From Rothia nasimurium (GTDB lineage: Bacteria; Actinomycetota; Actinomycetes; Actinomycetales; Micrococcaceae), in assembly GCF_004569295.1 (NCBI RefSeq), contig NZ_SPQC01000001.1:62001-126000 (forward strand): a stretch of DNA of 64,000 nt. The letters are read 5' to 3'. The stretch's first letter is position 1. Every line of letters begins with the position of its first letter. Both the position numbers and the translations under genes were made by a program. Positions 1 to 64,000 of this stretch are shown piece after piece. The notes under the pieces were generated by a model. It was not told where the DNA came from. It saw only the letters and a list, made by a program, of their open reading frames with translations, and ran no database searches.

Positions 1-1983
1 CAGCCCAAGCCCATGAAGGAATACCTGGTACTGGAATATGCCCCCTCCAAGCGGGGCGGGCCCAAGGACCGCCTTTTTGTGCCCTCGGACCAGCTAGACC
101 AGGTCTCTAACTACGTGGGCGGCGACGCCCCGGTGCTCTCAAAGATGGGTGGCTCCGACTGGGCTAAGACCAAGTCAAAGGCCCGCAAGGCCGTCAAGGA
201 AATTGCTGCTGACCTGATTAAACTCTACTCAGCCCGCCAGGCCTCCCGCGGCCACGCCTTCGGCCCCGACACCCCCTGGCAGCGGGAACTGGAAGAAGCC
301 TTCCCCTACAACGAAACCCCCGACCAGCTCTCGGCTATCAACGAGGTCAAGGCCGATATGGAGCGCGAAATCCCCATGGACCGCCTGATCTCGGGCGATG
401 TGGGCTACGGTAAGACCGAAATCGCGGTACGTGCTGCCTTCAAGGCTGTGCAGGACGGCAAGCAGGTGGCTGTGCTCGTCCCCACCACCCTGCTGGCCCA
501 GCAGCACTACGAGACCTTCACCGAGCGTTTCTCGGGCTTCCCGGTCTCCATCAAAGTGCTCTCCCGTTTCCAGAAGGCCAAAGAATCAGCTGAAATCGCT
601 GAGGGCATTAAGAACGGGTCGGTCGATGTAGTCGTTGGCACCCACCGCATACTTTCCGAGTCGGTGGACTGGAAGGACCTGGGCCTGGTCATTATCGACG
701 AGGAACAGCGCTTCGGCGTGGAACACAAGGAAAAGCTCAAAACCATGCGCACCAACGTGGATGTGCTGGCCATGAGTGCTACCCCCATCCCGCGAACCCT
801 GGAGATGTCCCTAACCGGTATCCGAGAGACGTCCACCCTTGCCACCCCGCCCGAGGAACGCCACCCCGTTCTTACCTTCGTTGGGCCCCGCACCGACAAG
901 CAAATTACCGCCGCCATTCGCCGCGAACTCATGCGCGAGGGGCAGGTCTTTGTGGTACACAACCGGGTCTCAACCATCGAAGAGACCGCCAACGAGATTC
1001 AAAAACTCGTTCCCGAGGCCCGCATCGCGGTGGCCCACGGGCGCATGAGTGAATCCCGCCTTGAAAAAATCATCGTGGACTTCTGGGAACGTAAGTTCGA
1101 CGTGCTGGTCTCGACCACCATCGTCGAAACCGGCCTGGATATCTCGAACGCCAACACCCTGATTGTGGACCAGGCCCAGAATTACGGCCTGTCCCAGCTC
1201 CACCAGTTGCGCGGACGCGTGGGGCGCGGCCGCGAGCGTGCCTACGCCTACTTCCTCTACCCGGCTGAGAAGGTATTGACCGAGGTCGCCCACGAACGTC
1301 TGAAAGCGGTGGCGACCCACAATGAACTGGGCGCCGGTATGCGCCTGGCCATGAAGGACCTGGAAATTCGCGGCGCTGGTAACCTGCTGGGCGGTGAACA
1401 GTCGGGCCATATCGCCGGGGTTGGATTTGACCTTTACCTGCGCCTGGTGGGGGAGGCCGTGGCTAACTTCCAGCATGGTGAGAAGGAAGAAGCTCCCGCT
1501 GAGATTAAGGTTGATCTACCGGTCAACGCCCACATGCCGCATGACTACGTGAGTTCAGAGCGCCTGCGCCTGTCTGCCTACCGGCAAATCGCCCAGGCCC
1601 AGACCGCTGACGAACTGGCAGAGGCCCGCGAGGAACTGGTTGACCGATACGGTGCCCCGCCTGCCCCGGTTGAAAACCTGTTCAAGATCGCTGCCCTTCG
1701 CCACCGTGCTCGTGCTGTGGGGCTGAGAGAAATTGTGGCGATGGGCCCCAAGGTGCGCTTTTTCCCGGTCAATAACCTGCCAGATTCCCGCCAGATGCGA
1801 CTAGACCGCATGTACCCGGGTGCCCAGTACCGTCAGATTCCGGGCACCGAGAACTGGCAGATTCTGGTGCCTCGCCCCAAGACGTCCGCTGTTGGGGGTA
1901 AAGACCTGGTGGATGATGCCATGGTGGAGTGGACTGAGCAGTTCATCCATGCCATCTTCGAGGCTGGCGTCGCCGGTTCATAA
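1..1983 (+). CDS. mfd: Transcription-repair coupling factor Mfd, 5'-truncated by the window edge
   Basis: Mfd is a DNA translocase that removes RNA polymerase stalled at lesions and recruits UvrA. The reading frame is open from base 1, so the gene starts upstream and about 660 C-terminal residues are visible. They begin in the RNA-polymerase-interacting region ([15 protein letters not shown]). The superfamily 2 helicase motifs follow: Walker [14 protein letters not shown] box, [12 protein letters not shown], and motifs V/VI in TTIVETGLD and [14 protein letters not shown]. The latter includes the TRG/RecG-type translocation region. The final ~150 residues match the autoinhibitory D7 domain. 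No frameshift is seen. The gene ends at a TAA directly before a long inverted repeat. Confidence 0.97.
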
Positions 1984-1986
1984 CGC

Positions 1987-2055
1987 GGTAGGTACCATCT
2001 GAGTCAGAAAAACCCATCTGGTTTGTGGGTTTTTCTGAACTAGATGGTACCTACC
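1987..2055. terminator. Long two-tier inverted repeat after mfd
   Basis: Outer perfect 14-bp arms lie at 1987-2000 and 2042-2055. Inside them is a second perfect 13-bp pair (2004-2015 region with 2026-2038) that carries an A5/T5 tract. On the plus strand the inner hairpin ends in TTTTT. It is the likely terminator for mfd and could work in both directions. Confidence 0.75.
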
Positions 2056-2080
2056 CCATCGGTGCCTCTGCAGGCAGAAA

Positions 2081-2118
2081 CAAGGGGCGGCCCACCTGAA
2101 CAGGCGGGCCGCCCCTTG
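2081..2118 (-). terminator. GC-rich hairpin terminating the leftward membrane-protein gene
   Basis: Arms 2081-2098 and 2101-2118 pair with one mismatch. The hairpin lies 22 bp beyond the stop codon of the leftward gene and is followed on the minus strand by GTTTCTG, a weak T-tract. Confidence 0.6.
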
Positions 2119-2139
2119 CTACCAACAGCGTGCGTCTCT

Positions 2140-2418
2140 TTACTTGAGTGAGAGATCAGTGCCGCTGGTGCGAGCCTTTTCGTTGGTCTTCGAAGGCAGG
2201 AACCACAGGGGGATGATGAAGGTGACGCCGTAGAGCAGAACAGCTACGATCCACCAGCTCCAGCCACCCTCGGGGTACATGCCCAGGGTGTAGAGGCAGC
2301 CCAGCAGGAGTATGAAGCAGAGAACGAAGAGGGCGATGTTTGAGCCCAGCTCTTTGGTGCCTGAGTACTGGGGGGTGCCGTTGCGCTCGGGGGCGCCGTT
2401 GGCCTGAGTCTGTGACAT
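2140..2418 (-). CDS. Small two-TM membrane protein of unknown function
   Basis: A 92-residue protein. It has a polar, Pro/Gly/Asn-rich N-terminus (about 27 residues) and two strongly hydrophobic segments (about 28-47 and 54-72) separated by a short loop containing YPEGGWSWW. The tail is short and charged. The start is an ATG preceded by AAAAGGA on the minus strand, a usable ribosome-binding site. It is transcribed alone, upstream of a GC-rich hairpin and convergent with mfd. I do not recognise a family; a small inner-membrane protein is all the sequence supports. Confidence 0.8.
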   Translation of the reverse strand: MSQTQANGAPERNGTPQYSGTKELGSNIALFVLCFILLLGCLYTLGMYPEGGWSWWIVAVLLYGVTFIIPLWFLPSKTNEKARTSGTDLSLK

Positions 2419-2505
2419 GGGGAAGTCCTTTTCGTGTGTGTACTTTATTACTCAGTATAGGTGCTGCCTCAGCGGTTCGCACCATATGACAGAGAAGAAC
2501 CTGGC

Positions 2506-3198
2506 TTAGTAGCCGCCCTCTGCTGCTTCGCCGGCACCGATGATGGCGATGCCCTTTGAGGCACCGATGCGGGTGGCACCGGCTTCGATCATGGCGAGGG
2601 CTTCTTCGCGGGTGCGGACGCCGCCCGAGGCCTTCACACCCAGGTCGGGGCCGACGGCGGCGCGCATCAGGGCGATGTCTTCGACGGTTGCGCCGGAGGA
2701 CGAGTAGCCGGTGGAGGTCTTGACGAAGTCGGCACCGGCTTCAACAGAGGCCTGGCAGGCCAGAACCTTCTGGTCGTCGGTCAGCTCGGAGGTCTCAATA
2801 ATGACCTTGAGCAGGGCACCGCCGGCGTGGGTAGCCTCGGCGACAGCCTTAATGTCTGCCACCAGGGCGTCCTTCTTGCCTGCGCGGGCGTCGGCGATGT
2901 TGATGACCATATCGACCTCACGGGCCCCGGCTTCAACGGCGGTCTTGGCTTCGAAGGCCTTGACCTCAGTGGCGGAAGCACCGAAGGGGAAGCCTACAAC
3001 CACGCAGGGGACGGACGCAGACCCGGCCAGCTCCTCAGCCAGCACGGGAGCCCAGACGGGGTTGGCACAGACGGAGGCGAAGCCGTACTGCTTGGCTTCG
3101 GCGCAGAGACGGCGGACGTCAGCCTCTGAGGCGGAGGGGGCCAGGATGGTGTGGTCAATCATGGTAGCCAGTTCAGCTGCTGAAAGTTCGATAGTCAT
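2506..3198 (-). CDS. deoC: Deoxyribose-phosphate aldolase
   Basis: Cytosolic class I aldolase that cleaves 2-deoxyribose-5-phosphate into glyceraldehyde-3-phosphate and acetaldehyde in deoxynucleoside catabolism. At 230 residues it is full length. The Schiff-base lysine is K160 in FVKTSTGY; D96 (EVDMV) and K189 (GVKASGG) complete the catalytic set. The ATG is preceded by AAGGAAG. It is the last gene of a leftward set of three (nucleoside phosphorylase, phosphosugar mutase, deoC), separated from the mutase by 28 bp. That order matches the pathway from nucleoside to sugar phosphate to central carbon. Confidence 0.96.
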
Positions 3199-3226
3199 AG
3201 TGTTCTTCCTTGAAATTTTGGTTTGT

Positions 3227-4915
3227 TTAGAGGCCCAGGGCCGCGGTCATGTCTGCCTTGAGTAGGGCCAGTTTGGTGCTAGCAACCTGGCGGGCATCGG
3301 CTACTGAACCGCTGACCGATACTACTACTTCGAGGTAGCACTTGAGCTTGGGCTCGGTGCCGGAGGGACGCACAATCACGCGGGTGGAATCCTCGGTGTA
3401 GTAGCGCATACCGTCGGTGGGTGGCAGGGTTTCGGTGCCTTCGGTGAGGTCTTCGACCGATACCACGGGAGATTCGGCGAGCTCTGCGGGCGGGGTAGCG
3501 CGCAGACGCTTCATTATCGCCGGGGTTTGGGCGAGGTCGTCGACGCGGACGGAGAGCTGGTCGGTGGCGTAGAGGCCGTGCTCGGTGGCAATCTCGTCGA
3601 GGAGGGCGGGGAAGGAGGAACCAGCGTCCTTAAGCTCCTGCGCGTAATCGGCCATGACCAAGGCAGCTGAGATACCGTCCTTATCGCGCACCTGGGCGTG
3701 GTCAACGCAGTAGCCCAGCGCTTCTTCGTAGCCGAAGGTCAGGTTCTCGACGCGGGCAATCCACTTGAAGCCGGTTAGGGTTTCGTAGTGGGCTACCCCC
3801 GCAGACTTGGAGATGGCCCCTGCCAGGCGGGAGGAAACAATCGAGTTAGCGAAGGTGGCGCTTTGGGTGTCGGTGACGGACGCCAGCACCCGGGTAGCTA
3901 GAATCGCACCGGTTTCGTCGCCGCGCAGCATTGCCCAAGCGCCGTCTCGTTTGACGGCGAAAGCCGCGCGGTCGGCGTCCGGATCATTGGCGATAATCAG
4001 GTCGGCATCAACCTCCTCGGCCAGGGCCATGGCAAGGTCGAGGGCGCCGGGCTCTTCGGGGTTGGGGAAGGCCACGGTGGAGAAGTTCGGGTCGGGCTCT
4101 GCCTGTTCGGGCACCAGGGTGACGTTAGTGAAGCCGGCCTGACGCAGCACAGACTCGGCGGTCTTACCGCCCACCCCGTGCATGGGGGTCAGCACGATCT
4201 TGAGGTCGCGTTCCTTCTGCTCGATTAGAGGGGTGACGCGGGCGATGTAGTCGGTAGCTACGCTCTCGGGTAGTACCGTCCAGCCGTCAGCGGCCAGTAC
4301 CGGGGTTTCAACAGCGGCGATGGCGGCTGCGATATCCCCGTCGTAGGGAGGAATGATTTGGGCGCCGCGGGCACCGGGCTCAACGGCTGCCCCGCCCAGG
4401 TAGACCTTGTAGCCGTTGTCGTTGGGCGGGTTATGGGAGGCGGTAACCATGACGCCAATTTCAGCCCCGTATTCGCGGGTCGCCCAAGCGGTCACAGGAG
4501 TGGGCAGGGCTGAGGGCATGAGGTGAACCTCAATGCCGGCAGCAGTGAAGATAGCGGCGGTGTCGAGGGCGAAGACGTCCGAATTCTTGCGGGCGTCAAA
4601 ACCCACCACGGCAGAAATCTTCTCCCAGCCCTCGGCGGACGCGCGCGCGGTAGCGTAGTCTGCCAGGCCCTGAGCGGCACGCTGAACAACGACGCGGTTC
4701 ATACGCATGGGGCCAGCGCCCAGTTCAGCGCGCAGACCCGCGGTGCCGAACTGTAGGGTGCCAGAGAAACGGTCTGCCAAATCGGCGGTTGCGGACGCAT
4801 CGCCTGCCTCAACCTGGGCAATGATGCTCTCAAGCTGGGCTTTGGTTTCAGCGTCGGGGTCGATAGCGGCCCAGGCACGGGCCTGCTTAAGAAGCTGCTG
4901 AGTATCTAGTGACAT
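3227..4915 (-). CDS. Phospho-sugar mutase (phosphoglucomutase/phosphomannomutase/phosphopentomutase family)
   Basis: Alpha-D-phosphohexomutase that interconverts sugar 1- and 6- (or 1- and 5-) phosphates. The 562 residues carry the phosphoserine loop TASHNPP (S160), the Mg-binding NDPDADR loop and the C-terminal phosphate-binding RPSGTEPK. The length fits the PmmB/PgcA subgroup. It sits between purine nucleoside phosphorylase and deoC, 17 bp from the phosphorylase, so phosphopentomutase activity (ribose-1-P to ribose-5-P) is the role its context suggests. The equivalent mycobacterial gene beside deoD is called pmmB. Substrate preference cannot be read from the sequence. Confidence 0.93.
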
Positions 4916-4932
4916 GGGGTTTCCTTGTGTTG

Positions 4933-5775
4933 TTAGAGGGCCGCAATAATATCTGCGAGCAGACGGGAAATGCGGGGGCCAGCAGCTTCGCCAGCTTCGA
5001 TTACCTCGGCGTGGGACAGCGGGGTCTCCTGAATACCGGCAGCCAGGTTGGTGACCAGCGAGATACCGAAGACCTCAAGACCCGCAGCACGCGCGGCGAT
5101 GGCTTCAAGAGCGGTGGACATGCCCACCAGGTCAGCACCCAGTACACCTGCCATCTTGACCTCGGCCGGGGTTTCGTAGTGGGGGCCGGGGAACTGCATG
5201 TAGACGCCCTCCTGCAGGGAGGGGTCAATGCCGCGGGCAATCTCGCGGATGCGCGGGGAGTACAGGTCGGTCAGGTCAACGAAGTGTGCACCGGTCAGCG
5301 GGGACGCCGAGGTGAAGTTCAGGTGGTCAGAAATCAGGACGGGCTCCCCGGCTGAGTATGCGGGGTTCAGACCGCCACAGCCGTTGGTGAGAATCATGGT
5401 GTCAGCGCCAGCTGCGGCTGCGGTGCGCACACCGTGGACGACGGCCTCAACGCCACGACCCTCGTAGTAGTGGGTGCGGGAGCCAATGACCAGGGCTCGC
5501 TTACCGTTCTCGGTCAGAATAGAGGACAGGGTGCCGGGGTGGCCCACGACGGCAGCCTTGTGGAAACCGGGAACCTCGTCAGCAGAGAGCACGTGGGTGG
5601 CTTCGCCGATGAGGGAGGCAGCTTCGCCCCAGCCCGACCCCAGCGTCAGCGCCAGGTCGTGCTTCTCGACGCCGGTTTTCTCGGCAATGAACTCCGCGGC
5701 CTCACGGGCACGAACCAGTGCCGGGTGATGAGGGTCAGCGGTGGAAACAGCGGAAATATTTGAATCATTCAACAC
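4933..5775 (-). CDS. punA: Purine nucleoside phosphorylase (trimeric class)
   Basis: Phosphorolysis of (deoxy)inosine and guanosine to base plus ribose-1-phosphate. Family motifs are the phosphate loop TLGSGWG, HYYEG, TNGCGGLNP, GPHYETPAEVKM and LVTNLAAG. The open frame runs upstream far beyond the family start and overlaps lpdA on the other strand. I therefore place the start at GTG 5775 (a TTG follows at 5772), giving 280 residues, normal for this family. There is no spaced Shine-Dalgarno sequence. A TACCGT box lies 6 nt before the GTG, suggesting a leaderless mRNA. It is the first gene of the leftward salvage set. Confidence 0.92.
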   Translation of the reverse strand: MLNDSNISAVSTADPHHPALVRAREAAEFIAEKTGVEKHDLALTLGSGWGEAASLIGEATHVLSADEVPGFHKAAVVGHPGTLSSILTENGKRALVIGSRTHYYEGRGVEAVVHGVRTAAAAGADTMILTNGCGGLNPAYSAGEPVLISDHLNFTSASPLTGAHFVDLTDLYSPRIREIARGIDPSLQEGVYMQFPGPHYETPAEVKMAGVLGADLVGMSTALEAIAARAAGLEVFGISLVTNLAAGIQETPLSHAEVIEAGEAAGPRISRLLADIIAAL

Positions 5776-5781
5776 CCCTCT

Positions 5782-5787
5782 ACGGTA
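5782..5787 (-). promoter_or_regulatory. -10 box of leaderless nucleoside phosphorylase promoter
   Basis: TACCGT on the minus strand, 6 nt before GTG 5775. The -35 region is weak. Confidence 0.45.
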
Positions 5788-5803
5788 CCAAACCTGCCCA
5801 GAG

Positions 5804-5832
5804 TTGAGCGTGCGTGCGATGTGCGACACAAT
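5804..5832 (+). promoter_or_regulatory. lpdA promoter, leaderless layout
   Basis: TTGAGC at 5804-5809, a 17-bp spacer, then CACAAT at 5827-5832. GTG 5839 lies 6 nt further on, at the expected transcription start. Confidence 0.55.
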
Positions 5833-5838
5833 AAAGGG

Positions 5839-7257
5839 GTGACTCTCAAAACAGACTACGCATCGCACAAAATTGTCATTCTCGGCGGCGGCCCTGGCGG
5901 CTATGAAGCCGCCCTGGTTGCTGCAAGCCACGGCGCCGACGTCACTATCATCGAAGATAAGGGCATGGGCGGCTCGGCCGTCCTCACCGACGTCGTGCCC
6001 TCCAAAACCCTGATTGCCAGCGCGGACGCCCGCAACCGCTTCGGCAAGGCCCAGGAGCTCGCTATTTCGGTGGGCGACAATGACGCGCCGCCGCCTATTT
6101 CGGTTGACCTGGCCAAGGTGAATAAGCGCCTGATTGACCTGGCTCATCAGCAGTCCCACGATATTAAACGCACCCTTGAACGTAGCGGCGTCAAAGTGAT
6201 TGATGGTCGCGGCAAGCTGGTGGATCGCCACACCGTACAGGTGACCGATTCTAGCGGGCTGACCTATGACCTGACCACCGGGTTCATCATTCTGGCGGTG
6301 GGTACCCACCCCCGCGAGCTACCCACCGCTAAGCCGGACGGTAAGCGCATTCTTAACTGGACCCAGCTCTACTCTCTCGAAGAACTCCCCGAAGACCTGA
6401 TTGTGGTTGGGTCTGGCGTGACAGGTGCAGAGTTCGCCTCGGCCTACAACGGTTTAGGCTCGTGGGTTACCCTTATTTCCTCCCGCGACCGGGTGCTGCC
6501 CGGTGAGGACGAGGACGCCGCGACCGTCCTTGAAAATGTTTTTGAACGTAAGGGCGTGCGCGTTATGCCTCGCTCCCGCGCAGAAGCCGCCTGCTATAAC
6601 GAGGCTGGCGACGGTGTCATTGTCACCCTGGGGGACGGGCGCAAGGTGGCTGGCTCCCACGTGCTGATTGCTGTGGGCTCGATTCCCAACACCGAAAATC
6701 TGGGTCTTGAGGACGCAGGGGTTGAGGTCAGCGAATCAGGGCACATTAATGTGGATCGCGTCTCCCGCACTAACATCCCCAACATTTATGCGGCCGGTGA
6801 CTGTACCGGGGTTTACCCGCTGGCCTCCGTTGCCGCGATGCAGGGGCGCGTTGCCGTTTCGCACATGCTGGGTGACATCGTCAAGCCCCTGCGCACCCAC
6901 CAGGTTGCCGCCAATATCTTTACGGCCCCTGAAATTGCAACCGTCGGCGTGAGCCAGAGCGAAATTGAGTTGGGGAAGTACCAGGCCGATATGGTCATGC
7001 TGCCGCTGGCAACTAACCCCCGCGCCAAGATGATGGCGGTGGAGGACGGCTTCATCAAAATCTTCGCCCGCAAGCACTCGGGAACCGTCATCGGCGGTGT
7101 GGTGGTAGGACCCCGCGCCTCAGAGCTGATTTTCCCGCTGTCGCTGGCCGTTGATAAGAAGCTGCACGTCGATGATATTGCTGAGACCTTCACGGTCTAC
7201 CCCTCGCTGACCGGCTCTATCTCAGAAGCCGCGCGGCAGTTGCACACTATGCAGTAG
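5839..7257 (+). CDS. lpdA: NAD(P)H-quinone dehydrogenase of the LpdA (flavoprotein disulfide reductase) family
   Basis: FAD/NAD(P)-dependent two-dinucleotide-binding fold oxidoreductase. The N-terminal FAD motif GGGPGGYEAA, the NAD motif GSGVTGAEFA and the second FAD motif YAAGDCTG are all present, as is the dimerisation domain. The redox CxxxxC of lipoamide dehydrogenases is replaced by GMGGSAVLTDVVPSK, as in mycobacterial LpdA (Rv3303c). Disulfide chemistry is therefore not expected, and quinone reduction is the known activity of that subgroup. The start is GTG 5839, 18 bp inside the longest frame, because the promoter -10 overlaps the upstream GTG. Length is 472 residues. It diverges from the phosphorylase gene. 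Confidence 0.88.
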   Translation: MTLKTDYASHKIVILGGGPGGYEAALVAASHGADVTIIEDKGMGGSAVLTDVVPSKTLIASADARNRFGKAQELAISVGDNDAPPPISVDLAKVNKRLIDLAHQQSHDIKRTLERSGVKVIDGRGKLVDRHTVQVTDSSGLTYDLTTGFIILAVGTHPRELPTAKPDGKRILNWTQLYSLEELPEDLIVVGSGVTGAEFASAYNGLGSWVTLISSRDRVLPGEDEDAATVLENVFERKGVRVMPRSRAEAACYNEAGDGVIVTLGDGRKVAGSHVLIAVGSIPNTENLGLEDAGVEVSESGHINVDRVSRTNIPNIYAAGDCTGVYPLASVAAMQGRVAVSHMLGDIVKPLRTHQVAANIFTAPEIATVGVSQSEIELGKYQADMVMLPLATNPRAKMMAVEDGFIKIFARKHSGTVIGGVVVGPRASELIFPLSLAVDKKLHVDDIAETFTVYPSLTGSISEAARQLHTMQ

Positions 7258-7266
7258 TAGATAGAA

Positions 7267-7307
7267 AAGGGAGGGGTAGCGCCCGCTCGGAGCGCTACTC
7301 CTCCCTT
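7267..7307. terminator. Bidirectional terminator between lpdA and the MHS transporter
   Basis: Perfect 16-bp arms at 7267-7282 and 7292-7307, with AAAA on the left and TTT on the right. It lies between two convergent genes. Confidence 0.8.
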
Positions 7308-7326
7308 TGCGTCGTAAAGCTTTAGC

Positions 7327-8721
7327 TTACTTAGTGCGGGCCATGGTGGTCAGGTCCACGTCGCGGGTTTCATGGGTGATGGCCATGAAGATCAGGGTGA
7401 GCAGACCTGCGCCGGCCAGGTAGAGGCCGACTGCGCCTACACCACCGTTGGCGTTCAGCCACACCGCAGCGTAGGGGGTCAGTGCTGCGCCAAGGATGGA
7501 TGCAACGTTGTAGCTGATACCTGAGGCGGTGTAGCGGACGTTGGTGGGGAAGAGCTCGGGCAGGTAGGCACTCATGGAGCCGAAGGTCAGGCCCATGAGG
7601 GTCATGCCGATGGCCATGAAGAGGACGATGCGGCCGGTGTTGGCGTCCTCGCCGGTGCCAACGATGGCGGGGTCCATGAGGAAGCCGAAGGAGAGGCCGA
7701 AGATGATGATGGCGCCGGTGATGACGAGCTGGGAGGAGCGGCGTCCGTACTTGTCGGCTAGCCAGCCGGAGACCGGGACCATGGCGGCGAAGAAGAGAAT
7801 GGTGATGAGCTGGATGACCAGGAATTCGCGGTAGGCGATGCCCAGGCCGCCCTTTTCTACCTTGCCGATGCCGAAGGAGAGAATCCAGGCGGTCATGAGG
7901 TAGAAGAGTACGTAGGTGGCGAGCATGATGAAGGTGCCCTGGATCATGGGCCACCAGGCTACCTTGAAGGCTTCTGCGAGCGGGGTCTTGACCTTTTCGT
8001 CCTTTTCGAGGGCCTGTTTGAAGACGGGGGTTTCTTCGAGCTTGAAGCGCACGTAGAGGCCGACTGCGACCATGACGATGGAGGCGATGAAGGGGATACG
8101 CCAGCCCCAGACGAGGAAGTTGTGGTCAATGGTGTCGCCGGCGGCAAGGGAGGTGAAGCCCATGGCGACGGTGAGCAGGAGCATGAAGCCATTGGCGAGG
8201 ATGAAGCCGAATGGGGCACCGAGCTGGGGCCACATGGCGGCGCGGGCGCGCTTGCCTTCTTCGGCGTATTCGGTGGCCAGTAGGGCTGCACCTGACCATT
8301 CGCCGCCCAGGCCTAGGCCCTGGCAGAAGCGCAGGATGGTCAGCATGGCCGGTGCCCAGAGGCCGATTTGGTAGTAGGTGGGGAGCAGACCGATGAGGAA
8401 GGTCGCGATGCCCATGGTTAGGAGCGCACCGACTAGGGTTGCCTTGCGGCCTACCTTATCGCCGAAGTGGCCAAAGACAATGGAGCCGATGGGGCGGGCG
8501 ACGAAGGCTGCGCCGAAGGTCGCCATGGAGGCGAGAAGCTTGGCGGTGTCGTCCTCACCGGTGAAGAAGAGGGCGGGGAAGACGGCCACGGCGGCGGTGG
8601 CGTAGATGTAGAAGTCGTAGAACTCGATGGTGGTGCCGATGAGCGACGCCAGGATGACGCGGCTGCGGGGCACGGTCTGCTCGGTGGCAGAGGATGCTAG
8701 GGTAGCGGTTGTGGTGCTCAC
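7327..8721 (-). CDS. MFS transporter, metabolite:H+ symporter (MHS) type
   Basis: A 464-residue inner-membrane proton symporter with twelve predicted TM helices. Family marks are the loop 2-3 motif GHFGDKVGRKA, the TM4-5 signature RFCQGLGLGGEWSGAALLATEY and the second-half motif GWLADKYGRR. The family includes carriers for shikimate, proline/betaine, citrate and alpha-ketoglutarate; the substrate cannot be told here. Start is GTG 8721 after an AGAGAG sequence. It stands alone, convergent with lpdA, and about 150 bp from accA3. Confidence 0.9.
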   Translation of the reverse strand: MSTTTATLASSATEQTVPRSRVILASLIGTTIEFYDFYIYATAAVAVFPALFFTGEDDTAKLLASMATFGAAFVARPIGSIVFGHFGDKVGRKATLVGALLTMGIATFLIGLLPTYYQIGLWAPAMLTILRFCQGLGLGGEWSGAALLATEYAEEGKRARAAMWPQLGAPFGFILANGFMLLLTVAMGFTSLAAGDTIDHNFLVWGWRIPFIASIVMVAVGLYVRFKLEETPVFKQALEKDEKVKTPLAEAFKVAWWPMIQGTFIMLATYVLFYLMTAWILSFGIGKVEKGGLGIAYREFLVIQLITILFFAAMVPVSGWLADKYGRRSSQLVITGAIIIFGLSFGFLMDPAIVGTGEDANTGRIVLFMAIGMTLMGLTFGSMSAYLPELFPTNVRYTASGISYNVASILGAALTPYAAVWLNANGGVGAVGLYLAGAGLLTLIFMAITHETRDVDLTTMARTK

Positions 8722-8887
8722 AGGATCTCTCTGAGGGTGTGTGGAATGTGTTGAACAGTTTTACTCTAAAACTGGTGTTCTCTATGTGAAACTTTAATTC
8801 CACTATGTGAGCTCATGGGTGTTGGGTATAGGTCAGGCCCCTTTACCTGATGGCAAAGGGGCCTGTCCTAGTTCGCGAGCGGTGCTT

Positions 8888-10705
8888 TTATTTGATGGTG
8901 GCGATAATTGCCCCGGCTGAGACAGTGTCGCCCGCCTTGAGCTTGAGCCCGGTGACCTTGCCGGCCTTGTGGGCGGTGATGGGCTGCTCCATCTTCATGG
9001 CTTCCAGAACAACGATCAAATCGCCTTCGGCAACCTTGGCACCGTCCTTGCTGGCAACCTTGACGATGGTGCCCTGCATGGGGCTGGTGAGCTCATTGCT
9101 GTTGGCAGAGCCGGACGTGCCCCCGCGGCTTGAGCGGGACTTGCGGGCCTTGGACGCGGCAGTGGGCTTGGCGGTAGTACCGCCCAGGGCGGGCAGGACG
9201 ACTTCCATACGCTTGCCGTTGACCTCAACGGTAATCTTCTGGCGCTCTTCGTCAGCCTCAGCCAGGGTGAGAGCACCATCGTAGGCAGGAAGGGTGTTCT
9301 TGAATTCGGTTTCAATCCAGCGGGTGTGAACAGCAAAGTCACCTCCGGGTGCAGGAGCGAAGGCGGGCTCATCGAGCACGGCGCGGTGGAAGTTGGCAAC
9401 GGTGGGCATACCTTCGATGACCAGCTCGCCCAGGGCACGGCGGGCCCGCTGCAAGGCCTGCTCGCGGGTGGCGCCGGTGACGATGAGCTTAGCAATCATG
9501 GAGTCAAAGTTGCCGCTGACGGTATCGCCTGCGATAACGCCGGAATCCCAGCGGACGCCCGGGCCGGTGGGTACAACCAGCTTCTCGATGGTGCCGGGGG
9601 AGGGCATGAAGCTGCGGCCGGCGTCCTCACCGTTGATGCGGAATTCGAAGGAGTGGCCGCGCACCTCGGGGTCGGTGGCTTCGATGGTCTCACCGCGGGC
9701 GATGCGGAACTGCTCGCGCACCAGGTCAATGCCGGTGACCTCTTCGGAGACCGGGTGCTCAACCTGCAGACGGGTGTTGACCTCGAGGAAGGAAATGGTG
9801 CCGTCGGTACCCACCAGGAATTCGCAGGTACCGGCGCCCTGGTAGCCTGCCTCTCGCAGGATAGCCTTGGATGCCTCGTACAGGCGTTCGTTCTGCTCTT
9901 TGGTCAGGTAGGGGGCCGGGGCCTCTTCTACCAGCTTCTGGTTGCGTCGCTGCAGGGAGCAGTCGCGGGTCGAAACAACCACAACATTGCCGTGGGCGTC
10001 GGCCAGGCACTGGGTTTCAACGTGGCGGGGGGAGCCAAGGAATCGCTCAATGAAGCACTCGCCGCGGCCAAAGGCGGCGATAGCCTCGCGGACAGCTGAC
10101 TCGTAGAGCTCCCCGATACCTTCGCGCTCGCGGGCGACTTTGATGCCGCGCCCGCCACCACCGAAAGCTGCCTTGATAGCAACGGGCAGGCCGTACTCGT
10201 CTGCAAATTTTTCAACCTCAGCGGCGTTCTTGACCGGGTCCTTGGTGCCGGGAACCAGTGGGGCACCGACCTTCTCGGCGATATGACGGGCGGCTACCTT
10301 GTCGCCCAAACGGTTGATGGACTCGGGGGAGGGGCCAATCCAGGTCAGGCCAGCGTCAATGACCTGCTGGGCGAACTGGGCGTTCTCAGAAAGGAAGCCG
10401 TAGCCGGGGTGCACGGCGTCGGCGCCAGAGCGCTTGGCAACCTCAAGTAGCTTGTCCATGACCAGGTAGGACTCAGCTGCGGTAGTGCCGCCCAGGGCAT
10501 AGGACTCGTCGGCTAGCAGCACGTGCTGAGCCTCGCGGTCGGGGTCTGCGTAGACAGCAACGGTTGAGATGCCCTCGTCCTGGGCAGCTCGAATGACACG
10601 CACGGCAATCTCACCGCGGTTGGCAATCAGTACCTTGCTGACGGAGCCGGTGTGGCGACCCTTCACCGGGGTAAAGGTCTGGGCCAGGTCATTATGTGCA
10701 GTCAC
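8888..10705 (-). CDS. accA3: Acetyl/propionyl-CoA carboxylase alpha subunit: biotin carboxylase plus biotin carboxyl carrier domain
   Basis: ATP-dependent carboxylation of biotin, feeding the AccD carboxyltransferase to make malonyl- or methylmalonyl-CoA for lipid synthesis. The domain order is biotin carboxylase ([21 protein letters not shown]-grasp [22 protein letters not shown]), a linker, and a C-terminal biotinyl domain with EAMKMEQPI, whose lysine is biotinylated by BirA. A longer frame reaches 11113 but overlaps maf. GTG 10705, preceded by GAGGAG at 8-nt spacing, gives 605 residues, the family size. In mycobacteria accA3 belongs to the same neighbourhood as maf, accE, accD and birA. 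Confidence 0.95.
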
Positions 10706-10814
10706 TGTAAGAGCTCCTCGGGTTGATGCGCCGTGCTGGCGTGCCGTTGCTGGCAGGTACGCATTGCTATGAGGCGCCGAACCTCGGCGCCTCATAATAG
10801 TCGTATCTTGAAAT

Positions 10815-11525
10815 TTATCGCGAATTTTTCCAAATGTCGCTGATTGAAACACCGAAGTCGGCCAGCATTGTGCGCAGGGCGTGAACGGAGAGCCCCACCA
10901 CCGTGTGGTATTCACCCTCGATGCCCCGAATAAAAGCGGCACCGAACCCGTCAATAGTGAAAGAACCAGCCACCCACAGGGGCTCCCCGGTGGCCACATA
11001 GCGCTGAGCTTCTTCTTCGCTGAAAGTGTCGAAATGGACGGTGGCCGTGCGCAGCTCGCTAGCCTCGGGGTATTTGTCGCCGCTCGGGTGAGGGGAAGTA
11101 GCGCGGGTATCAACCAGCCAGTGGCCCGTGTGGAGCTGCCCGCTGCGTCCGCTCATCGCGGTAATACGTTCCAGGGCTTTCTCGGCGCTGCCCGGCTTGC
11201 CGTAGGCAAGGCCATCGAGCTCAAAGACAGAGTCGCAGCCCAGCACCAGGGCTCCTGCCGCCTCGGGGAGGGTGGCAACCGCCTGCGCTTTTGCCTTGGC
11301 CAGCAGCTGGGCAGTCTGTGCCGGGGTAATATCGCCCAGCCCAGCTTCATAGGCGGCCTGCTGGGCTTCGCGCAGGGCAGCCTCCTCATCGACATCGCTG
11401 ACTATAACTGTGAAGCGGACGCCGGCGTCCTCCAGGAGCTTTTTGCGGGCAGGGGATGACGAGGCAAGGACGAGCCGCACCGGCTGCTCGCTCGCCTCGG
11501 CTGTAGTTTCAGTGGGGTTCTGCAT
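10815..11525 (-). CDS. maf: Maf family nucleotide pyrophosphatase
   Basis: Cytosolic house-cleaning pyrophosphatase that hydrolyses non-canonical or modified (d)NTPs, and is linked to septum formation in Bacillus. The signature [15 protein letters not shown] is near the N-terminus, with [10 protein letters not shown] and a C-terminal YHTVVGLS region. At 236 residues it is slightly longer than most, owing to a basic/acidic insert near residues 150-165. The start is ATG 11525 and has no ribosome-binding site. TAGACT lies 7 nt upstream, a leaderless arrangement. Its position beside acyl-CoA carboxylase genes is conserved in actinobacteria. Confidence 0.94.
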
Positions 11526-11646
11526 GGGTAACAGTCTAGTGGCTGGAGCAGTCGCAGTTGGTGGGCGGCAGGTGTAGGCTCAACTAGATACTGTTTAGAT
11601 AGGCTTTTGCTGGCCGACGTTGCTGTCTTAGGCCAGAGAAAAAGAC

Positions 11647-12291
11647 ATGAAAGATTTATCTGTGACTTATTCTGATATCCGGCTCTGTTCTCTTAAAGAG
11701 GTTAGTGACATGGTAGGCCGCCCGCTGGCCCAGGTGCAGATACTGGACCGGGCTCATGCGCTGGGGCAGGCATACACCACCGGCGCTAAGTCACGTTATT
11801 ACCCCTATGAGCGAATGGCAGAGCTCGCTTCTGCTCCACGGTGGGATAAGCCGGGCTTCGTTCAGCGGCTAGCAGATCTAGGGATCCGGGCTCAAAAGGC
11901 TGTTGTCTTGCGGCAAATTGATGCCCATCCTACTGTGGGCCCGGCGGGGCGTACCTGGTATGGGTTTGATATGGTAGCTGAAATGTCTGAAGACGCTGCT
12001 GTTCGGGCAGGTCAAACAGATGCTTTGCGGATGGTCTGGAAGGTGAGCTCTTCTAATCTGGCCTTGGTTCGTTCTCTAGCCCCAGAGCAGGCCCTTCCTC
12101 TGGTTATTACTGTGGGTGGGCTAGTGGTTGCTGGGCGAGAAATTATTGGTGTGGATGAGGCTGTCACCGCTGAGATGGGTGACCTTGTGGCTTTTGAGGT
12201 TCAGGACGCTGGTCCCTGGTTGGAAGCGGTGAAGTTTAGCTGGCTTAAATCCGGGCCTGGCCAGCCAATTCTCTGGTGGGATCTGCCCTAG
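11647..12291 (+). CDS. Hypothetical protein with possible N-terminal HTH
   Basis: A 214-residue soluble protein. Residues 12-60 (SLKEVSDMVGRPLAQVQILDR, then SRYYPYERMAEL) look like a MerR-like or winged helix-turn-helix. The remainder is mixed alpha/beta with a Trp-rich end (GQPILWWDLP). I recognise no family. Codon use is less GC-rich at third positions than in the flanking carboxylase genes. It starts the foreign-looking stretch that separates maf from accE. The ribosome-binding site is weak (AGAGAAAAAGAC). DNA binding is a guess from the N-terminus only. Confidence 0.65.
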   Translation: MKDLSVTYSDIRLCSLKEVSDMVGRPLAQVQILDRAHALGQAYTTGAKSRYYPYERMAELASAPRWDKPGFVQRLADLGIRAQKAVVLRQIDAHPTVGPAGRTWYGFDMVAEMSEDAAVRAGQTDALRMVWKVSSSNLALVRSLAPEQALPLVITVGGLVVAGREIIGVDEAVTAEMGDLVAFEVQDAGPWLEAVKFSWLKSGPGQPILWWDLP

Positions 12292-12355
12292 GAGTAGGGC
12301 TAGGGTATACGAATCATTGAGCCTTCCCACAGGGTTAGCGTATGAGAAACGGATT

Positions 12356-12718
12356 CTATATTGATAGTGAGTTGTAGGTGCTGTCTGAGCTGAGTATGGC
12401 TCGCTGATGGCAGTGTGGATTCTGGATAAGGGCTTCTAACTCTTGTGGCGTTAGCGTAAATGGAATGATCCAGGTGACGCCGAAACCTCGCATATCTAGG
12501 TCGCTGTAGGAATTACATTTGATAGGGGCGAGTGTAACGGTCTGCGCGGTGAGCGCCAGGACGACGTAGAAGCCAGTTCGGGCGAAAGGGGCGAGCTGCC
12601 TTTTGGGAATGGGGCGACGGTCTCTTGTCTTGGGACACAGGTTGAAGTGGTAAAAAATCTGGCCGACAGCGATTCCAAGATCTGCGGGCCCAGCGGGTTG
12701 CTTGGGAGAAGGGCTCAT
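12356..12718 (-). CDS. Hypothetical small protein
   Basis: 120 residues, with the ATG preceded by AAAAAGG on the minus strand. The middle holds a beta-rich hydrophobic stretch (FYVVLALTAQTVTLAPI) and a C-terminal helix. There is no signal peptide and no recognised motif. A palindrome (CTAGTT, 5 nt, AACTAG) lies just upstream of the start. It is convergent with the preceding unknown gene and lies at the edge of an AT-rich decayed stretch. It may be an accessory gene of low conservation. I cannot assign a function. Confidence 0.5.
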   Translation of the reverse strand: MSPSPKQPAGPADLGIAVGQIFYHFNLCPKTRDRRPIPKRQLAPFARTGFYVVLALTAQTVTLAPIKCNSYSDLDMRGFGVTWIIPFTLTPQELEALIQNPHCHQRAILSSDSTYNSLSI

Positions 12719-12735
12719 GACATGCCTTTTTCTAA

Positions 12736-12752
12736 CTAGTTGAGATAACTAG
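12736..12752. promoter_or_regulatory. Palindromic operator-like site
   Basis: CTAGTT (12736-12741), 5-nt spacer, AACTAG (12747-12752), immediately 5' of the small leftward hypothetical gene. Confidence 0.3.
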
Positions 12753-12999
12753 ATAGGAGTATAGTGGGAAGGGTGCGGTGTCGCCACCGTGTCTATAGGG
12801 CAAATAATAGTTGGAAAATTTCAATCAAAGTGCAAAATTGATAAATGGATTTTTTGAATTTTGCTAAGTAGTACATTTTGAAAGTGGAAGGTTCTATGTA
12901 TAACGCAAAACTTATCAAGGAATATTTTTTTGCAATGAAGATATTTTCTTTCAAGGGTATGTTGAGGAGGGTCAGAAAGCAGATGGAGTCGGGTTCAAG
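12753..12999. other. AT-rich stretch with no supported gene
   Basis: Distinctly AT-rich compared with the flanks. Short open frames on the minus strand (for example within 12793-13047) lack ribosome-binding sites and family features. I see only decayed sequence leading into the nuclease remnant. Confidence 0.5.
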
Positions 13000-13626
13000 A
13001 AGGTAGAGTTCAAGAAAGTGATATAACTGCACTGTTGTTGGCATCAAATGGATCCCTAGAGGATCGAATTATTGAGTTTTTTATATATGAAGCTGGCTTG
13101 TTGCTTAAGAGGGGATGTTTCTATTGACTCCGTTCCTCTCGGGATTCCTTGATTAAAAATTTTCGGCGGCGCGATGAGGCTGGAAATTTGGTAAAAAATG
13201 TTCCTGATATATTCGTTACAAAAGAAAATGCTTCAAGTGACGAGGTAACTCTGGTTGTTGCGGTTGAGATTAAGAGGGACGCTCAGGTGAATCGCATAAA
13301 CTGTCCAGCGGGAAAACATCTGCGTTATAGTAATCAGATTGTTTGCTACGCTGAGGGATGCTGTTTTTCAGATGAATTAAAAGACGTTGTTCGGTATACT
13401 TGGCTTTCCCCGAAGTGAAAAAGAAGAAGTCATCGTGGGGTTGGTGATGAAAGTGAAATGATAAATTGGGGATTCGATGAAAAATTTTCTCATGAATTCT
13501 TTGAGTTTCAGCAAAATGTTTTTATCATTATGGCGTCATGCAAATCTCGAAAACTTATGTGAAGAGTTGGATGAATCAATTGAAGGAGTAATCTTGTCTA
13601 AAATTATTAAGGATTGGATATCCTGA
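13000..13626 (+). pseudogene. Degraded PD-(D/E)XK nuclease-like gene (restriction-enzyme remnant)
   Basis: Several frames give consecutive protein-like fragments. Around 13030-13115 one reads SLEDRIIEFFIYEAGLLLKRG. The next frame gives DVSIDSVPLGIP (13114-13149). The frame from 13149 reads IKNFRRRDEAGNLVKNVPDIFV and VVAVEIKRDAQVN (to 13418). Beyond it are INWGFDEKFSHEFFEFQQNVFII and ENLCEELDESIEGVILSKII (to 13626). PDIFV followed about 20 residues later by VEIK matches the PD-(D/E)XK catalytic signature of many restriction endonucleases. At least three frameshifts separate the pieces, so it is inactive as read. The AT-rich composition differs from the chromosome and suggests transfer. Boundaries are approximate. 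Confidence 0.55.
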
Positions 13627-13719
13627 TGATTGCTCTAGTTGAGTCGAGTTGGTAAAAGGCTCCGCTTCCCTTCTCTGTGGTGTGTTAAACCTGGATGGGG
13701 AGAGGTGGGGCCTAAGAAA

Positions 13720-13926
13720 GCTTATTCATAAGGGTGGGTGGAGCAGGCTCACAGCGAAGCTGTTGGCTCGGCGGCTGGCGTGAATCGCTTGTGATGAGCA
13801 CCGAGATTCCGAGCGCGCGAGGAAAATAAATCTCGGCGCGAATCTGGCGAGCCTGCGAGCCAGCTAGCGAACCAGGCGAGAGGGTCGGCAGCGAGCGTGA
13901 GCCTGCGGAACCCCTTATGAATAAGC
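13720..13926. repeat. Palindromic dispersed repeat, copy A
   Basis: Outer perfect 15-bp arms (13720-13734 and 13912-13926) enclose a core bounded by inner arms GCAGGCTCAC (13743-13752) and GTGAGCCTGC (13897-13906). The 164-bp core recurs in inverted orientation at 21022-21184 with about 95% identity, while the outer arms differ. It lies 22 bp beyond the stop of the aldehyde dehydrogenase gene and may serve as its terminator. A short open frame on the minus strand is a by-product of the repeat, not a supported gene. Confidence 0.8.
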
Positions 13927-13948
13927 CTCAACCTATCAGGGGCAGGTT

Positions 13949-15472
13949 TTAGAAGAGCCCCATCGGCCTATCTGAGTAGCTGACCAGCATGTTCTTGGTC
14001 TGCTGGTAGTGCTCAAGCATCATCAGGTGGGTCTCACGGCCGATGCCTGACTTCTTGTAGCCACCGAAAGCGGCATGAGCTGGGTAGTTGTGGTAGTTGT
14101 TGATCCACACGCGGCCTGCCTGAATAGTGCGGCCTGCCCGGTAGGCGGTGTTCTGGTCACGAGTCCAGACGCCCGCGCCCAGGCCGTAGTCGGTGTCATT
14201 GGCAATACGCATGGCCTCATCGAAATCAGTGAAAGAGGTGGTGGCCAGAACAGGGCCAAAAATCTCTTCCTGGAAGATACGCATGTCGTTGCTGCCAGCA
14301 AAGACAGTCGGCTGAATGTACCAGCCGTCTGCCAGGTCGCCGCCCAGCTCACAGGCCTCACCGCCGACGAGAACGTCCGCGCCCTCGTCCTTACCAATCT
14401 TCAGGTAGCCGGTAATCTTATCCCACTGCTCTTTGGATGCCTGGGCGCCGACCATGGTTTCGGTATCGAGCGGGTTGCCCTGCTTCATGGCCTTCACGCG
14501 CTCGATACCGGCCTCGAGGAAGGAATCGTGAATCGGCTTCTGAATCAGCGCACGCGAGGGGCAGGTGCAGACCTCGCCCTTGTTTAGGCCGAAGGAGGCA
14601 AAGCCCTCTAGTGCCTTGTCGTAGAAGGAATCCTTCTCGGCAGTAACATCGGCAAAGAAGACGTTGGGGGACTTGCCGCCCAGCTCCAGGGTGACCGGGA
14701 TGATGTTGTCGGCTGCAGCCTTCATGATGACGGAGCCTGTGGTGGTCTCGCCGGTAAAAGCAATCTTGCGGATGCGCTTGCTGCCAGAGAGGGCGGCGCC
14801 TGCCTCGGGGCCAAAGCCGTTCACAACGTTCAGTACGCCGGCGGGGAGCACATCCTTCCACAGGTCAACCAGGTAGAGCACCGAAACCGGGGTCTGCTCG
14901 GCGGGCTTGAGTACGATGGCGTTACCAGCCGCTAGAGCCGGGGCAATCTTCCAGATGGCCATAAGGATGGGGAAGTTCCAGGGGATAATCTGACCGACCA
15001 CGCCCAGGGGCTCGTGGAAGTGGTAGGCCACGGTGTTCTCATCAATCTCTGACAGGCGGCCTTCCTGGGTGCGAATAGCGGACGCGAAGTAGCGCAGGTG
15101 GTCAACGCCCAGTGGGATATCTGCGGCCAGGGTTTCACGCACGGGCTTGCCGTTCTCCCAGGTCTCAGCCACGGCGATGGATTCCAGATTATCTTCCATA
15201 ATCTGGGCCAGCTTGAGCAGCAGGGTGGCGCGCTCGGTGGGGGGGGTCTTGCCCCAGGTCTCAAAGGCCTTCCAGGCTGCGTCAATAGCCTTGTCAATGT
15301 CGGCCGCGGTGCCGCGGGCGACCTCGGCAAAGGGTTTGCCGTTGACGGGGGAGATGTCTTCGAAATACTGGCCTTCGGCCGGGGCTACCCACTCACCCCC
15401 GATGAAGTGGTCGTAGCGGGACTTGAATGTGGTGATGGAATCTGCTGATCCAGGTGCGGCGTAAACAGTCAT
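13949..15472 (-). CDS. NAD(P)+-dependent aldehyde dehydrogenase (AcoD/ExaC-like)
   Basis: Oxidises aldehydes, probably acetaldehyde or similar, to carboxylates. The 507 residues cover the whole ALDH fold: the N-terminal GGEWVAP strand, the cofactor motif FTGETTTGS, the general base E263 in LELGGKSPN, and the nucleophile C302 in [10 protein letters not shown] second Cys follows at 304, as is usual in the AcoD/ExaC subgroup. The start is ATG with AAAGGAG upstream. It is the first gene of its transcript and is divergent from the DAACS symporter. It could detoxify the acetaldehyde released by DeoC, though the two genes are not linked. Confidence 0.92.
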
Positions 15473-15694
15473 TGCCTCTCCTTTGAGTTGTGTCTAATCA
15501 AGACGTGTGGTGGACCAAACCACCTGTTCACAAAAAGCACGTAAAAGTAACTTGAATCACAGTTTAGTGGTGGGTTGTGCAAAAGTGAAGACCGCTGCGC
15601 GAAAAACCCTGCCGATTTGTGACCCACAGCAAAATATGTCTTAGCTTTACACCCCGGTTCACACGCTCCAACCCCCGGCGTACAGTGTTGAGAC

Positions 15695-17098
15695 ATGTCA
15701 AACCACACCACAGCACTCCCTACCCGCAAGAGACTTCCCGCCTGGGCTACGTCTTTCGGCAATCAAATTATCGCCGCCCTCATCTTGGGCGTAATCTTGG
15801 GCCTGGTAGCCACCAATCTCGGCGGCGACGCCACCGAGAACCCCAACTGGCTCATGACCACCCTCTCCACTATTGGCTCCTCCTACGTCACCCTGCTCAA
15901 AGCGGCGGTCGTACCCCTCATCTTCACTGCCGTGGTGTCGTCCATCGCCAATCTGGCTGAAGTATCTAACGCAGCCCGCCTGGCTACCAAAACCCTGCTC
16001 TGGTTCGCCTACACCGCGCTCATTGCCGTTCTGATTGGCCTGGTGCTCGGGCTCGTCACCCAGCCCGGTGCAAATACCGGCCTGGCAACCCCCGAAACCT
16101 ACGAAGGGCGCACCGGCTCCTGGCTGGGCTTCCTCACCGGTCTGATCCCCGCTAACTTCCTCGGCCTGGGTGCGAGCATCTCAAACTCGGGCGAGACCGT
16201 CACCGGCTCAGCTAGCTTCAACGTGCTCCAGATCCTTGTGATTTCAGTAGCCGTGGGTATTGCAGCCCTTAAGACCGGCCCCGCAGCCAAGCCCTTTCTT
16301 GACTTTAATAAGAGCGCCCTGGCTATTATCCAGACCGTCCTCTGGTGGATTATCCGTCTGGCCCCGCTCGGCACCGTCGGCCTAATTGGCCAGGCTGTCT
16401 ACGCCTACGGCTGGACCTCCATGGGCTCTCTGGCCCGCTTCGTGATTGTGCTCTACATCGGCCTGGCCCTTGTGCTCTTCGTGGTCTACCCAGCCATCGC
16501 CCGCGCCAACGGCCTGTCTATCAAGCAGTTCTTCTCAGGCGTCTGGCCCGCTGTGCAGATGGGCTTTGTCTCCCGCTCGTCCATGGGCACCATGCCTCTG
16601 ACGCAGTCCGTAGCTGAACGTAACTTCGGTGTGCCCCGCGCCTACGCCTCCTTCGCGGTTCCCCTGGGCTCCACCACCAAGATGGACGGCTGCGCCGCGG
16701 TCTACCCTGCCCTAGCAGCCCTCTTCGTGGCCCAGTTCTACGGCATCGACCTCAACATCACCCACTACCTGCTCATCATTATGGTGTCGGTGCTCGGCTC
16801 CACCGCTACCGCAGGAACCACCGGTGCAACGGTCATGCTCACCCTCACCCTCTCCACCCTGGGTCTTCCCCTCGACGGCATTGGCCTGCTCCTGGCCATC
16901 GACCCCATCATCGATATGGGCCGTACCGCCGTCAACGTCGCAGGGCAGGCCCTGGTTGCGCTCATCATCGCCAAGCGCGAGGGCATTCTGAACGAGGACC
17001 TCTACAATGCCCCGCGTACCGAGGGCGGATTTGTAGCTGAGGACGTTTACGCCCGCCTCGGCGAGGCACCGCAGGTACCTGCCGCGGCAGCGTCCTAA
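15695..17098 (+). CDS. Dicarboxylate/amino acid:cation symporter (DAACS/GltP family)
   Basis: Inner-membrane Na+/H+-coupled uptake of C4-dicarboxylates or acidic amino acids. The 467 residues have about eight TM helices plus two re-entrant hairpins. Motifs are the serine-rich HP1 SRSSMGTMPLT, FAVPLGSTTKMDG in TM7 (cation/substrate site) and AGTTGATVMLTLTL in HP2. The Asp and Asn of TM8 occur in DPIIDMGRTAVNVAG. It diverges from the aldehyde dehydrogenase and is followed by an 18-bp perfect hairpin. Substrate choice between aspartate/glutamate and dicarboxylate is not decided by what I can see. Confidence 0.93.
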   Translation: MSNHTTALPTRKRLPAWATSFGNQIIAALILGVILGLVATNLGGDATENPNWLMTTLSTIGSSYVTLLKAAVVPLIFTAVVSSIANLAEVSNAARLATKTLLWFAYTALIAVLIGLVLGLVTQPGANTGLATPETYEGRTGSWLGFLTGLIPANFLGLGASISNSGETVTGSASFNVLQILVISVAVGIAALKTGPAAKPFLDFNKSALAIIQTVLWWIIRLAPLGTVGLIGQAVYAYGWTSMGSLARFVIVLYIGLALVLFVVYPAIARANGLSIKQFFSGVWPAVQMGFVSRSSMGTMPLTQSVAERNFGVPRAYASFAVPLGSTTKMDGCAAVYPALAALFVAQFYGIDLNITHYLLIIMVSVLGSTATAGTTGATVMLTLTLSTLGLPLDGIGLLLAIDPIIDMGRTAVNVAGQALVALIIAKREGILNEDLYNAPRTEGGFVAEDVYARLGEAPQVPAAAAS

Positions 17099-17120
17099 CT
17101 CTTAGCCCTACCTCGGTAGA

Positions 17121-17162
17121 GAAGCGGGCCCTGCACACCTATCGGTGTGCAGGGCCCGCTTC
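17121..17162. terminator. Bidirectional terminator
   Basis: Perfect 18-bp arms (17121-17138 and 17145-17162) with a 6-nt loop, between the convergent symporter and DUF885 genes. Confidence 0.85.
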
Positions 17163-17175
17163 ATGTTTACATCAC

Positions 17176-18879
17176 TTAGGCAGCTAATGCCCGGCGCAGG
17201 GTATCAAGCCCGACCGAGCCCAGTTTGAGGGCCCGGGTGTGGAAGTCGCGGTCAGAGATTCCGGTGGCACGGGCGTCCTCACGCAGCTGCAACCAGACTC
17301 GCTCGCCCACCTTGTAGGAGGGGGCCTGACCTGGCCAGCCCAGGTAGCGTAGGAACTCGAAGCGGCGCTGGCCCTCAGAGATATCGAGGTTGGCCTCTAG
17401 GAACTTATAGCCCTTCTCGGCGTCCCAGATGCCCGGCTCTACACCCAGCTCGGCAACCCAGCGTTCGGGGATCTCAAAACCGCAGTGCAGGCCGATATCG
17501 AAGACCACGCGGGCAGCGCGCAGGCGCTGGGCATCGAGCATACCCATGCGGTCGCCGGGGTCAGAGAGATAGCCCAGTTCGTCCATGAGGCGCTCAGCAT
17601 ACAGGGCCCAGCCCTCGCCGTGGCCCGAAACCCATACAGCGTTAGCGCGCCACTGGTTCAGGGCCTCGGCCATAGCGGTCGCGTAGGTAACCTGCAGGTG
17701 GTGGCCGGGTACGCCCTCGTGGTAGACGGTTGAGGTTTCGCGCCAGGTGCCAAAGGCGTCTTCACCTTCGGGCACCGACCACCACATGCGACCGGCGCGC
17801 TCAAAATCAGCGGACGGGCCGGTGTAGTAGATGCCGCCCTCCTGGGTGGGGGCAATCATGCACTCGAGCTTGCGCAGCGGACCCTCGATGGTGAAGTGCT
17901 CTTTGGCTAGGTAGTCAACGGCGGCGTCGGAAAGCTTCTGCATCCAGGCCTGGAGCTCATCGGTGCCGTTGAGGGTGCGTTCAGGGTCGGCATCGAGTAG
18001 GGCCTTTGCCTCGTCAATGGTGGCACCGGGCTTGATGGCTTCGGCGACCTCCTGCTGGGCCGCGATGATACGGTCGAGTTCCTCGATGCCCCAGGCGTAG
18101 GTCTCCTCCAAGTCGAGGGTGGTGCCTACAAACTGACGGGAGTAAAGGGAGTATCGCTCGCGGCCCACGGCATCGGCCTCGGGCGCGTCGGGGCGCAGGG
18201 TGTCTTTGAGGTAGGAGAGAAGTTCGCTGTAGCCTTCCTTGGCGGACGCCGCCCCCTGGGTAGCACGGTCGGCGTGCTCGGGGGCTGCTTCGGCTGCCTC
18301 TTTTGCCAGTGCATCGAAGAAACCGCCTTCGGCAACGTAGGCGGCTACCTGCTCGATAACGATATCAACCTGACGAACCGCTGCTACCTTACCAGCGGCG
18401 CGGGCGGCTTCCAGGGTCTCGATATAACCGCGAACCGCTTCCGCAACGTTGCCCAGGCGGCCAGCAATGTGCCCCCAGTCTTCGGCTGTTTCACGGTTCA
18501 TCAGGTCAAAGATGGCGCGAATACCCTGAACGGGGGAGGCGATGTTGTTGAGTTCCCAGTTGCCCAGGCCCGCCTCGTGTAGTTCGAGTTTGAGACCCAG
18601 GCGCTCACGCATGGCATCGACAGTAACCCGGTCGATGTCGTCGGCCGGCTCAACGGCTTCAAGGGCTGCCAGAGTAGTGCGGGCTAGGTCAATCTCAGCC
18701 TGGGTACTGGCGGGGGAGTAGTCGGGGTACTCGGTTTCCCGCCCCTTGCGGCCCTCGATGGTGGCCGCTGCCGGGTCTAGTTCCAGGGTCTTCTCGTAGT
18801 AGTCGTTGGCAATGCGGTCGACCTCGGTCTGGGCGCGGTTGGCCTTAAAAATTTTGGGTAAATCTGGGTGTAGTGTCAT
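17176..18879 (-). CDS. DUF885 family metallopeptidase-like protein
   Basis: About 567 residues, mostly helical. The zincin-like motif YHEGVPGHHLQ and the downstream GHGEGWALYAERLMDELGYL are diagnostic of DUF885, a family related to M3/M32-type peptidases. There is no signal peptide, so it is probably cytosolic. Substrates are not established. The start is taken at ATG 18879 rather than the ATG nine bases upstream. TAGAAT lies 7 nt before 18879 and would overlap the earlier codon, pointing to leaderless transcription. It is the last gene of the block inserted between maf and accE. Confidence 0.87.
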   Translation of the reverse strand: MTLHPDLPKIFKANRAQTEVDRIANDYYEKTLELDPAAATIEGRKGRETEYPDYSPASTQAEIDLARTTLAALEAVEPADDIDRVTVDAMRERLGLKLELHEAGLGNWELNNIASPVQGIRAIFDLMNRETAEDWGHIAGRLGNVAEAVRGYIETLEAARAAGKVAAVRQVDIVIEQVAAYVAEGGFFDALAKEAAEAAPEHADRATQGAASAKEGYSELLSYLKDTLRPDAPEADAVGRERYSLYSRQFVGTTLDLEETYAWGIEELDRIIAAQQEVAEAIKPGATIDEAKALLDADPERTLNGTDELQAWMQKLSDAAVDYLAKEHFTIEGPLRKLECMIAPTQEGGIYYTGPSADFERAGRMWWSVPEGEDAFGTWRETSTVYHEGVPGHHLQVTYATAMAEALNQWRANAVWVSGHGEGWALYAERLMDELGYLSDPGDRMGMLDAQRLRAARVVFDIGLHCGFEIPERWVAELGVEPGIWDAEKGYKFLEANLDISEGQRRFEFLRYLGWPGQAPSYKVGERVWLQLREDARATGISDRDFHTRALKLGSVGLDTLRRALAA

Positions 18880-18932
18880 ACACCCCATTCTAGGTTACTG
18901 TGACCCAGAAAACAGGGAGCTGGGTGGGTAAA

Positions 18933-19247
18933 CTACTGGGGGCGGGCCCGCTTCCAGGAACCCGGCCCAGGGCGCAGGCGCATACCCAGGCGCTGGGTGT
19001 GGTTGAGGCGGCGCTGCCACATTTCCAGTGCGGTCTCCTGCTGGGAATCAGCCTGGGCCCGTAGAGCCACCACGACGCTGGTCAGCGCAGCTAGTTCTTC
19101 TTCTGTGGGGTTGCCCCGCACCACCGAAAGCACAGTGGCGGGCACCTGCTCATCGCCGGCGTCCTGCCCCTGGTTTTCAAGGGGCGCGGACGCAGGTGCC
19201 GGCTTCTTACCGAAGCCCAGCAGGGACAGCGGGTTAGGAGCTGCCAT
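18933..19247 (-). CDS. accE: Acyl-CoA carboxylase epsilon subunit
   Basis: Small actinobacterial accessory subunit that joins the AccA3 and AccD components and raises carboxylase activity. Of 104 residues, the N-terminal half is low-complexity Pro/Ala-rich. The conserved epsilon motif VVRGNPTEEELAALTSVV lies at about residues 43-60, followed by a helix and a C-terminal RPGPGSWKRARPQ tail. It starts 14 bp after accD on the same strand, so the two are co-transcribed. This pairing is the standard AccD5-AccE5 arrangement. Confidence 0.88.
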   Translation of the reverse strand: MAAPNPLSLLGFGKKPAPASAPLENQGQDAGDEQVPATVLSVVRGNPTEEELAALTSVVVALRAQADSQQETALEMWQRRLNHTQRLGMRLRPGPGSWKRARPQ

Positions 19248-19261
19248 AATCTATCGACCCC

Positions 19262-20866
19262 TTACAGCGGAATGTTGCCGTGCTTTTTAGCGGGGGAGGC
19301 TGCGCGCTTATCGCGCAGGGCCTGTAGGGAAGAAATAATGCGTACGCGGGTCTCGGAAGGGGCGATGACCTCGTCAATGTAGCCCAGCTCGGCAGCCTGG
19401 TAGGGGTTGAGCAGTTCCTCTTCGTACTTGGCAATCAGCTCAGCGCGCTTAGCCTCAACATCGCTACCCTCTTCGGCCACAGCGGCCAGTTCGCGACGGT
19501 AGAGAATATTGACCGCACCCTGGGCCCCCATCACGCCAATCTGGGCGGTGGGCCAGGCCAGGTTAATATCGGCACCCAGCTTCTTCGAGCCCATCACAAT
19601 GTAAGCTCCGCCGTAGGCCTTACGGGTAATCACGGTAACCAGCGGAACGGTCGCCTCGGCGTAGGCGTACAGCAGCTTGGCGCCTCGGCGGATAATGCCG
19701 TTGAACTCCTGGTCGGTACCGGGTAGGAAGCCGGGCACGTCAACAAAGGTCAGAATCGGAATGTTGAAGGCATCGCAGTTGCGCACAAAACGCGCAGCCT
19801 TTTCAGAAGCATTGATGTCGAGGGTGCCAGCAAACTGCATGGGCTGGTTGGCCACAATACCCACGGTCTTACCCTCAACCCGGGCATAACCAATCATCAC
19901 GTTGGGGGCATAGAGGGCCTGCATCTCAAAGAAATGGCCATCATCAACCACCGACTCAATCACAGCCCGCATATCGTAGGGCTGGTTGGCCGAATCAGGA
20001 ATCAGCAAATCAAGATCGAGGTCATCGACGGTGACCTCGGGATCCTGGTCATGATCCAGGGGGAAGGTCTCGGTGAGGTTGTTGGAGGGTAGGAACTCAA
20101 CGAGCTCGCGGACGAAATCAAAGGCGTCCTCTTCGTCCTCAGCCAGGTAGGTCGACGTACCCGTCACCGCGTTGTGCTGGCGGGCACCGCCCAGGGTCTC
20201 CATATCGACCTCTTCACCGGTCACGGTCTTAATGACATCGGGACCGGTAATAAACATGTGGCTGGTCTTATCAACCATCACAATATAGTCGGTCAGAGCG
20301 GGGGAATATGCCGCACCGCCGGCGCAGGGGCCCATAATTACCGAAATCTGCGGAATCACACCCGAGGCCCGCACATTCATACGGAAGATATCGGCAAACA
20401 TGGCCAGCGAAGCAACGCCCTCCTGAATGCGGGCGCCACCACCGTCATTAATACCGATAATGGGGCAGCCGTTCTTCAGCGCAAACTTCTGCACCTTCAC
20501 AATCTTCTCGCCATTGACCTGCGACAGAGAACCACCGTAGACAGTGAAATCCTGGGAATAGACCGCAACCAGGCGGCCGTCGATAGTGCCGTAGCCCGAA
20601 ACCAGGCCATCACCCAGCGGCTTTTTCTTCTCCATACCAAAAGCCGTAGTACGGTGCTTAGCCAGGGCGTCAAACTCAACAAAAGAACCCTCGTCAAGCA
20701 GCATGTCAATGCGCTCGCGGGCAGTCTGCTTGCCGCGTTCGTGCTGACGGTCAATCGGGCCCTGACCGGTGGGGGCAAGGGTCTGCTCGCGGCGGGCGTA
20801 GAAGTCAGCGATTTTACCGGCGGTGGTGGTCAAATCGGGGGCATCGGTGGTGGGGTTCTCGCTCAT
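19262..20866 (-). CDS. accD: Acyl-CoA carboxylase beta subunit (carboxyltransferase)
   Basis: Transfers carboxyl from biotin on AccA3 to acetyl- or propionyl-CoA. At 534 residues it has the two crotonase-fold halves of this family: the N-terminal domain with [11 protein letters not shown], oxyanion loop [10 protein letters not shown] and [13 protein letters not shown], and the C-terminal domain with [27 protein letters not shown] and [11 protein letters not shown]. The start is placed at ATG 20866 (MSENPTT), 69 bp inside the longest frame, with GAGGCAGG upstream. The final residues end just before accE. It is most similar in pattern to propionyl-CoA carboxylase (PccB/AccD5) beta subunits. Confidence 0.94.
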
Positions 20867-21013
20867 GCTGTGCCTGCCTCGTGCGCTGTGGGTCAATGGT
20901 CTGGGGTGACATGGGATAAGGGTTATTCTTTTCAACTATAGACCTGCCACCCCGCCCCACCCAATTATTCTTGGGATTTTTGAGCGATTTTTCTAAATAA
21001 GAGTGTTTCGGGG

Positions 21014-21192
21014 GAGCTGGAGCAGGCTCACGCTTGCTGCCGACCCTCTCGCCTGGTTCGCTAGCTGGCTCGCAGGCTCGCCAGATTCGCGTCGAGATTT
21101 ATTTTCCTCGCGCGCTCGGAATCTCGGTGCTCATCACAAGCGATTCATGCCAGCCCCAAGCCAACAGCTTCGCTGTGAGCCTGCTTCAGCTC
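21014..21192. repeat. Palindromic dispersed repeat, copy B
   Basis: The core 21022-21184 is the inverted counterpart of the core at 13743-13906, with only a handful of differences. Inner arms GCAGGCTCAC and GTGAGCCTGC are conserved. The outer arms are GAGCTG (21014-21019) and CAGCTC (21187-21192), unrelated to copy A's. It lies 13 bp after the stop of the YciI-like gene. Confidence 0.8.
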
Positions 21193-21205
21193 TAGTGCTT
21201 CTTGC

Positions 21206-21490
21206 TTACTTGCCGACCTTGCCAATCACAGCGTTCCATTCACGGGCGGTGTAGCCGGTGAGTACACCGCCGGTGCTCATGGGGTCGGCTGCAATAATGC
21301 GGTCGAGGTCGTCGCGGTCTTCGGCAACGAAGATGAGGAGGGCGCCTGCGGGGTCGCCGTCGAGGAAGGCGCCGGCTGCGTGCAGCTTGCCTTCGTCGTG
21401 GAGCTGGGCCAGGTATTCGCGGTGGGCGGGGCGGTGCTCAGCCTGCAGGTCGGCGGGGCCGTAGGAGTACTGCACAGCGTAGACGGTCAT
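21206..21490 (-). CDS. YciI-like domain protein
   Basis: A 94-residue ferredoxin-like alpha/beta protein of the YCII family. The pattern HRPAHREYLAQLHDEGKLHAAGAF, the strand ALLIFVAEDRDDLDRIIAADP and a C-terminal Y-T-(A/V)-REW match the family. YCII proteins are proposed small enzymes or peroxidase-like proteins; no activity is certain here. The start is ATG 21490 (MTVYAV), preceded by AAAGGTT; the longer upstream frame has no family support. It is divergent from birA and followed by repeat copy B. Confidence 0.85.
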   Translation of the reverse strand: MTVYAVQYSYGPADLQAEHRPAHREYLAQLHDEGKLHAAGAFLDGDPAGALLIFVAEDRDDLDRIIAADPMSTGGVLTGYTAREWNAVIGKVGK

Positions 21491-21608
21491 GGTAGAACCT
21501 TTCGTAGGGGTTAGACAGTTCCAGTATTGCACCGCTAGGCCGCGCAGGCGGGGTGCGACCCCGTAGAATAGCGGTCGAAACTTAGTATGTGAGATAAGGA
21601 GTGCGCGC

Positions 21609-22457
21609 ATGGGGCATCTTCAGACTGACCTGGTTGATGTGAGCGGGTTTGAGCGGGTGGAGCTTCTGCCCTCGGTGGGGTCAACTAACGAGTATGCCCG
21701 GCAGATTCTGGTGGGCGATGCCCTGGTGCGCCGCAGTTATGGGGAGCTCTCGCTGGTCTCGACCGCCGACCAGAATGCGGGAAAAGGACGCCTGGACAGG
21801 GTCTGGGTGGCCCCGGCCGGTGCTGCTTTGGCGACCAGCTTTATCGTTCGTCCTCACGTCAACCCGGCCAACAGGGTTGCGCCTGACCAGTATCACTGGT
21901 TTACCTCTTTAGCTGCCTTGGCTGCCTGCGATGTTTTTGAGCAGCTCTCAGGGCTGCGCCCCTCTATTAAATGGCCTAACGATGTGTTGCTGGGCAACCG
22001 TAAGTCCTGCGGTATTCTGGCCCAGCTCGTGATTGAACCCGAAGGGCAGATTTCGGTTGTGGTGGGTATTGGGCTCAACCTGAACCTAGCTCAGGAGGAT
22101 TTGCCCGTCCCTACCGCCACCAGCGCCCTGCTGGAATTTGGGCAGCCGGTTAATTTGAACCGGGCGCTGACGGTCTTAGCAACCAGCTTCGCCCGCTACT
22201 ACCGGGAGTTTGCAGCCACCGGTTTTGATGCGGGTGCGGCTACCGGCGGGGCCTCCCTCCTTGACCGCCTGCGGGGGCGCATGAGCACCCTGGGAGCTAC
22301 CCTTACCATTCACCTGCCCGGAGATGAGACCTTTAGGGGCACCGGGGTTGAATTGACCGCAGAAGGGGAGTTGGTCGTCCGCTCTGATAGTGGTGAGGAG
22401 CGAAGCTTCACTGTGGGAGACGTGGTGCACGTACGCCCCCAGGGGTACGGGCGCTAG
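21609..22457 (+). CDS. birA: Biotin--[acetyl-CoA-carboxylase] ligase
   Basis: Attaches biotin to the EAMKM lysine of AccA3 via biotinyl-AMP. At 282 residues it has the ligase and C-terminal domains only. There is no N-terminal HTH, so it is a monofunctional (class I) enzyme that cannot act as a repressor. Motifs: STNEYARQ (ATP/biotin), GKGRLDRVW (adenylation loop, here with L in place of the usual R/G), KWPNDVLL, and ILAQLVIE near the active site. The ATG is preceded by TAAGGAG at 8 nt. It is near its substrate genes, as in other actinobacteria. Confidence 0.93.
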   Translation: MGHLQTDLVDVSGFERVELLPSVGSTNEYARQILVGDALVRRSYGELSLVSTADQNAGKGRLDRVWVAPAGAALATSFIVRPHVNPANRVAPDQYHWFTSLAALAACDVFEQLSGLRPSIKWPNDVLLGNRKSCGILAQLVIEPEGQISVVVGIGLNLNLAQEDLPVPTATSALLEFGQPVNLNRALTVLATSFARYYREFAATGFDAGAATGGASLLDRLRGRMSTLGATLTIHLPGDETFRGTGVELTAEGELVVRSDSGEERSFTVGDVVHVRPQGYGR

Positions 22458-22508
22458 TTAACTCGAAAAATATCGGGGAATCTTCAGGAAGCGTCGATAG
22501 ACTCACCA

Positions 22509-23006
22509 GTGATGAAACTACGAGGCGACCTCTACCCCGCAGAGCACACCCTTGCCGCAACGCGCGCCCACGGGGTGCTGTTGGCGCGCCCTCTGACCTA
22601 CTTTTTTCTTGCTATGACGGCCTGGAGCTTCGCCTCTGCCCTGGGGGTTGGTGCCCCTGTCTGGCGCTACCTGGCCCTGGCTCTTGCGCTGTGGCTGGTC
22701 TGGATGGGCGTGCGATGGGTAGCGCGCTGGGTGAATACCACCTACCTGCTCACTAACGGTCGACTGGTGATTAGGCGGGGCTGGGGCCCCGATCAGGACG
22801 TCAGTGTTCCGCTCGCTGAAATTGAAGGGGTGAGCGTGGGGCACCGGCATCTGATGGGGCTAACCAATGCTGCCGCCCTGACTGTGCATGCCCGCGGGGT
22901 GCAGCACGTGCTACGGGCTGTGCCCGACCCTGAACGTTTTAGTCGGGAGATTCAGGAGGCCCAGCGAATTCTGCTGAGCGGATCTACCTCCCGCTATCGA
23001 GTGTAA
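22509..23006 (+). CDS. Membrane protein with bacterial PH (DUF304) domain
   Basis: 165 residues. Two hydrophobic helices (about 28-47 and 55-75) are followed by a cytosolic bacterial PH-like domain (TTYLLTNGRLVIRRGW, VPLAEIEGVSVGHRHLMGLTNAAALTVHA). A similar membrane PH gene adjoins birA in mycobacteria (Rv3278c), so this is conserved neighbourhood. The function is not known. The start may be GTG 22509 or ATG 22512. There is no Shine-Dalgarno sequence; TAGACT lies 5 nt before the GTG. Confidence 0.82.
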   Translation: MMKLRGDLYPAEHTLAATRAHGVLLARPLTYFFLAMTAWSFASALGVGAPVWRYLALALALWLVWMGVRWVARWVNTTYLLTNGRLVIRRGWGPDQDVSVPLAEIEGVSVGHRHLMGLTNAAALTVHARGVQHVLRAVPDPERFSREIQEAQRILLSGSTSRYRV

Positions 23007-23227
23007 ACCCGCAGTATCTGTCTGATAAGCCTAAATAAGTTGTTTGGGTTCGAAAAAAGGTGACGGCGGGCATAGAATAGGCGATGGCGCTTAGCGGGTG
23101 GTGAACATTTCGTAGCCTGGCTCACAGCAACTGGGTATTCTTGAAGTAGGTAACTACTCGCCGTGCCAGCCCTAGACCTTACTACCTCTAGAACCACGCA
23201 GCACTAACTAAGAGAAGGAAGACTCCA

Positions 23228-24355
23228 GTGGAGAAGTCAGCACCCGGTAGCGACCCCGCCGAACAGGCCGGAACCGCACCCAACCGGAGCAGGCACCACC
23301 ATAACCGCGTGCAAAGCCAGCTCTACCGTAGCGACGAAGCCCGACAGGGCGTGCTGGAACTTGAACGCGCTCTTCTGGGGGAAAACCGCAGCATGAAACG
23401 CGGCGAGGTTGCCGACGATGCCGGGGTACCCCTGCTCACCGCCCGTAAAATCTGGCGCTCCCTGGGGCTGCCCAACCTCACCGACGACGACGCCTACTTT
23501 ACCCACGCCGACAGTAAGGCCCTGACCACGGTTACCTCCCTTATTAAAGAGGGCAAGCTGACCGAAGAAGCTGCCCTATCCCTCACCCGCTCGGTGGGGC
23601 AGATGATGGACCGCATGGTGGTCTGGCAGGTCGAGGCCCTGGTAGAAGATATGGTCATCAACGGCGGGCTGACCGATACCGAAGCCCGCGGCGAGCTTCT
23701 GAGTCTCCTCCCGCGTCTCATTGAAGATCTGGAAGACATCACCGTCTACGGCTACCGCCGCATGCTCAATTCGGCCATTTTGCGTCTGGCCTTGCGTGAC
23801 GAAGAGGACGGCACTGACATGGCAGACAGCGACCTTCCCCTAGCCCGCGGCGTAGGTTTCGTTGACCTGGTCTCCTACACTTCACTCTCACGCGAAATGA
23901 ACGAGCGGAACCTAGCACGCCTGGTCAAGAACTTTGAGCAGCGCTGCGCCGAAGTAATTGCGGTAGGTGGCGGGCGCATCATCAAAACGGTAGGGGACGA
24001 GGTCATGTACCTGGTCGAATCCCCCGAAGATGGTGCCCGTATCGCCCTGACCCTCTCAATACTGATTAGTGAAGACCCCCAGCTTCCCGAAGCTCGCGTA
24101 TCCTTCGTCTGGGGCAGGGTGCTACCGCGTCTGGGTGACGTCTACGGCCCCACCGTTAACCTGGCCTCCCGCCTGGTCGCGCTGACCGAACCCGGGGTCG
24201 TCCTCACCGACGCCTCTACCGCTGAAGCCCTAGAAGACGACAAACGCTTTGTGCTCATCCCCCAAGGTGTGCGCAACGTGCGCGGCTTTGGCAACGTTAG
24301 GCCCGTGGCAATTACCCCGGGCATCGGTAATGAACTGGAGATCGATTTCGAATGA
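23228..24355 (+). CDS. Class III adenylate cyclase with N-terminal regulatory domain (Rv1264-like)
   Basis: Makes cAMP from ATP. Residues ~35-195 match the helical regulatory domain of the pH-sensing Rv1264 group (LLTARKIWRSLGLPNL). The catalytic domain follows, with metal-binding D213 (FVDLVSYTSL) and D257 (KTVGDEVMY), adenine-selecting K253 and D304, and transition-state N311/R315 in GPTVNLASRL. All catalytic residues are present, so an active homodimer is expected. It is cytosolic, with no membrane segment. The start GTG has AGAAGGAAG upstream. It overlaps the next gene by 4 bp (ATGA), so cAMP synthesis and a PP2C phosphatase are co-translated. Confidence 0.9.
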   Translation: MEKSAPGSDPAEQAGTAPNRSRHHHNRVQSQLYRSDEARQGVLELERALLGENRSMKRGEVADDAGVPLLTARKIWRSLGLPNLTDDDAYFTHADSKALTTVTSLIKEGKLTEEAALSLTRSVGQMMDRMVVWQVEALVEDMVINGGLTDTEARGELLSLLPRLIEDLEDITVYGYRRMLNSAILRLALRDEEDGTDMADSDLPLARGVGFVDLVSYTSLSREMNERNLARLVKNFEQRCAEVIAVGGGRIIKTVGDEVMYLVESPEDGARIALTLSILISEDPQLPEARVSFVWGRVLPRLGDVYGPTVNLASRLVALTEPGVVLTDASTAEALEDDKRFVLIPQGVRNVRGFGNVRPVAITPGIGNELEIDFE

Positions 24356-25428
24356 CCACCGCCCCCAACCTCACTATCTACGCGGGCAAGTCAACCGACG
24401 TAGGCCAGTACCGCGACAACAACGAAGACTCCATGGTCGTTGCAGGCACTCTCTGCGTGGTTGCCGACGGCATGGGTGGGCACGAAAAGGGTGAAGTTGC
24501 CTCGCGCCTGTGCACCCGCACCCTGGCCTACGCCCAGATGTTCACCCGCCCCGGTGGCATGACCGAAGAAGAAGAGGTAGCTTTCCGGCAGGAGGTTGCC
24601 AGCGAAGCGCTCGGCGATGAACCGGGCGGACGCCGCCTGCGCAAGCGCCGCAAAGAAACCTCCGCCCTCAACCGCCAGATTCTCAAAACCCTCGATAAAA
24701 TCAAGGAAATCATTGGTGAAGCCGATGAGGCCATCAAAAACGCCCTTGACCTACGAGCAGGAACAACCGTTACCGGTGCCTGGCTCACCCGCATCGGGGA
24801 GCAGCAGATGTGGTTTATCTTCAACGTGGGCGACTCCCGCACCTACCGCCTGGTTCGGGCCGAAGAAGCCCAGACCGAAGAGGCCCTTTCTATCTCTAAC
24901 GGACCGGTTGAGGGGCTAGAGCTGGAACAGATTACCGTAGACCACTCTGAGGTGCAGTACCTGGTCGACACCGGCCAAATTACCGCTATGGAGGCCCTGA
25001 CCCACCCCCGCCGCAATGTCATTACCCGAGCCCTGGGTACCGGTAACTACTGGGAACCCGACTTCTGGGTTATCCCCGCCCGCGAGGGCGACCGCCTGAT
25101 GATGTGCTCCGACGGTCTTTCTGGCGAACTCTCCCACAACTACATGGCCCGGGTACTTGCTACCGTCGAGCACCCCCAGGACGCGGCGGACGTGCTCCAG
25201 ATGGCTGCCCTGCGAGCCGGAGGCCGGGACAACATCACCGTAATCGTGGCAGACGCTATTACCGTAGAGGACGCCGAAGCCCGTGCAGCCGAGCTCAAAG
25301 CCCTGACCGAGACCGATGCCCACGAGATTGTGGCCAACATCGACGGCTACGACTACCCCCACACCGCCACCACCGAAGAAGAACAGTTCCACTCTGAAAA
25401 AGAACTGCACCGGGGTATCAACGGCTAG
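24352..25428 (+). CDS. PP2C-family serine/threonine phosphatase
   Basis: Metal-dependent protein phosphatase of 358 residues. Metal-binding and core motifs: VGQYRDNNEDS, VADGMGGHEKGE, NVGDSRTYRL, HPRRNVITRALG, MCSDGLSGEL and GGRDNITVIV. A basic helical insert (about residues 85-125, including RRLRKRRKE) lies between the second and third motifs. The ~50-residue tail is acidic. There is no TM helix, so it is soluble. The ATG overlaps the cyclase stop, implying one operon. Ser/Thr kinases that it might oppose are not in the window. Confidence 0.9.
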   Translation: MTTAPNLTIYAGKSTDVGQYRDNNEDSMVVAGTLCVVADGMGGHEKGEVASRLCTRTLAYAQMFTRPGGMTEEEEVAFRQEVASEALGDEPGGRRLRKRRKETSALNRQILKTLDKIKEIIGEADEAIKNALDLRAGTTVTGAWLTRIGEQQMWFIFNVGDSRTYRLVRAEEAQTEEALSISNGPVEGLELEQITVDHSEVQYLVDTGQITAMEALTHPRRNVITRALGTGNYWEPDFWVIPAREGDRLMMCSDGLSGELSHNYMARVLATVEHPQDAADVLQMAALRAGGRDNITVIVADAITVEDAEARAAELKALTETDAHEIVANIDGYDYPHTATTEEEQFHSEKELHRGING

Positions 25429-25450
25429 AGTTCAGACAATAAAGATATAG

Positions 25451-27685
<2,235 letters not shown>

Positions 27686-27691
27686 CGGCTA

Positions 27692-27741
27692 GGTTACAGG
27701 CAGGTCACAGGATTTTTTGATTCTGTGACCTAAATGTGACC
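27692..27741. promoter_or_regulatory. Two MtrA-type boxes in opposite orientation
   Basis: Box 1 on the minus strand (27692-27708) reads GTGACC-N5-GTAACC. Box 2 on the plus strand (27725-27741) reads GTGACC-N5-GTGACC. Both fit the GTNACC-N5-GTNACC pattern described for the actinobacterial response regulator MtrA, which controls cell-wall hydrolases including rpf genes. The 9-bp arms AGGTCACAG/CTGTGACCT also form a hairpin that could terminate ligA. Confidence 0.6.
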
Positions 27742-28910
<1,169 letters not shown>

Positions 28911-28958
28911 GACCCCACCGGGTTCTTAGACCTTGAGCGGATTCTGATCTCACACTGT

Positions 28959-28988
28959 CGCCCCCTAGCCTGCACAGGCTAGGGGGCG
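28959..28988 (+). terminator. Rho-independent terminator of the rpf gene
   Basis: 13-bp perfect stem 28959-28971/28976-28988, tetraloop GCAC, followed by ATTCTTTTTT. Confidence 0.9.
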
Positions 28989-29068
28989 ATTCTTTTTTAA
29001 ATCGTGTTATGACCGTCGGCGGGCTAAGATAGAGACTGAAAACTTATGTCTAACTCGTGGAAGTGATT

Positions 29069-29365
29069 ATGTCTGCTATTACGAGTGAGCAGGTGGCACA
29101 CCTTGCCATGCTGGCTCATATCGAGATGACTGATGAAGAGCTGGCCGCTATGGCCGCTGAGCTCGACGTCATCGTAGAATCCGTCAAGTCAGTCTCAGGC
29201 GCCGTCTCAGACGATATTCCGGCAACCAGCCACCCCATCCCGCTCAAGAACGTCTTCCGTGACGACGTGGTGGGCGAAATCCTGACCGCTGAAGAAGCTC
29301 TCTCGGGTGCCCCCGATGCCGAAGACGGTAAGTTCAAGGTTCCGGCAATTCTGGACGAAGACTAA
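29069..29365 (+). CDS. gatC: Asp-tRNA(Asn)/Glu-tRNA(Gln) amidotransferase subunit C
   Basis: A 98-residue subunit that stabilises GatA in the GatCAB complex, which converts misacylated Glu-tRNA(Gln) and Asp-tRNA(Asn). The pattern ITSEQVAHLAMLAHIEMTDEE, then DDIPATSHPIPLKNVFRDDV, is typical. ATG 29069 is chosen over a GTG 12 bp upstream because GGAAG sits at the correct spacing. It is the first gene of gatC-gatA-gatB, 9 bp before gatA. Confidence 0.93.
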   Translation: MSAITSEQVAHLAMLAHIEMTDEELAAMAAELDVIVESVKSVSGAVSDDIPATSHPIPLKNVFRDDVVGEILTAEEALSGAPDAEDGKFKVPAILDED

Positions 29366-29374
29366 GGGGCGGGC

Positions 29375-30964
29375 ATGAAGGACATCATCAAACTTTCCGC
29401 AGCAGAACTTGCTGACAAACTGGCCGCCGGCGAACTGACCTCTGTTGAGGCAACCCAGGCCTACATCGACCACATCATCGCCACCGACGGTGAACCCCTG
29501 GACGCAGAAAACCGCGTTGCCGGTAAGAGCGGTCTCAACGCCTTCCTGCACCTGAACGCTGAAGAAGCTCTGGAAGTTGCTGCCGCCGTAGACGCAGATC
29601 GCGCCGCCGGTAAGGAACTACCTGCCCTGGCAGGCGTCCCTATCGCCGTTAAAGACCTCATTGTCACCAAGGGCCAGCCCACCACCGCCGCCTCCCGTAT
29701 GCTCGAGGGCTGGATGAGCCCCTACGACGGCACCGTCACCCAGAAGATCCGCGAGGCTCGTATGCCCATTCTGGGTAAGACTAACCTCGATGAGTTCGCC
29801 ATGGGCTCCACCACCGAGCACTCAGCTTTCGGCGTCACCCGCAACCCCTGGGCCCTAGACCGCATTCCCGGTGGCTCCGGCGGTGGCTCCGCTGTAGCAG
29901 TAGCTGCCTTCCAGGCCCCCCTGGCCCTGGGTACCGATACCGGTGGCTCTATCCGCCAGCCCGCAGCCGTCACCGGCTCCGTTGGCGTCAAGCCCACCTA
30001 CGGCTCGGTCTCCCGCTACGGCGTCATCGCCATGGCCTCCTCTCTCGACCAGGTAGGCCCCTGTGCCCGCACCGTCCTCGACACCGCTCTGCTGCACGAG
30101 GTCATCGGCGGTCACGACCCCAAGGACTCCACCTCCCTGAACGAGCCCGTGCCCGCCTACGCGGACGCTGCCCGCGCCGGTGCCGCTGAAGGTGGCCTCA
30201 AGGGCCTGCGCGTCGGCGTCATCAAGGAACTGACCGGCGAGGGCTTCCAGCCCGGCGTCATGGCCCGCTTCAACGAGTCCCTGGAGCTGCTCAAAGAAGC
30301 CGGCGCAGAAATCGTTGAGGTCTCCCTGCCCTCCGTCAAGGAAGCAATCGGGGCCTACTACCTGATTATGTCCTCCGAGGTTTCCTCTAACCTGGCCAAG
30401 TACGACGGCGTGCGCTTCGGCCTGCGTAAGCTGCCTGGAGAAGGCAACGTCACTATCGAGCGCGTCATGGCAGCCTCGCGTGCCGCAGGCTTCGGCTCAG
30501 AAGCCAAGCGCCGCATCATCCTGGGTACCTACGCACTGTCCGCTGGCTACTACGACGCTTACTACGGCTCAGCCCAGAAGGTGCGCACCCTGATTCAGCG
30601 CGACTACGCCAAGGCATTTGAGGTTGCAGACGTGCTGATTAGCCCCACCGCGCCCACCACCGCCTACAAGCTGGGGGAGAAGACCAAGGGCGACCCCATG
30701 GCCATGTACAAGGGCGATATCGCCACCGTACCCACCAACCTGGCCGGTGTACCCTCCCTGTCCCTGCCCGGTGGCCTGGCAGATGAGGACGGCCTGCCCG
30801 TTGGCATCCAGTTCACCGCCCCCGCCCATGAGGATGCCCGCCTCTACCGCGCCGGTGCTGGCCTGGAAGCCCTGCTGACCGCTAAGTGGGGTGGCTACCT
30901 GCACGAGCAGCTGCCCGATACCGCCGCCCTGATCCGTGACTTTGACTTCGAGGGAGCTAAGTAA
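29375..30964 (+). CDS. gatA: Asp/Glu-tRNA amidotransferase subunit A
   Basis: Glutaminase subunit that releases ammonia for transamidation by GatB. The 529 residues show the amidase signature fold with the Ser-cisSer-Lys triad: K93 (AVKDLI), S168 (PGGSGGGS) and nucleophile S192 ([11 protein letters not shown]). The gene is complete with no anomalies. It follows gatC by 9 bp, and its stop is directly followed by the gatB start. Confidence 0.97.
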
Positions 30965-32470
30965 ATGTCTGACGAAATCCTGTCGTTTGAAGAAGCCATG
31001 GAGAAGTACGACCCCGTACTCGGCTTCGAGGTTCACGTAGAACTCAACACCAAGACCAAGATGTTCGACGCCGCCCCCAACGAGTTTGGTGATACCCCGA
31101 ACACCAACGTCACCCCCGTCTCTCTGGGCCTGCCCGGCGTGCTGCCGGTGGTCAACGGTAAGGCTGTTGAATCCGCTATCAAGCTGGGCCTGGCACTGGG
31201 CTGCGACATCGCACCCATCAGCCACTTTGCCCGCAAGAACTACTTCTACCCCGATACCCCCAAGAACTTCCAGACCTCCCAGTACGACGAGCCCATCGCC
31301 GCTAACGGGTCCCTGGACGTTGAGCTGGAGGACGGCACCGTCTTCACCATCGACATCGAGCGTGCCCACATGGAAGAAGACGCTGGTAAGCTGACCCACA
31401 AGGGCGGCACTGCTGGCCGTATTCAGGGTGCAGACTTCTCCCTGGTCGACTACAACCGTGCCGGTGTTCCCCTGATTGAAATTGTTACCCGCCCCATCGT
31501 GGGTGCGGGCGACAAGGCTCCCGAACTGGCCCGCGCCTACGTGGCTGCTATCCGCGAAATCGTCAAGAACCTGGGTATCTCCGACGCCCGCATGGAGCGC
31601 GGTAACGTACGCTGCGACGCCAACGTCTCGCTCATGCCCAAGGGCTCTACCAAGTTCGGTACCCGTTCAGAAACCAAGAACGTCAACTCCCTGCGTTCGG
31701 TCGAGCGCGCGGTGCGCTACGAGATTCAGCGTCACGCGGCCGTCCTCGAAGCCGGCGAGAAGGTCGTTCAGGAAACCCGCCACTGGCACGAAGACACCCG
31801 CGAGACCACCAGCGGTCGCCCCAAGTCTGACGCTGACGACTACCGTTACTTCCCCGAGCCCGACCTGGTTCCGGTCGTCACCGACGAAGAGTGGATTGAG
31901 CGCCTGCGCGCCGAGCTGCCCGAGCCTCCCGCCGAGCGCCGCCGCCGTCTGAAGGCCGACTGGGGTTTCTCGGACGAAGAGTTCCGCGACGTGGTCAACG
32001 CCGGTGCTATGGACGCTATCGAAGAGACCGTTGCCGCCGGTGCTCCCGCCTCAGTTGCTCGTAAGTGGTGGATGGGCGAGATTGCCCGTATCGCCAAGGA
32101 GCGCGAGGTTGAGCTGACCGAAACCGGTGCAACCGCCGCTACCATCGTTGAACTCAACCAACTGATTGAGGGTAAGAAGATCAACGATAAGATTGCCCGC
32201 CAGGTGCTGGGCTTCGTCATTGGGGGTGAGGGTACCCCGGCTGAGATCGTTGAGAAGCGCGGTCTGGCCGTTGTTTCTGACGATTCGGCCCTGACTGCCG
32301 CTATCGACGAGGCTCTGGCCGCTATGCCCGATGTTGCCGACAAGATTCGTGCCGGTAAGGTCCAGGCTGCTGGTGCCGTGGTTGGCCAGGTTATGAAGGC
32401 TACCCGCGGTCAGGCAGATGCCGGACGCGTGCGCGAGCTGATTCTCGAAAAGCTGGGCGTCGAGGGCTAA
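30965..32470 (+). CDS. gatB: Asp/Glu-tRNA amidotransferase subunit B
   Basis: The tRNA-binding kinase/transamidase subunit of GatCAB. The 501 residues include the N-terminal catalytic domain ([60 protein letters not shown]) and the C-terminal YqeY-like helical tail ([26 protein letters not shown]) that contacts tRNA. The ATG follows the gatA TAA with no gap, consistent with translational coupling. A hairpin with a T5 run follows. Confidence 0.97.
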
Positions 32471-32496
32471 ACCCCTTCTCTTGTCAAGCTACTGAT

Positions 32497-32532
32497 CGGG
32501 CGTTCTCCCCTGTGGGGAGGGCGCCCGGTTTT
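32497..32532 (+). terminator. Rho-independent terminator of gatCAB
   Basis: The stem starts at CGGGCG (32497) and closes with CGCCCG ahead of GGTTTTT. The inner CTCCCC/GGGGAG pair strengthens it. Confidence 0.8.
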
Positions 32533-32969
32533 TCTTGCCCTGGAGGGGAAAGGACACAAAGAAAGCGCCTGCTCTGGGAAAGAGGGGCGCCTTATTACTT
32601 TGCACCGCGGGTAGGGATCTGGGGTAAAGAGCTCTATCCGGTGAACGGTCGGCGCACTAGGGAAAACTAACCGACCGCTAGGTTAGGTAGCAAAAATCGC
32701 ACTGAAGCTACCTAGGGTCTCGATTTAACACGGTGAGAGACCCTCACATTAGTACAGAGGGGGAAACTAGGAGCGAAAAACATGCACCAGGGGCGGGGTG
32801 TTCTTTTCAGAAGCTCTGAATCTCGAACACCGGTTAGATAATCGAGTGTAAGGAAAGATGGTTACCACATCCACCAAACCTTACACCTTTAGGTTATGTT
32901 CTCCCACGTCTCGCTTATATCGCAGTTTTACTTTGCGGCACAAATTTTTTTGGGTGAAAACAAAGGGCC
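32533..32969. other. Intergenic region without a clear gene
   Basis: No family-supported gene. A 39-codon open frame on the plus strand (ATG 32858, stop 32975-32977) has AAGGAAAG in front, but no recognisable product. It overlaps the 3' end of the leftward gene by a few bases, so I leave it unannotated. Short inverted motifs such as GGTCGG/CCGACC occur near 32648-32672. Confidence 0.4.
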
Positions 32970-33866
32970 TTAGGTAGCGGGGCCCCAGCTGAGGGTAAGG
33001 GTGGTGTCTTTGAGGCTGGGGTAGAAGTGGGAGAGGTAGTCGGTGACGGTTTCAGCACAGCTGGTGGTGATAGGGGAGTGCCCGGCAGACGCCTGCTCGG
33101 TGAAGCTCATAGCTAGGGGGCTGCCTGCTGCGGTGAGTTTGATGGCTGCGGAGTAGCTGCGGTGGGTGAAGGGCAAAAGGAGCTGGTAGCTGCCGTCCGC
33201 CTGTGGTTGGACGGTGCCGCGGACGCTAAAACGCAGCATGAAGGTTTGTAGGGGCGGGATGAAGCTGGTGGGGGTGAAGACCCAGTCCTGGTCTTTACTC
33301 AGGCGCGATACCGAAAAATGGCGGTTGGTGCAGGTGAGTTCCTGGCCTTGGGGCAGGGCAAAGACGAACGCGGAGCAGCCTGATTCGAGGCTGAGCAGGG
33401 TGTAGGTGGCGTTGAGGGTAAAGGCACCGGGGTCAGCCGGGTCAAGCTGAATATCCAGGTAGCAGCTTGAGGTGAGCACCTGGGGGTTGGTGCGGAGGAA
33501 CTGGACGGTTTCTGAGTCGTCGAACCCTTGGGTGGCTGCCTTGTGGAGGGCTTTTTGGGTGCGTTCGTCGAAGCCGAAGGTTTCGCTGAACAGGTCGATG
33601 CTGTCGTTGCTAATGTGCTCGCCGGTAATAGCGCGGCGTACCCGGTCTTTGTACTTGTGGGGCGGGATTTCTAGGCCGTAGACGGCGTGCTGGTGGGCAC
33701 TGATGGCGCGGGTGATAGCCCTGATAGAGAAGGGATTGGCTTCGCCCAGTTTTTCGTGGTGGATGTAGCGTTCCCAGGTGTCGCGCACATAGGGTTCCAA
33801 GAGCTCTGAGCGGAGTAGGGCGCTAACCAGCTGGGTGGTTGAGTCTGAGTGGGGTGTAGTAGACAT
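32970..33866 (-). CDS. Unknown protein, paralogue of its upstream neighbour (helical N-domain plus beta-rich C-domain)
   Basis: 298 residues, no family recognised. The N-terminal ~110 residues are helical and contain YKDRVRRAITGEHISNDS, then a helix ending FGFDERTQKALHKA. This resembles an XRE-like helical region but has no textbook HTH. From about residue 128 the protein becomes beta-rich (LDIQLDPADPGAFTLNATYTLL, MLRFSVRGTVQ), like a sandwich or sensor domain. The adjacent gene encodes the same architecture. It starts 1 bp after that gene's stop, so the two are translationally coupled in an operon with an oligopeptidase. Confidence 0.75.
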   Translation of the reverse strand: MSTTPHSDSTTQLVSALLRSELLEPYVRDTWERYIHHEKLGEANPFSIRAITRAISAHQHAVYGLEIPPHKYKDRVRRAITGEHISNDSIDLFSETFGFDERTQKALHKAATQGFDDSETVQFLRTNPQVLTSSCYLDIQLDPADPGAFTLNATYTLLSLESGCSAFVFALPQGQELTCTNRHFSVSRLSKDQDWVFTPTSFIPPLQTFMLRFSVRGTVQPQADGSYQLLLPFTHRSYSAAIKLTAAGSPLAMSFTEQASAGHSPITTSCAETVTDYLSHFYPSLKDTTLTLSWGPAT

Positions 33867-33867
33867 G

Positions 33868-34908
33868 CTATGAGTTGGGGTCGGCGGGGGTGAGGCGGGA
33901 GAGCCAGGCAGGATCGTCTCCGTGGTAGTGGCGGATGGCGCCCTCGTAGTCGGAGTCCCAGAAGTAGGCGAAAACGGTGTCCTCGGCGATGGGGAAGCTC
34001 ATGGAGTAGCGCTGCTGGGAGGGCAGTTCAACGACTTCTAGCAGGCTTTCGTCCTTCATGGTGTGGGACCAAATTTTTTGAACCATATTCGAGGGCTCAG
34101 CATCGAAAGTGAGCGCTAGGGAGATGTTGAACCGTGCCGGGGTGAAGGGGCCCAGCGAGGCGTAGCTGCACTTTTCTTGTTCCAGCAGCATGGGGTCGAT
34201 GTCGAGGTCGATACGGTAGCGAATCTGGTGTACCTGGCCGTAGCGGACGGGGGCAGGTGGCTTGATAGCGAGCTGCCACATGGTGTTGTCTGGGTGGTGG
34301 ATGTGGGTACGTTCGTGCTCGTTCATGGAGACCAGCTCGCCGCCCTCGATGAGGGTGACGGTAGAGTCGGTGGATTCGAAGCGGGGGGAGATGAGGGTAA
34401 GTTCGTCGATTTCGGAGCGGATAATCTCGGTGACGACAAAGTGGCGCATGAACCCGAACCTGTCGATGTGGCCGTCCATCAGGGTGGAGAGGGAAGTGTA
34501 GTTGCGGGTGTCGATGGTGCGTTCGGCGCTGGTGAGGGTCTCTGCCTGTTGGGCGAGCTTGCGGTTGAGGCTATGGGCTGAGAGGGCCCGCTGCAGTTCT
34601 CTGGCTTCGTCTGAGGTGAACTCGAAGGCTGCGATGAACATGTGGGCGGTGGTGTCCGAAATCGCTTCGCCGTTGAGGGCGCGCGAGACCCGGTCTTTGA
34701 TGGTGGCCGGGTCGATGTCCTGGTCCAGGTAGTCAGAAAGCTCGTAGGCGATGAAGGTGGCTACGGCTCGTTGGTTGATGGAGTTACCCCGGCGTCTTTG
34801 CACGTGCCGCATCCACTTTTCCCGGTAGGGAGGCTTATTCAGCAGGGAGAGCAGGATTTCGTGGGGGACGCGCGGGGTCAGGTCAACTAGATCAGCGGCC
34901 GGGGGCAT
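33868..34908 (-). CDS. Unknown protein, paralogue of its downstream neighbour
   Basis: 346 residues. Its segment IKDRVSRALNGEAISDTTAHMF aligns with YKDRVRRAITGEHISNDSIDLF of the next gene, at the same place in a helical N-terminal domain. After about residue 125 it has a beta-rich C-terminal half that includes YASLGPFTPARFNISLALTF, aligning with the other's FTHRSYSAAIKL region. It begins 8 bp after the oligopeptidase stop. The tandem pair probably arose by duplication. Possible roles are transcription regulation with ligand sensing, or a structural role; neither is shown. Confidence 0.75.
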   Translation of the reverse strand: MPPAADLVDLTPRVPHEILLSLLNKPPYREKWMRHVQRRRGNSINQRAVATFIAYELSDYLDQDIDPATIKDRVSRALNGEAISDTTAHMFIAAFEFTSDEARELQRALSAHSLNRKLAQQAETLTSAERTIDTRNYTSLSTLMDGHIDRFGFMRHFVVTEIIRSEIDELTLISPRFESTDSTVTLIEGGELVSMNEHERTHIHHPDNTMWQLAIKPPAPVRYGQVHQIRYRIDLDIDPMLLEQEKCSYASLGPFTPARFNISLALTFDAEPSNMVQKIWSHTMKDESLLEVVELPSQQRYSMSFPIAEDTVFAYFWDSDYEGAIRHYHGDDPAWLSRLTPADPNS

Positions 34909-34916
34909 GGGCGGGT

Positions 34917-37100
34917 TTACTCTGTGACGCTAGTGGCACCCAGGTGGGTGAGCAGGAAGGAATAGTCCCAGGCGATTTCGCGCCAGGCGGTGTAGCGGCC
35001 TGAGCCGCCGCCGTGGCCGCCGTCCATCTCAATTTTGAGCAGGGGAGTGGGGGAGGCTGGGTCGATGGTTTCGCGCAGGGCTGCTACCCACTTGGCCGGT
35101 TCGACGTAGAAGACGCGGGTGTCGTTGAGGGAGGTAACAGCTGCAATCGTCGGGTACTTGACGGGGCTGATATTTTCGTAGGGGGTGTAGGACTTCATGT
35201 AGTCGTAGACCTCCTTATCGGTGATGGGGTTGCCCCATTCTTCCCATTCCAGGGCCGAGAGCGGCAGGTTGGGGTCGAGAATGGTGGTGAGGGCGTCCAC
35301 GAAGGGTACCTGGGCCAGGCAGGCTGCGTATTTTTCGGGGGCCATGTTGACGACGGCACCCATGAGCAGGCCGCCGGCTGAGCCGCCCATGATACCGATA
35401 CGGGTGGCGTCCACCCAGGCCTGGGAGGCTAGGAAATCGGTGGCGTCGATGAAGTCTGTGAAGGTATTTTTCTTAGCCAGCTTCTTGCCCTCGGTGTACC
35501 AGGCGCGGCCCATTTCGCCGCCACCGCGGATATGGGCGACGACGAAGATGACGCCGCGGTCCAGCACGCTGAGGCGGGCGGTGGAAAAGTAAGGATCCAT
35601 GGAGGACTCATAGGACCCGTAGCCGTACTGAATCAGGGGGTTTTCCTGGGTCTTATCGAGGTCGGCGCGGTGCATGATGGAGAGCGGAATCATGGCTCCG
35701 TCCGCTGCCGGTGCCCACATACGGTAGGCGGTGTAGTTCTCGGGCTCGTAGCCGATGACGGGGGTGCGGCGGCGCAGCACGAGGTCGTCAGTATCGGGGA
35801 AGTAGTCGTAGACGCTGCTGGGGGTGAGGTAGGAGGTGTAGTTCAGGCGGATGACCGGGGACATGATGTTCACACCGGAGAAGGCTGACGTGTAGAGCTC
35901 TTCGGTGAAGCCGCCGGGCTCATAGAGGTCAATGCCCTGGGGGTGGGCAGAAGCTGCCTGCTCAGCGAGAGCGGTACGCGGGGCAACGAATACCTTGACG
36001 GTGGTATTCTCACGGGCCATGAGCACAAGATGGTTGCGGGAGAACTTGAAACCCTCTAGGCGGACGTCCGCGCGGTGGGGCACCAGGGGAATCCAGCTGG
36101 CCTTGAAGTCGACAAAGGGTACGTACTCTTCCCGCAGGGGTGCCAGAACGATTTCACCATTAGGAGCCTCGTGGTTATGACCGATGACCAGGTAGCCGGT
36201 GCCCGCCACGTCGATGACGTCGGTGGAGTACTCGATGCCGGCGTCCCGCTTCATAATGAGCGTGGGCTCTAACTGACCCAGCTCATGGATGTTAATAATG
36301 CGGGTCTCTGAATACTCGGAGTTTGAAGAGGTAATAACCACATGGGTTCGGGAGGAGGACATGCCAGCCCCCAGCCAGAGCCCGTTGTCGTCCTCTCGGT
36401 AGAGGGCGAAATCTTCAGATGAACTGGTGCCGATAGCGTGGGCGCGTACCTCATAGGGCCGCCAGGACTCATCAGCTACCGAGTAGATCAGGTGCTTAGC
36501 GCCGGAGGCAAAGAAAGCCCCGGCGAAGACGTCCTCAATCTTTTCTTCCAGAATCTCACCGGTGTCGAGGTTCTTGAAGTACTGGGTGTAGCGCTCGTCG
36601 CCAGAGTCGTCCACACCGAAGGTTAGTAGAGAGCCGTCGCGGGTGACCTGGAAGGAACCCAGGGAGAAAAAGGCCATGTCGCGGGCAAACTCGTTGCAGT
36701 CCAGTACGACCTGTTCGCCGTCAAGCGGCTCACCGGGGCGGACGACCGGCGGCTGGTACCGCTCTTCAACGCTGCCCTCTGTAAGGGCGGGGACGCGGCA
36801 CATGACCGGGTACTGCTCACCGGCAACCGTGCGGTTAAAGTACCACCAGGCCCCGCGGCGCGAGGGCACCGACATGTCGGTCAGCTGGGTGCGCCCCTTA
36901 ATCTCTTCAAAAATAGCGTCGCGCAGGGGCTGCTGGTCTTCTGTGACCGCCTCGGTAAAGGCATTCTCAGCGCGTAGATGCTCTAGAACCTCGGCGCTTT
37001 CCTTATCGCGCAACCACTCATAGTGATCAACAAAAGTATCACTGTGATGGGTGCGCTCAACGGGTACACGCTTGGCAAGAGGAGGAGTCAGAGACATCAT
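34917..37100 (-). CDS. ptrB: S9 family oligopeptidase (oligopeptidase B / prolyl oligopeptidase type)
   Basis: Cytosolic serine peptidase that cleaves short peptides. The 727 residues form an N-terminal seven-bladed propeller and a C-terminal alpha/beta-hydrolase domain. Catalytic Ser lies in GIMGGSAGGLLMG, Asp in TSLNDTRV, and His in MDGGHGGGSGRY. The acidic EWEEWGNP segment is typical of oligopeptidase B (cleavage after basic residues). The start is MMSLTPP, where either ATG could serve. It is the first gene of a leftward set with two paralogous unknown proteins and is divergent from the riboswitch-controlled met genes. Confidence 0.92.
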   Translation of the reverse strand: MMSLTPPLAKRVPVERTHHSDTFVDHYEWLRDKESAEVLEHLRAENAFTEAVTEDQQPLRDAIFEEIKGRTQLTDMSVPSRRGAWWYFNRTVAGEQYPVMCRVPALTEGSVEERYQPPVVRPGEPLDGEQVVLDCNEFARDMAFFSLGSFQVTRDGSLLTFGVDDSGDERYTQYFKNLDTGEILEEKIEDVFAGAFFASGAKHLIYSVADESWRPYEVRAHAIGTSSSEDFALYREDDNGLWLGAGMSSSRTHVVITSSNSEYSETRIINIHELGQLEPTLIMKRDAGIEYSTDVIDVAGTGYLVIGHNHEAPNGEIVLAPLREEYVPFVDFKASWIPLVPHRADVRLEGFKFSRNHLVLMARENTTVKVFVAPRTALAEQAASAHPQGIDLYEPGGFTEELYTSAFSGVNIMSPVIRLNYTSYLTPSSVYDYFPDTDDLVLRRRTPVIGYEPENYTAYRMWAPAADGAMIPLSIMHRADLDKTQENPLIQYGYGSYESSMDPYFSTARLSVLDRGVIFVVAHIRGGGEMGRAWYTEGKKLAKKNTFTDFIDATDFLASQAWVDATRIGIMGGSAGGLLMGAVVNMAPEKYAACLAQVPFVDALTTILDPNLPLSALEWEEWGNPITDKEVYDYMKSYTPYENISPVKYPTIAAVTSLNDTRVFYVEPAKWVAALRETIDPASPTPLLKIEMDGGHGGGSGRYTAWREIAWDYSFLLTHLGATSVTE

Positions 37101-37201
37101 CAGCCCTTTCGTAAAAACTCGCTTCCCACCATTCTAAATGACGCTCACAGAACGTAACGTACGCAATACAAGGACACATGCTGAAACTTTAGAGCCCTTT
37201 C

Positions 37202-37231
37202 TTGACGCTCCCCGGGTGAGCCAGCCAGACT
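37202..37231 (+). promoter_or_regulatory. Promoter of the SAM-IV/metY leader
   Basis: TTGACG (37202-37207), 18-bp spacer, CAGACT (37226-37231). The riboswitch begins about 7 nt later. Confidence 0.5.
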
Positions 37232-37237
37232 AGAGAC

Positions 37238-37360
37238 AGGTCAAGAGAGCCAGCGCTAAGCCCCAGCTAGCTGGTCGGCAACCCTCCACTCGCGGTGGGG
37301 TGCCCTGGGTGATGACCGGGCGTACCCCACCGAGAACCAGGTACGCAAGCGCGGGACCGA
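37238..37360 (+). promoter_or_regulatory. SAM-IV riboswitch
   Basis: The leader carries the SAM-IV core as found upstream of actinomycete methionine genes: GGTCAAGAGAGCCAGCG, GCTAAGCCCC, AGCTGGTCGGCAACCCTCC, CGCGGTGGGGTGCC and GGGTGATGACC. The P1 helix GGTCA/TGACC closes at 37239-37243/37313-37317. The trailing GTACCCCACC...GGTACG stretch can supply the 3' pseudoknot hairpin. It lies 120 bp before metY. S-adenosylmethionine binding would be expected to lower metY-metX expression. Confidence 0.9.
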
Positions 37361-37478
37361 TGTGCCTCTATCTTCTGCGAGGGCATCAGATTCTTTTCCT
37401 CCTTACCCGGGCGGAAGATACGGCATGCGGCCCGTTTCAACTGAACACTGAAACAACGACCTTCCTAGGAGTAACCGC

Positions 37479-38825
37479 ATGACCACCGAGAACACCGTTC
37501 CCACCCCCTCCAACCCCACCGGCTGGAAGTTCGAAACCCAGCAGATTCACGCAGGCCAGGAACCCGACGCGGCAACCGGCGCCCGCGCCCTACCCATCTA
37601 CCAGACCACGTCCTTTGTCTTCAAGGACTCCGCCCAGGCAGCAGGCCGCTTCGCCCTCTCAGAGCTTGGCCCCATCTACTCACGCATCAACAACCCCACC
37701 CAGGAAGCCGTTGAAAACCGTATCGCTGCCCTCGAAGGCGGCGTCGGTGCCCTGTTGCTGGCCAGCGGCCAGGCAGCCTCAACCTTTGCCATCCTGAACA
37801 TCGCCGGGGCCGGGGATCACATTGTTGCCTCCCCCTCCCTCTACGGCGGCAGCTTCAACCTGCTCAAGTACACCCTCAAGAACCTCGGCATCGAAACCAC
37901 CTTCGTTGACGACCCTGCCGACCCCGAGTCTTGGCGAGCAGCAGCCCGCGAGAACACCAAGGCCTTCTACGCAGAAACCCTGCCCAACCCCCGCGGCGAC
38001 GTACTCGACATCGAAGCCGTCTCGAGTGTAGCCCACGAGGTCGGTGTACCCCTCATCGTCGACAACACCGTCGCCACCCCCTACCTGCTCAACCCCATCA
38101 AGCACGGCGCTGACGTGGTCATCCACTCCGCCACCAAATACCTGGGCGGCCACGGCACCTCGGTCGGCGGCGTCATCGTAGACTCCGGTAACTTCGACTA
38201 CGGCGTCTACCCCGGCAAGTACCCCCTCTTCAACCAGCCCGACGAAAGCTACCACGGCCTGGTCTATGCCCGTGACCTCGGCGCGGACGGCGTCTTCGGA
38301 GTCAACCTCTCCTACATCCTCAAAGCCCGCGTCTCCCTACTGCGCGACCTGGGCTCATCCATCTCGCCGACCAACGCCTTCAACATCGCCATCGGCCTTG
38401 AGACCCTCTCCCTGCGCGTAGAACGCCACGTAGAGAACGCCCTCAAAGTCGCCCAGTTCCTCAAAGACCACCCCCAGGTCGAGTCGGTCACCTACTCCGG
38501 CCTGCCCGATTCCCCCTACTACGAACTGGCTCAAAAGTACCTGCCCAAGGGGGCTGGCGCCGTCCTCGGCTTCACCCTCAAGGACGCCGACGTCGAAACC
38601 GCCCAGAAATTCGTGGACTCCCTCTCCCTCCACTCCCTGCTGGTCAACATCGGTGACGTGCGCTCCCTGGCCGTACACCCGGCGTCCACTACCCACAGCC
38701 AGTCCATCACCGAAGAGCTTGAAGCCATCGGCATCAACCCCGCCTTCATCCGCCTCTCGGTAGGTATCGAACACATCGACGACATCCTCGCCGACCTTGA
38801 ACTCGGCTTCACCGCCATCCGCTAA
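37479..38825 (+). CDS. metY: O-acetylhomoserine sulfhydrylase
   Basis: PLP enzyme that makes homocysteine directly from O-acetylhomoserine and sulfide (or methionine from methanethiol). The 448 residues match the Cys/Met-metabolism PLP family. PLP lysine is K220 in HSATKYLGGHG. Other motifs are YSRINNPTQEAVENRIAALEGG, SGQAASTFAI, VDNTVATPYL and the C-terminal NIGDVRSLAVHPASTTHSQ. A good ribosome-binding site (TAGGAG) lies upstream. It is controlled by the SAM-IV riboswitch and followed 14 bp later by metX, which supplies its substrate. Confidence 0.96.
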   Translation: MTTENTVPTPSNPTGWKFETQQIHAGQEPDAATGARALPIYQTTSFVFKDSAQAAGRFALSELGPIYSRINNPTQEAVENRIAALEGGVGALLLASGQAASTFAILNIAGAGDHIVASPSLYGGSFNLLKYTLKNLGIETTFVDDPADPESWRAAARENTKAFYAETLPNPRGDVLDIEAVSSVAHEVGVPLIVDNTVATPYLLNPIKHGADVVIHSATKYLGGHGTSVGGVIVDSGNFDYGVYPGKYPLFNQPDESYHGLVYARDLGADGVFGVNLSYILKARVSLLRDLGSSISPTNAFNIAIGLETLSLRVERHVENALKVAQFLKDHPQVESVTYSGLPDSPYYELAQKYLPKGAGAVLGFTLKDADVETAQKFVDSLSLHSLLVNIGDVRSLAVHPASTTHSQSITEELEAIGINPAFIRLSVGIEHIDDILADLELGFTAIR

Positions 38826-38839
38826 GGAAAGGTAGCCCA

Positions 38840-40066
38840 ATGACGACCGCCCGCCCCGCTGACACCACCCCCAACCGTACCGACGGCGTCCTCACCTACG
38901 CCCAGGTCGGCGACCTGACCCTCGAATCGGGGGCAGTGCTGCCCGACGTCACCATCGGCTACGAAACCTGGGGAACCCTCAACGAGGCGGGCGACAACGC
39001 CATTTTGATCCTGCACGCCCTGACCGGTGACACCCACGTCTCGGCAGGGCGCGTAGGGGTGGACGCCAGCGAGCAAGACCGAACCTACGCCGAAGCCGCC
39101 GGGTGGTGGCCCACCGCGGTCGGCCCCGGTCGCGTCATCGACACCGACAAGTACTTCGTCATCTCACCCAACATGCTCGGCGGCTGCTACGGCACTACAG
39201 GCCCAGCCTCACCCGCCCCGGCCAGCATCGACCCCGAACAAAAACCCTGGGGCTCCCGCTTCCCCCTCGTTACCATCCGCGACGGCGTCCGTGCTGAAAA
39301 ACGCCTGCTGGACCAGCTCGGCGTTACCTCTCTCCACCACGTCATCGGTGGCTCCCTCGGCGGTGCCCGCGCCGCCGAATGGGCCGTCACCTACCCCGAG
39401 CTCGTCCGCTCCTGCGCCGTCATCGCCTCCGGCCCGGCCGCCACCGCCGAACAAATCGCCTGGGGCCACATGCAAAACCTGGCGATCCGCCAAGACCCCG
39501 CCTTCGCTGGCGGTGACTACTACCCAGGCCCTGGCCCCGTCACCGGCCTGGCCCTGGCCCGCCGCATCGCCCACACCACCTACCGCTCCGCCGCCGAACT
39601 CCACTTCCGCTTCGGCCGCGACGCCCAAGACGGCCACAACGTCCTGCACCCCCTCACCGCAGAACGCGGCCGCTACCAGGTCGAAAACTACCTCGACCAC
39701 CACGGCACCAAACTTACCAACCGCTTCGACGCCGGCTCCTACCTCGCCATTAACGAAGCCCTGCTCTCCCACGACCTCGGCCGCGACCGCGGCGGCCTCG
39801 AAAAAGCCCTCGCCCGCACCACCTGCAACTGGACCATCGCCTACGTCGACTCCGACCGCCTCTTCTTCCCCTCCGACTCTCACATCCTGGCAGCCTCCCT
39901 GCCCAACCCCGTAGAGCCAGCCGTCATCCACTCACCCTGCGGCCACGACGGCTTCCTCATCGAACACGAACAGCTCGAAAGAATCCTCGCCACCAGCATC
40001 GAAACCCAGGACGCCGCCGACGAAGCAAAACCGCAGGGGCGGAAGCACCTGTGGGCAGTGGCATAA
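38840..40066 (+). CDS. metX: Homoserine O-acetyltransferase
   Basis: Alpha/beta-hydrolase-fold acyltransferase that forms O-acetylhomoserine from homoserine and acetyl-CoA, the first committed methionine step. The 408 residues include the nucleophile serine in GGSLGGARAAEW, the ISPNMLGGCYGTTGPAS loop and the C-terminal Asp/His pair (YVDSDRLFFPS and SPCGHDGFLIEH). Third-position GC is very high. It is co-transcribed with metY (14-bp gap, AAGGAAAGG site). Confidence 0.96.
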   Translation: MTTARPADTTPNRTDGVLTYAQVGDLTLESGAVLPDVTIGYETWGTLNEAGDNAILILHALTGDTHVSAGRVGVDASEQDRTYAEAAGWWPTAVGPGRVIDTDKYFVISPNMLGGCYGTTGPASPAPASIDPEQKPWGSRFPLVTIRDGVRAEKRLLDQLGVTSLHHVIGGSLGGARAAEWAVTYPELVRSCAVIASGPAATAEQIAWGHMQNLAIRQDPAFAGGDYYPGPGPVTGLALARRIAHTTYRSAAELHFRFGRDAQDGHNVLHPLTAERGRYQVENYLDHHGTKLTNRFDAGSYLAINEALLSHDLGRDRGGLEKALARTTCNWTIAYVDSDRLFFPSDSHILAASLPNPVEPAVIHSPCGHDGFLIEHEQLERILATSIETQDAADEAKPQGRKHLWAVA

Positions 40067-40097
40067 GGTTAGCTTTGCCGGTGGTAAGTTGGGGGTT

Positions 40098-40784
40098 ATG
40101 AAGCAGTACCTTGTTGAATATTCAAAGGCAGAACCTTTCCACCGGGGTACCCACCTGGTTGTCCTTCTGCACGGCTACGGCTCCCACAAACGCGACCTGC
40201 TGGGGCTCACCCCCTACCTGCCCAGCGAAAAGGTGACCTACGCGTCCGTCCGCGCGCCCCAGCCCGTCGGCTACCCGCTACCGGCCGATGCTGACTCCGC
40301 CTACATCGAGGGACCTGCCATGGGCTACCAGTGGTGGCCCCTCAACCAGCAACTAGACACCGTCGGCTTCACCGCCATCGAACTGGCTGTTGAATATCTG
40401 CTGGGCTGGCTCGAACCCATCGCAGCCGACTACAACAGCGTGAGCCTGCTGGGCTTCTCCCAGGGCATGGCCCTTGCTACCTCGGTAGCTCGCGCCCGCC
40501 CCGACCTCATCAAGGCCGTGGTGGGGCTCTCCGGCTACGCCGTGGCCGGGGGAGAGCACTACTTCAAGGACGCCCGGCTAGCGGACAAGCCCCTGCCCCT
40601 CTTCTGGGGCCGCGACGAAGCCGACCCCATCATCACCGCCGACAAAATCGCCTTCACCCGCGAATGGGCAGCCGGGCACACCGACCTCACCGCCCACACC
40701 TACGCCGGTATCGGCCACGGAGTCGCCGCCGCAGAACTCACCCACATCACCGCATTCCTTGAGGAGAAGGTACTTTCCGCCTAA
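40098..40784 (+). CDS. Alpha/beta-hydrolase, phospholipase/carboxylesterase family
   Basis: A 228-residue esterase-like protein. The nucleophile elbow is GFSQGMAL, the acid lies in GRDEADPII, and the His in YAGIGHGVAAAEL. The HGYGSHKRDL strand gives the oxyanion hole. It is similar in size and layout to YpfH/YtaP-type carboxylesterases; natural substrates are unknown. The start is taken at ATG 40098, nine bases inside the frame. TAAGTT lies 7 nt upstream, fitting a leaderless transcript. There is no signal peptide. Confidence 0.87.
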   Translation: MKQYLVEYSKAEPFHRGTHLVVLLHGYGSHKRDLLGLTPYLPSEKVTYASVRAPQPVGYPLPADADSAYIEGPAMGYQWWPLNQQLDTVGFTAIELAVEYLLGWLEPIAADYNSVSLLGFSQGMALATSVARARPDLIKAVVGLSGYAVAGGEHYFKDARLADKPLPLFWGRDEADPIITADKIAFTREWAAGHTDLTAHTYAGIGHGVAAAELTHITAFLEEKVLSA

Positions 40785-40806
40785 TCCAGTCGGGACGAGT
40801 AACAGG

Positions 40807-41025
40807 CTACTCGGTCTCCACCTGCACGGTCACGCCGTTCAGCTCAACGGTATCGCCAGCATGCAGCTGACGCCCGCGCTGCTCACAAATATCACCGTTC
40901 ACCTTCACCAGGCCGTCCTGAATCACCTCACGGGCATGCACCCCGTTCTCCACCAAATTTGCCAACTTCAAAAACTGGCCCAAGCGAATCATCTCATCAC
41001 GAATAAAAACAGACTCAATACTCAT
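40807..41025 (-). CDS. S4-domain RNA-binding protein (YbcJ-like)
   Basis: A 72-residue protein consisting almost entirely of an S4 RNA-binding domain: IRLGQFLKLANLVENGVHAREVIQDGLVKVNG, then GDTVELNG. Small free-standing S4 proteins bind structured RNA or ribosomes. ATG 41025 (MSIES) is preceded by TAGAGT at 7 nt, again leaderless. It is convergent with the esterase gene and divergent from glyS. Confidence 0.88.
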   Translation of the reverse strand: MSIESVFIRDEMIRLGQFLKLANLVENGVHAREVIQDGLVKVNGDICEQRGRQLHAGDTVELNGVTVQVETE

Positions 41026-41165
41026 ACCCACCACTCTACCCGCGCCAGCACTCGCACCTCTACGTACGGTAGGCTTAAAGACGAGTGCGCCACCCGGCCC
41101 GCTTTCTTTCTACATCCAAGCACGCCACAACCGGTGGCGCAGGCTCATAGGAGAAACCAAAAACC

Positions 41166-42548
41166 ATGGCACCGAAGTCCAAACTCGACAACGTTATTTC
41201 ACTGGCCAAGCGCCGCGGATTCGTCTTCCAGGCAGGTGAAATCTACGGAGGATCCCGCTCAGCATGGGACTACGGCCCGCTCGGTGCCGAACTCAAAGAA
41301 AACATCCGCCAGCAGTGGTGGCAGACCTTCGTCCGCGGCCGCGAAGACATGGTCGGCCTCGACTCCTCCATCATCCTGCCCAAGGCAGTCTGGGAAGCCT
41401 CAGGCCACGTCACAACCTTCACCGATCCCCTCGTCGAATGCCTCTCCTGCCACTCACGCCACCGCCAGGACCACCTCATCGAAGCCTTCGAAGCCAAGAA
41501 GGGCCGCGCCCCCGAAAACGGCATGGACGACATCGTCTGCCCCAAATGCGGCACCAAGGGCCAGTGGACCGAACCCCAGAACTTCTCCGGCCTCATGAAG
41601 ACCTACCTCGGCCCCGTCGACAACGAAGAGGGCCTGCACTACATGCGCCCCGAAACCGCCCAGGGCATCTTCGTTAACTTCAACAACGTCGTCACCGCCG
41701 CCCGCAAGCGTCCGCCCTTCGGCATCGGCCAGATCGGCAAGGCCTTCCGCAACGAAATCACCCCCGGCAACTTCATCTTCCGAACCCGCGAGTTCGAACA
41801 GATGGAAATCGAATACTTCGTGCACCCCGACGACGCCCCCAAGTACTATGACCAGTGGATTGAAGACTGCTGGAACTGGTTCGTCAATCTCGGCATCAAC
41901 CCCGACAACATGCGCAAATTCGACGTACCCGAAGACGACCGCGCCCACTACTCCGCAGGCACCATGGACCTCGAATACCGCTTCGGCTTCCAAGGCTCCG
42001 AATGGGGCGAACTCATGGGTGTCGCCAACCGCACCAACTACGACCTCGGCGTACACAACGAACACTCCAACGCCAAGCTCGAATACTTCGACCAGGGCAC
42101 CGGCGAACGCTACGTCCCCTACGTCATCGAACCCTCCTTCGGCCTGACCCGCTCCATGATGGCCTTCCTCGTCGACTCCTACGTCGAAGACGAAGCCCCC
42201 AACACCAAGGGCGGCGTCGACAAGCGCACCGTGCTCAAGCTCGACCCGCGCCTGGCCCCCGTCAAGGCAGCCGTCCTGCCCCTGTCAAAGAAGGAAGACC
42301 TCGTCCCCACCGCCAAGAACCTGGCCGACGAACTCCGCCGCAACTGGAACATCGACTACGACGATGCCGGCGCCATCGGCCGCCGCTACCGCCGCCAGGA
42401 CGAAATCGGCACCCCCTTCTGCATCACCGTCGATTTCGACACCCTCGAAGACCAGGCCGTCACTATCCGCGAACGCGACACCATGACCCAGGAACGCGTC
42501 TCACTCGACCAGGTCACCGCCTACCTGGCAGCCAAGCTGACTAAGTAA
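41166..42548 (+). CDS. glyS: Glycyl-tRNA synthetase (class II, single-chain type)
   Basis: Charges tRNA-Gly. The 460 residues are of the dimeric alpha2 type used in actinobacteria and Firmicutes. The N-terminal catalytic domain has [24 protein letters not shown], the motif 2 region [27 protein letters not shown] and motif 3 [14 protein letters not shown]. Cys pairs (CLSCHSRH and CPKCG) form a zinc-binding insert. The C-terminal anticodon-binding domain runs from about 355. The ribosome-binding site is AGGAG, a little far from the ATG. A hairpin-bound repeat follows the stop. Confidence 0.96.
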
Positions 42549-42553
42549 GATAC

Positions 42554-42664
42554 AAAAGGACGGACATGCGGAGAGCTTGTTGGCTCGGGGCTGGCGTGAA
42601 TTGGGGTGAGCGCCCCAGCGCGAGCCCCAAGAGGGTCAACAGGCGAACGCACGTCCGTCCTTTT
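42554..42664. repeat. Short relative of the palindromic repeat (copy C), hairpin between glyS and a leftward gene
   Basis: Perfect 12-bp arms AAAAGGACGGAC (42554-42565) and GTCCGTCCTTTT (42653-42664) enclose a core. The segment GTTGGCTCGGGGCTGGCGTG resembles the AGCTGTTGGCTCGGCGGCTG part of copy A (13758-13783). It lies 6 bp after the glyS stop and 9 bp from the stop of the convergent acetyltransferase. The T4 end suggests a bidirectional terminator. Confidence 0.65.
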
Positions 42665-42673
42665 GTTATTGTC

Positions 42674-43294
42674 TTATATCTCGACTCGCTTCAGATCCAG
42701 TGTCAGGTGGCCCGATACCGAGCGGGCGGCCTCCCAGTCGCTGTGCAGGACCGACTTAATCACCGCATCGTGGTACTTGCCGTCAATCAGGAAAGCCTCG
42801 CGGCGGCGTCCTTCGGGCACAAACCCGCAGGAGGTGTACACGTGCTTGGCTCGCTCGTTGAAGTCCAGCACCTCAAGCTCAATGCGGTGCAAATCGAGCT
42901 TCTCAAAGGCGTAATCGACCATGAGCTTAGTAGCCTCGGTACCGTAGCCCTTATTCTGGCCAGCCTGCCCAATCGCAATACGGTAGTTAACCGAGCCGTT
43001 ATCGGGGTCGTACTCGTTGAAGGCAACCTCACCCACGTACTTCTGCTGGTCCAGCGCATAAATCGCCAAATCGAGGCGGTTCTTCTTCTCATTGCGGCGG
43101 GAGTACCACTCACGGGTCTTAGCCTCGTCGAAGGGGTGGGTCTCTGTTGAGCGGGAGTGAACGGTGCCGGTCTTAATCAGAACCTCGGGTTCCTGCAGAA
43201 TACCGATCATGGCGTCGATAGCATCGGCGTCGAAGGGGCGCAGCTCAATGCGGGAACCTACGAGGGTGGGCTTGTGGGCAAGGGGAGAAGTCAT
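42674..43294 (-). CDS. GNAT family N-acetyltransferase (RimJ/RimL type)
   Basis: 206 residues with the acetyl-CoA-binding pattern YRIAIGQAGQNKGYGTEATKLMVDYAFEKLDLHRIELEVLDFNERAKHVYTSCGF, typical of RimJ/RimL-like acetyltransferases that modify N-termini or small molecules. The acceptor is unknown. The ATG at 43294 has TAGCGT 6 nt upstream and no ribosome-binding site, so it is probably leaderless. It is convergent with glyS across repeat copy C. Confidence 0.9.
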   Translation of the reverse strand: MTSPLAHKPTLVGSRIELRPFDADAIDAMIGILQEPEVLIKTGTVHSRSTETHPFDEAKTREWYSRRNEKKNRLDLAIYALDQQKYVGEVAFNEYDPDNGSVNYRIAIGQAGQNKGYGTEATKLMVDYAFEKLDLHRIELEVLDFNERAKHVYTSCGFVPEGRRREAFLIDGKYHDAVIKSVLHSDWEAARSVSGHLTLDLKRVEI

Positions 43295-43490
43295 AACACC
43301 ACGCTAAACAATAGAGTCAAATAAACTTTAAGCCCTTAAAGTCTAGCCGGTAACGGGCCGGTGAAATCAAGGTGCGGCCCGGGCGGTTCAGGCTCAGCGT
43401 GCGCGCCTTTCACCCTGCGGACGCCCGCAACTTAGGCCGGGGCGCTAAAGTAGATGGGTACACCCCACCGGCTACCCGAAAGGCACCACC

Positions 43491-44465
43491 GTGAGCACCG
43501 CCGAGAACACCTACACCCTACGCCCCTGGCGAGAGGGCGACACCCTAGCCCTGCTCGAATACTGGCACGATGCCGAGAACCGGCAGGTAGCCGCCTTCCG
43601 CTCGTCCTTCGGGCCCGACTCCGACAGCCGCTTCTCCCGCACCCTCGTCGCCGAGCATCAGGGCGTACCCGTGGCCGCAGGCACCGTCTACGAGACTGAC
43701 CTGCACCCCAACCGTCTCTGGTCCTACATCGAAGTAGCCCCCGAACACCGCCGCTCAGGCCTCGGCAGCCTGCTGCTACAGGCCCTGAAGGACGCTGCCG
43801 CCTCAGCCCCCAGTGGCACCGTAGCTCTGCGTGCCAAGGTAGAACCGGTGTCCACCGGCCTCGACTTTGCCTCTGCTCGCGGTTTCGCGGTCGCCCAGCG
43901 CTCGCGCATGGTGCGCATCGAAGCTGGGGCGGTGCCGTCCGTACCCTTGCGCCAGGACGAATCTGAACGCATCACCCAGGCCATCGAGGACCTGGCCACC
44001 GGGTCTGTCGAACTTACCCAGCGTTTCTGGGAGTTCTACCGGGCCGTACACACCTGGGACGAGCCGGCCGACCTGCCCATCGGCCGCGTCAACCGCCTCT
44101 TCCTCTCCTACGAAGCCGAAGCCCTGGGTGCTGTGGTGCTGCGCGATGACGTACTTCGTGCCCAGGCGAACGGGAAGAAGGGCGACATTATCGCCTTTGC
44201 CGTGAGCTACCGCCCCATCGAGGTAGACGCCGGCCAGATGCCCGTCTCTGAAGATGATGCCACCGAAATCACCATCGGCTACCGGGTGGGACACCCCGGC
44301 GCCCGGGAAGCTATTATGCAGCTGCTCTCGGTGCTGACCGGCTCCTACGCCGTGCAGATCGAGGTCGATGACTCCATGGACGATTTGGCTGTGCTCATCG
44401 ACCAGCTGGTGAAGATGGGTGCTGCCACCGTGACCAGCGAGTCCCTGGTACTGGTTGACGGGTAA
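43491..44465 (+). CDS. Tandem-domain GNAT acetyltransferase
   Basis: 324 residues. A clear N-terminal GNAT domain (IEVAPEHRRSGLGSLLLQALKDAA is the acetyl-CoA P-loop; residues ~10-150) is followed by a second, degenerate GNAT-like half (about 160-324, ending with a VLTGSYAVQIEVDDS strand). This is the layout of mycothiol-synthase-like double GNATs, but the motif set is not close enough to call MshD. The start is GTG 43491 after GAAAGG. It is 6 bp upstream of the alkyltransferase-like gene, so co-transcription is likely. Confidence 0.85.
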   Translation: MSTAENTYTLRPWREGDTLALLEYWHDAENRQVAAFRSSFGPDSDSRFSRTLVAEHQGVPVAAGTVYETDLHPNRLWSYIEVAPEHRRSGLGSLLLQALKDAAASAPSGTVALRAKVEPVSTGLDFASARGFAVAQRSRMVRIEAGAVPSVPLRQDESERITQAIEDLATGSVELTQRFWEFYRAVHTWDEPADLPIGRVNRLFLSYEAEALGAVVLRDDVLRAQANGKKGDIIAFAVSYRPIEVDAGQMPVSEDDATEITIGYRVGHPGAREAIMQLLSVLTGSYAVQIEVDDSMDDLAVLIDQLVKMGAATVTSESLVLVDG

Positions 44466-44471
44466 AGGCCC

Positions 44472-44813
44472 GTGGACGATACACGGGCAGAGAGAATCTT
44501 ACGGGTGGCCGAGTGTGTGCCTGCCGGGCAGGTCGCTACCTATGGTGACGTCGGTGCGGTCGCCGGTGAATCACCCCGGCTGGTGGGGCGCACCCTCGCA
44601 CTCTGGGGGTCGGGCGTGCCCTGGTGGCGCATCTGCAATGCTCGCGGCGAGATACCGGGGCACCTGGAGCAGGCTCGCCCTCGCTGGCAGGACGAGGGCA
44701 CCCCGCTGCGGGCAGATGGGCGGGTCGCTCTGGGTGCTGCCCGTATAGGCGCGGACGCCCTCGCCCACCTCTCGGCCCCTCGCCTCGCTGAGTTGGGGGA
44801 GGGGCAGGTTTAG
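44472..44813 (+). CDS. Alkyltransferase-like protein (MGMT family, active-site Cys replaced by Trp)
   Basis: A 113-residue homologue of the O6-alkylguanine-DNA alkyltransferase DNA-binding domain: PAGQVATYGDVGAVAG (wing/HTH), RLVGRTLAL with the Arg finger, and VPWWRICNARGEI. In true alkyltransferases the last motif is PCHR; here it is PWWR. The protein cannot accept alkyl groups and should act as an ATL, binding O6-alkylguanine and flagging it for nucleotide excision repair. It starts with GTG, 6 bp after the acetyltransferase gene. Confidence 0.9.
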   Translation: MDDTRAERILRVAECVPAGQVATYGDVGAVAGESPRLVGRTLALWGSGVPWWRICNARGEIPGHLEQARPRWQDEGTPLRADGRVALGAARIGADALAHLSAPRLAELGEGQV

Positions 44814-44818
44814 AGGGG

Positions 44819-45202
44819 CTAGACGCCGATGTCGCGGGCTCTACGCCTCTGAGCTGAAGCCTCTCGTGCACTACTGTTTGAACCGATGTACCCGAGCAAC
44901 GGCCAGATTGCAGCATTCTGGGCTTGCATATCCCAAAAGATATTGAGAATTGCCCAGAGAATCCAGGTAATAGTAAGCGTCCAGGCAAAGAGTCCCGGTC
45001 GCCATACCATCGTGCGGCTCCCCTTGGGGCGCAGGAACCACTGAGTGAGCACCGTGCCAATAGCCACTAGGCCAATTGCCCACAAGGTTATAACTAGTTC
45101 TCGGCTGAGGTACCAGGTGATAAAACCGTGTAGGCCCCACAGTCCCACCATGATGAGGGGCGCATAGATGCTGTTACCAGGGGAGGGGCGTCGAATCGTC
45201 AT
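44819..45202 (-). CDS. Hypothetical membrane protein
   Basis: 127 residues with about four hydrophobic segments (13-30, 34-53, 70-90 and a shorter one near 98-110). The tail is basic and Arg-rich (SAQRRRARD). No family is recognised. It overlaps the 3' end of the upstream HTH-type gene by 29 bp, so the two form a translationally linked pair. It is convergent with the alkyltransferase-like gene, with only 5 bp between stops. Confidence 0.7.
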   Translation of the reverse strand: MTIRRPSPGNSIYAPLIMVGLWGLHGFITWYLSRELVITLWAIGLVAIGTVLTQWFLRPKGSRTMVWRPGLFAWTLTITWILWAILNIFWDMQAQNAAIWPLLGYIGSNSSAREASAQRRRARDIGV

Positions 45203-45713
45203 TGAAGATCACCAATCCTGTTACTTTGCGGGCTGAATTGAAAGAGAGTTGGCCGACCGGCTCACCATTTTCGTGGCGTAGCCGGTAAGTGAGTACAAAG
45301 CCGGAGCCTGCCTGTTCTACCACCGTTTTCTTGACCTCAATAAAGGAGCCGCATGCCTCAAGTACCTGCTGCCAGGTTTTCAGAATCTTGCGTTTAGACA
45401 GTAACCGGGCGGTCGTGTAGGTCATGTGGCTGTGTACATGCTCGATGTCACCGTGAGCCAGGGCGGCAAAAAGGGCTTCGGTGATTTGCTCAAGTTCCAC
45501 CTGAATCTGCGAGAGAGATCGGGCGTTATAGATGGTCTCGGAAAAGCGCTGGGCGGCAGCTTGCTTGGTCACGCCGATAGCTGCCCCAATGAGCTGCCAG
45601 GTTGCGCCGCCTGCGCGAGCTGCCTGTACGGCGTCCTCAAGCGCGCGGGTGGCCTGGGCGACCTGCTCATTGGCGGTGCGGACGGCTGTAATACGTGGGT
45701 CGTCGGACTGCAT
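45174..45713 (-). CDS. HTH protein with C-terminal DUF3887-like domain
   Basis: 179 residues. The N-terminus (about 10-55) holds AARAGGATWQLIGAAIGVTKQAAAQRF, a helix-turn-helix common in small actinobacterial regulators. The C-terminal part (about 75-175) has an NTF2/DUF3887-like pattern: helices, then strands FVLTYRLRHENGEPVGQLSF. The assignment of the second half is tentative. The ATG has GAGGAGG at ideal spacing. It overlaps a downstream four-TM protein, suggesting a regulator that works with a membrane partner. Confidence 0.75.
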   Translation of the reverse strand: MQSDDPRITAVRTANEQVAQATRALEDAVQAARAGGATWQLIGAAIGVTKQAAAQRFSETIYNARSLSQIQVELEQITEALFAALAHGDIEHVHSHMTYTTARLLSKRKILKTWQQVLEACGSFIEVKKTVVEQAGSGFVLTYRLRHENGEPVGQLSFNSARKVTGLVIFNDDSTPLPW

Positions 45714-46132
45714 AGGGCCTCCTCAACTATGTTTCGTCAATGAGTATTGACTTATCACAAGTATCGGAAAAGAGTGCGGGGTTGTCAAGAGACTTTGACG
45801 ATTCACGAGTATGATTCGGAGCGGTGTGCTCTTTGAGGAATGTAAATTTAGAAAATATTTACTTTAAAACTAACCCCTTGTTATCTTCTTGTGTTTATCT
45901 GTCAAAAATGACATGATTAGACATGATATAGATTAACATGCCTAGTCAGGGTGATTTTTAGTCTCAGGGTGAAATATTGTCTTTTTTCTTAAAAAGTTCG
46001 CTTATTACTTGCTCAGCCTGCTGAAAGTATGTAGGGTTATGAACAGCTGCTCAGCCTACTGATAGCGCCCATAGGGGGCGCAGGGCTGACGTAACACCTC
46101 GTACTGAGAGTCGCAAAGAAAGGCAACAGCTC
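45714..46132. other. AT-rich intergenic region upstream of the PRC-barrel gene
   Basis: No gene is supported. It contains two GACATGAT direct repeats (45910-45917 and about 45920-45927), two GCTCAGCCT(G/A)CTGA copies (near 46013 and 46049) and a small hairpin GCGCCC/GGGGCGC near 46065-46081. The ribosome-binding site AAAGGCAA precedes the PRC gene. TTGACG and TATGAT near 45795-45815 are only 9 bp apart and cannot form one promoter. Confidence 0.45.
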
Positions 46133-46915
46133 ATGACTACCAACGAAACCATCGAAGCCCTGCGTAACAGCACTGTATTCGGCACTGAAGGCGAAAAGAT
46201 TGGCAAGGTAGGCGAGCTCTACCTCGACGCCCAGACCGGCGAACCCACCTTCGTCACCGTCAACACCGGTTTCTTCGGCACCAACGAAACCTTCATCCCC
46301 GTGAACCAGGCCCGCTACGCAGGCGAAGAGATTCACGTTCCCTACACCAAGGAATTCGTCAAGGACGCCCCCAACATCGCAGAAGACGGCGAACTCTCAC
46401 CCGCAGAAGAGCAGCGCCTCTACGAGTACTACTCACTCACCGCAGGCACCGCAACCGCAGGCACTGCCACCGCAGGTGTAGCTAACACCGAGCGTCCTGC
46501 CAGCGACACCCACGCAGCCCAGGCCACCGCAACCGCCGAGAACGGCGACGTTGTCGCTCACGAAGAGCGTCTGAACGTCGGCACTGCAACCAGCGCAACC
46601 CAGACCGGCTAGGTCCGCCTGCGCAAGGTCGTCCGCACCGAAACCGAAACCGTTGAGGTTCCCGTTCGCAAGGAAGAAATCGTTGTAGAGCGCACCAATC
46701 TCAAGGACGGCGAAGTAGTAGAGAACTACGACTTCGACTCAGCCGAAGCTCAGGCAGACGTCACCGTCACCGCCCACGAAGAGCGCCCCGTTGTCTCCAC
46801 CGAGACCGTAGCAACCGAGCGTGTCTCCGTCGGCAAGGAAGTTCACACCGACACCGAGCGCATCTCAGCCGACGTCCGCAAGGAAGAAATCGTCGTAGAA
46901 GGCGACAACAAGTAA
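46133..46915 (+). pseudogene. PRC-barrel/DUF2382 stress-response protein interrupted by one in-frame TAG
   Basis: Residues 1-159 (46133-46609) give a PRC-barrel domain (FGTEGEKIGKVGELYLDAQTG) and an Ala/Thr-rich linker ending EERLNVGTATSATQTG. TAG follows at 46610-46612. The same frame then continues open for 100 codons to TAA 46913-46915 and encodes a DUF2382 domain: VRLRKVVRTETETVEVPVRKEEIVVE, TAHEERPVVSTETVATERVSVGKEV. PRC plus DUF2382 is a normal single-protein architecture in Micrococcaceae, with the EERL motif beginning DUF2382 itself. The stop therefore splits one domain. It is either a recent nonsense mutation or a read-through site. The linker has TAGTATAGT-like peptide repeats. Confidence 0.85.
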
Positions 46916-46955
46916 GTCTAGATAAAAGCCTCTAGTACTGAACCACAGCCTCATG

Positions 46956-46993
46956 CAGAGCCTCGGGAAGAACCACCCGGGGCCCTCTGTGTT
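46956..46993 (+). terminator. Hairpin after the PRC/DUF2382 gene
   Basis: CAGAG...TCGGG pairs with CCCGG...CTCTG. There is no strong T-tract. Confidence 0.45.
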
Positions 46994-47042
46994 GCTCTAG
47001 CTAACAGCGCACCGGGGCCGTTTGTGCCAGAATTGGAAGGTT

Positions 47043-48239
47043 ATGACAGAAGAGACTTTAGAGACTGGCCAGACCCCGGCTCGCGCTAAGCAGCTGAAAC
47101 TGCCGCCCCTACAGCTGGGCAAACACACCATCGACACCCCGGTGGTGCTGGCCCCCATGGCAGGCGTCACCAACAAGGCCTTCCGCCGACTCTGCCGTGA
47201 CTACGGTGGCGGCCTGTACGTGACCGAGATGGTCACCGCGCGCTCCCTGGTGGAGCGCACCCCCGAGTCTCTGCGCATTATCGACCATGACGGCGACGAA
47301 AAGATTCGTTCCATTCAGATTTATGGTGTGGACGCCGTCAACGTCGGCAAGGCGATCCGTATGGTGGTCGAAGAAGACCGTGCCGACCATATTGATCTGA
47401 ACTTCGGCTGCCCCGTCCCCAAGGTCACCAAGCTAGGCGGCGGCTCCGCCCTGCCCTGGAAGACCGACCTTTTTACCGCTATCGTCCAGACCGCTGTGCG
47501 TGAGGCCTCCCGCGGGGACGTGCCCCTGACCATCAAGATGCGTAAGGGCATCGACGAGGACCACCTGACCTACCTGGAATCAGCCAAAATCGCTCGTGAC
47601 GCGGGTGTTGCAGCGATTGCCCTGCACGGCCGCACTGCCGCCCAGCACTACTCCGGCAAGGCTGACTGGGACTCGATTGCCCGCCTGCGTGAGGCAATCC
47701 CCGATGTGCCGATTCTTGGCAACGGCGACATTTTCTCCGCCGAGGACGCCATTGCCATGGTCGAGCAGACCGGCGTGGACGGCATCGTGGTCGGTCGCGG
47801 TTGCCAGGGCCGCCCATGGCTCTTTGGCGACCTGCAAAACGCCTTTGAAGGGTCTGAAGAGCGCCACCGCCCCAGCGTGTCTGAGGTAGCCGATATGATC
47901 TACCGCCACGCTGAACTGCTGGTAGAGACTTTTGGTGACGAGACCCGCGGCCTGCGCGAGATCCGCAAGCACGTGGCCTGGTACTTCCACGGTTACCCGG
48001 TGGGGGGCAAGCTGCGCGCCAAGATGTCTACCGTGCCCACCCTTGAGGCCTTCCGCGAGTACCTGGCCGAGCTGGACCACTCCATCGGCTACCCCGGTGC
48101 CGCTGTTGAGGGTTCTCGCGGACGTGCTGGCAACCCCAAGAAGCCCCACCTGCCCGACGGCTGGCTGAACTCCCGCGTCCTAGGGGACTCTGAGCGCTTG
48201 GGGCTGGTGGATGCCGAGCTGGATATCAGCGGCGGCTAG
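47043..48239 (+). CDS. dus: tRNA-dihydrouridine synthase (DusB-like)
   Basis: FMN enzyme that reduces uridines in the tRNA D-loop. The 398 residues form a TIM barrel with APMAGVTNKAFRRLC, the catalytic Cys in LNFGCPVPKVTKLGGGSAL, KMRKGIDEDH, ALHGRTAAQHYSG and GNGDIFSAEDA. A helical C-terminal domain follows. ATG 47043 is preferred over the GTG 21 bp upstream because GGAAGG immediately precedes it. The end lies 23 bp from the convergent small membrane-protein gene. Confidence 0.94.
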   Translation: MTEETLETGQTPARAKQLKLPPLQLGKHTIDTPVVLAPMAGVTNKAFRRLCRDYGGGLYVTEMVTARSLVERTPESLRIIDHDGDEKIRSIQIYGVDAVNVGKAIRMVVEEDRADHIDLNFGCPVPKVTKLGGGSALPWKTDLFTAIVQTAVREASRGDVPLTIKMRKGIDEDHLTYLESAKIARDAGVAAIALHGRTAAQHYSGKADWDSIARLREAIPDVPILGNGDIFSAEDAIAMVEQTGVDGIVVGRGCQGRPWLFGDLQNAFEGSEERHRPSVSEVADMIYRHAELLVETFGDETRGLREIRKHVAWYFHGYPVGGKLRAKMSTVPTLEAFREYLAELDHSIGYPGAAVEGSRGRAGNPKKPHLPDGWLNSRVLGDSERLGLVDAELDISGG

Positions 48240-48262
48240 GGGGAACGGACGCCCGGGCCTGG

Positions 48263-48682
48263 CTAGTCCATGTCGGGCGGCGGAGGGTCGGTGGGAGTTT
48301 TGCCTTTCCACAGGTTCATGTCCCACATGATGGAGAAGGGGCTCATCATATGGAGGCTGTGAAAGACAGCTCCGCACTCTTCGCCGTAGATGTTGCTGGC
48401 TGGGTCTGAAGCGGCGATGACCCGTACTGCCGTGATATTGAGGCAGATAACAAAGATCACTAGGAGAAGCCCGAGTATCCACTCGTAGACGAGTAGGCTA
48501 GCGGCCGCCATGGTGAGAAGGAGCGTCGCCCAGCCTTTGAGAGTGTTGCCCAGAAAGAACTCGTGGGTACCCAGGTAACCCTGCCAGCAGGCCATCTGGT
48601 AGGCCCTGGATTTGGTGCGGATAAGCCTCTCGTATCGAAAGCGCTCCAGATCGCCGTAGTTGGGTACGTACTTCTCACTCAT
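48263..48682 (-). CDS. TM2-like small membrane protein
   Basis: 139 residues. The motif MACWQGYLGTHEFFLGNTLKGWATLLLT resembles the TM2 domain pattern (G-x(2)-G-x-H-x-F-Y-L-G). Two TM helices lie at about 54-73 and 76-95, followed by a soluble Met/Pro-rich tail. Function unknown. The ATG has no ribosome-binding site, but TACAGT lies 8 nt upstream. It is divergent from the interrupted DUF6176 gene; a hairpin repeat sits in the divergent space. Confidence 0.72.
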   Translation of the reverse strand: MSEKYVPNYGDLERFRYERLIRTKSRAYQMACWQGYLGTHEFFLGNTLKGWATLLLTMAAASLLVYEWILGLLLVIFVICLNITAVRVIAASDPASNIYGEECGAVFHSLHMMSPFSIMWDMNLWKGKTPTDPPPPDMD

Positions 48683-48730
48683 AGAACATGACTGTACCGC
48701 CCGGTAGGTTCTAACGCCACAGGTTACTTG

Positions 48731-48789
48731 AGTGCTTATCAGAATCGCGCAGGGCCCACGACGCTTGTGGACCCTGCGCGATTCTTGTT
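48731..48789. repeat. 59-bp hairpin repeat, copy 1
   Basis: Same sequence as 49250-49308 apart from one base in the left arm. It forms a ~19-bp stem (arms ending CCCAC/GTGGA). It lies between two divergent genes, an unusual place for a terminator. Confidence 0.75.
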
Positions 48790-48883
48790 GGCGCTAAGTG
48801 TCTGGCGGAGGGAGCGGTATAAAGCACATTCGCGGATGAAGAGGTGACTCTGGAACTAAGAACACCCTGGATAGAATCATGGT

Positions 48884-49210
48884 ATGCAGATTGAACTGAC
48901 CCGATTTCGGGTAAAACCGGGCAAGCGACACAAGGTCGATGAATGGATGCATTTCCTCAATCAGAACATGGAGGCTGTCAAAGAAACACTAGAGCCTGAG
49001 CACATGTACGTTGAGACAATCTTTGCTGAAACAAACGACGGAACCGATTACCTCTACTGGTACTAGGTGCGTGGGGAGGCCGGCTTGGAACAGAAGGTTA
49101 CTGAGTCTGAGCACTGGTTGGACGAAAAACACGTCGAATATTGGCGTGAATGTATCGATCCTACCTTACCCGCCCCAAGACTTATCGCCGCGCGTGCACA
49201 TGCTACCTGA
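48884..49210 (+). pseudogene. DUF6176-like gene interrupted by one in-frame TAG
   Basis: The first part (60 residues, 48884-49063) reads IELTRFRVKPGKRHKVDEWM ... MYVETIFAETNDGTDYLYWY, typical of the DUF6176 family of small ferredoxin-like proteins. TAG stands at 49064-49066. The same frame then continues VRGEAGLEQKVTESEHWLDEKHVEYWRECID to TGA 49208-49210. In this family YLYWY is normally followed directly by a small residue and then V-x-G-E, and the domain ends with HW-x-D-x-KH-x-x-Y-W-x-x-CID. Only one codon is therefore altered. It is bracketed by two copies of a 59-bp hairpin. Confidence 0.75.
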
Positions 49211-49249
49211 CCGCGTCCTGGCCTCCATGAAGCCGCTGTCCCAGTAAAC

Positions 49250-49308
49250 AGTGCTTATCAGAATCGCGCAGGGTCCACGACGCTTGTGGACCCTGCGCGA
49301 TTCTTGTG
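49250..49308. repeat. 59-bp hairpin repeat, copy 2
   Basis: Arms AGAATCGCGCAGGGTCCAC and GTGGACCCTGCGCGATTCT pair perfectly over 19 bp around loop GACGCTT. It lies 40 bp after the DUF6176 gene and is a plausible terminator. It is a direct repeat of 48731-48789. Confidence 0.8.
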
Positions 49309-49433
49309 GGCAGTAACGTGTTGGGCGTTGAAGAGCATGGTCACTCTTACTGCCGATGGATGAGAGAATCAAACCGGTATTGCGAACTGTTTCCTTAGGT
49401 TTCCCCAGATGAACGTTATATTTACCGGTCCTA

Positions 49434-49919
49434 ATGTCTGCACCTAGCATGGAGCACATGCTTATTTCAGGTCTCTTTGTGGGTGCCGCCCTAGGTTTTG
49501 TGCTTCAGCGCGGTCGGTTCTGCGTCACCGGTGCTCTCGTCGGCTACATTCTGGTAAGCCGCTGCTGGGTGGGCTCCTGGCCAGCCTATGCGCTCGCGCC
49601 CCTGGCCGTCCACCCTGATTACCAGGGTAGGGGAGTGGGCACCGCCCTGGCCGGTGAAGCTCTAGCCCGCGCGGCGGCGTCCGCCCAGGTCAGTAATGCA
49701 CCCACCAGCCTGCTGGTACTCGGTGAGCCCGCCTACTACAGCCGTTTTGGATTCGAGCCAGCAGCCCGCCACGGGGCGCGTGCAGTCATCGACGGAATCG
49801 AACCCACAGCCCTGGCAGAAGCTCTGCAACTCGTCAACCTGACCCCCGACTACCCGCCTATCTCAGGCGAGGTCACCTGGCCTGCCGAATATGGCCTCGA
49901 CCAGGGCGATAACCTCTAA
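49434..49919 (+). pseudogene. Chimeric open frame: YeeE/YedE N-terminus fused to C-terminal part of a GNAT acetyltransferase
   Basis: 161 codons, intact as read. Residues ~9-34 (MLISGLFVGAALGFVLQRGRFCVTGA) are the N-terminus of a YeeE/YedE sulfur-transport membrane protein, normally some 300-400 residues long. From about residue 35 the sequence becomes the acetyl-CoA-binding half of a GNAT enzyme: YALAPLAVHPDYQGRGVGTALAGEALARA, then GEPAYYSRFGFEPAAR. The GNAT lacks its first ~60 residues. The junction near 49530-49540 marks a deletion that joined two genes in frame. It may still be translated but is unlikely to keep either original function. Confidence 0.75.
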
Positions 49920-49967
49920 ACTGGAATCCCAGGCCTAGATTGAACCGGTAGAGAAAAGACGAGATTC

Positions 49968-51305
49968 ATGAGCAGCACCTTCACCCCCGAACAGGCCCCT
50001 ACCCCTGGCTATAGCGCAGTGGACGCCGAACGCTGGGTTCCCGAACACCACAAGTTTGTCTATCGCTCGCCCTTTGAACGCGACCGGGCCCGTGTGTTGC
50101 ATTCTGCGGCCCTGCGCCGTCTCGGTGCCAAAACCCAGGTGGTTGACCCTGATACCGACGACTTCGTACGTACCCGCCTGACCCACTCCCTGGAAGTTGC
50201 CCAGATCGGCCGCGAGCTGGGGCGTATGCTGGGCTGCGACCCCGATGTGGTCGATACTGCCTGCCTCTCCCACGACCTGGGCCACCCGCCCTTTGGGCAC
50301 AACGGTGAAACCGCCCTCGACCGGCTAGCGGTGGACGCCGGTGGTTTTGAGGGCAACGCCCAGACCCTGCGCCTGCTCACCCGCCTTGAACCCAAGGTGA
50401 TTAGGCACGATGGCGGTTCTGCCGGGCTGAACCTGACCCGGGCGTCCTTGGACGCAACCTGCAAGTACCCCTGGACCCGCGCCAACGCCCCCGCCCGAAC
50501 CGACGGCAAGCCCAACCGCAAATTTGGCGTCTACACCGACGACCTACCCGTCTTTGAATGGCTCCGCGCCGGGGCAGCTGAAGCCGGGGCTGCTCCCACC
50601 CAAAAATGTCTGGAAGCCCAGGTCATGGACCTCGCCGACGATATCTCCTACTCCGTGCACGACGTTGAGGACGCCGTCTTCGGTGGGCATGTGCAACTCG
50701 ATGACCTGAAAAAGGCGGACGCCCGCCAGCAGGTTTTCGACAAAACCCGGCTCTGGTACCTGCCCGAGGTCGAGGACGCTACCCTTGACAAAGCCCTAAC
50801 CCGCTTAGAGAACCTCAACCGCTGGGTGCCGAATATGACGGGGACCCGCTCGTCCATGGCGGCTTTTAAGGCCCTTACTTCTAAACTCATTGGGCGTTTT
50901 GCTGCCAGCGCCATGCTGGCAACCCGCGACGTCTACGGGGACGAACCGCTCACCCGCTACCAGGCCCAGCTGGTGGTGCCCGAGGAAACCGAGCACGAAA
51001 TCGCCGTGCTCAAGGGTATAGCCACAGCTTTTGTGATGGCTCCCCGCGATGCGGCAGCCGCACAGACAACGGAGGGGAACCAACAGGAGATTCTTGAATT
51101 CCTGGTGCACGCCCTCTTTGATAACCCCAACTACCTCGACCCGGTTTTTGCCGCCGACTTGCAGGAACTGGGGCGCAATGACGATACCGCCTGCCTGCGG
51201 CTGGTGATTGACCAGGTCGCCTGCCTGACCGACCGCTCCGCCGTCGCCCTCTTCAAACGAATCACAGGAACCCACTGGGCGGTTGGTGACAAACCGCTTT
51301 GGTAA
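49968..51305 (+). CDS. dgt: Deoxyguanosinetriphosphate triphosphohydrolase-like protein
   Basis: HD-superfamily enzyme that hydrolyses dNTPs to deoxynucleoside and triphosphate. The 445 residues include the HD signature: TRLTHSLEVAQIGRELG (H) and CLSHDLGHPPFGHNGE (HD), with a later metal Asp in QVMDLADDISYSVHDVEDA. It ends just before dnaG; the dgt-dnaG order is conserved in mycobacteria. No truncation. Confidence 0.94.
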   Translation: MSSTFTPEQAPTPGYSAVDAERWVPEHHKFVYRSPFERDRARVLHSAALRRLGAKTQVVDPDTDDFVRTRLTHSLEVAQIGRELGRMLGCDPDVVDTACLSHDLGHPPFGHNGETALDRLAVDAGGFEGNAQTLRLLTRLEPKVIRHDGGSAGLNLTRASLDATCKYPWTRANAPARTDGKPNRKFGVYTDDLPVFEWLRAGAAEAGAAPTQKCLEAQVMDLADDISYSVHDVEDAVFGGHVQLDDLKKADARQQVFDKTRLWYLPEVEDATLDKALTRLENLNRWVPNMTGTRSSMAAFKALTSKLIGRFAASAMLATRDVYGDEPLTRYQAQLVVPEETEHEIAVLKGIATAFVMAPRDAAAAQTTEGNQQEILEFLVHALFDNPNYLDPVFAADLQELGRNDDTACLRLVIDQVACLTDRSAVALFKRITGTHWAVGDKPLW

Positions 51306-51335
51306 GCCAAAACCCACCGGCTTGACGGCCCAGAC

Positions 51336-51341
51336 TAAAAT
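51336..51341 (+). promoter_or_regulatory. -10 box of leaderless dnaG promoter
   Basis: TAAAAT, 7 nt before GTG 51349. An upstream TTGACG is only 8 bp away and is not a usable -35 for this box. Confidence 0.5.
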
Positions 51342-51348
51342 TGAACCC

Positions 51349-53253
51349 GTGGCAGGCTTAATCAAACGAGAAGACATTGACGAGGTGCGCTCCCGCACCG
51401 ACATCCGCGAAATCATCGAAGGGTACGTAACCCTCAAATCCGCCGGCATCGGCTCTTTCAAGGGCCTGTGCCCCTTCCACGATGAACGCACCCCGAGCTT
51501 CCACGTGCGCCCCCAGATGGGCACCTACCACTGCTTTGGCTGCGGCGAATCGGGCGACGTGATCAGTTTCCTCATCGAAATGGACCACACCTCCTTCATC
51601 GAAACCGTCGAAAAACTCGCCACCCGCATCGGCTACGAACTGCACTACGAGCAGGGTAGCGGCATGAGCCGCGAAGAGGTAGGACGCCGCCAGCGCCTCC
51701 TCGATGCCCACAAGATTGCAGCGGAGTTCTTCCAAAAAAACCTCTACACCCCTGCCGCCGTTGAGGCCCAAAAGTTTCTCGGCGCCCGCGGCTTCGACCC
51801 CACAGCCACCCAAAGATTCGGGGTGGGCTTTGCCCCTCGCGGCTGGGACAACCTGCTCAAATACCTCATGGACAAGGGCTTTACCACCGAGGAACTCCGC
51901 GAAACCGGCATGTTCTCAGAAGGGCAGCGGGGTCTCTACGACCGGTTCCGCGGGCGTATCATCTGGCCCATCCGCAACATCACCGGCGAAACCATCGGCT
52001 TCGGCGCTCGCCGCCTCTTCGACGACGACCAGGGGCCTAAATACCTCAACACCCCCGAGACCGCCCTCTATAAAAAATCACAGGTCCTCTACGGGCTTGA
52101 CCTGGCCAAACGCCCTATCGCCAAGAAGAAGCAGATTGTGGTCGTCGAGGGCTACACCGACGTCATGGCAGCCCAGCTGGCCGGCATCGACACCGCCGTG
52201 GCCACCTGCGGTACCGCCTTTGGCACCGACCACATCAAAATTGTGCGCCGCCTCATCTCCGACGACGGCACCGGCGGCGAAGTCATCTTCACCTTCGACG
52301 GCGACGCCGCCGGCCAAAAAGCCGCCCTCGCTGCCTTCTCAGAAGACCAGCGCTTCGTCGCCCAAACCTTCGTCGCCGTAGCCAAAGACGGTATGGATCC
52401 CTGCGACCTGCGCCTAGCCCGCGGGGACGCCGCCGTGCGCTCCCTCATCGCCTCCCGGCGTCCGCTCTTCGAATTCGCCATCGACGCCACCCTCGCCAAC
52501 TACGACCTCGGCACCCTCGAGGGGCGCGTGCGCGGCATGCGCGCCATCGCCCCCATTATCGCCGGAATCAAGGACGCCGCCCTGCGGCCAGCCTACGTAC
52601 GGCAAGTTTCAGGGCAGTTAGGGCTAGACGCCGCCGAAGTGCAACGAGCCGTCAGCGCAGCGGCAGCTAACCCGCAGGCGTCCGCCAGCCAGCGAGCCGA
52701 AGCCGCAGAAGCAGAACGCGCCGCCCGAATCGCAGCAGCAGAAGCCCCCACCCCCGTAGAAGACCCCTACGAGCTACCCGACCTGCGTGACCCCGCAGCC
52801 CGCACCGAGCGTGAAGCCCTCGAAATTGTGCTGCAATACCCCCAGTACGTCTCCCTCGAACAGTGGCAGGAACTAGCCACCGTGCATTACCGCTACCGGG
52901 CCCACAGCGGTATCGCCCAGGGCATCATTGGGGCAGCTTCCACCATCGCCCCTGAGCCCGGAGCCACCTGGGTCAATACCGTTCGCGCCCACGCCCCCGA
53001 ACCCGTCCACGCGCTCATCGCAGAACTCACCGTCGCCCCCATCCCCGCCCGCACCGATGAGCAACTCAATCGCTACTCCCGCGACATACTCAACTGTCTC
53101 TTCGAACAAGAAATCACCCGGCAAAAATCAGATCTACTGATGCAGCTCCAGCGCCTCTCTCCCCAGAACGACGCCGAGGCCTACCGGGAGATTCAACAGC
53201 AACTCCTTACCCTCGAACTCCGCCGCCGCAGCAAAATGCAAGGCCAAGACTAA
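51349..53253 (+). CDS. dnaG: DNA primase
   Basis: Synthesises RNA primers at the replication fork. The longest frame starts at 51283 and overlaps dgt. The family start is at GTG 51349 (MAGLIKRED), giving 634 residues. Zinc-binding domain: C41, H44, C62, C65 (CPFHDERTPSFH, then YHCFGCGESGDV). RNA polymerase core with TOPRIM: VVVEGYTDVMAAQLAG and DGDAAGQKAA. A Glu/Ala-rich linker (about 470-500) leads to a C-terminal DnaB-binding domain. It is followed by the promoter of tRNA-Asn. Confidence 0.95.
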   Translation: MAGLIKREDIDEVRSRTDIREIIEGYVTLKSAGIGSFKGLCPFHDERTPSFHVRPQMGTYHCFGCGESGDVISFLIEMDHTSFIETVEKLATRIGYELHYEQGSGMSREEVGRRQRLLDAHKIAAEFFQKNLYTPAAVEAQKFLGARGFDPTATQRFGVGFAPRGWDNLLKYLMDKGFTTEELRETGMFSEGQRGLYDRFRGRIIWPIRNITGETIGFGARRLFDDDQGPKYLNTPETALYKKSQVLYGLDLAKRPIAKKKQIVVVEGYTDVMAAQLAGIDTAVATCGTAFGTDHIKIVRRLISDDGTGGEVIFTFDGDAAGQKAALAAFSEDQRFVAQTFVAVAKDGMDPCDLRLARGDAAVRSLIASRRPLFEFAIDATLANYDLGTLEGRVRGMRAIAPIIAGIKDAALRPAYVRQVSGQLGLDAAEVQRAVSAAAANPQASASQRAEAAEAERAARIAAAEAPTPVEDPYELPDLRDPAARTEREALEIVLQYPQYVSLEQWQELATVHYRYRAHSGIAQGIIGAASTIAPEPGATWVNTVRAHAPEPVHALIAELTVAPIPARTDEQLNRYSRDILNCLFEQEITRQKSDLLMQLQRLSPQNDAEAYREIQQQLLTLELRRRSKMQGQD

Positions 53254-53281
53254 GGTGTGACGCAGTTAACTCAAGCTCAAT

Positions 53282-53310
53282 TTGCACGGGGTGAAAACCT
53301 CGTGTAAAGT
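53282..53310 (+). promoter_or_regulatory. tRNA-Asn promoter
   Basis: TTGCAC (53282-53287), 17-bp spacer, TAAAGT (53305-53310); the tRNA begins 40 bp downstream. Confidence 0.6.
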
Positions 53311-53349
53311 TATTACTCGTTGCAGCGATGGAAACACTGCAAACAACAT

Positions 53350-53422
53350 TCCCCCGTAGCTCAATTGGCAGAGCATTCGACTGTTAATCGAAGGGTTACT
53401 GGTTCGAGTCCAGTCGGGGGAG
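53350..53422 (+). tRNA. tRNA-Asn (anticodon GTT)
   Basis: Full cloverleaf: acceptor TCCCCCG/CGGGGGA, D-arm GCTC/GAGC, anticodon loop CTGTTAA with GTT, T-arm CTGG-TTCGAGT-CCAG. No encoded CCA. A terminator follows. Confidence 0.97.
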
Positions 53423-53431
53423 CAAACAAAC

Positions 53432-53453
53432 AGCCCGGTCGCAAGACCGGGCT
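53432..53453 (+). terminator. tRNA-Asn terminator
   Basis: 9-bp perfect stem AGCCCGGTC/GACCGGGCT with GCAA loop and a T6 tail. Confidence 0.92.
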
Positions 53454-53604
53454 TTTTTGTTCCCCAGAAACATTGCCTGACCTTCTCCCGATAAACGCGC
53501 CACATTCCAGGGTGTAGTCGCCACAAGCCCCTAAAAGCCGGTAAAGTTACTATTTGGTACACGTAATATGCAAGCACGCTTATCGACACAGAGAGAGGTG
53601 GCAC

Positions 53605-54474
53605 ATGACCACTCCTAACGACCTGAACGGCTCACGCCGAGCCCAGGGTCTGCGCGCTGGCTTCAACAACATCAAAGCTAGCGTTACGAACGTGGCTGAC
53701 GCAGGCAAGGTGCTCACCAACCTAGCCCCTAAGCAGCTCAAAGACGAAATCCAGATCGCCAAGATTGAGGTTAAAGAAAAGGGCATCGCCCTGGGCAAGG
53801 GCGCCGCGGTTGCCGCAGTAGCCCTAGTCTTCGCCCTTTTCATGGCTATCGCCCTGGTCATCCTGGCCTACGTTGGCCTGGCCTCCATCATGCCTAACTG
53901 GGCGGCAGCTCTGGTTCTGTTCGTCCTCTTCCTGCTCCTTGCCGGCATCGCTGGTCTGGTCGGCTTCAAGATGATTAAGGCCCAGCTGCCCTTCAAGCCT
54001 GAATCAGCTATCTTTGGTCTGCTCTACGACCTGGGCGTGCTGAAGGAAGGCTCCGCCATGACCTCCAAGCGCCTCAAGCGCGAGCAGGCTGAGAAGGCAG
54101 AAGCCAAGAAGGCCGAGCAGAAGCCAGAGGAGAAGAAGGACGGCAGCGAGCAGCAGGCACCCGCTACCCCCGCCCCCAGCAAGGAACAGCTCCTGCAGCG
54201 CACCAAGCAGCGCCGCGAGCACCTCAAGACCCTGCGCGACGACATCGAGGCCTACTCACGCGACGTGCAGGCCGGTGCCCAGGGCCTGGTGCAGAACGCC
54301 AAGACCTCCGCAAAGAATGCTCCTGCTACCGCCGCTGACGGTGGTAAGAAGCTGGCCGCAAACGCCTCGAACCCCGAGACCCTGCAGGCCCACTGGAAGT
54401 CCTTTGCAACCCTGGCAGCTTCCCTGGGAGCCTTCTTCGTCTTCCTCGGCAAGCTCATTAGCCGCCGCAAGTAA
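53605..54474 (+). CDS. Phage-holin-superfamily (Holin-X type) membrane protein
   Basis: 289 residues. The N-terminal cytosolic part is followed by two TM helices (about 69-95 and 100-125, AVALVFALFMAIALVILAYVGL and AALVLFVLFLLLAGIAGLVGF), as in the actinobacterial putative Holin-X family. After the membrane part comes a long charged coiled-coil-like region (KRLKREQAEKAEAKKAEQKPEEKK) and a C-terminal helix with a third hydrophobic patch (LAASLGAFFVFLGKLI). Despite the family name, these chromosomal proteins are not linked to a prophage. ATG 53605 has GAGAGAGG upstream. Confidence 0.82.
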   Translation: MTTPNDLNGSRRAQGLRAGFNNIKASVTNVADAGKVLTNLAPKQLKDEIQIAKIEVKEKGIALGKGAAVAAVALVFALFMAIALVILAYVGLASIMPNWAAALVLFVLFLLLAGIAGLVGFKMIKAQLPFKPESAIFGLLYDLGVLKEGSAMTSKRLKREQAEKAEAKKAEQKPEEKKDGSEQQAPATPAPSKEQLLQRTKQRREHLKTLRDDIEAYSRDVQAGAQGLVQNAKTSAKNAPATAADGGKKLAANASNPETLQAHWKSFATLAASLGAFFVFLGKLISRRK

Positions 54475-54519
54475 GACCCTGCCCTGCCTCAGATGAGGCG
54501 GCACAAGCGTCCTTGCACA

Positions 54520-54555
54520 CAGGCCCGCCCCGGCAGAACCGCTGGGGCGGGCCTG
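54520..54555 (+). terminator. Terminator after the holin-like gene
   Basis: 12-bp stem CAGGCCCGCCCC/GGGGCGGGCCTG followed by GCTTTTTG. Confidence 0.85.
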
Positions 54556-54686
54556 GCTTTTTGGGCCAGTAGGGGCGCGGACGCCTGTGAGCCCCGTCGA
54601 ATCCGCCGCCGGGCTGATGCAGAGCTACCGAAAACCCTGTAAGGTCAGTGTGATACTGAACGAAGAGACTTTGAAAGGGCCCCTGC

Positions 54687-55892
54687 ATGGCTGATCAGCC
54701 CCTGACCGTCCTCATTAGCGCCGATACCTACCCGCCCGACATCAACGGGGCTGCCCAGTTCTCATCCCGCCTTGCTCACGCCCTGGCTGACCGTGGCCAT
54801 ACCGTGCACGTGATGGCGCCCAAGCAGGAGAAGGGCGTTACTAGCCGTTATACGGTGGACGGCATCGTGGAGCACCGTATGCGCTCCCACAGGGTTGTTA
54901 CTCACCCCTACATGCGCCTGAACTTCCCCTGGGGGATTTACGCTGAGGCTGACCGTCTGGTGCAGGAGATTCAGCCCGATGTGATTCACATTCAGTGCCA
55001 CTACATCATTGGGCGGGTGCTGGCCCGTATCGGCGCTAAGCGCGGTGTACGAGTTGTGGCCACGAACCACGTGATGCCCGAAAATATCACCCCCTTCCTG
55101 CCCTTCAACGAGCGCGTTAATGCTGTGCTCGAGAAGATTTCGTGGAGCGATATGCGCCGGGTGCTCAGCCGGGCGGCCGTGGTCACCACCCCCACCCAGA
55201 TTGGTGCGGACGCCATGGAAAGTGCCGGTAGGTTCAGCCGCCCGGTCATGCCGGTGTCTAACGGTATTCAGAGTTCTGACTATGAGCTTGCGCCGGGGGA
55301 GACCATTGAGAAGCCTGCCGGTGAGCTGACGATTTTCTTTGCCGGGCGTCTGGCGGTTGAAAAAAATATCGATGTGCTGATTGAGGGGTTCTCGCGGCTG
55401 CCTGCCGAGCTATTGCAGCAGACCGTGCTTGAGGTCGCTGGTACCGGTGAGATTCTTGGTGAGCTACAGGCTAAAGCTGCCGCTTGCGGGGTAGCTGACC
55501 GGGTTCGCTTCTTGGGGTACGTCTCTGACGAGGAACTACGCGCTGGCTACCTGCGGGCCGATGTCTTCTGCCAGCCGGGTACCGCTGAGCTGCAGTCGCT
55601 GGTGACCTTGGAGGCTATGAGCGCTTCAAAGCCGGTGGTCCTTGCTAACGCCCTGGCCCTGCCGCACCTGGTTGATTCGGGGAAGAACGGCTACCTTTTT
55701 ACCCCGGGGGATACGGCGGAGCTGGCTGCCCGCCTGGCCGATGTGCTGAGCCTGCCCGAGGATGAGCGGAAGGCCATGGGGGAGCGCTCCCGCCAGATGG
55801 TAGCCCGCCATGCCGCCGAAAAGACCTGGGAGACCTTTGAATCTCTCTACCGCTCTAACGAGCTCTATGATCGGTTCCTGACGGAACGATAG
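54687..55892 (+). CDS. Glycosyltransferase family 4
   Basis: GT-B fold, 401 residues. The N-terminal acceptor half has DTYPPDINGAAQFSSRLAHALADRGHTVHVMAP. The C-terminal nucleotide-sugar half has FAGRLAVEKNIDVLIEGF, FLGYVSDEELRAGYLRADVFCQPGTAELQSLVTLEAMSASKPVV (the E-x7-E motif). It is similar in layout to actinobacterial mannosyl- or glucosyltransferases that build lipoglycans (PimB/MgtA-like). The donor and acceptor cannot be fixed. The ribosome-binding site is GAAAGGG. It is the last chromosomal gene before the tRNA-anchored element. Confidence 0.9.
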   Translation: MADQPLTVLISADTYPPDINGAAQFSSRLAHALADRGHTVHVMAPKQEKGVTSRYTVDGIVEHRMRSHRVVTHPYMRLNFPWGIYAEADRLVQEIQPDVIHIQCHYIIGRVLARIGAKRGVRVVATNHVMPENITPFLPFNERVNAVLEKISWSDMRRVLSRAAVVTTPTQIGADAMESAGRFSRPVMPVSNGIQSSDYELAPGETIEKPAGELTIFFAGRLAVEKNIDVLIEGFSRLPAELLQQTVLEVAGTGEILGELQAKAAACGVADRVRFLGYVSDEELRAGYLRADVFCQPGTAELQSLVTLEAMSASKPVVLANALALPHLVDSGKNGYLFTPGDTAELAARLADVLSLPEDERKAMGERSRQMVARHAAEKTWETFESLYRSNELYDRFLTER

Positions 55893-55941
55893 GAGCGATT
55901 ACAGGCTCAAGCCTTACGCCAGATATGCGGACGCCCGTGGT

Positions 55942-55970
55942 TTGGCTTCATCTGCCCTTTTCGGTATTCT
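55942..55970 (+). promoter_or_regulatory. tRNA-CAT promoter
   Basis: TTGGCT (55942-55947), 17-bp spacer, TATTCT (55965-55970), 38 bp before the tRNA. Confidence 0.55.
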
Positions 55971-56007
55971 TAGAGGCAGTGTCAAGCTCGCTAGAGCCTG
56001 GTGCTGT

Positions 56008-56081
56008 GGGGCCTTAGCTCAGCTGGTCAGAGCAGGGGACTCATAATCCCTTGGTCGCGGGTTCAAGCCCCGCAGGCCCTA
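56008..56081 (+). tRNA. tRNA with CAT anticodon, probably tRNA-Ile2 (lysidine type) rather than elongator Met
   Basis: Acceptor GGGGCCT/AGGCCCT (one G-U), D-arm GCTC/GAGC, anticodon loop CTCATAA, T-arm GCGGG-TTCAAGC-CCCGC. The segment ACTCATAATCCCTTGGTCGC resembles tRNA-Ile2, whose C34 is converted to lysidine by TilS. Elongator Met remains possible. No CCA is encoded. Its 3' half overlaps an accessory gene on the other strand, the sign of an integration site. Confidence 0.85.
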
Positions 56082-56439
56082 CCCCAGCTAACACTGGTTC
56101 AGCGTTAGCAACCATTTGATAAGTCGTCCCGTTCGGAATGAATCCGATCGGGGCGACTTTTTTCTTGCCCTTCTCGTCCTCAAAGTAGCTGGGGGAGGGG
56201 ACTCGCTGGTTGGTGAGGGCTTCACCTAGAAGCTCATCTAGTGATAACCCTAGAGTCCCTGCAATAGTCAGTAAATCATCGAAGCTGAAAGCAACTCGTC
56301 CTTTCATCTTGTCCGATAGGCTACCTGAGCTAATAGAGAGGGCATCGGCAAGTTTGGATTGGGGCATCTCTGCCCTAGCGAGAGCGCTCTTTATCTCTCG
56401 AGCAAGTACATGCCTTGAAGTAATCAATGCGTTAGTCAT
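56041..56439 (-). CDS. XRE-family HTH regulator overlapping the tRNA
   Basis: 132 residues. A classical XRE/Cro-CI HTH lies at about 24-72 (AEMPQSKLADALSISSGSLSDKMKGRVAFSFDDLLTIAGTLGLSLDELLG). The C-terminal residues from about 119 (GVGPAGLEPATKGL) are the antisense reading of the tRNA 3' half, and the stop codon lies in the anticodon arm. That tail is therefore supplied by the attachment site. The ATG has TATACT 6 nt upstream and no ribosome-binding site, so it is probably leaderless. It is divergent from a second small HTH gene. Likely the element's repressor. Confidence 0.82.
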   Translation of the reverse strand: MTNALITSRHVLAREIKSALARAEMPQSKLADALSISSGSLSDKMKGRVAFSFDDLLTIAGTLGLSLDELLGEALTNQRVPSPSYFEDEKGKKKVAPIGFIPNGTTYQMVANAEPVLAGVGPAGLEPATKGL

Positions 56440-56445
56440 AGCAAT

Positions 56446-56543
56446 AGTATACCGTTTAGCCTGTATGGTGGTCGGGTAAAACGATGAAAAATACCGATTT
56501 TCGGAGTTTTCTGCTTGAGATGCTCCGAAAAACGGAGTATCTT
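56446..56543. promoter_or_regulatory. Divergent promoter-operator switch of the element
   Basis: Leftward: TATACT at 56446-56451, 6 nt from ATG 56439. Rightward: TTGAGA (56515-56520), 17 bp, TATCTT (56538-56543), 6 nt from ATG 56550. Inverted repeat TTTTCGGAG (56498-56506)/CTCCGAAAA (56523-56531) straddles the rightward -35. A palindrome CTCCG-A5-CGGAG (56523-56537) fills the spacer up to the -10. These are likely repressor sites. Confidence 0.65.
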
Positions 56544-56549
56544 GCAGGT

Positions 56550-56792
56550 ATGTCCGAGAAAATGAGAATAGAGCAGGTTGTAGCTCGCAACGTCAAAGCC
56601 GAGGCGGCCCGTTACGACCTCAGCAACGAAGACCTAGAAAAAATCCTAGGCAAAAGCAAAACCGCCCTTCACGCCCGCCTAGTTGGCGACGTCGAGTTCC
56701 GCACCAGCGAACTATCAGCCCTAGCAAACGCGATGGGCATCGACGTCATCGACTTCTTCGCAGGAACCTCACGAAAGCTAGCCCACCAGTGA
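56550..56792 (+). CDS. Small HTH protein, second regulator of the switch
   Basis: 80 residues from ATG 56550 (MSEKMRIEQ). The frame extends back to 56484, but the promoter at 56515-56543 would lie inside that longer version, so the shorter start is preferred. It is an all-helical XRE-like protein: VARNVKAEAARYDLSNEDLEKILGKSKTALHARLVGDVEFRTSELSALANAMG, then IDVIDFFA. It is probably the Cro-like counterpart of the divergent repressor, or an excision/replication activator. Leaderless, by the -10 to ATG distance. Confidence 0.75.
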   Translation: MSEKMRIEQVVARNVKAEAARYDLSNEDLEKILGKSKTALHARLVGDVEFRTSELSALANAMGIDVIDFFAGTSRKLAHQ

Positions 56793-56868
56793 AGTATCCC
56801 AGGCAAGAAAAAACTGCCCCCTACAAGGCGGAAAACCAAGTCGGTAGGCAGTTTGGCAGAAGAGAAAA

Positions 56869-57711
56869 CTACTTCTCATCCTTCTTATCAGCGTTTTCAT
56901 ACATATGGAAGACCTCCTGCATTTGGGAAATTGACAAAGGCCTAACGGTCACACTGGGCTCATGCTCATCATCGTTATGCCGCAAAAAGGGACTGTGCCT
57001 ATCCGCAAGCTCCCCGAAGCCTTCATCTTCGCGGTCATCAGGATCTAGCTCCACCGAACTAGAACGTTCTCGTTGGCGCAAAATCTCCCGCAATTGCTCA
57101 TTAGAGAGCTCACCAACAGGGATATCTCCAATTCCTGGCAAGAGCTCTACATCCAATGGCTTAGATGGGTCTGAGTCCTCAAGAGCAGGCGGCTGGTCAG
57201 TTTCTTCTAAAGGCTGTTCCGAGGAAGAAGGCCTAGGGATGTACAGGGCCTTCCAAACTAGATAACCCACCCAGGAATACCCCTTCTGCAACGACAGAAG
57301 AAGCCAATACACCACAAGGGCCAGCCAAAGTAGAACCCGACGTCGGGCCCGCAGCAAGGAGTAAGGCGTATGCCACTTGACCCATTTATTCATTTGAGAG
57401 GCAGGGACAATGCTATGGATGTTCTCACGCCGAATGTAGAGCACCTGACCACCTCGATGATAGCCGTACCCGAAGTTGTCTTGCGAGACGTTCATCAGGA
57501 GCAGATCACCTGGTTTTGGTCTCATACCCCAGAACCAGCTATCGTGCTCACTCTGGTACTTCCAAGAGAAGAGAACGCTCTTAGTACCGTTCCTGGCTAT
57601 TTGGTAGTTCTGGGCGACCGAAAAGACCTGAAGGTTCGTCTGTTCGGCATAGTCCAAGGTTCGCTGTACTCGTTCAACGGAGCTCGGAGGACGTATTACT
57701 GGCTTTTTCAC
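56869..57711 (-). CDS. Unknown membrane-anchored protein of the element
   Basis: 280 residues. The N-terminal ~115 residues are beta-rich (PH- or stomatin-like impression only: KSVLFSWKYQSEHDSWFWGMRPKPGDLLLM, GGQVLYIRRENIHSIV). A basic stretch (LLRARRRVLLW) and one or two TM helices follow at about 124-155. The long acidic C-terminal tail (about 160-280) is rich in Glu, Asp, Pro and Ser, with ELSNEQLREILRQRE. I recognise no family. It is transcribed against its neighbours, so it is probably expressed independently in the integrated state (a cargo, defence or exclusion function is possible). Confidence 0.65.
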   Translation of the reverse strand: MKKPVIRPPSSVERVQRTLDYAEQTNLQVFSVAQNYQIARNGTKSVLFSWKYQSEHDSWFWGMRPKPGDLLLMNVSQDNFGYGYHRGGQVLYIRRENIHSIVPASQMNKWVKWHTPYSLLRARRRVLLWLALVVYWLLLSLQKGYSWVGYLVWKALYIPRPSSSEQPLEETDQPPALEDSDPSKPLDVELLPGIGDIPVGELSNEQLREILRQRERSSSVELDPDDREDEGFGELADRHSPFLRHNDDEHEPSVTVRPLSISQMQEVFHMYENADKKDEK

Positions 57712-57882
57712 GGTAAACCTCCCGTAATCTCAACGTTTCTTCCCAGCCTACCGATGATGACTTCCAGAAAGGTGCAAAATGCCTAATTTTCCTCTAAAAA
57801 GTTCTGATTATCAGGGAGATTTCGATGTCCCCATCTCAATGCTAACTGCCCCTGTTGAGAGCAGTGAGAAGGCGGCCTTGTA

Positions 57883-59214
57883 ATGGCTCTTCACCATATC
57901 CAGTGGGCCATCAATCAGGATGTGAATAACGCTGAATACAAGGTGCTGATTCAGCTTGCGAACCTGTGTGACGGCCGAGGTGTCTACGCTGAAGGTCAAA
58001 ACCCTTTGGCGGCTACTACAGGGCTGAAAGAGCGTGCAGTACGCGAAGCTATCAAAAAACTTCGAGCTCTCGACTTGATCCATACAGAGCGCCAAAGCGG
58101 TACTTTTTCCACCGGTCGTGCTCCAGATCTTGTAGTTCTTCACCTTGAGAATGAGAAGTATCTGCTTCCTGGTTATGTTCTAACACCAGGAGAGGCTGAG
58201 GAAATTCGACGTCGCCGTGAGGCTAATGAGACTTTTGATGAGTTTGGTATTTCACCTAGTCACACGCTACCGGCAAAATCTGCCGGTAGCGGTATTGAGC
58301 CTGTGGATAACTTTTCTCGAAAAAACGTTTTGCCTAGTCGCACGCTACCGGCAGAAAATGCCGGTAAGGTAAGACTTACCGGCACGCTACCGCCGGTAGG
58401 GTTACAAGAATCTGCCGGTAGCGCAGAAAGTGCCTTAAAGGGAACCGCGCGCGCGACGCGCGCGGCAAAAGGAAATCTTTTGACTGATCTTAATCAGTCA
58501 ATCAGTCAGTCAGTCACTTCAAGTGCAAGCGCGCGAGAAAAAATGACTGACGGACTGACCGACCGAGAGGCGACCGAGCAAAAAACCTCACCGGCCCGCC
58601 CAGAGCAGCTCACGGCTGGGCTGCCTGCCACGAGCTCAGCTGCGACCAAGCGATCCGAGCACCAGTCGCCGGAGGAAAAATCCCCCATCATCAACGGCGT
58701 CAAGCTCTCAGCCCTGCGTTCCATGCTCGAAGCCAAGCATGGCTTCTCCCTGGGACACATCAACGACGCTGCGCTGGGGCAAATGGTCACCATCGTGATC
58801 TCCCGGGCCTCTGCCCCGGTCCGCTCACCGCTGGCTTTCGCCATCACGGCCATCAGCTCAGAAATCGAAGAACTTCACTCACTGGCTCTGTCCCTGCTGG
58901 AGGCTGAAGCCACCCAGAGCGCGCCCCGAGAGTTTTGCAACACCCACACTCGCGAGTTCACCGGCTCCTGCCCGCTGTGCGCCAAGGAAGCTACCGGCCA
59001 GCTCAAAATCCTCACCCCCGAAAGCTCCGAGTCAGCTCCCGTTGACCGCCAGGCGGGGGTGGCCTTCCGGGAAAGCATCCGAGCCCGCCGTAAGACCAAA
59101 AACGGCTCTCCGGTGAAGAATTCTGCACAGGAACATCCTGGCTTGGGTGGGCGTATACCCCTCAAAAGCCTGCAGGGGCCCCTTAGGCGGCCTGAAAGTC
59201 CCTCTGTGGCATGA
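57883..59214 (+). CDS. Winged-helix replication initiator-like protein
   Basis: 443 residues. N-terminal winged HTH (about 5-90: HIQWAINQDVNNAEYKVLIQLANLCDGRG, TTGLKERAVREAIKKLRALDLI) of the kind found in plasmid and phage replication initiators. A long polar linker (about 100-270) contains the iteron-bearing segment (codons ~128-180). A helical C-terminal domain (about 270-340) follows, then a C-x2-H ... C-x2-C zinc-knuckle (C352, H355, C363, C366) and a basic tail. The linker is low-complexity, as expected if its DNA serves as the origin. It is the main candidate for the element's replication protein. Confidence 0.72.
   Translation: MALHHIQWAINQDVNNAEYKVLIQLANLCDGRGVYAEGQNPLAATTGLKERAVREAIKKLRALDLIHTERQSGTFSTGRAPDLVVLHLENEKYLLPGYVLTPGEAEEIRRRREANETFDEFGISPSHTLPAKSAGSGIEPVDNFSRKNVLPSRTLPAENAGKVRLTGTLPPVGLQESAGSAESALKGTARATRAAKGNLLTDLNQSISQSVTSSASAREKMTDGLTDREATEQKTSPARPEQLTAGLPATSSAATKRSEHQSPEEKSPIINGVKLSALRSMLEAKHGFSLGHINDAALGQMVTIVISRASAPVRSPLAFAITAISSEIEELHSLALSLLEAEATQSAPREFCNTHTREFTGSCPLCAKEATGQLKILTPESSESAPVDRQAGVAFRESIRARRKTKNGSPVKNSAQEHPGLGGRIPLKSLQGPLRRPESPSVA
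58266..58422. repeat. Iteron cluster with a DnaA box inside the initiator gene (candidate origin)
   Basis: Copies of GCTACCGGCA or its complement: 58266-58275, 58281-58290, 58344-58353, 58359-58368 (last two bases differ), 58375-58384 (first bases differ) and 58413-58422. A palindrome CTACCG-C-CGGTAG lies at 58387-58399. The first two form a perfect 10-bp hairpin. A perfect DnaA box (TGTGGATAA, complement of TTATCCACA) lies at 58302-58310, followed by an AT-richer stretch. Repeated TGACTGA/TCAGTCA motifs continue at about 58471-58560. Confidence 0.7.
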
Positions 59215-59314
59215 AGACCTATCGGATTTAAAAAAGTCGCTTAGAAGCCAAAATAACCGCTTTTGAAACATGCCCCTCCTGAACCCAAACAAAAATCCAC
59301 GAAAGGACACCACG

Positions 59315-59554
59315 ATGAATATCTACCCCAATGCCGCCTCGGCTCAGTCACACTCGATGAGCCCAATGGGCAAAAATGCCTGCTACGACCGGCTACGAGA
59401 GCCACTGATGGCAAAGCTGCAACCCCACATGAACACTCACCCCGTCAGCTACGTCGTTGTGGGCTCACTCGGACGAGGAAAGACCTTCACTCCACCCGGT
59501 CTAAACCTGCCTTCGGTCACACCGTGGTGGTCAGGCGTGGCGAGCTGGACATAA
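59315..59554 (+). CDS. Small hypothetical protein of the element
   Basis: 79 residues from ATG 59315 (MNIYPNAAS), preceded by GAAAGGA. It contains VSYVVVGSLGRGKTFTPPG, in which GSLGRGKT vaguely recalls a P-loop but lacks the full GxxxxGK[ST] context of a folded ATPase. The C-terminus is short and Trp-rich. It lies between the initiator and a small membrane-protein gene in the same direction. No family known to me. Confidence 0.5.
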   Translation: MNIYPNAASAQSHSMSPMGKNACYDRLREPLMAKLQPHMNTHPVSYVVVGSLGRGKTFTPPGLNLPSVTPWWSGVASWT

Positions 59555-59626
59555 GCCCTCCAAGTGCAGCCGCACCCCCCTAAAAAAGCACCTCTAAAAA
59601 CACACCCTGAAAGGACAAACGCCACT

Positions 59627-59992
59627 ATGGCTAACACCACCACCAGCTCAAAGACATTCGAGCCCAAGACCGCAGAGCTCACCACCGTAGCTGAGCCTGA
59701 AACCAACAGCACCACCAAACTCCTGGCCCAGCTCGAAACCATCCTGCTCACCGCAGCTAAGAACTTTGGGCGCTTTGCAGTAGCTGCCATCATCACCTTT
59801 ATCGGGATGTTCTTCGGCCCCTCATTAGCCCTGGTGCAGGTCTATGGTGAACCGCTCAAGCACCGTTCAGGCTCTGTGCTTGAGGCGGCTGGGATTGGTG
59901 CAGCAGGGGGAATGACGCTCGTTATCAGCCTGTGGGGAATCTACTTCATCGGCAAGACCATCATCGACGTTATCCGCACCAGCCGCCACTAA
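59627..59992 (+). CDS. Small two-TM membrane protein of the element
   Basis: 121 residues from ATG 59627. The N-terminus is Thr-rich and polar (about 45 residues). Two hydrophobic helices lie at about 50-70 (FAVAAIITFIGMFFGPSLALV) and 88-110 (GIGAAGGMTLVISLWGIYFIG), with a short basic tail. AAAGGA precedes the start at a slightly long distance. Possibly a transfer- or replication-associated membrane protein, by position only. Confidence 0.65.
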   Translation: MANTTTSSKTFEPKTAELTTVAEPETNSTTKLLAQLETILLTAAKNFGRFAVAAIITFIGMFFGPSLALVQVYGEPLKHRSGSVLEAAGIGAAGGMTLVISLWGIYFIGKTIIDVIRTSRH

Positions 59993-60052
59993 AGCCGCTA
60001 GGCAATACACCATCTCACACCTCACCACTCTCGACCTGAAAGGAAAGGCCAG

Positions 60053-60511
60053 ATGACCACCCGCACCCATACTGAGACCTCGGCTGCGCAGCTCCAGGAC
60101 TCTAGCACTGCGCCCCAACAGCAGAACCTTCACCCCTTTGAGCTAACCGACGAGGAAGTTGCATTGCTGCATGACGCACTTCGCCACGGGAGCCATATGG
60201 TGCCCGTAGCGTCCACTGGTTTGCCGGTGGGGGTATCTGTTCTGCCTCTGCTGGCCTATAGGCACCGGATTTGGGAAGCCATGGGCTTTGAAAGTTTTGA
60301 GGACTATCTGGAGTGCGAGTTTTACGAGCTGGGTTTTACTCCCCGGGGTGCTGCTGTAGAGCCGGCAATTCGCTATTACGCCTCCTATGGGCTGAGTGCT
60401 GCAACTATCAGCGCGATCACCGCCCTGCCACAAGGCCACATCGAACACGTACTTGCCAGCTACGACGGCCGCACATTCACACCCTTACGCCCCTTCAACC
60501 CAACCCGCTAG
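60053..60511 (+). CDS. Element protein sharing a domain with the next gene
   Basis: 152 residues. The segment HRIWEAMGFESFEDYLECEFYELGFTP, then IRYYASYGLSAATISAITALPQGHIEHVL, parallels RVWLSLGYKSWNAYITYEFTGLTLTP and ISYAQAGMSTRAISAVTGLSVGSISRL of the next gene. Both therefore share a G-(Y/F)-x-S-(W/F)-x-x-Y helical module followed by an HTH. This one lacks the longer C-terminal tail. GAAAGGAAAGG precedes the ATG. Probably a DNA-binding accessory protein. Confidence 0.65.
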   Translation: MTTRTHTETSAAQLQDSSTAPQQQNLHPFELTDEEVALLHDALRHGSHMVPVASTGLPVGVSVLPLLAYRHRIWEAMGFESFEDYLECEFYELGFTPRGAAVEPAIRYYASYGLSAATISAITALPQGHIEHVLASYDGRTFTPLRPFNPTR

Positions 60512-60540
60512 CAATAGCAACCACCAGAACTGAGGACACC

Positions 60541-61494
60541 ATGACCGCAACACTCAAACTGCTCGATGACCCAACACCCACCCACCTGCCCGCACCTGAT
60601 GAGGCAATCACCGGGGAATTCGTTACTCTGCTGAGCAAAGAAGAAGCTCGCAAGCTCACCGCAAACCTGCACCAAAATCTAGAAAACGCCCAAGAGCTCA
60701 TCATCGAAGCATTCGAGAAAAGGGTCTGGCTTTCCTTAGGCTACAAGTCCTGGAACGCCTACATCACCTACGAGTTCACCGGCCTGACCCTCACTCCACC
60801 CAAAGAAGACCGGCTTACCGCTGTTATCTCCTACGCTCAGGCCGGTATGAGCACCCGAGCCATCAGCGCCGTCACCGGCCTATCAGTCGGTAGCATCAGC
60901 CGTCTCCAGTCCAAGGCCCGCGAAACCGGTCTACTTGGGCAAGAGCGAGAGAGTGTCGGACTCGATGGAAAAGTGCGTCACTACCGCACAACTGATCCTA
61001 GCGACAAGGCCAATGAGCTAGGCATTGACCTTGATGCAGCTATTCTCGATACCCCGGCCTCTGCCTTCGGTATCGGGGCTCTCAAAGAGAGCAAGCCCAA
61101 GAACACATCTAAGTCCTCGGCACCTGCAAGCAAGCCAACCAAGGACACAGTTGCCAGCAAGGACAAAGATTCAACTGTTCCAAATGGAACAGTTGAAGAG
61201 GGTCCAGCCGATGACCTGCTCAACACCGGGTTTGAAAACATCAGCTACCTCATGGGCCAGCTCACCGAACAAATCCAGAACCTGGTCATGAGCAACAACG
61301 ATAAGAACTTCACAAGTCAGCAGTACCCCTACAGCCTGGTACAAGAGCTGCTGCGCTCCATGGCATCAAGCGCTCACCTGCTCAAGCGTCTGAACCTGGG
61401 CCCGGACTTGCTCGGGGAGCACGAGCAGGTAGCAAGCCAGCTGGAAACAATCGTGACCAACCTGGATGCCGAACTAGAAGCTATTCGCCAGTAA
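60541..61494 (+). CDS. HTH protein with GYxSWxxY module (ParB/plasmid-type regulator-like)
   Basis: 317 residues from ATG 60541. Residues ~28-90 hold EEARKLTANLHQNLENAQELIIEAFEKRVWLSLGYKSW. An HTH (about 100-125: AQAGMSTRAISAVTGLSVGSISRLQSKARE) follows. Next comes VGLDGKVRHYRT, a pattern that ends the DNA-binding part of many actinobacterial plasmid and phage HTH proteins. A Lys/Ser-rich linker (175-215) and a helical C-terminus complete it. It could act in partition, copy control or transfer regulation. An extended frame upstream overlaps the preceding gene and is not used. Confidence 0.7.
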   Translation: MTATLKLLDDPTPTHLPAPDEAITGEFVTLLSKEEARKLTANLHQNLENAQELIIEAFEKRVWLSLGYKSWNAYITYEFTGLTLTPPKEDRLTAVISYAQAGMSTRAISAVTGLSVGSISRLQSKARETGLLGQERESVGLDGKVRHYRTTDPSDKANELGIDLDAAILDTPASAFGIGALKESKPKNTSKSSAPASKPTKDTVASKDKDSTVPNGTVEEGPADDLLNTGFENISYLMGQLTEQIQNLVMSNNDKNFTSQQYPYSLVQELLRSMASSAHLLKRLNLGPDLLGEHEQVASQLETIVTNLDAELEAIRQ

Positions 61495-61517
61495 CACGCT
61501 GAAAATAGCAACAAAAA

Positions 61518-61555
61518 GAGGTGGCACCCTGGCTCAGGGCCATGGGAGCCACCTC
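61518..61555 (+). terminator. Hairpin between the HTH gene and the DUF2637 gene
   Basis: GAGGTGGC (61518-61525) pairs with GCCACCTC (61548-61555), with partial inner pairing. There is no strong T-tract, so it is a possible terminator or RNA structure. Confidence 0.4.
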
Positions 61556-61650
61556 GTTCATTATGAGGACACCGACGGTTTCTTAGGGAATACCCCGCCT
61601 TCGCGTAGCGGAAGAAACCAGCTCAAACGTAGAAACCAGAACCATGGGGT

Positions 61651-62559
61651 GTGAGCTTTCTCGGTGCCCTAAGACTATCAGAAAAAGCAAAGCACGTGAA
61701 AAGTATCAAAAATCAAACCAGAATCAACCCGGACTCCCGCCCCATGCTGTGGGTAACCGTTCTGCTGGTTTTCATGCTGGGGCTGACCTCCTTCATGGTT
61801 TCCTTCAATGGCCTGCACGACGTCGCTGGCTGGGTTGGGCTCCCCATCTGGATGCGGTGGACGGTTCCCATTTTTATCGACATCGCCATCCTTGCTTACT
61901 CCATGGCCGCTGTTATTCATCGCACGCGTGGGGAGCCGGTAGCGCTGACCTGGGCTACCTTGGCAGTTTTCACGCTGATCTCAGTTATTGCTAATGGGGC
62001 TCACGCGCTGGCTGTGGGGGAGGGGCAGATAGCTCTTCAGTCCTGGATTGGCGCGGCCATTGCTGCGGCGGCCCCCTTGAGCGTTTTTGCCGCAACCGAA
62101 GAGCTCTCCCGGCTGGCCTTTGGCACCGATGAACCGGCCCAGATACAGAGTGCGGCCACGGTGGATGAAGAGCAGATGGCTGTCATCAGGGAGCTGACTT
62201 CATACCAGGAACCTGACCCCATTGAGCACACCGAGCAACAGCTACCGGCAACCATCGAGGAAAACCCAGAAGCCGAGCCCTCGAGCGCTGAACCAGTCAC
62301 CGAGGTGGTAGCCCCAGCTGAGGATGAGCCAGAAGAACTAGTTGAAGTCGCAGTAGCCAGCACAGTCACACAGGCTCATGAGAGCAACGAAGACCCAGAT
62401 TTTGATGTACTGCGGCCCTGGATTCAAGAGCAAATTCAGCAGGGCAAGCGCATTACCGGGGCCAAAGCAGGGGAACTCATCGGCAAGTCCTCCCGCACCG
62501 GCCTCAATAAAATCAACGCCCTACGCCAGAGCGAACCGGCCCTGTTCACCGGCGAATAA
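61651..62559 (+). CDS. DUF2637 membrane protein (Spd-like) of actinobacterial integrative elements
   Basis: About 302 residues if GTG 61651 is used; ATG 61744 (MLWVT) would remove 31. Four TM helices occur in the N-terminal half (LWVTVLLVFMLGLTSFMVSF; PIFIDIAILAYSMAAVI; TLAVFTLISVIANGAHAL; WIGAAIAAAAPLSVFAATEE). This is the DUF2637 pattern, which occurs in spread and transfer genes of actinomycete conjugative elements. The C-terminal half is a soluble Glu/Val/Ala/Pro-rich linker (about 170-250) followed by a small helical domain (VLRPWIQEQIQQGKRITGAKAGELIGKSSRTGLNKINALR) resembling an HTH. It supports classification as a conjugative-type element. Confidence 0.75.
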   Translation: MSFLGALRLSEKAKHVKSIKNQTRINPDSRPMLWVTVLLVFMLGLTSFMVSFNGLHDVAGWVGLPIWMRWTVPIFIDIAILAYSMAAVIHRTRGEPVALTWATLAVFTLISVIANGAHALAVGEGQIALQSWIGAAIAAAAPLSVFAATEELSRLAFGTDEPAQIQSAATVDEEQMAVIRELTSYQEPDPIEHTEQQLPATIEENPEAEPSSAEPVTEVVAPAEDEPEELVEVAVASTVTQAHESNEDPDFDVLRPWIQEQIQQGKRITGAKAGELIGKSSRTGLNKINALRQSEPALFTGE

Positions 62560-62606
62560 CCCTCCCCCTGGGCATCCACCCTCACCGCCAGAAAGAAACA
62601 CCAGCC

Positions 62607-63467
62607 ATGAGTCAGAGCATCACCACAGACCAATGGACAAGTGACCGCATCAGCGCCTGGGAAAAAACCCGCGATAGTATCGCCCGCACCCTGGGCTACC
62701 ACCACCGCGACAGCATCGATGATGTGCACCAGGAAGTCTTTTTGGCTGCCACCAAGTCAATGCACAGCTTTGACCCGACACTGGGGAACTTCAACCAGTG
62801 GATCAGCGGGGTTGCCAATAAGCAGGCGGCAAACTTCTTGAAGAAGACCTACCGGAACTACCTGCTGGCAGAAGAAGCCATCAGCGTTGCCCAGGCCTCC
62901 AATAGCTACATGCACACCACGGAAGCAGACCACGCCGATGAGGTCATTGCTCAGCTTGATACCTTGGTGCGGGTATCACGGGTACTGAAAATTGTGGAGG
63001 GCACATTTGATGAGCGGCTCTACCTGCGGTCTATTGCTTTGATTCGTGACTTTGATGGTGATTATGCGGTGGCGGCCCGACGTCTGGGGGTGGAGGTGGC
63101 GGCTCTACGTGAATCTCACCGGCAGATGATGGAGCTGGCTCAGGTCATTGACCGCGCATTAGAGGGGCACTATCTTCGGGCCAAGGCTGGCCTGGCAGGG
63201 GAGGCAGTAACAGTTCGTGAGATTCTGGGATGTTTCCCTGACCCGGATGCTGGTGAGATTGACCGTACTTGGATGCGCGCGGTTCCGCTGGCGGTAATGA
63301 GTGCAGGGGCCTTTGCTGTGGAGCGTGCCGAACTGGTGGCTAAAGTTTCACAGCTTACTGGTTACTCTCTGGTATCTGCCCGCCACATTATTGCCCGCTG
63401 TGAAAGGCTTTGCGTTGTGGCTAGGGCTGTCCTTGAATCAGGGGAGGCTCTACATGCAGATGGGTAA
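62607..63467 (+). CDS. Sigma-70-like (region 2/4) protein of the element
   Basis: 286 residues. Residues ~35-80 (DSIDDVHQEVFLAATKSMHSFDPTLGNFNQWISGVANKQAANFLKKTYR) match sigma region 2 of ECF-like factors, including the core-binding DDVHQEVF and a -10-recognition-type helix. Around 145-175 a region 4-like HTH (YAVAARRLGVEVAALRESHRQMM) is seen, then an extra ~110-residue helical domain not found in ordinary ECF factors. It may direct transcription of element genes outside the window. The last codons run into the spacer before the peptidase gene. Confidence 0.65.
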   Translation: MSQSITTDQWTSDRISAWEKTRDSIARTLGYHHRDSIDDVHQEVFLAATKSMHSFDPTLGNFNQWISGVANKQAANFLKKTYRNYLLAEEAISVAQASNSYMHTTEADHADEVIAQLDTLVRVSRVLKIVEGTFDERLYLRSIALIRDFDGDYAVAARRLGVEVAALRESHRQMMELAQVIDRALEGHYLRAKAGLAGEAVTVREILGCFPDPDAGEIDRTWMRAVPLAVMSAGAFAVERAELVAKVSQLTGYSLVSARHIIARCERLCVVARAVLESGEALHADG

Positions 63468-63678
63468 GGTGCGAGCGGAAATTATCGGCTGGATGAAGGT
63501 AAGTCGTGACCTAGCCTATGGAACATCTGTCTTCCGACAAGATAGAGTTAGGAGCGAAAGGTCATATATACAATCTGCTACATTAGGTTTCCAAAGCTAT
63601 CGCTCAGCTATACCTAGCGTCTCAGATGGTCGTACTTCACTACACCCGCACACACATCTACATAGAGGAGGTTACAGC

Positions 63679-64000
63679 ATGGTTGCTATTTCCCCATCCC
63701 GTACACTTCCAGTCTGGCAAGCTGCCCGATATGAGGCGCGGCAGCTTCTTGAAAGCAAGGTCTGGGATGGCACCTATCCGGTGAAGATAACTCCCTTTGC
63801 CCGGGCACTTGATGTCAATGTTAACTACACTGATTTGGAACATGTTTCTGGCCTCATCGTGAAAAAGGGACGAGATATACCCGCTGAGGTACTTCTCAAT
63901 AGCAAGGAGTCTTACCAGCGTCGCCGTTTTACGCTTGCACATGAGCTTGGGCACTTGATTGAACGTTCTACGATTAGTGGGGATCAGCAGTTCGATTTCG
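63679..64000 (+). CDS. ImmA/IrrE-family metallopeptidase, 3'-truncated by the window edge
   Basis: 107 codons visible. The zinc-protease motif FTLAHELGHLIE (HExxH) sits near residue 88, after SYQRRRF, as in the ImmA/IrrE (COG2856) family. ICE- and phage-encoded members cleave an XRE repressor to trigger induction. ATG 63679 has GAGGAGG at 7 nt. The frame is open 75 codons further upstream (from ATG 63454), but that stretch overlaps the sigma-like gene and lacks family features. The natural target could be the XRE repressor at 56041-56439. Confidence 0.85.
   Translation, partial: MVAISPSRTLPVWQAARYEARQLLESKVWDGTYPVKITPFARALDVNVNYTDLEHVSGLIVKKGRDIPAEVLLNSKESYQRRRFTLAHELGHLIERSTISGDQQFDF

Follow-up and report, generated by a model that had tools for sequence, protein, structure and literature searches.

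A candidate replication origin within the initiator gene of an apparently integrated actinobacterial element

Positions 58262-58570 of the window, the 64-kb stretch of DNA analyzed here (positions 62001-126000 of contig C39 in a 2.69-Mb Rothia genome), contain a candidate replication origin that forms part of the coding sequence for its own initiator. From the sequence, we consider it highly likely that this segment acts as an origin together with host DnaA and with opening of an AT-rich region. A genuine origin embedded in the initiator gene is very probable, and its best reading is an arrangement of the phage lambda O type with an added DnaA box. The sequence holds a repeat array, conservation of that array at the DNA level, arrays with altered letters in relatives, a DnaA box, an AT peak, an attachment-site repeat and an empty integration site. 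These features lead us to infer that the sites are bound and opened, that helicase is loaded and that the element excises and replicates autonomously; the steps might run as follows. The N-terminal domain of the initiator would bind 19-20-bp palindromic iterons in the linker-encoding part of its gene, probably as a dimer, and host DnaA would occupy the box between iterons 1 and 2. Initiator and DnaA would jointly open the AT-rich stretch just downstream, where either the initiator's C-terminal part or host factors would load the helicase. Once excised from the tRNA-Met gene by its integrase, the element would be copied as a circle and not lost.

Repeats and protein domains of the rep gene

The replication initiator (rep) gene contains the following features:

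57883..59214, + strand: rep gene containing the candidate origin; ORF of 443 aa, open throughout, with PHROG profile matches
58269..58287, unstranded: iteron 1, interrupted palindrome of 19 bp, with no differences in the closest relative
58302..58310, - strand: perfect DnaA box, TGTGGATAA (TTATCCACA on the - strand), between iterons 1 and 2
58347..58365, unstranded: iteron 2, 19-bp interrupted palindrome (palindrome analysis)
58378..58397, unstranded: iteron 3, interrupted palindrome of 20 bp (one mismatch in the arms), 20 bp in the three nearest relatives too
58413..58419, - strand: iteron 4, half-site only (exact-site search)
58445..58465, unstranded: alternating C/G palindrome (palindrome analysis)
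58467..58506, unstranded: candidate unwinding region, the 40 bp with the highest AT content in the gene (70%, gene mean 44%)
58480..58501, unstranded: 22-bp interrupted palindrome lying partly in the AT-rich stretch and partly beside it, a hairpin in the single-stranded DNA fold
58494..58516, + strand: direct tract of the tetranucleotides TCAG/TCAA (period-4 score p=0.002, synonymous shuffle)
58541..58566, unstranded: arm inverted relative to the TCAG tract and 81% complementary to it

The initial annotation had counted seven ACCGGCA/TGCCGGT motifs. Six are exact, at 58269 (+), 58281 (-), 58347 (+), 58359 (-), 58378 (+) and 58413 (-), spanning 151 bp (58269-58419) with the first lying 386 bases into the gene; the seventh, at 58392-58398, carries one mismatch (CGCCGGT). 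None of 5000 synonymous-codon shuffles of the gene, in which the protein and the codon set were both held fixed, reached six sites (shuffle mean 0.26, largest 3). The composite pattern TACCGGCA-N5-TGCCGGTA, allowing at most two mismatches, occurs twice in the window, both times in the rep array, against an expectation of 0.02. The perfect DnaA box reported between the motifs was confirmed, and it is the sole perfect box in the 64-kb window. Right after the iterons comes the AT peak at 58467-58506. The TGACTGA/TCAGTCA repeats described downstream were also recovered, both as the tract at 58494-58516 and as inverted arms pairing 58494-58519 with 58541-58566. The alternating CG run reached p=0.004 in the window gene; of the 22 homologues, just 6 gave p<0.05.

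The iteron-bearing linker comes after an N-terminal part with matches to profiles of phage replication initiators. This part matched phrog_1032 at 8.5e-7 and phrog_391, 'replication initiation O-like', at 5.4e-5; among the seven aligned homologues, six matched phrog_1032 (best 3.5e-15) and five matched phrog_391. The match of the window initiator to Pfam HTH_36 was weak (0.0059; 8e-8 for the best homologue), and the protein fell below the Pfam HTH cut-offs in the Pfam scan. At E<=0.1 the same scan returned no match to PF04492 (Phage_rep_O) and no plasmid Rep model, and tblastn gave no plasmid match. One relative (G277) matched 46 phage records, several of them annotated as replication protein O. 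None of the scanned genes neighboring the initiator matched a helicase-loader profile in Pfam or PHROG; a loader without a profile is possible. AlphaFold models of two sequences were poor, with mean pLDDT of 44 and 58, and structure searches with them were uninformative.

Homologous rep genes and conservation of the array

Searching with the single protein, we found matches at E<=1e-6 in 7 of 35 genomes of the genus. With a cut-off of E<=1e-8, a profile of the seven homologues matched 22 of 345 family genomes, spread over 7 of 32 genera, and an order-level search matched 7 of 396 genomes in 5 of 109 genera, two of these genomes belonging to the window's own genus. The array analysis covered 22 genes from 18 of the 22 matching family genomes; G003 (broken gene), G020, G167 and G203 (fragments) and the second hits of G026 and G029 were left out. 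In 17 of the 22 homologues, 0 of 1000 synonymous shuffles reached the top 8-mer cluster of the rep gene. The result was weaker for G235a (9/1000) and not significant for C116 (70/1000), G021 (65/1000), G068 (158/1000) and G091 (1000/1000), the last being a gene in which no array was found.

The arrays of the rep homologues are each located in the linker, and palindromes with arms of at least 7 bp numbered 116 across the 22 genes against 30 expected. With one anchor word per gene chosen by hand from the repeated 7-mers, at least one palindrome of 19 bp was present in 19 of 19 genes with a usable word (C116, G091 and G113 of the 22 were left out). Among head-to-head pairs of up to 45 bp, 47 of 73 measured exactly 19 bp despite differing letters; since the choice of register fixes the absolute palindrome length, the result lies in the agreement among genes and not in the number 19 alone. 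The letters differ between clades, with ACCGGCA in the window and ACCGGAC, ACCGGAA, ACCCGAC, ACCCGCC and GGGCGAC elsewhere, and further words in relatives include AGGCGAC, AGGCGCA, AGGTGCA and ACCGGTC. The C116 paralogue deviates: its palindrome, TGGACATGATGTCCA, is 15 bp long, and perfect DnaA boxes occur four times in the gene. At 11 of 11 loci counted, the iteron words are concentrated in the rep gene, and the genome that hosts the window has four rep genes of this family with three different iteron words. For the initial annotation, absence of the repeats from homologous initiator genes would have counted against an origin; instead the repeats are present there, at the same place and in other letters, and their codons are conserved more than the protein would require. 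A paralogous rep gene on C127 (locus L017, 10421-11634) has the same iteron word and reads in two frames, the break falling in an alternating C/G tract.

A perfect DnaA box is present in 12 of the 22 homologous rep genes and absent from 10. The VDN motifs of the Rep proteins are encoded by exactly TGTGGATAA in 14 of 15 cases, for each of which about 0.04 is expected from codon usage (0.49 x 0.38 x 0.21). The 2.69-Mb genome has 44 perfect DnaA boxes (7 for a reversed control pattern); its four rep genes account for 7 of the 44. Four perfect boxes also occur at C38:9457-9829, in the gap between SodA-like and NhaA-like genes. At locus L061, in a genome from another family of the order (G573), a distant rep-like gene has three perfect boxes in its linker.

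Codon usage points to selection on the DNA itself. We compared identical residues for which another codon was possible. Between the window and its closest relative, G019, the iteron linker kept the same codon at 46 of 47 such residues, residues 1-126 did so at 59 of 115 and the C-terminal part at 20 of 48; between the window and G026, the counts were 29/31 in the linker, 29/74 in the N-terminal part and 29/62 in the C-terminal part. Fisher tests of linker vs N-terminal codon identity gave p=1e-9 for G019 and p=1e-7 for G026. Across all six pairs among four genes, the same-codon fraction was 0.82-0.98 in the linker and 0.39-0.62 in the N-terminal part. Since these codons are kept beyond the need of the protein, the iteron linker is, judged by its codons, under selection as DNA and not only as protein.

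The iterons go with one part of the initiator. The window protein and that of G019 agree at 91 of 95 N-terminal residues and share their iterons, with only 51 of 158 residues agreeing in the C-terminal part. Compared with the C116 paralogue, 107 of 155 C-terminal residues agree but only 25 of 87 N-terminal residues do, and the iterons differ. In both informative pairs, then, the iterons track the N-terminal part and not the C-terminal part, an observation on two pairs made without a formal test. The pattern fits an N-terminal domain that would bind the iterons and a C-terminal part that would be exchanged independently. We tentatively suggest, as a possibility slightly short of evenly balanced, that the N-terminal domain and the embedded origin downstream of it form one cassette that is both inherited and exchanged as a unit within the initiator gene. 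In this way, elements that share a cell would acquire iterons with new letters and presumably become compatible, without any change in palindrome length, DnaA box or AT peak. If this is true, diversification resembling that of Inc groups would take place inside a single gene, on integrated elements that have a lambda-type origin plus a DnaA box.

The integrated element and rival explanations

The rep gene appears to reside in an element integrated at a tRNA-Met gene, with the following neighbors in the window:

56007..56084, + strand: tRNA-Met, left edge of the element
56041..56439, - strand: repressor-like XRE/Cro gene, its coding end running into the tRNA gene (ORF, Pfam)
56047..56082, + strand: attL core, 36 bp, with an exact repeat at the candidate attR on contig C41
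56484..56792, + strand: second repressor-like gene (phrog_4583, transcriptional repressor, 4.8e-10)
60313..61494, + strand: HTH protein gene downstream of rep (phrog_29861, unknown function, 4.4e-10); longest reading, start uncertain
61651..62559, + strand: DUF2637 membrane protein gene (PF10935, 1.2e-11; phrog_733 'excisionase', 9.3e-16)
62607..63467, + strand: sigma-70-like gene of the element (PF04542, 8.4e-8)

The candidate attR adjoins genes matching tyrosine recombinases, and the integrase gene there (locus L028, 8347-9442) reads in two overlapping frames. Because C39 and C41 are separate contigs, their joining is presumed. In two other genomes (G017 and G030) the site is empty: only about 0.2 kb separates tRNA-Met from the gene that, in the window's genome, comes after attR; a terminator-like inverted repeat comes after the tRNA in G017 and likewise after attR in the window's genome. 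The proposal that the element can excise thus gains support from the 36-bp direct repeat, the integrase gene and the two empty sites. Present-day excision may fail, given that the integrase gene reads in two frames and the element is spread over separate contigs. The tRNA-Met site is an apparent hot spot in other Rothia genomes: about 7.6 kb separates copies of the tRNA end in G018 and about 6.2 kb those in G028, and G019 has three copies over two contigs. Genes like the repressor-like gene at 56041-56439 sit beside tRNAs in several relatives.

A similar setting recurs among relatives. At 22 of 27 rep loci a tRNA lies 0.6-4.4 kb upstream on the same strand (7 Met, 7 Lys, 7 Asn and 1 Thr), the rep starts of G003, G180 and G166 having been placed by hand and being approximate; no tRNA was found upstream in the piece examined for C72, G091, G277, G113 and G486. 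A VirD4-like gene occurs near the rep relatives of both G026 and the host genome's own C127, and a TrwC relaxase occurs in G026. Conjugation genes of these VirD4-like and TrwC kinds were absent from the examined part of the window's element, and no FtsK/SpoIIIE-type transfer gene was found among the scanned products of this element, which is split over contigs and partly covered. No phage structural gene was recognized among its scanned products. Contig C39 continues beyond the window to 132930 with further genes. Among them, the element carries a gene for a large surface protein resembling adhesins (locus L016, 11008-14184; ~66007 in window coordinates), which matched antigen I/II and aggregation-substance models below their cut-offs and an SspB-type domain above. 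A related adhesin gene is present in G019.

Operators are typically interrupted palindromes, and two repressor-like genes lie beside rep, so the palindromes might instead be operators through which the initiator or either repressor controls transcription of rep and the genes downstream, with no origin involved. We regard this as unlikely: the palindromes begin 386 bases inside the gene, away from the promoter, in the company of a perfect DnaA box and an AT peak, and their letters track the N-terminal part of an O-like protein in the two pairs examined. Autoregulation by the palindromes alongside an origin role is possible. The HTH gene downstream of rep, together with the involvement that iteron arrays can also have in incompatibility, would suit a partition or incompatibility (parS-like) site bound by the protein of 60313-61494. 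To this we assign a very slim chance, given that the array lies inside rep at all 11 loci counted and that the iteron letters seem to track the N-terminal part of Rep and not the neighborhood.

Two further readings place the function of the repeats in the mRNA or in the protein. The first palindrome could form an 11-bp stem, and single-strand folding gave z-scores of -7.7 and -7.1 (DNA parameters), as would be expected if the inverted repeats were mRNA hairpins governing translation or stability. The isolated half-sites, and a length that stays at 19 bp as the letters change, instead fit a protein that binds DNA as a dimer, and a role in mRNA gives the DnaA box and the AT peak nothing to do; this explanation is highly improbable. 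The array might, least credibly of all, be made of repeats of a fast-changing, low-complexity protein linker that have no function in DNA. In-frame protein repeats do exist in some relatives (G076, G180), but protein-preserving shuffles fail to reproduce the arrays, and functionless linker repeats are already contradicted by the synonymous-site result (46/47 vs 59/115 codons kept).

Comparison with known systems

The initiator-embedded origin is closest to that of phage lambda. In the passages of PMC5043065 and PMC7466680 that describe it, ori-lambda lies in the O gene, with 19-bp inverted-repeat iterons said to bind O dimers and a 40-bp AT-rich region alongside. When the lambda O gene was analyzed as a control, its AT peak (80% AT) started at base 436, right after the iterons, and it contained no perfect DnaA box. 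In the 8-mer test, lambda O itself gave a weak result (p=0.016), with a top word other than the iteron, and a rep gene from an Arthrobacter phage did not reach significance (p=0.066). The comparison with lambda O drawn by the initial annotation holds for the layout and fails in one respect, the DnaA box. The candidate origin of the window, like ori-lambda as described, lies inside its initiator gene and has iterons that are interrupted palindromes of about 19 bp (19, 19 and 20 bp plus a half-site in the window), followed by an AT-rich stretch. The window gene differs in its perfect DnaA box, in giving no Phage_rep_O match, in having no recognized P-like loader and in sitting in a tRNA-integrated actinobacterial element.

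In Bacillus phage SPP1, the account in PMC6316719 places oriL in gene 38 (gp38), where direct repeats accompany an AT-rich element for unwinding; gp39 serves as a separate helicase loader. Compared by description only, SPP1 resembles the window in having repeats for origin binding within an initiator gene and an AT-rich element, and is set apart by the direct orientation of its repeats and by its separate loader. The iteron plasmids P1, F, R6K and pSC101 combine DnaA sites, an AT-rich region and iterons that are mostly direct repeats binding monomers, as outlined in PMC5043065. The window likewise pairs iterons with a DnaA site and an AT-rich region; its iterons, however, are head-to-head palindromes inside coding sequence, and neither a direct-repeat array nor a plasmid Rep family of the kind described was found.

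Actinobacterial integrative and conjugative elements (AICEs), as portrayed in the relevant parts of PMC3218068, are tRNA-integrated and have initiators of the RepSA, RepAM or Prim-Pol type, and transfer of pSAM2 is described there as needing autonomous replication. The survey in that source screened 15 other families, including Phage_rep_O, and reports one additional element, of Rep_2 type. Like an AICE, the window's element is tRNA-integrated and actinobacterial, with a replication initiator and an integrase. Its initiator appears to lie outside the three AICE types, having matched neither PF12307 nor PF09250 in the Pfam scan, and the rep relatives on G026 and C127 are near VirD4-like or TrwC genes, not only FtsK-type transfer genes. 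For two mycobacteriophage RepA genes, an origin upstream of or within the gene is suggested in the portion of PMC7157519 that concerns them.

An origin inside an initiator gene is thus of an already known kind. We found no description of this rep family in the open-licence literature, and a family with changing iteron letters looks new. What appears new is the combination of lambda-like palindromic iterons, a DnaA box, integrated actinobacterial elements and letters that change with the N-terminal domain. If the proposed origin is real, a family of actinobacterial integrated elements would replicate by means of phage-type initiators whose genes contain the origin, which would set them apart from the three AICE initiator types. 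Since the letters vary and the geometry is constant, the family offers a natural series for how an initiator domain reads its origin, and it would inform whether origin specificity allows related elements to share one cell.
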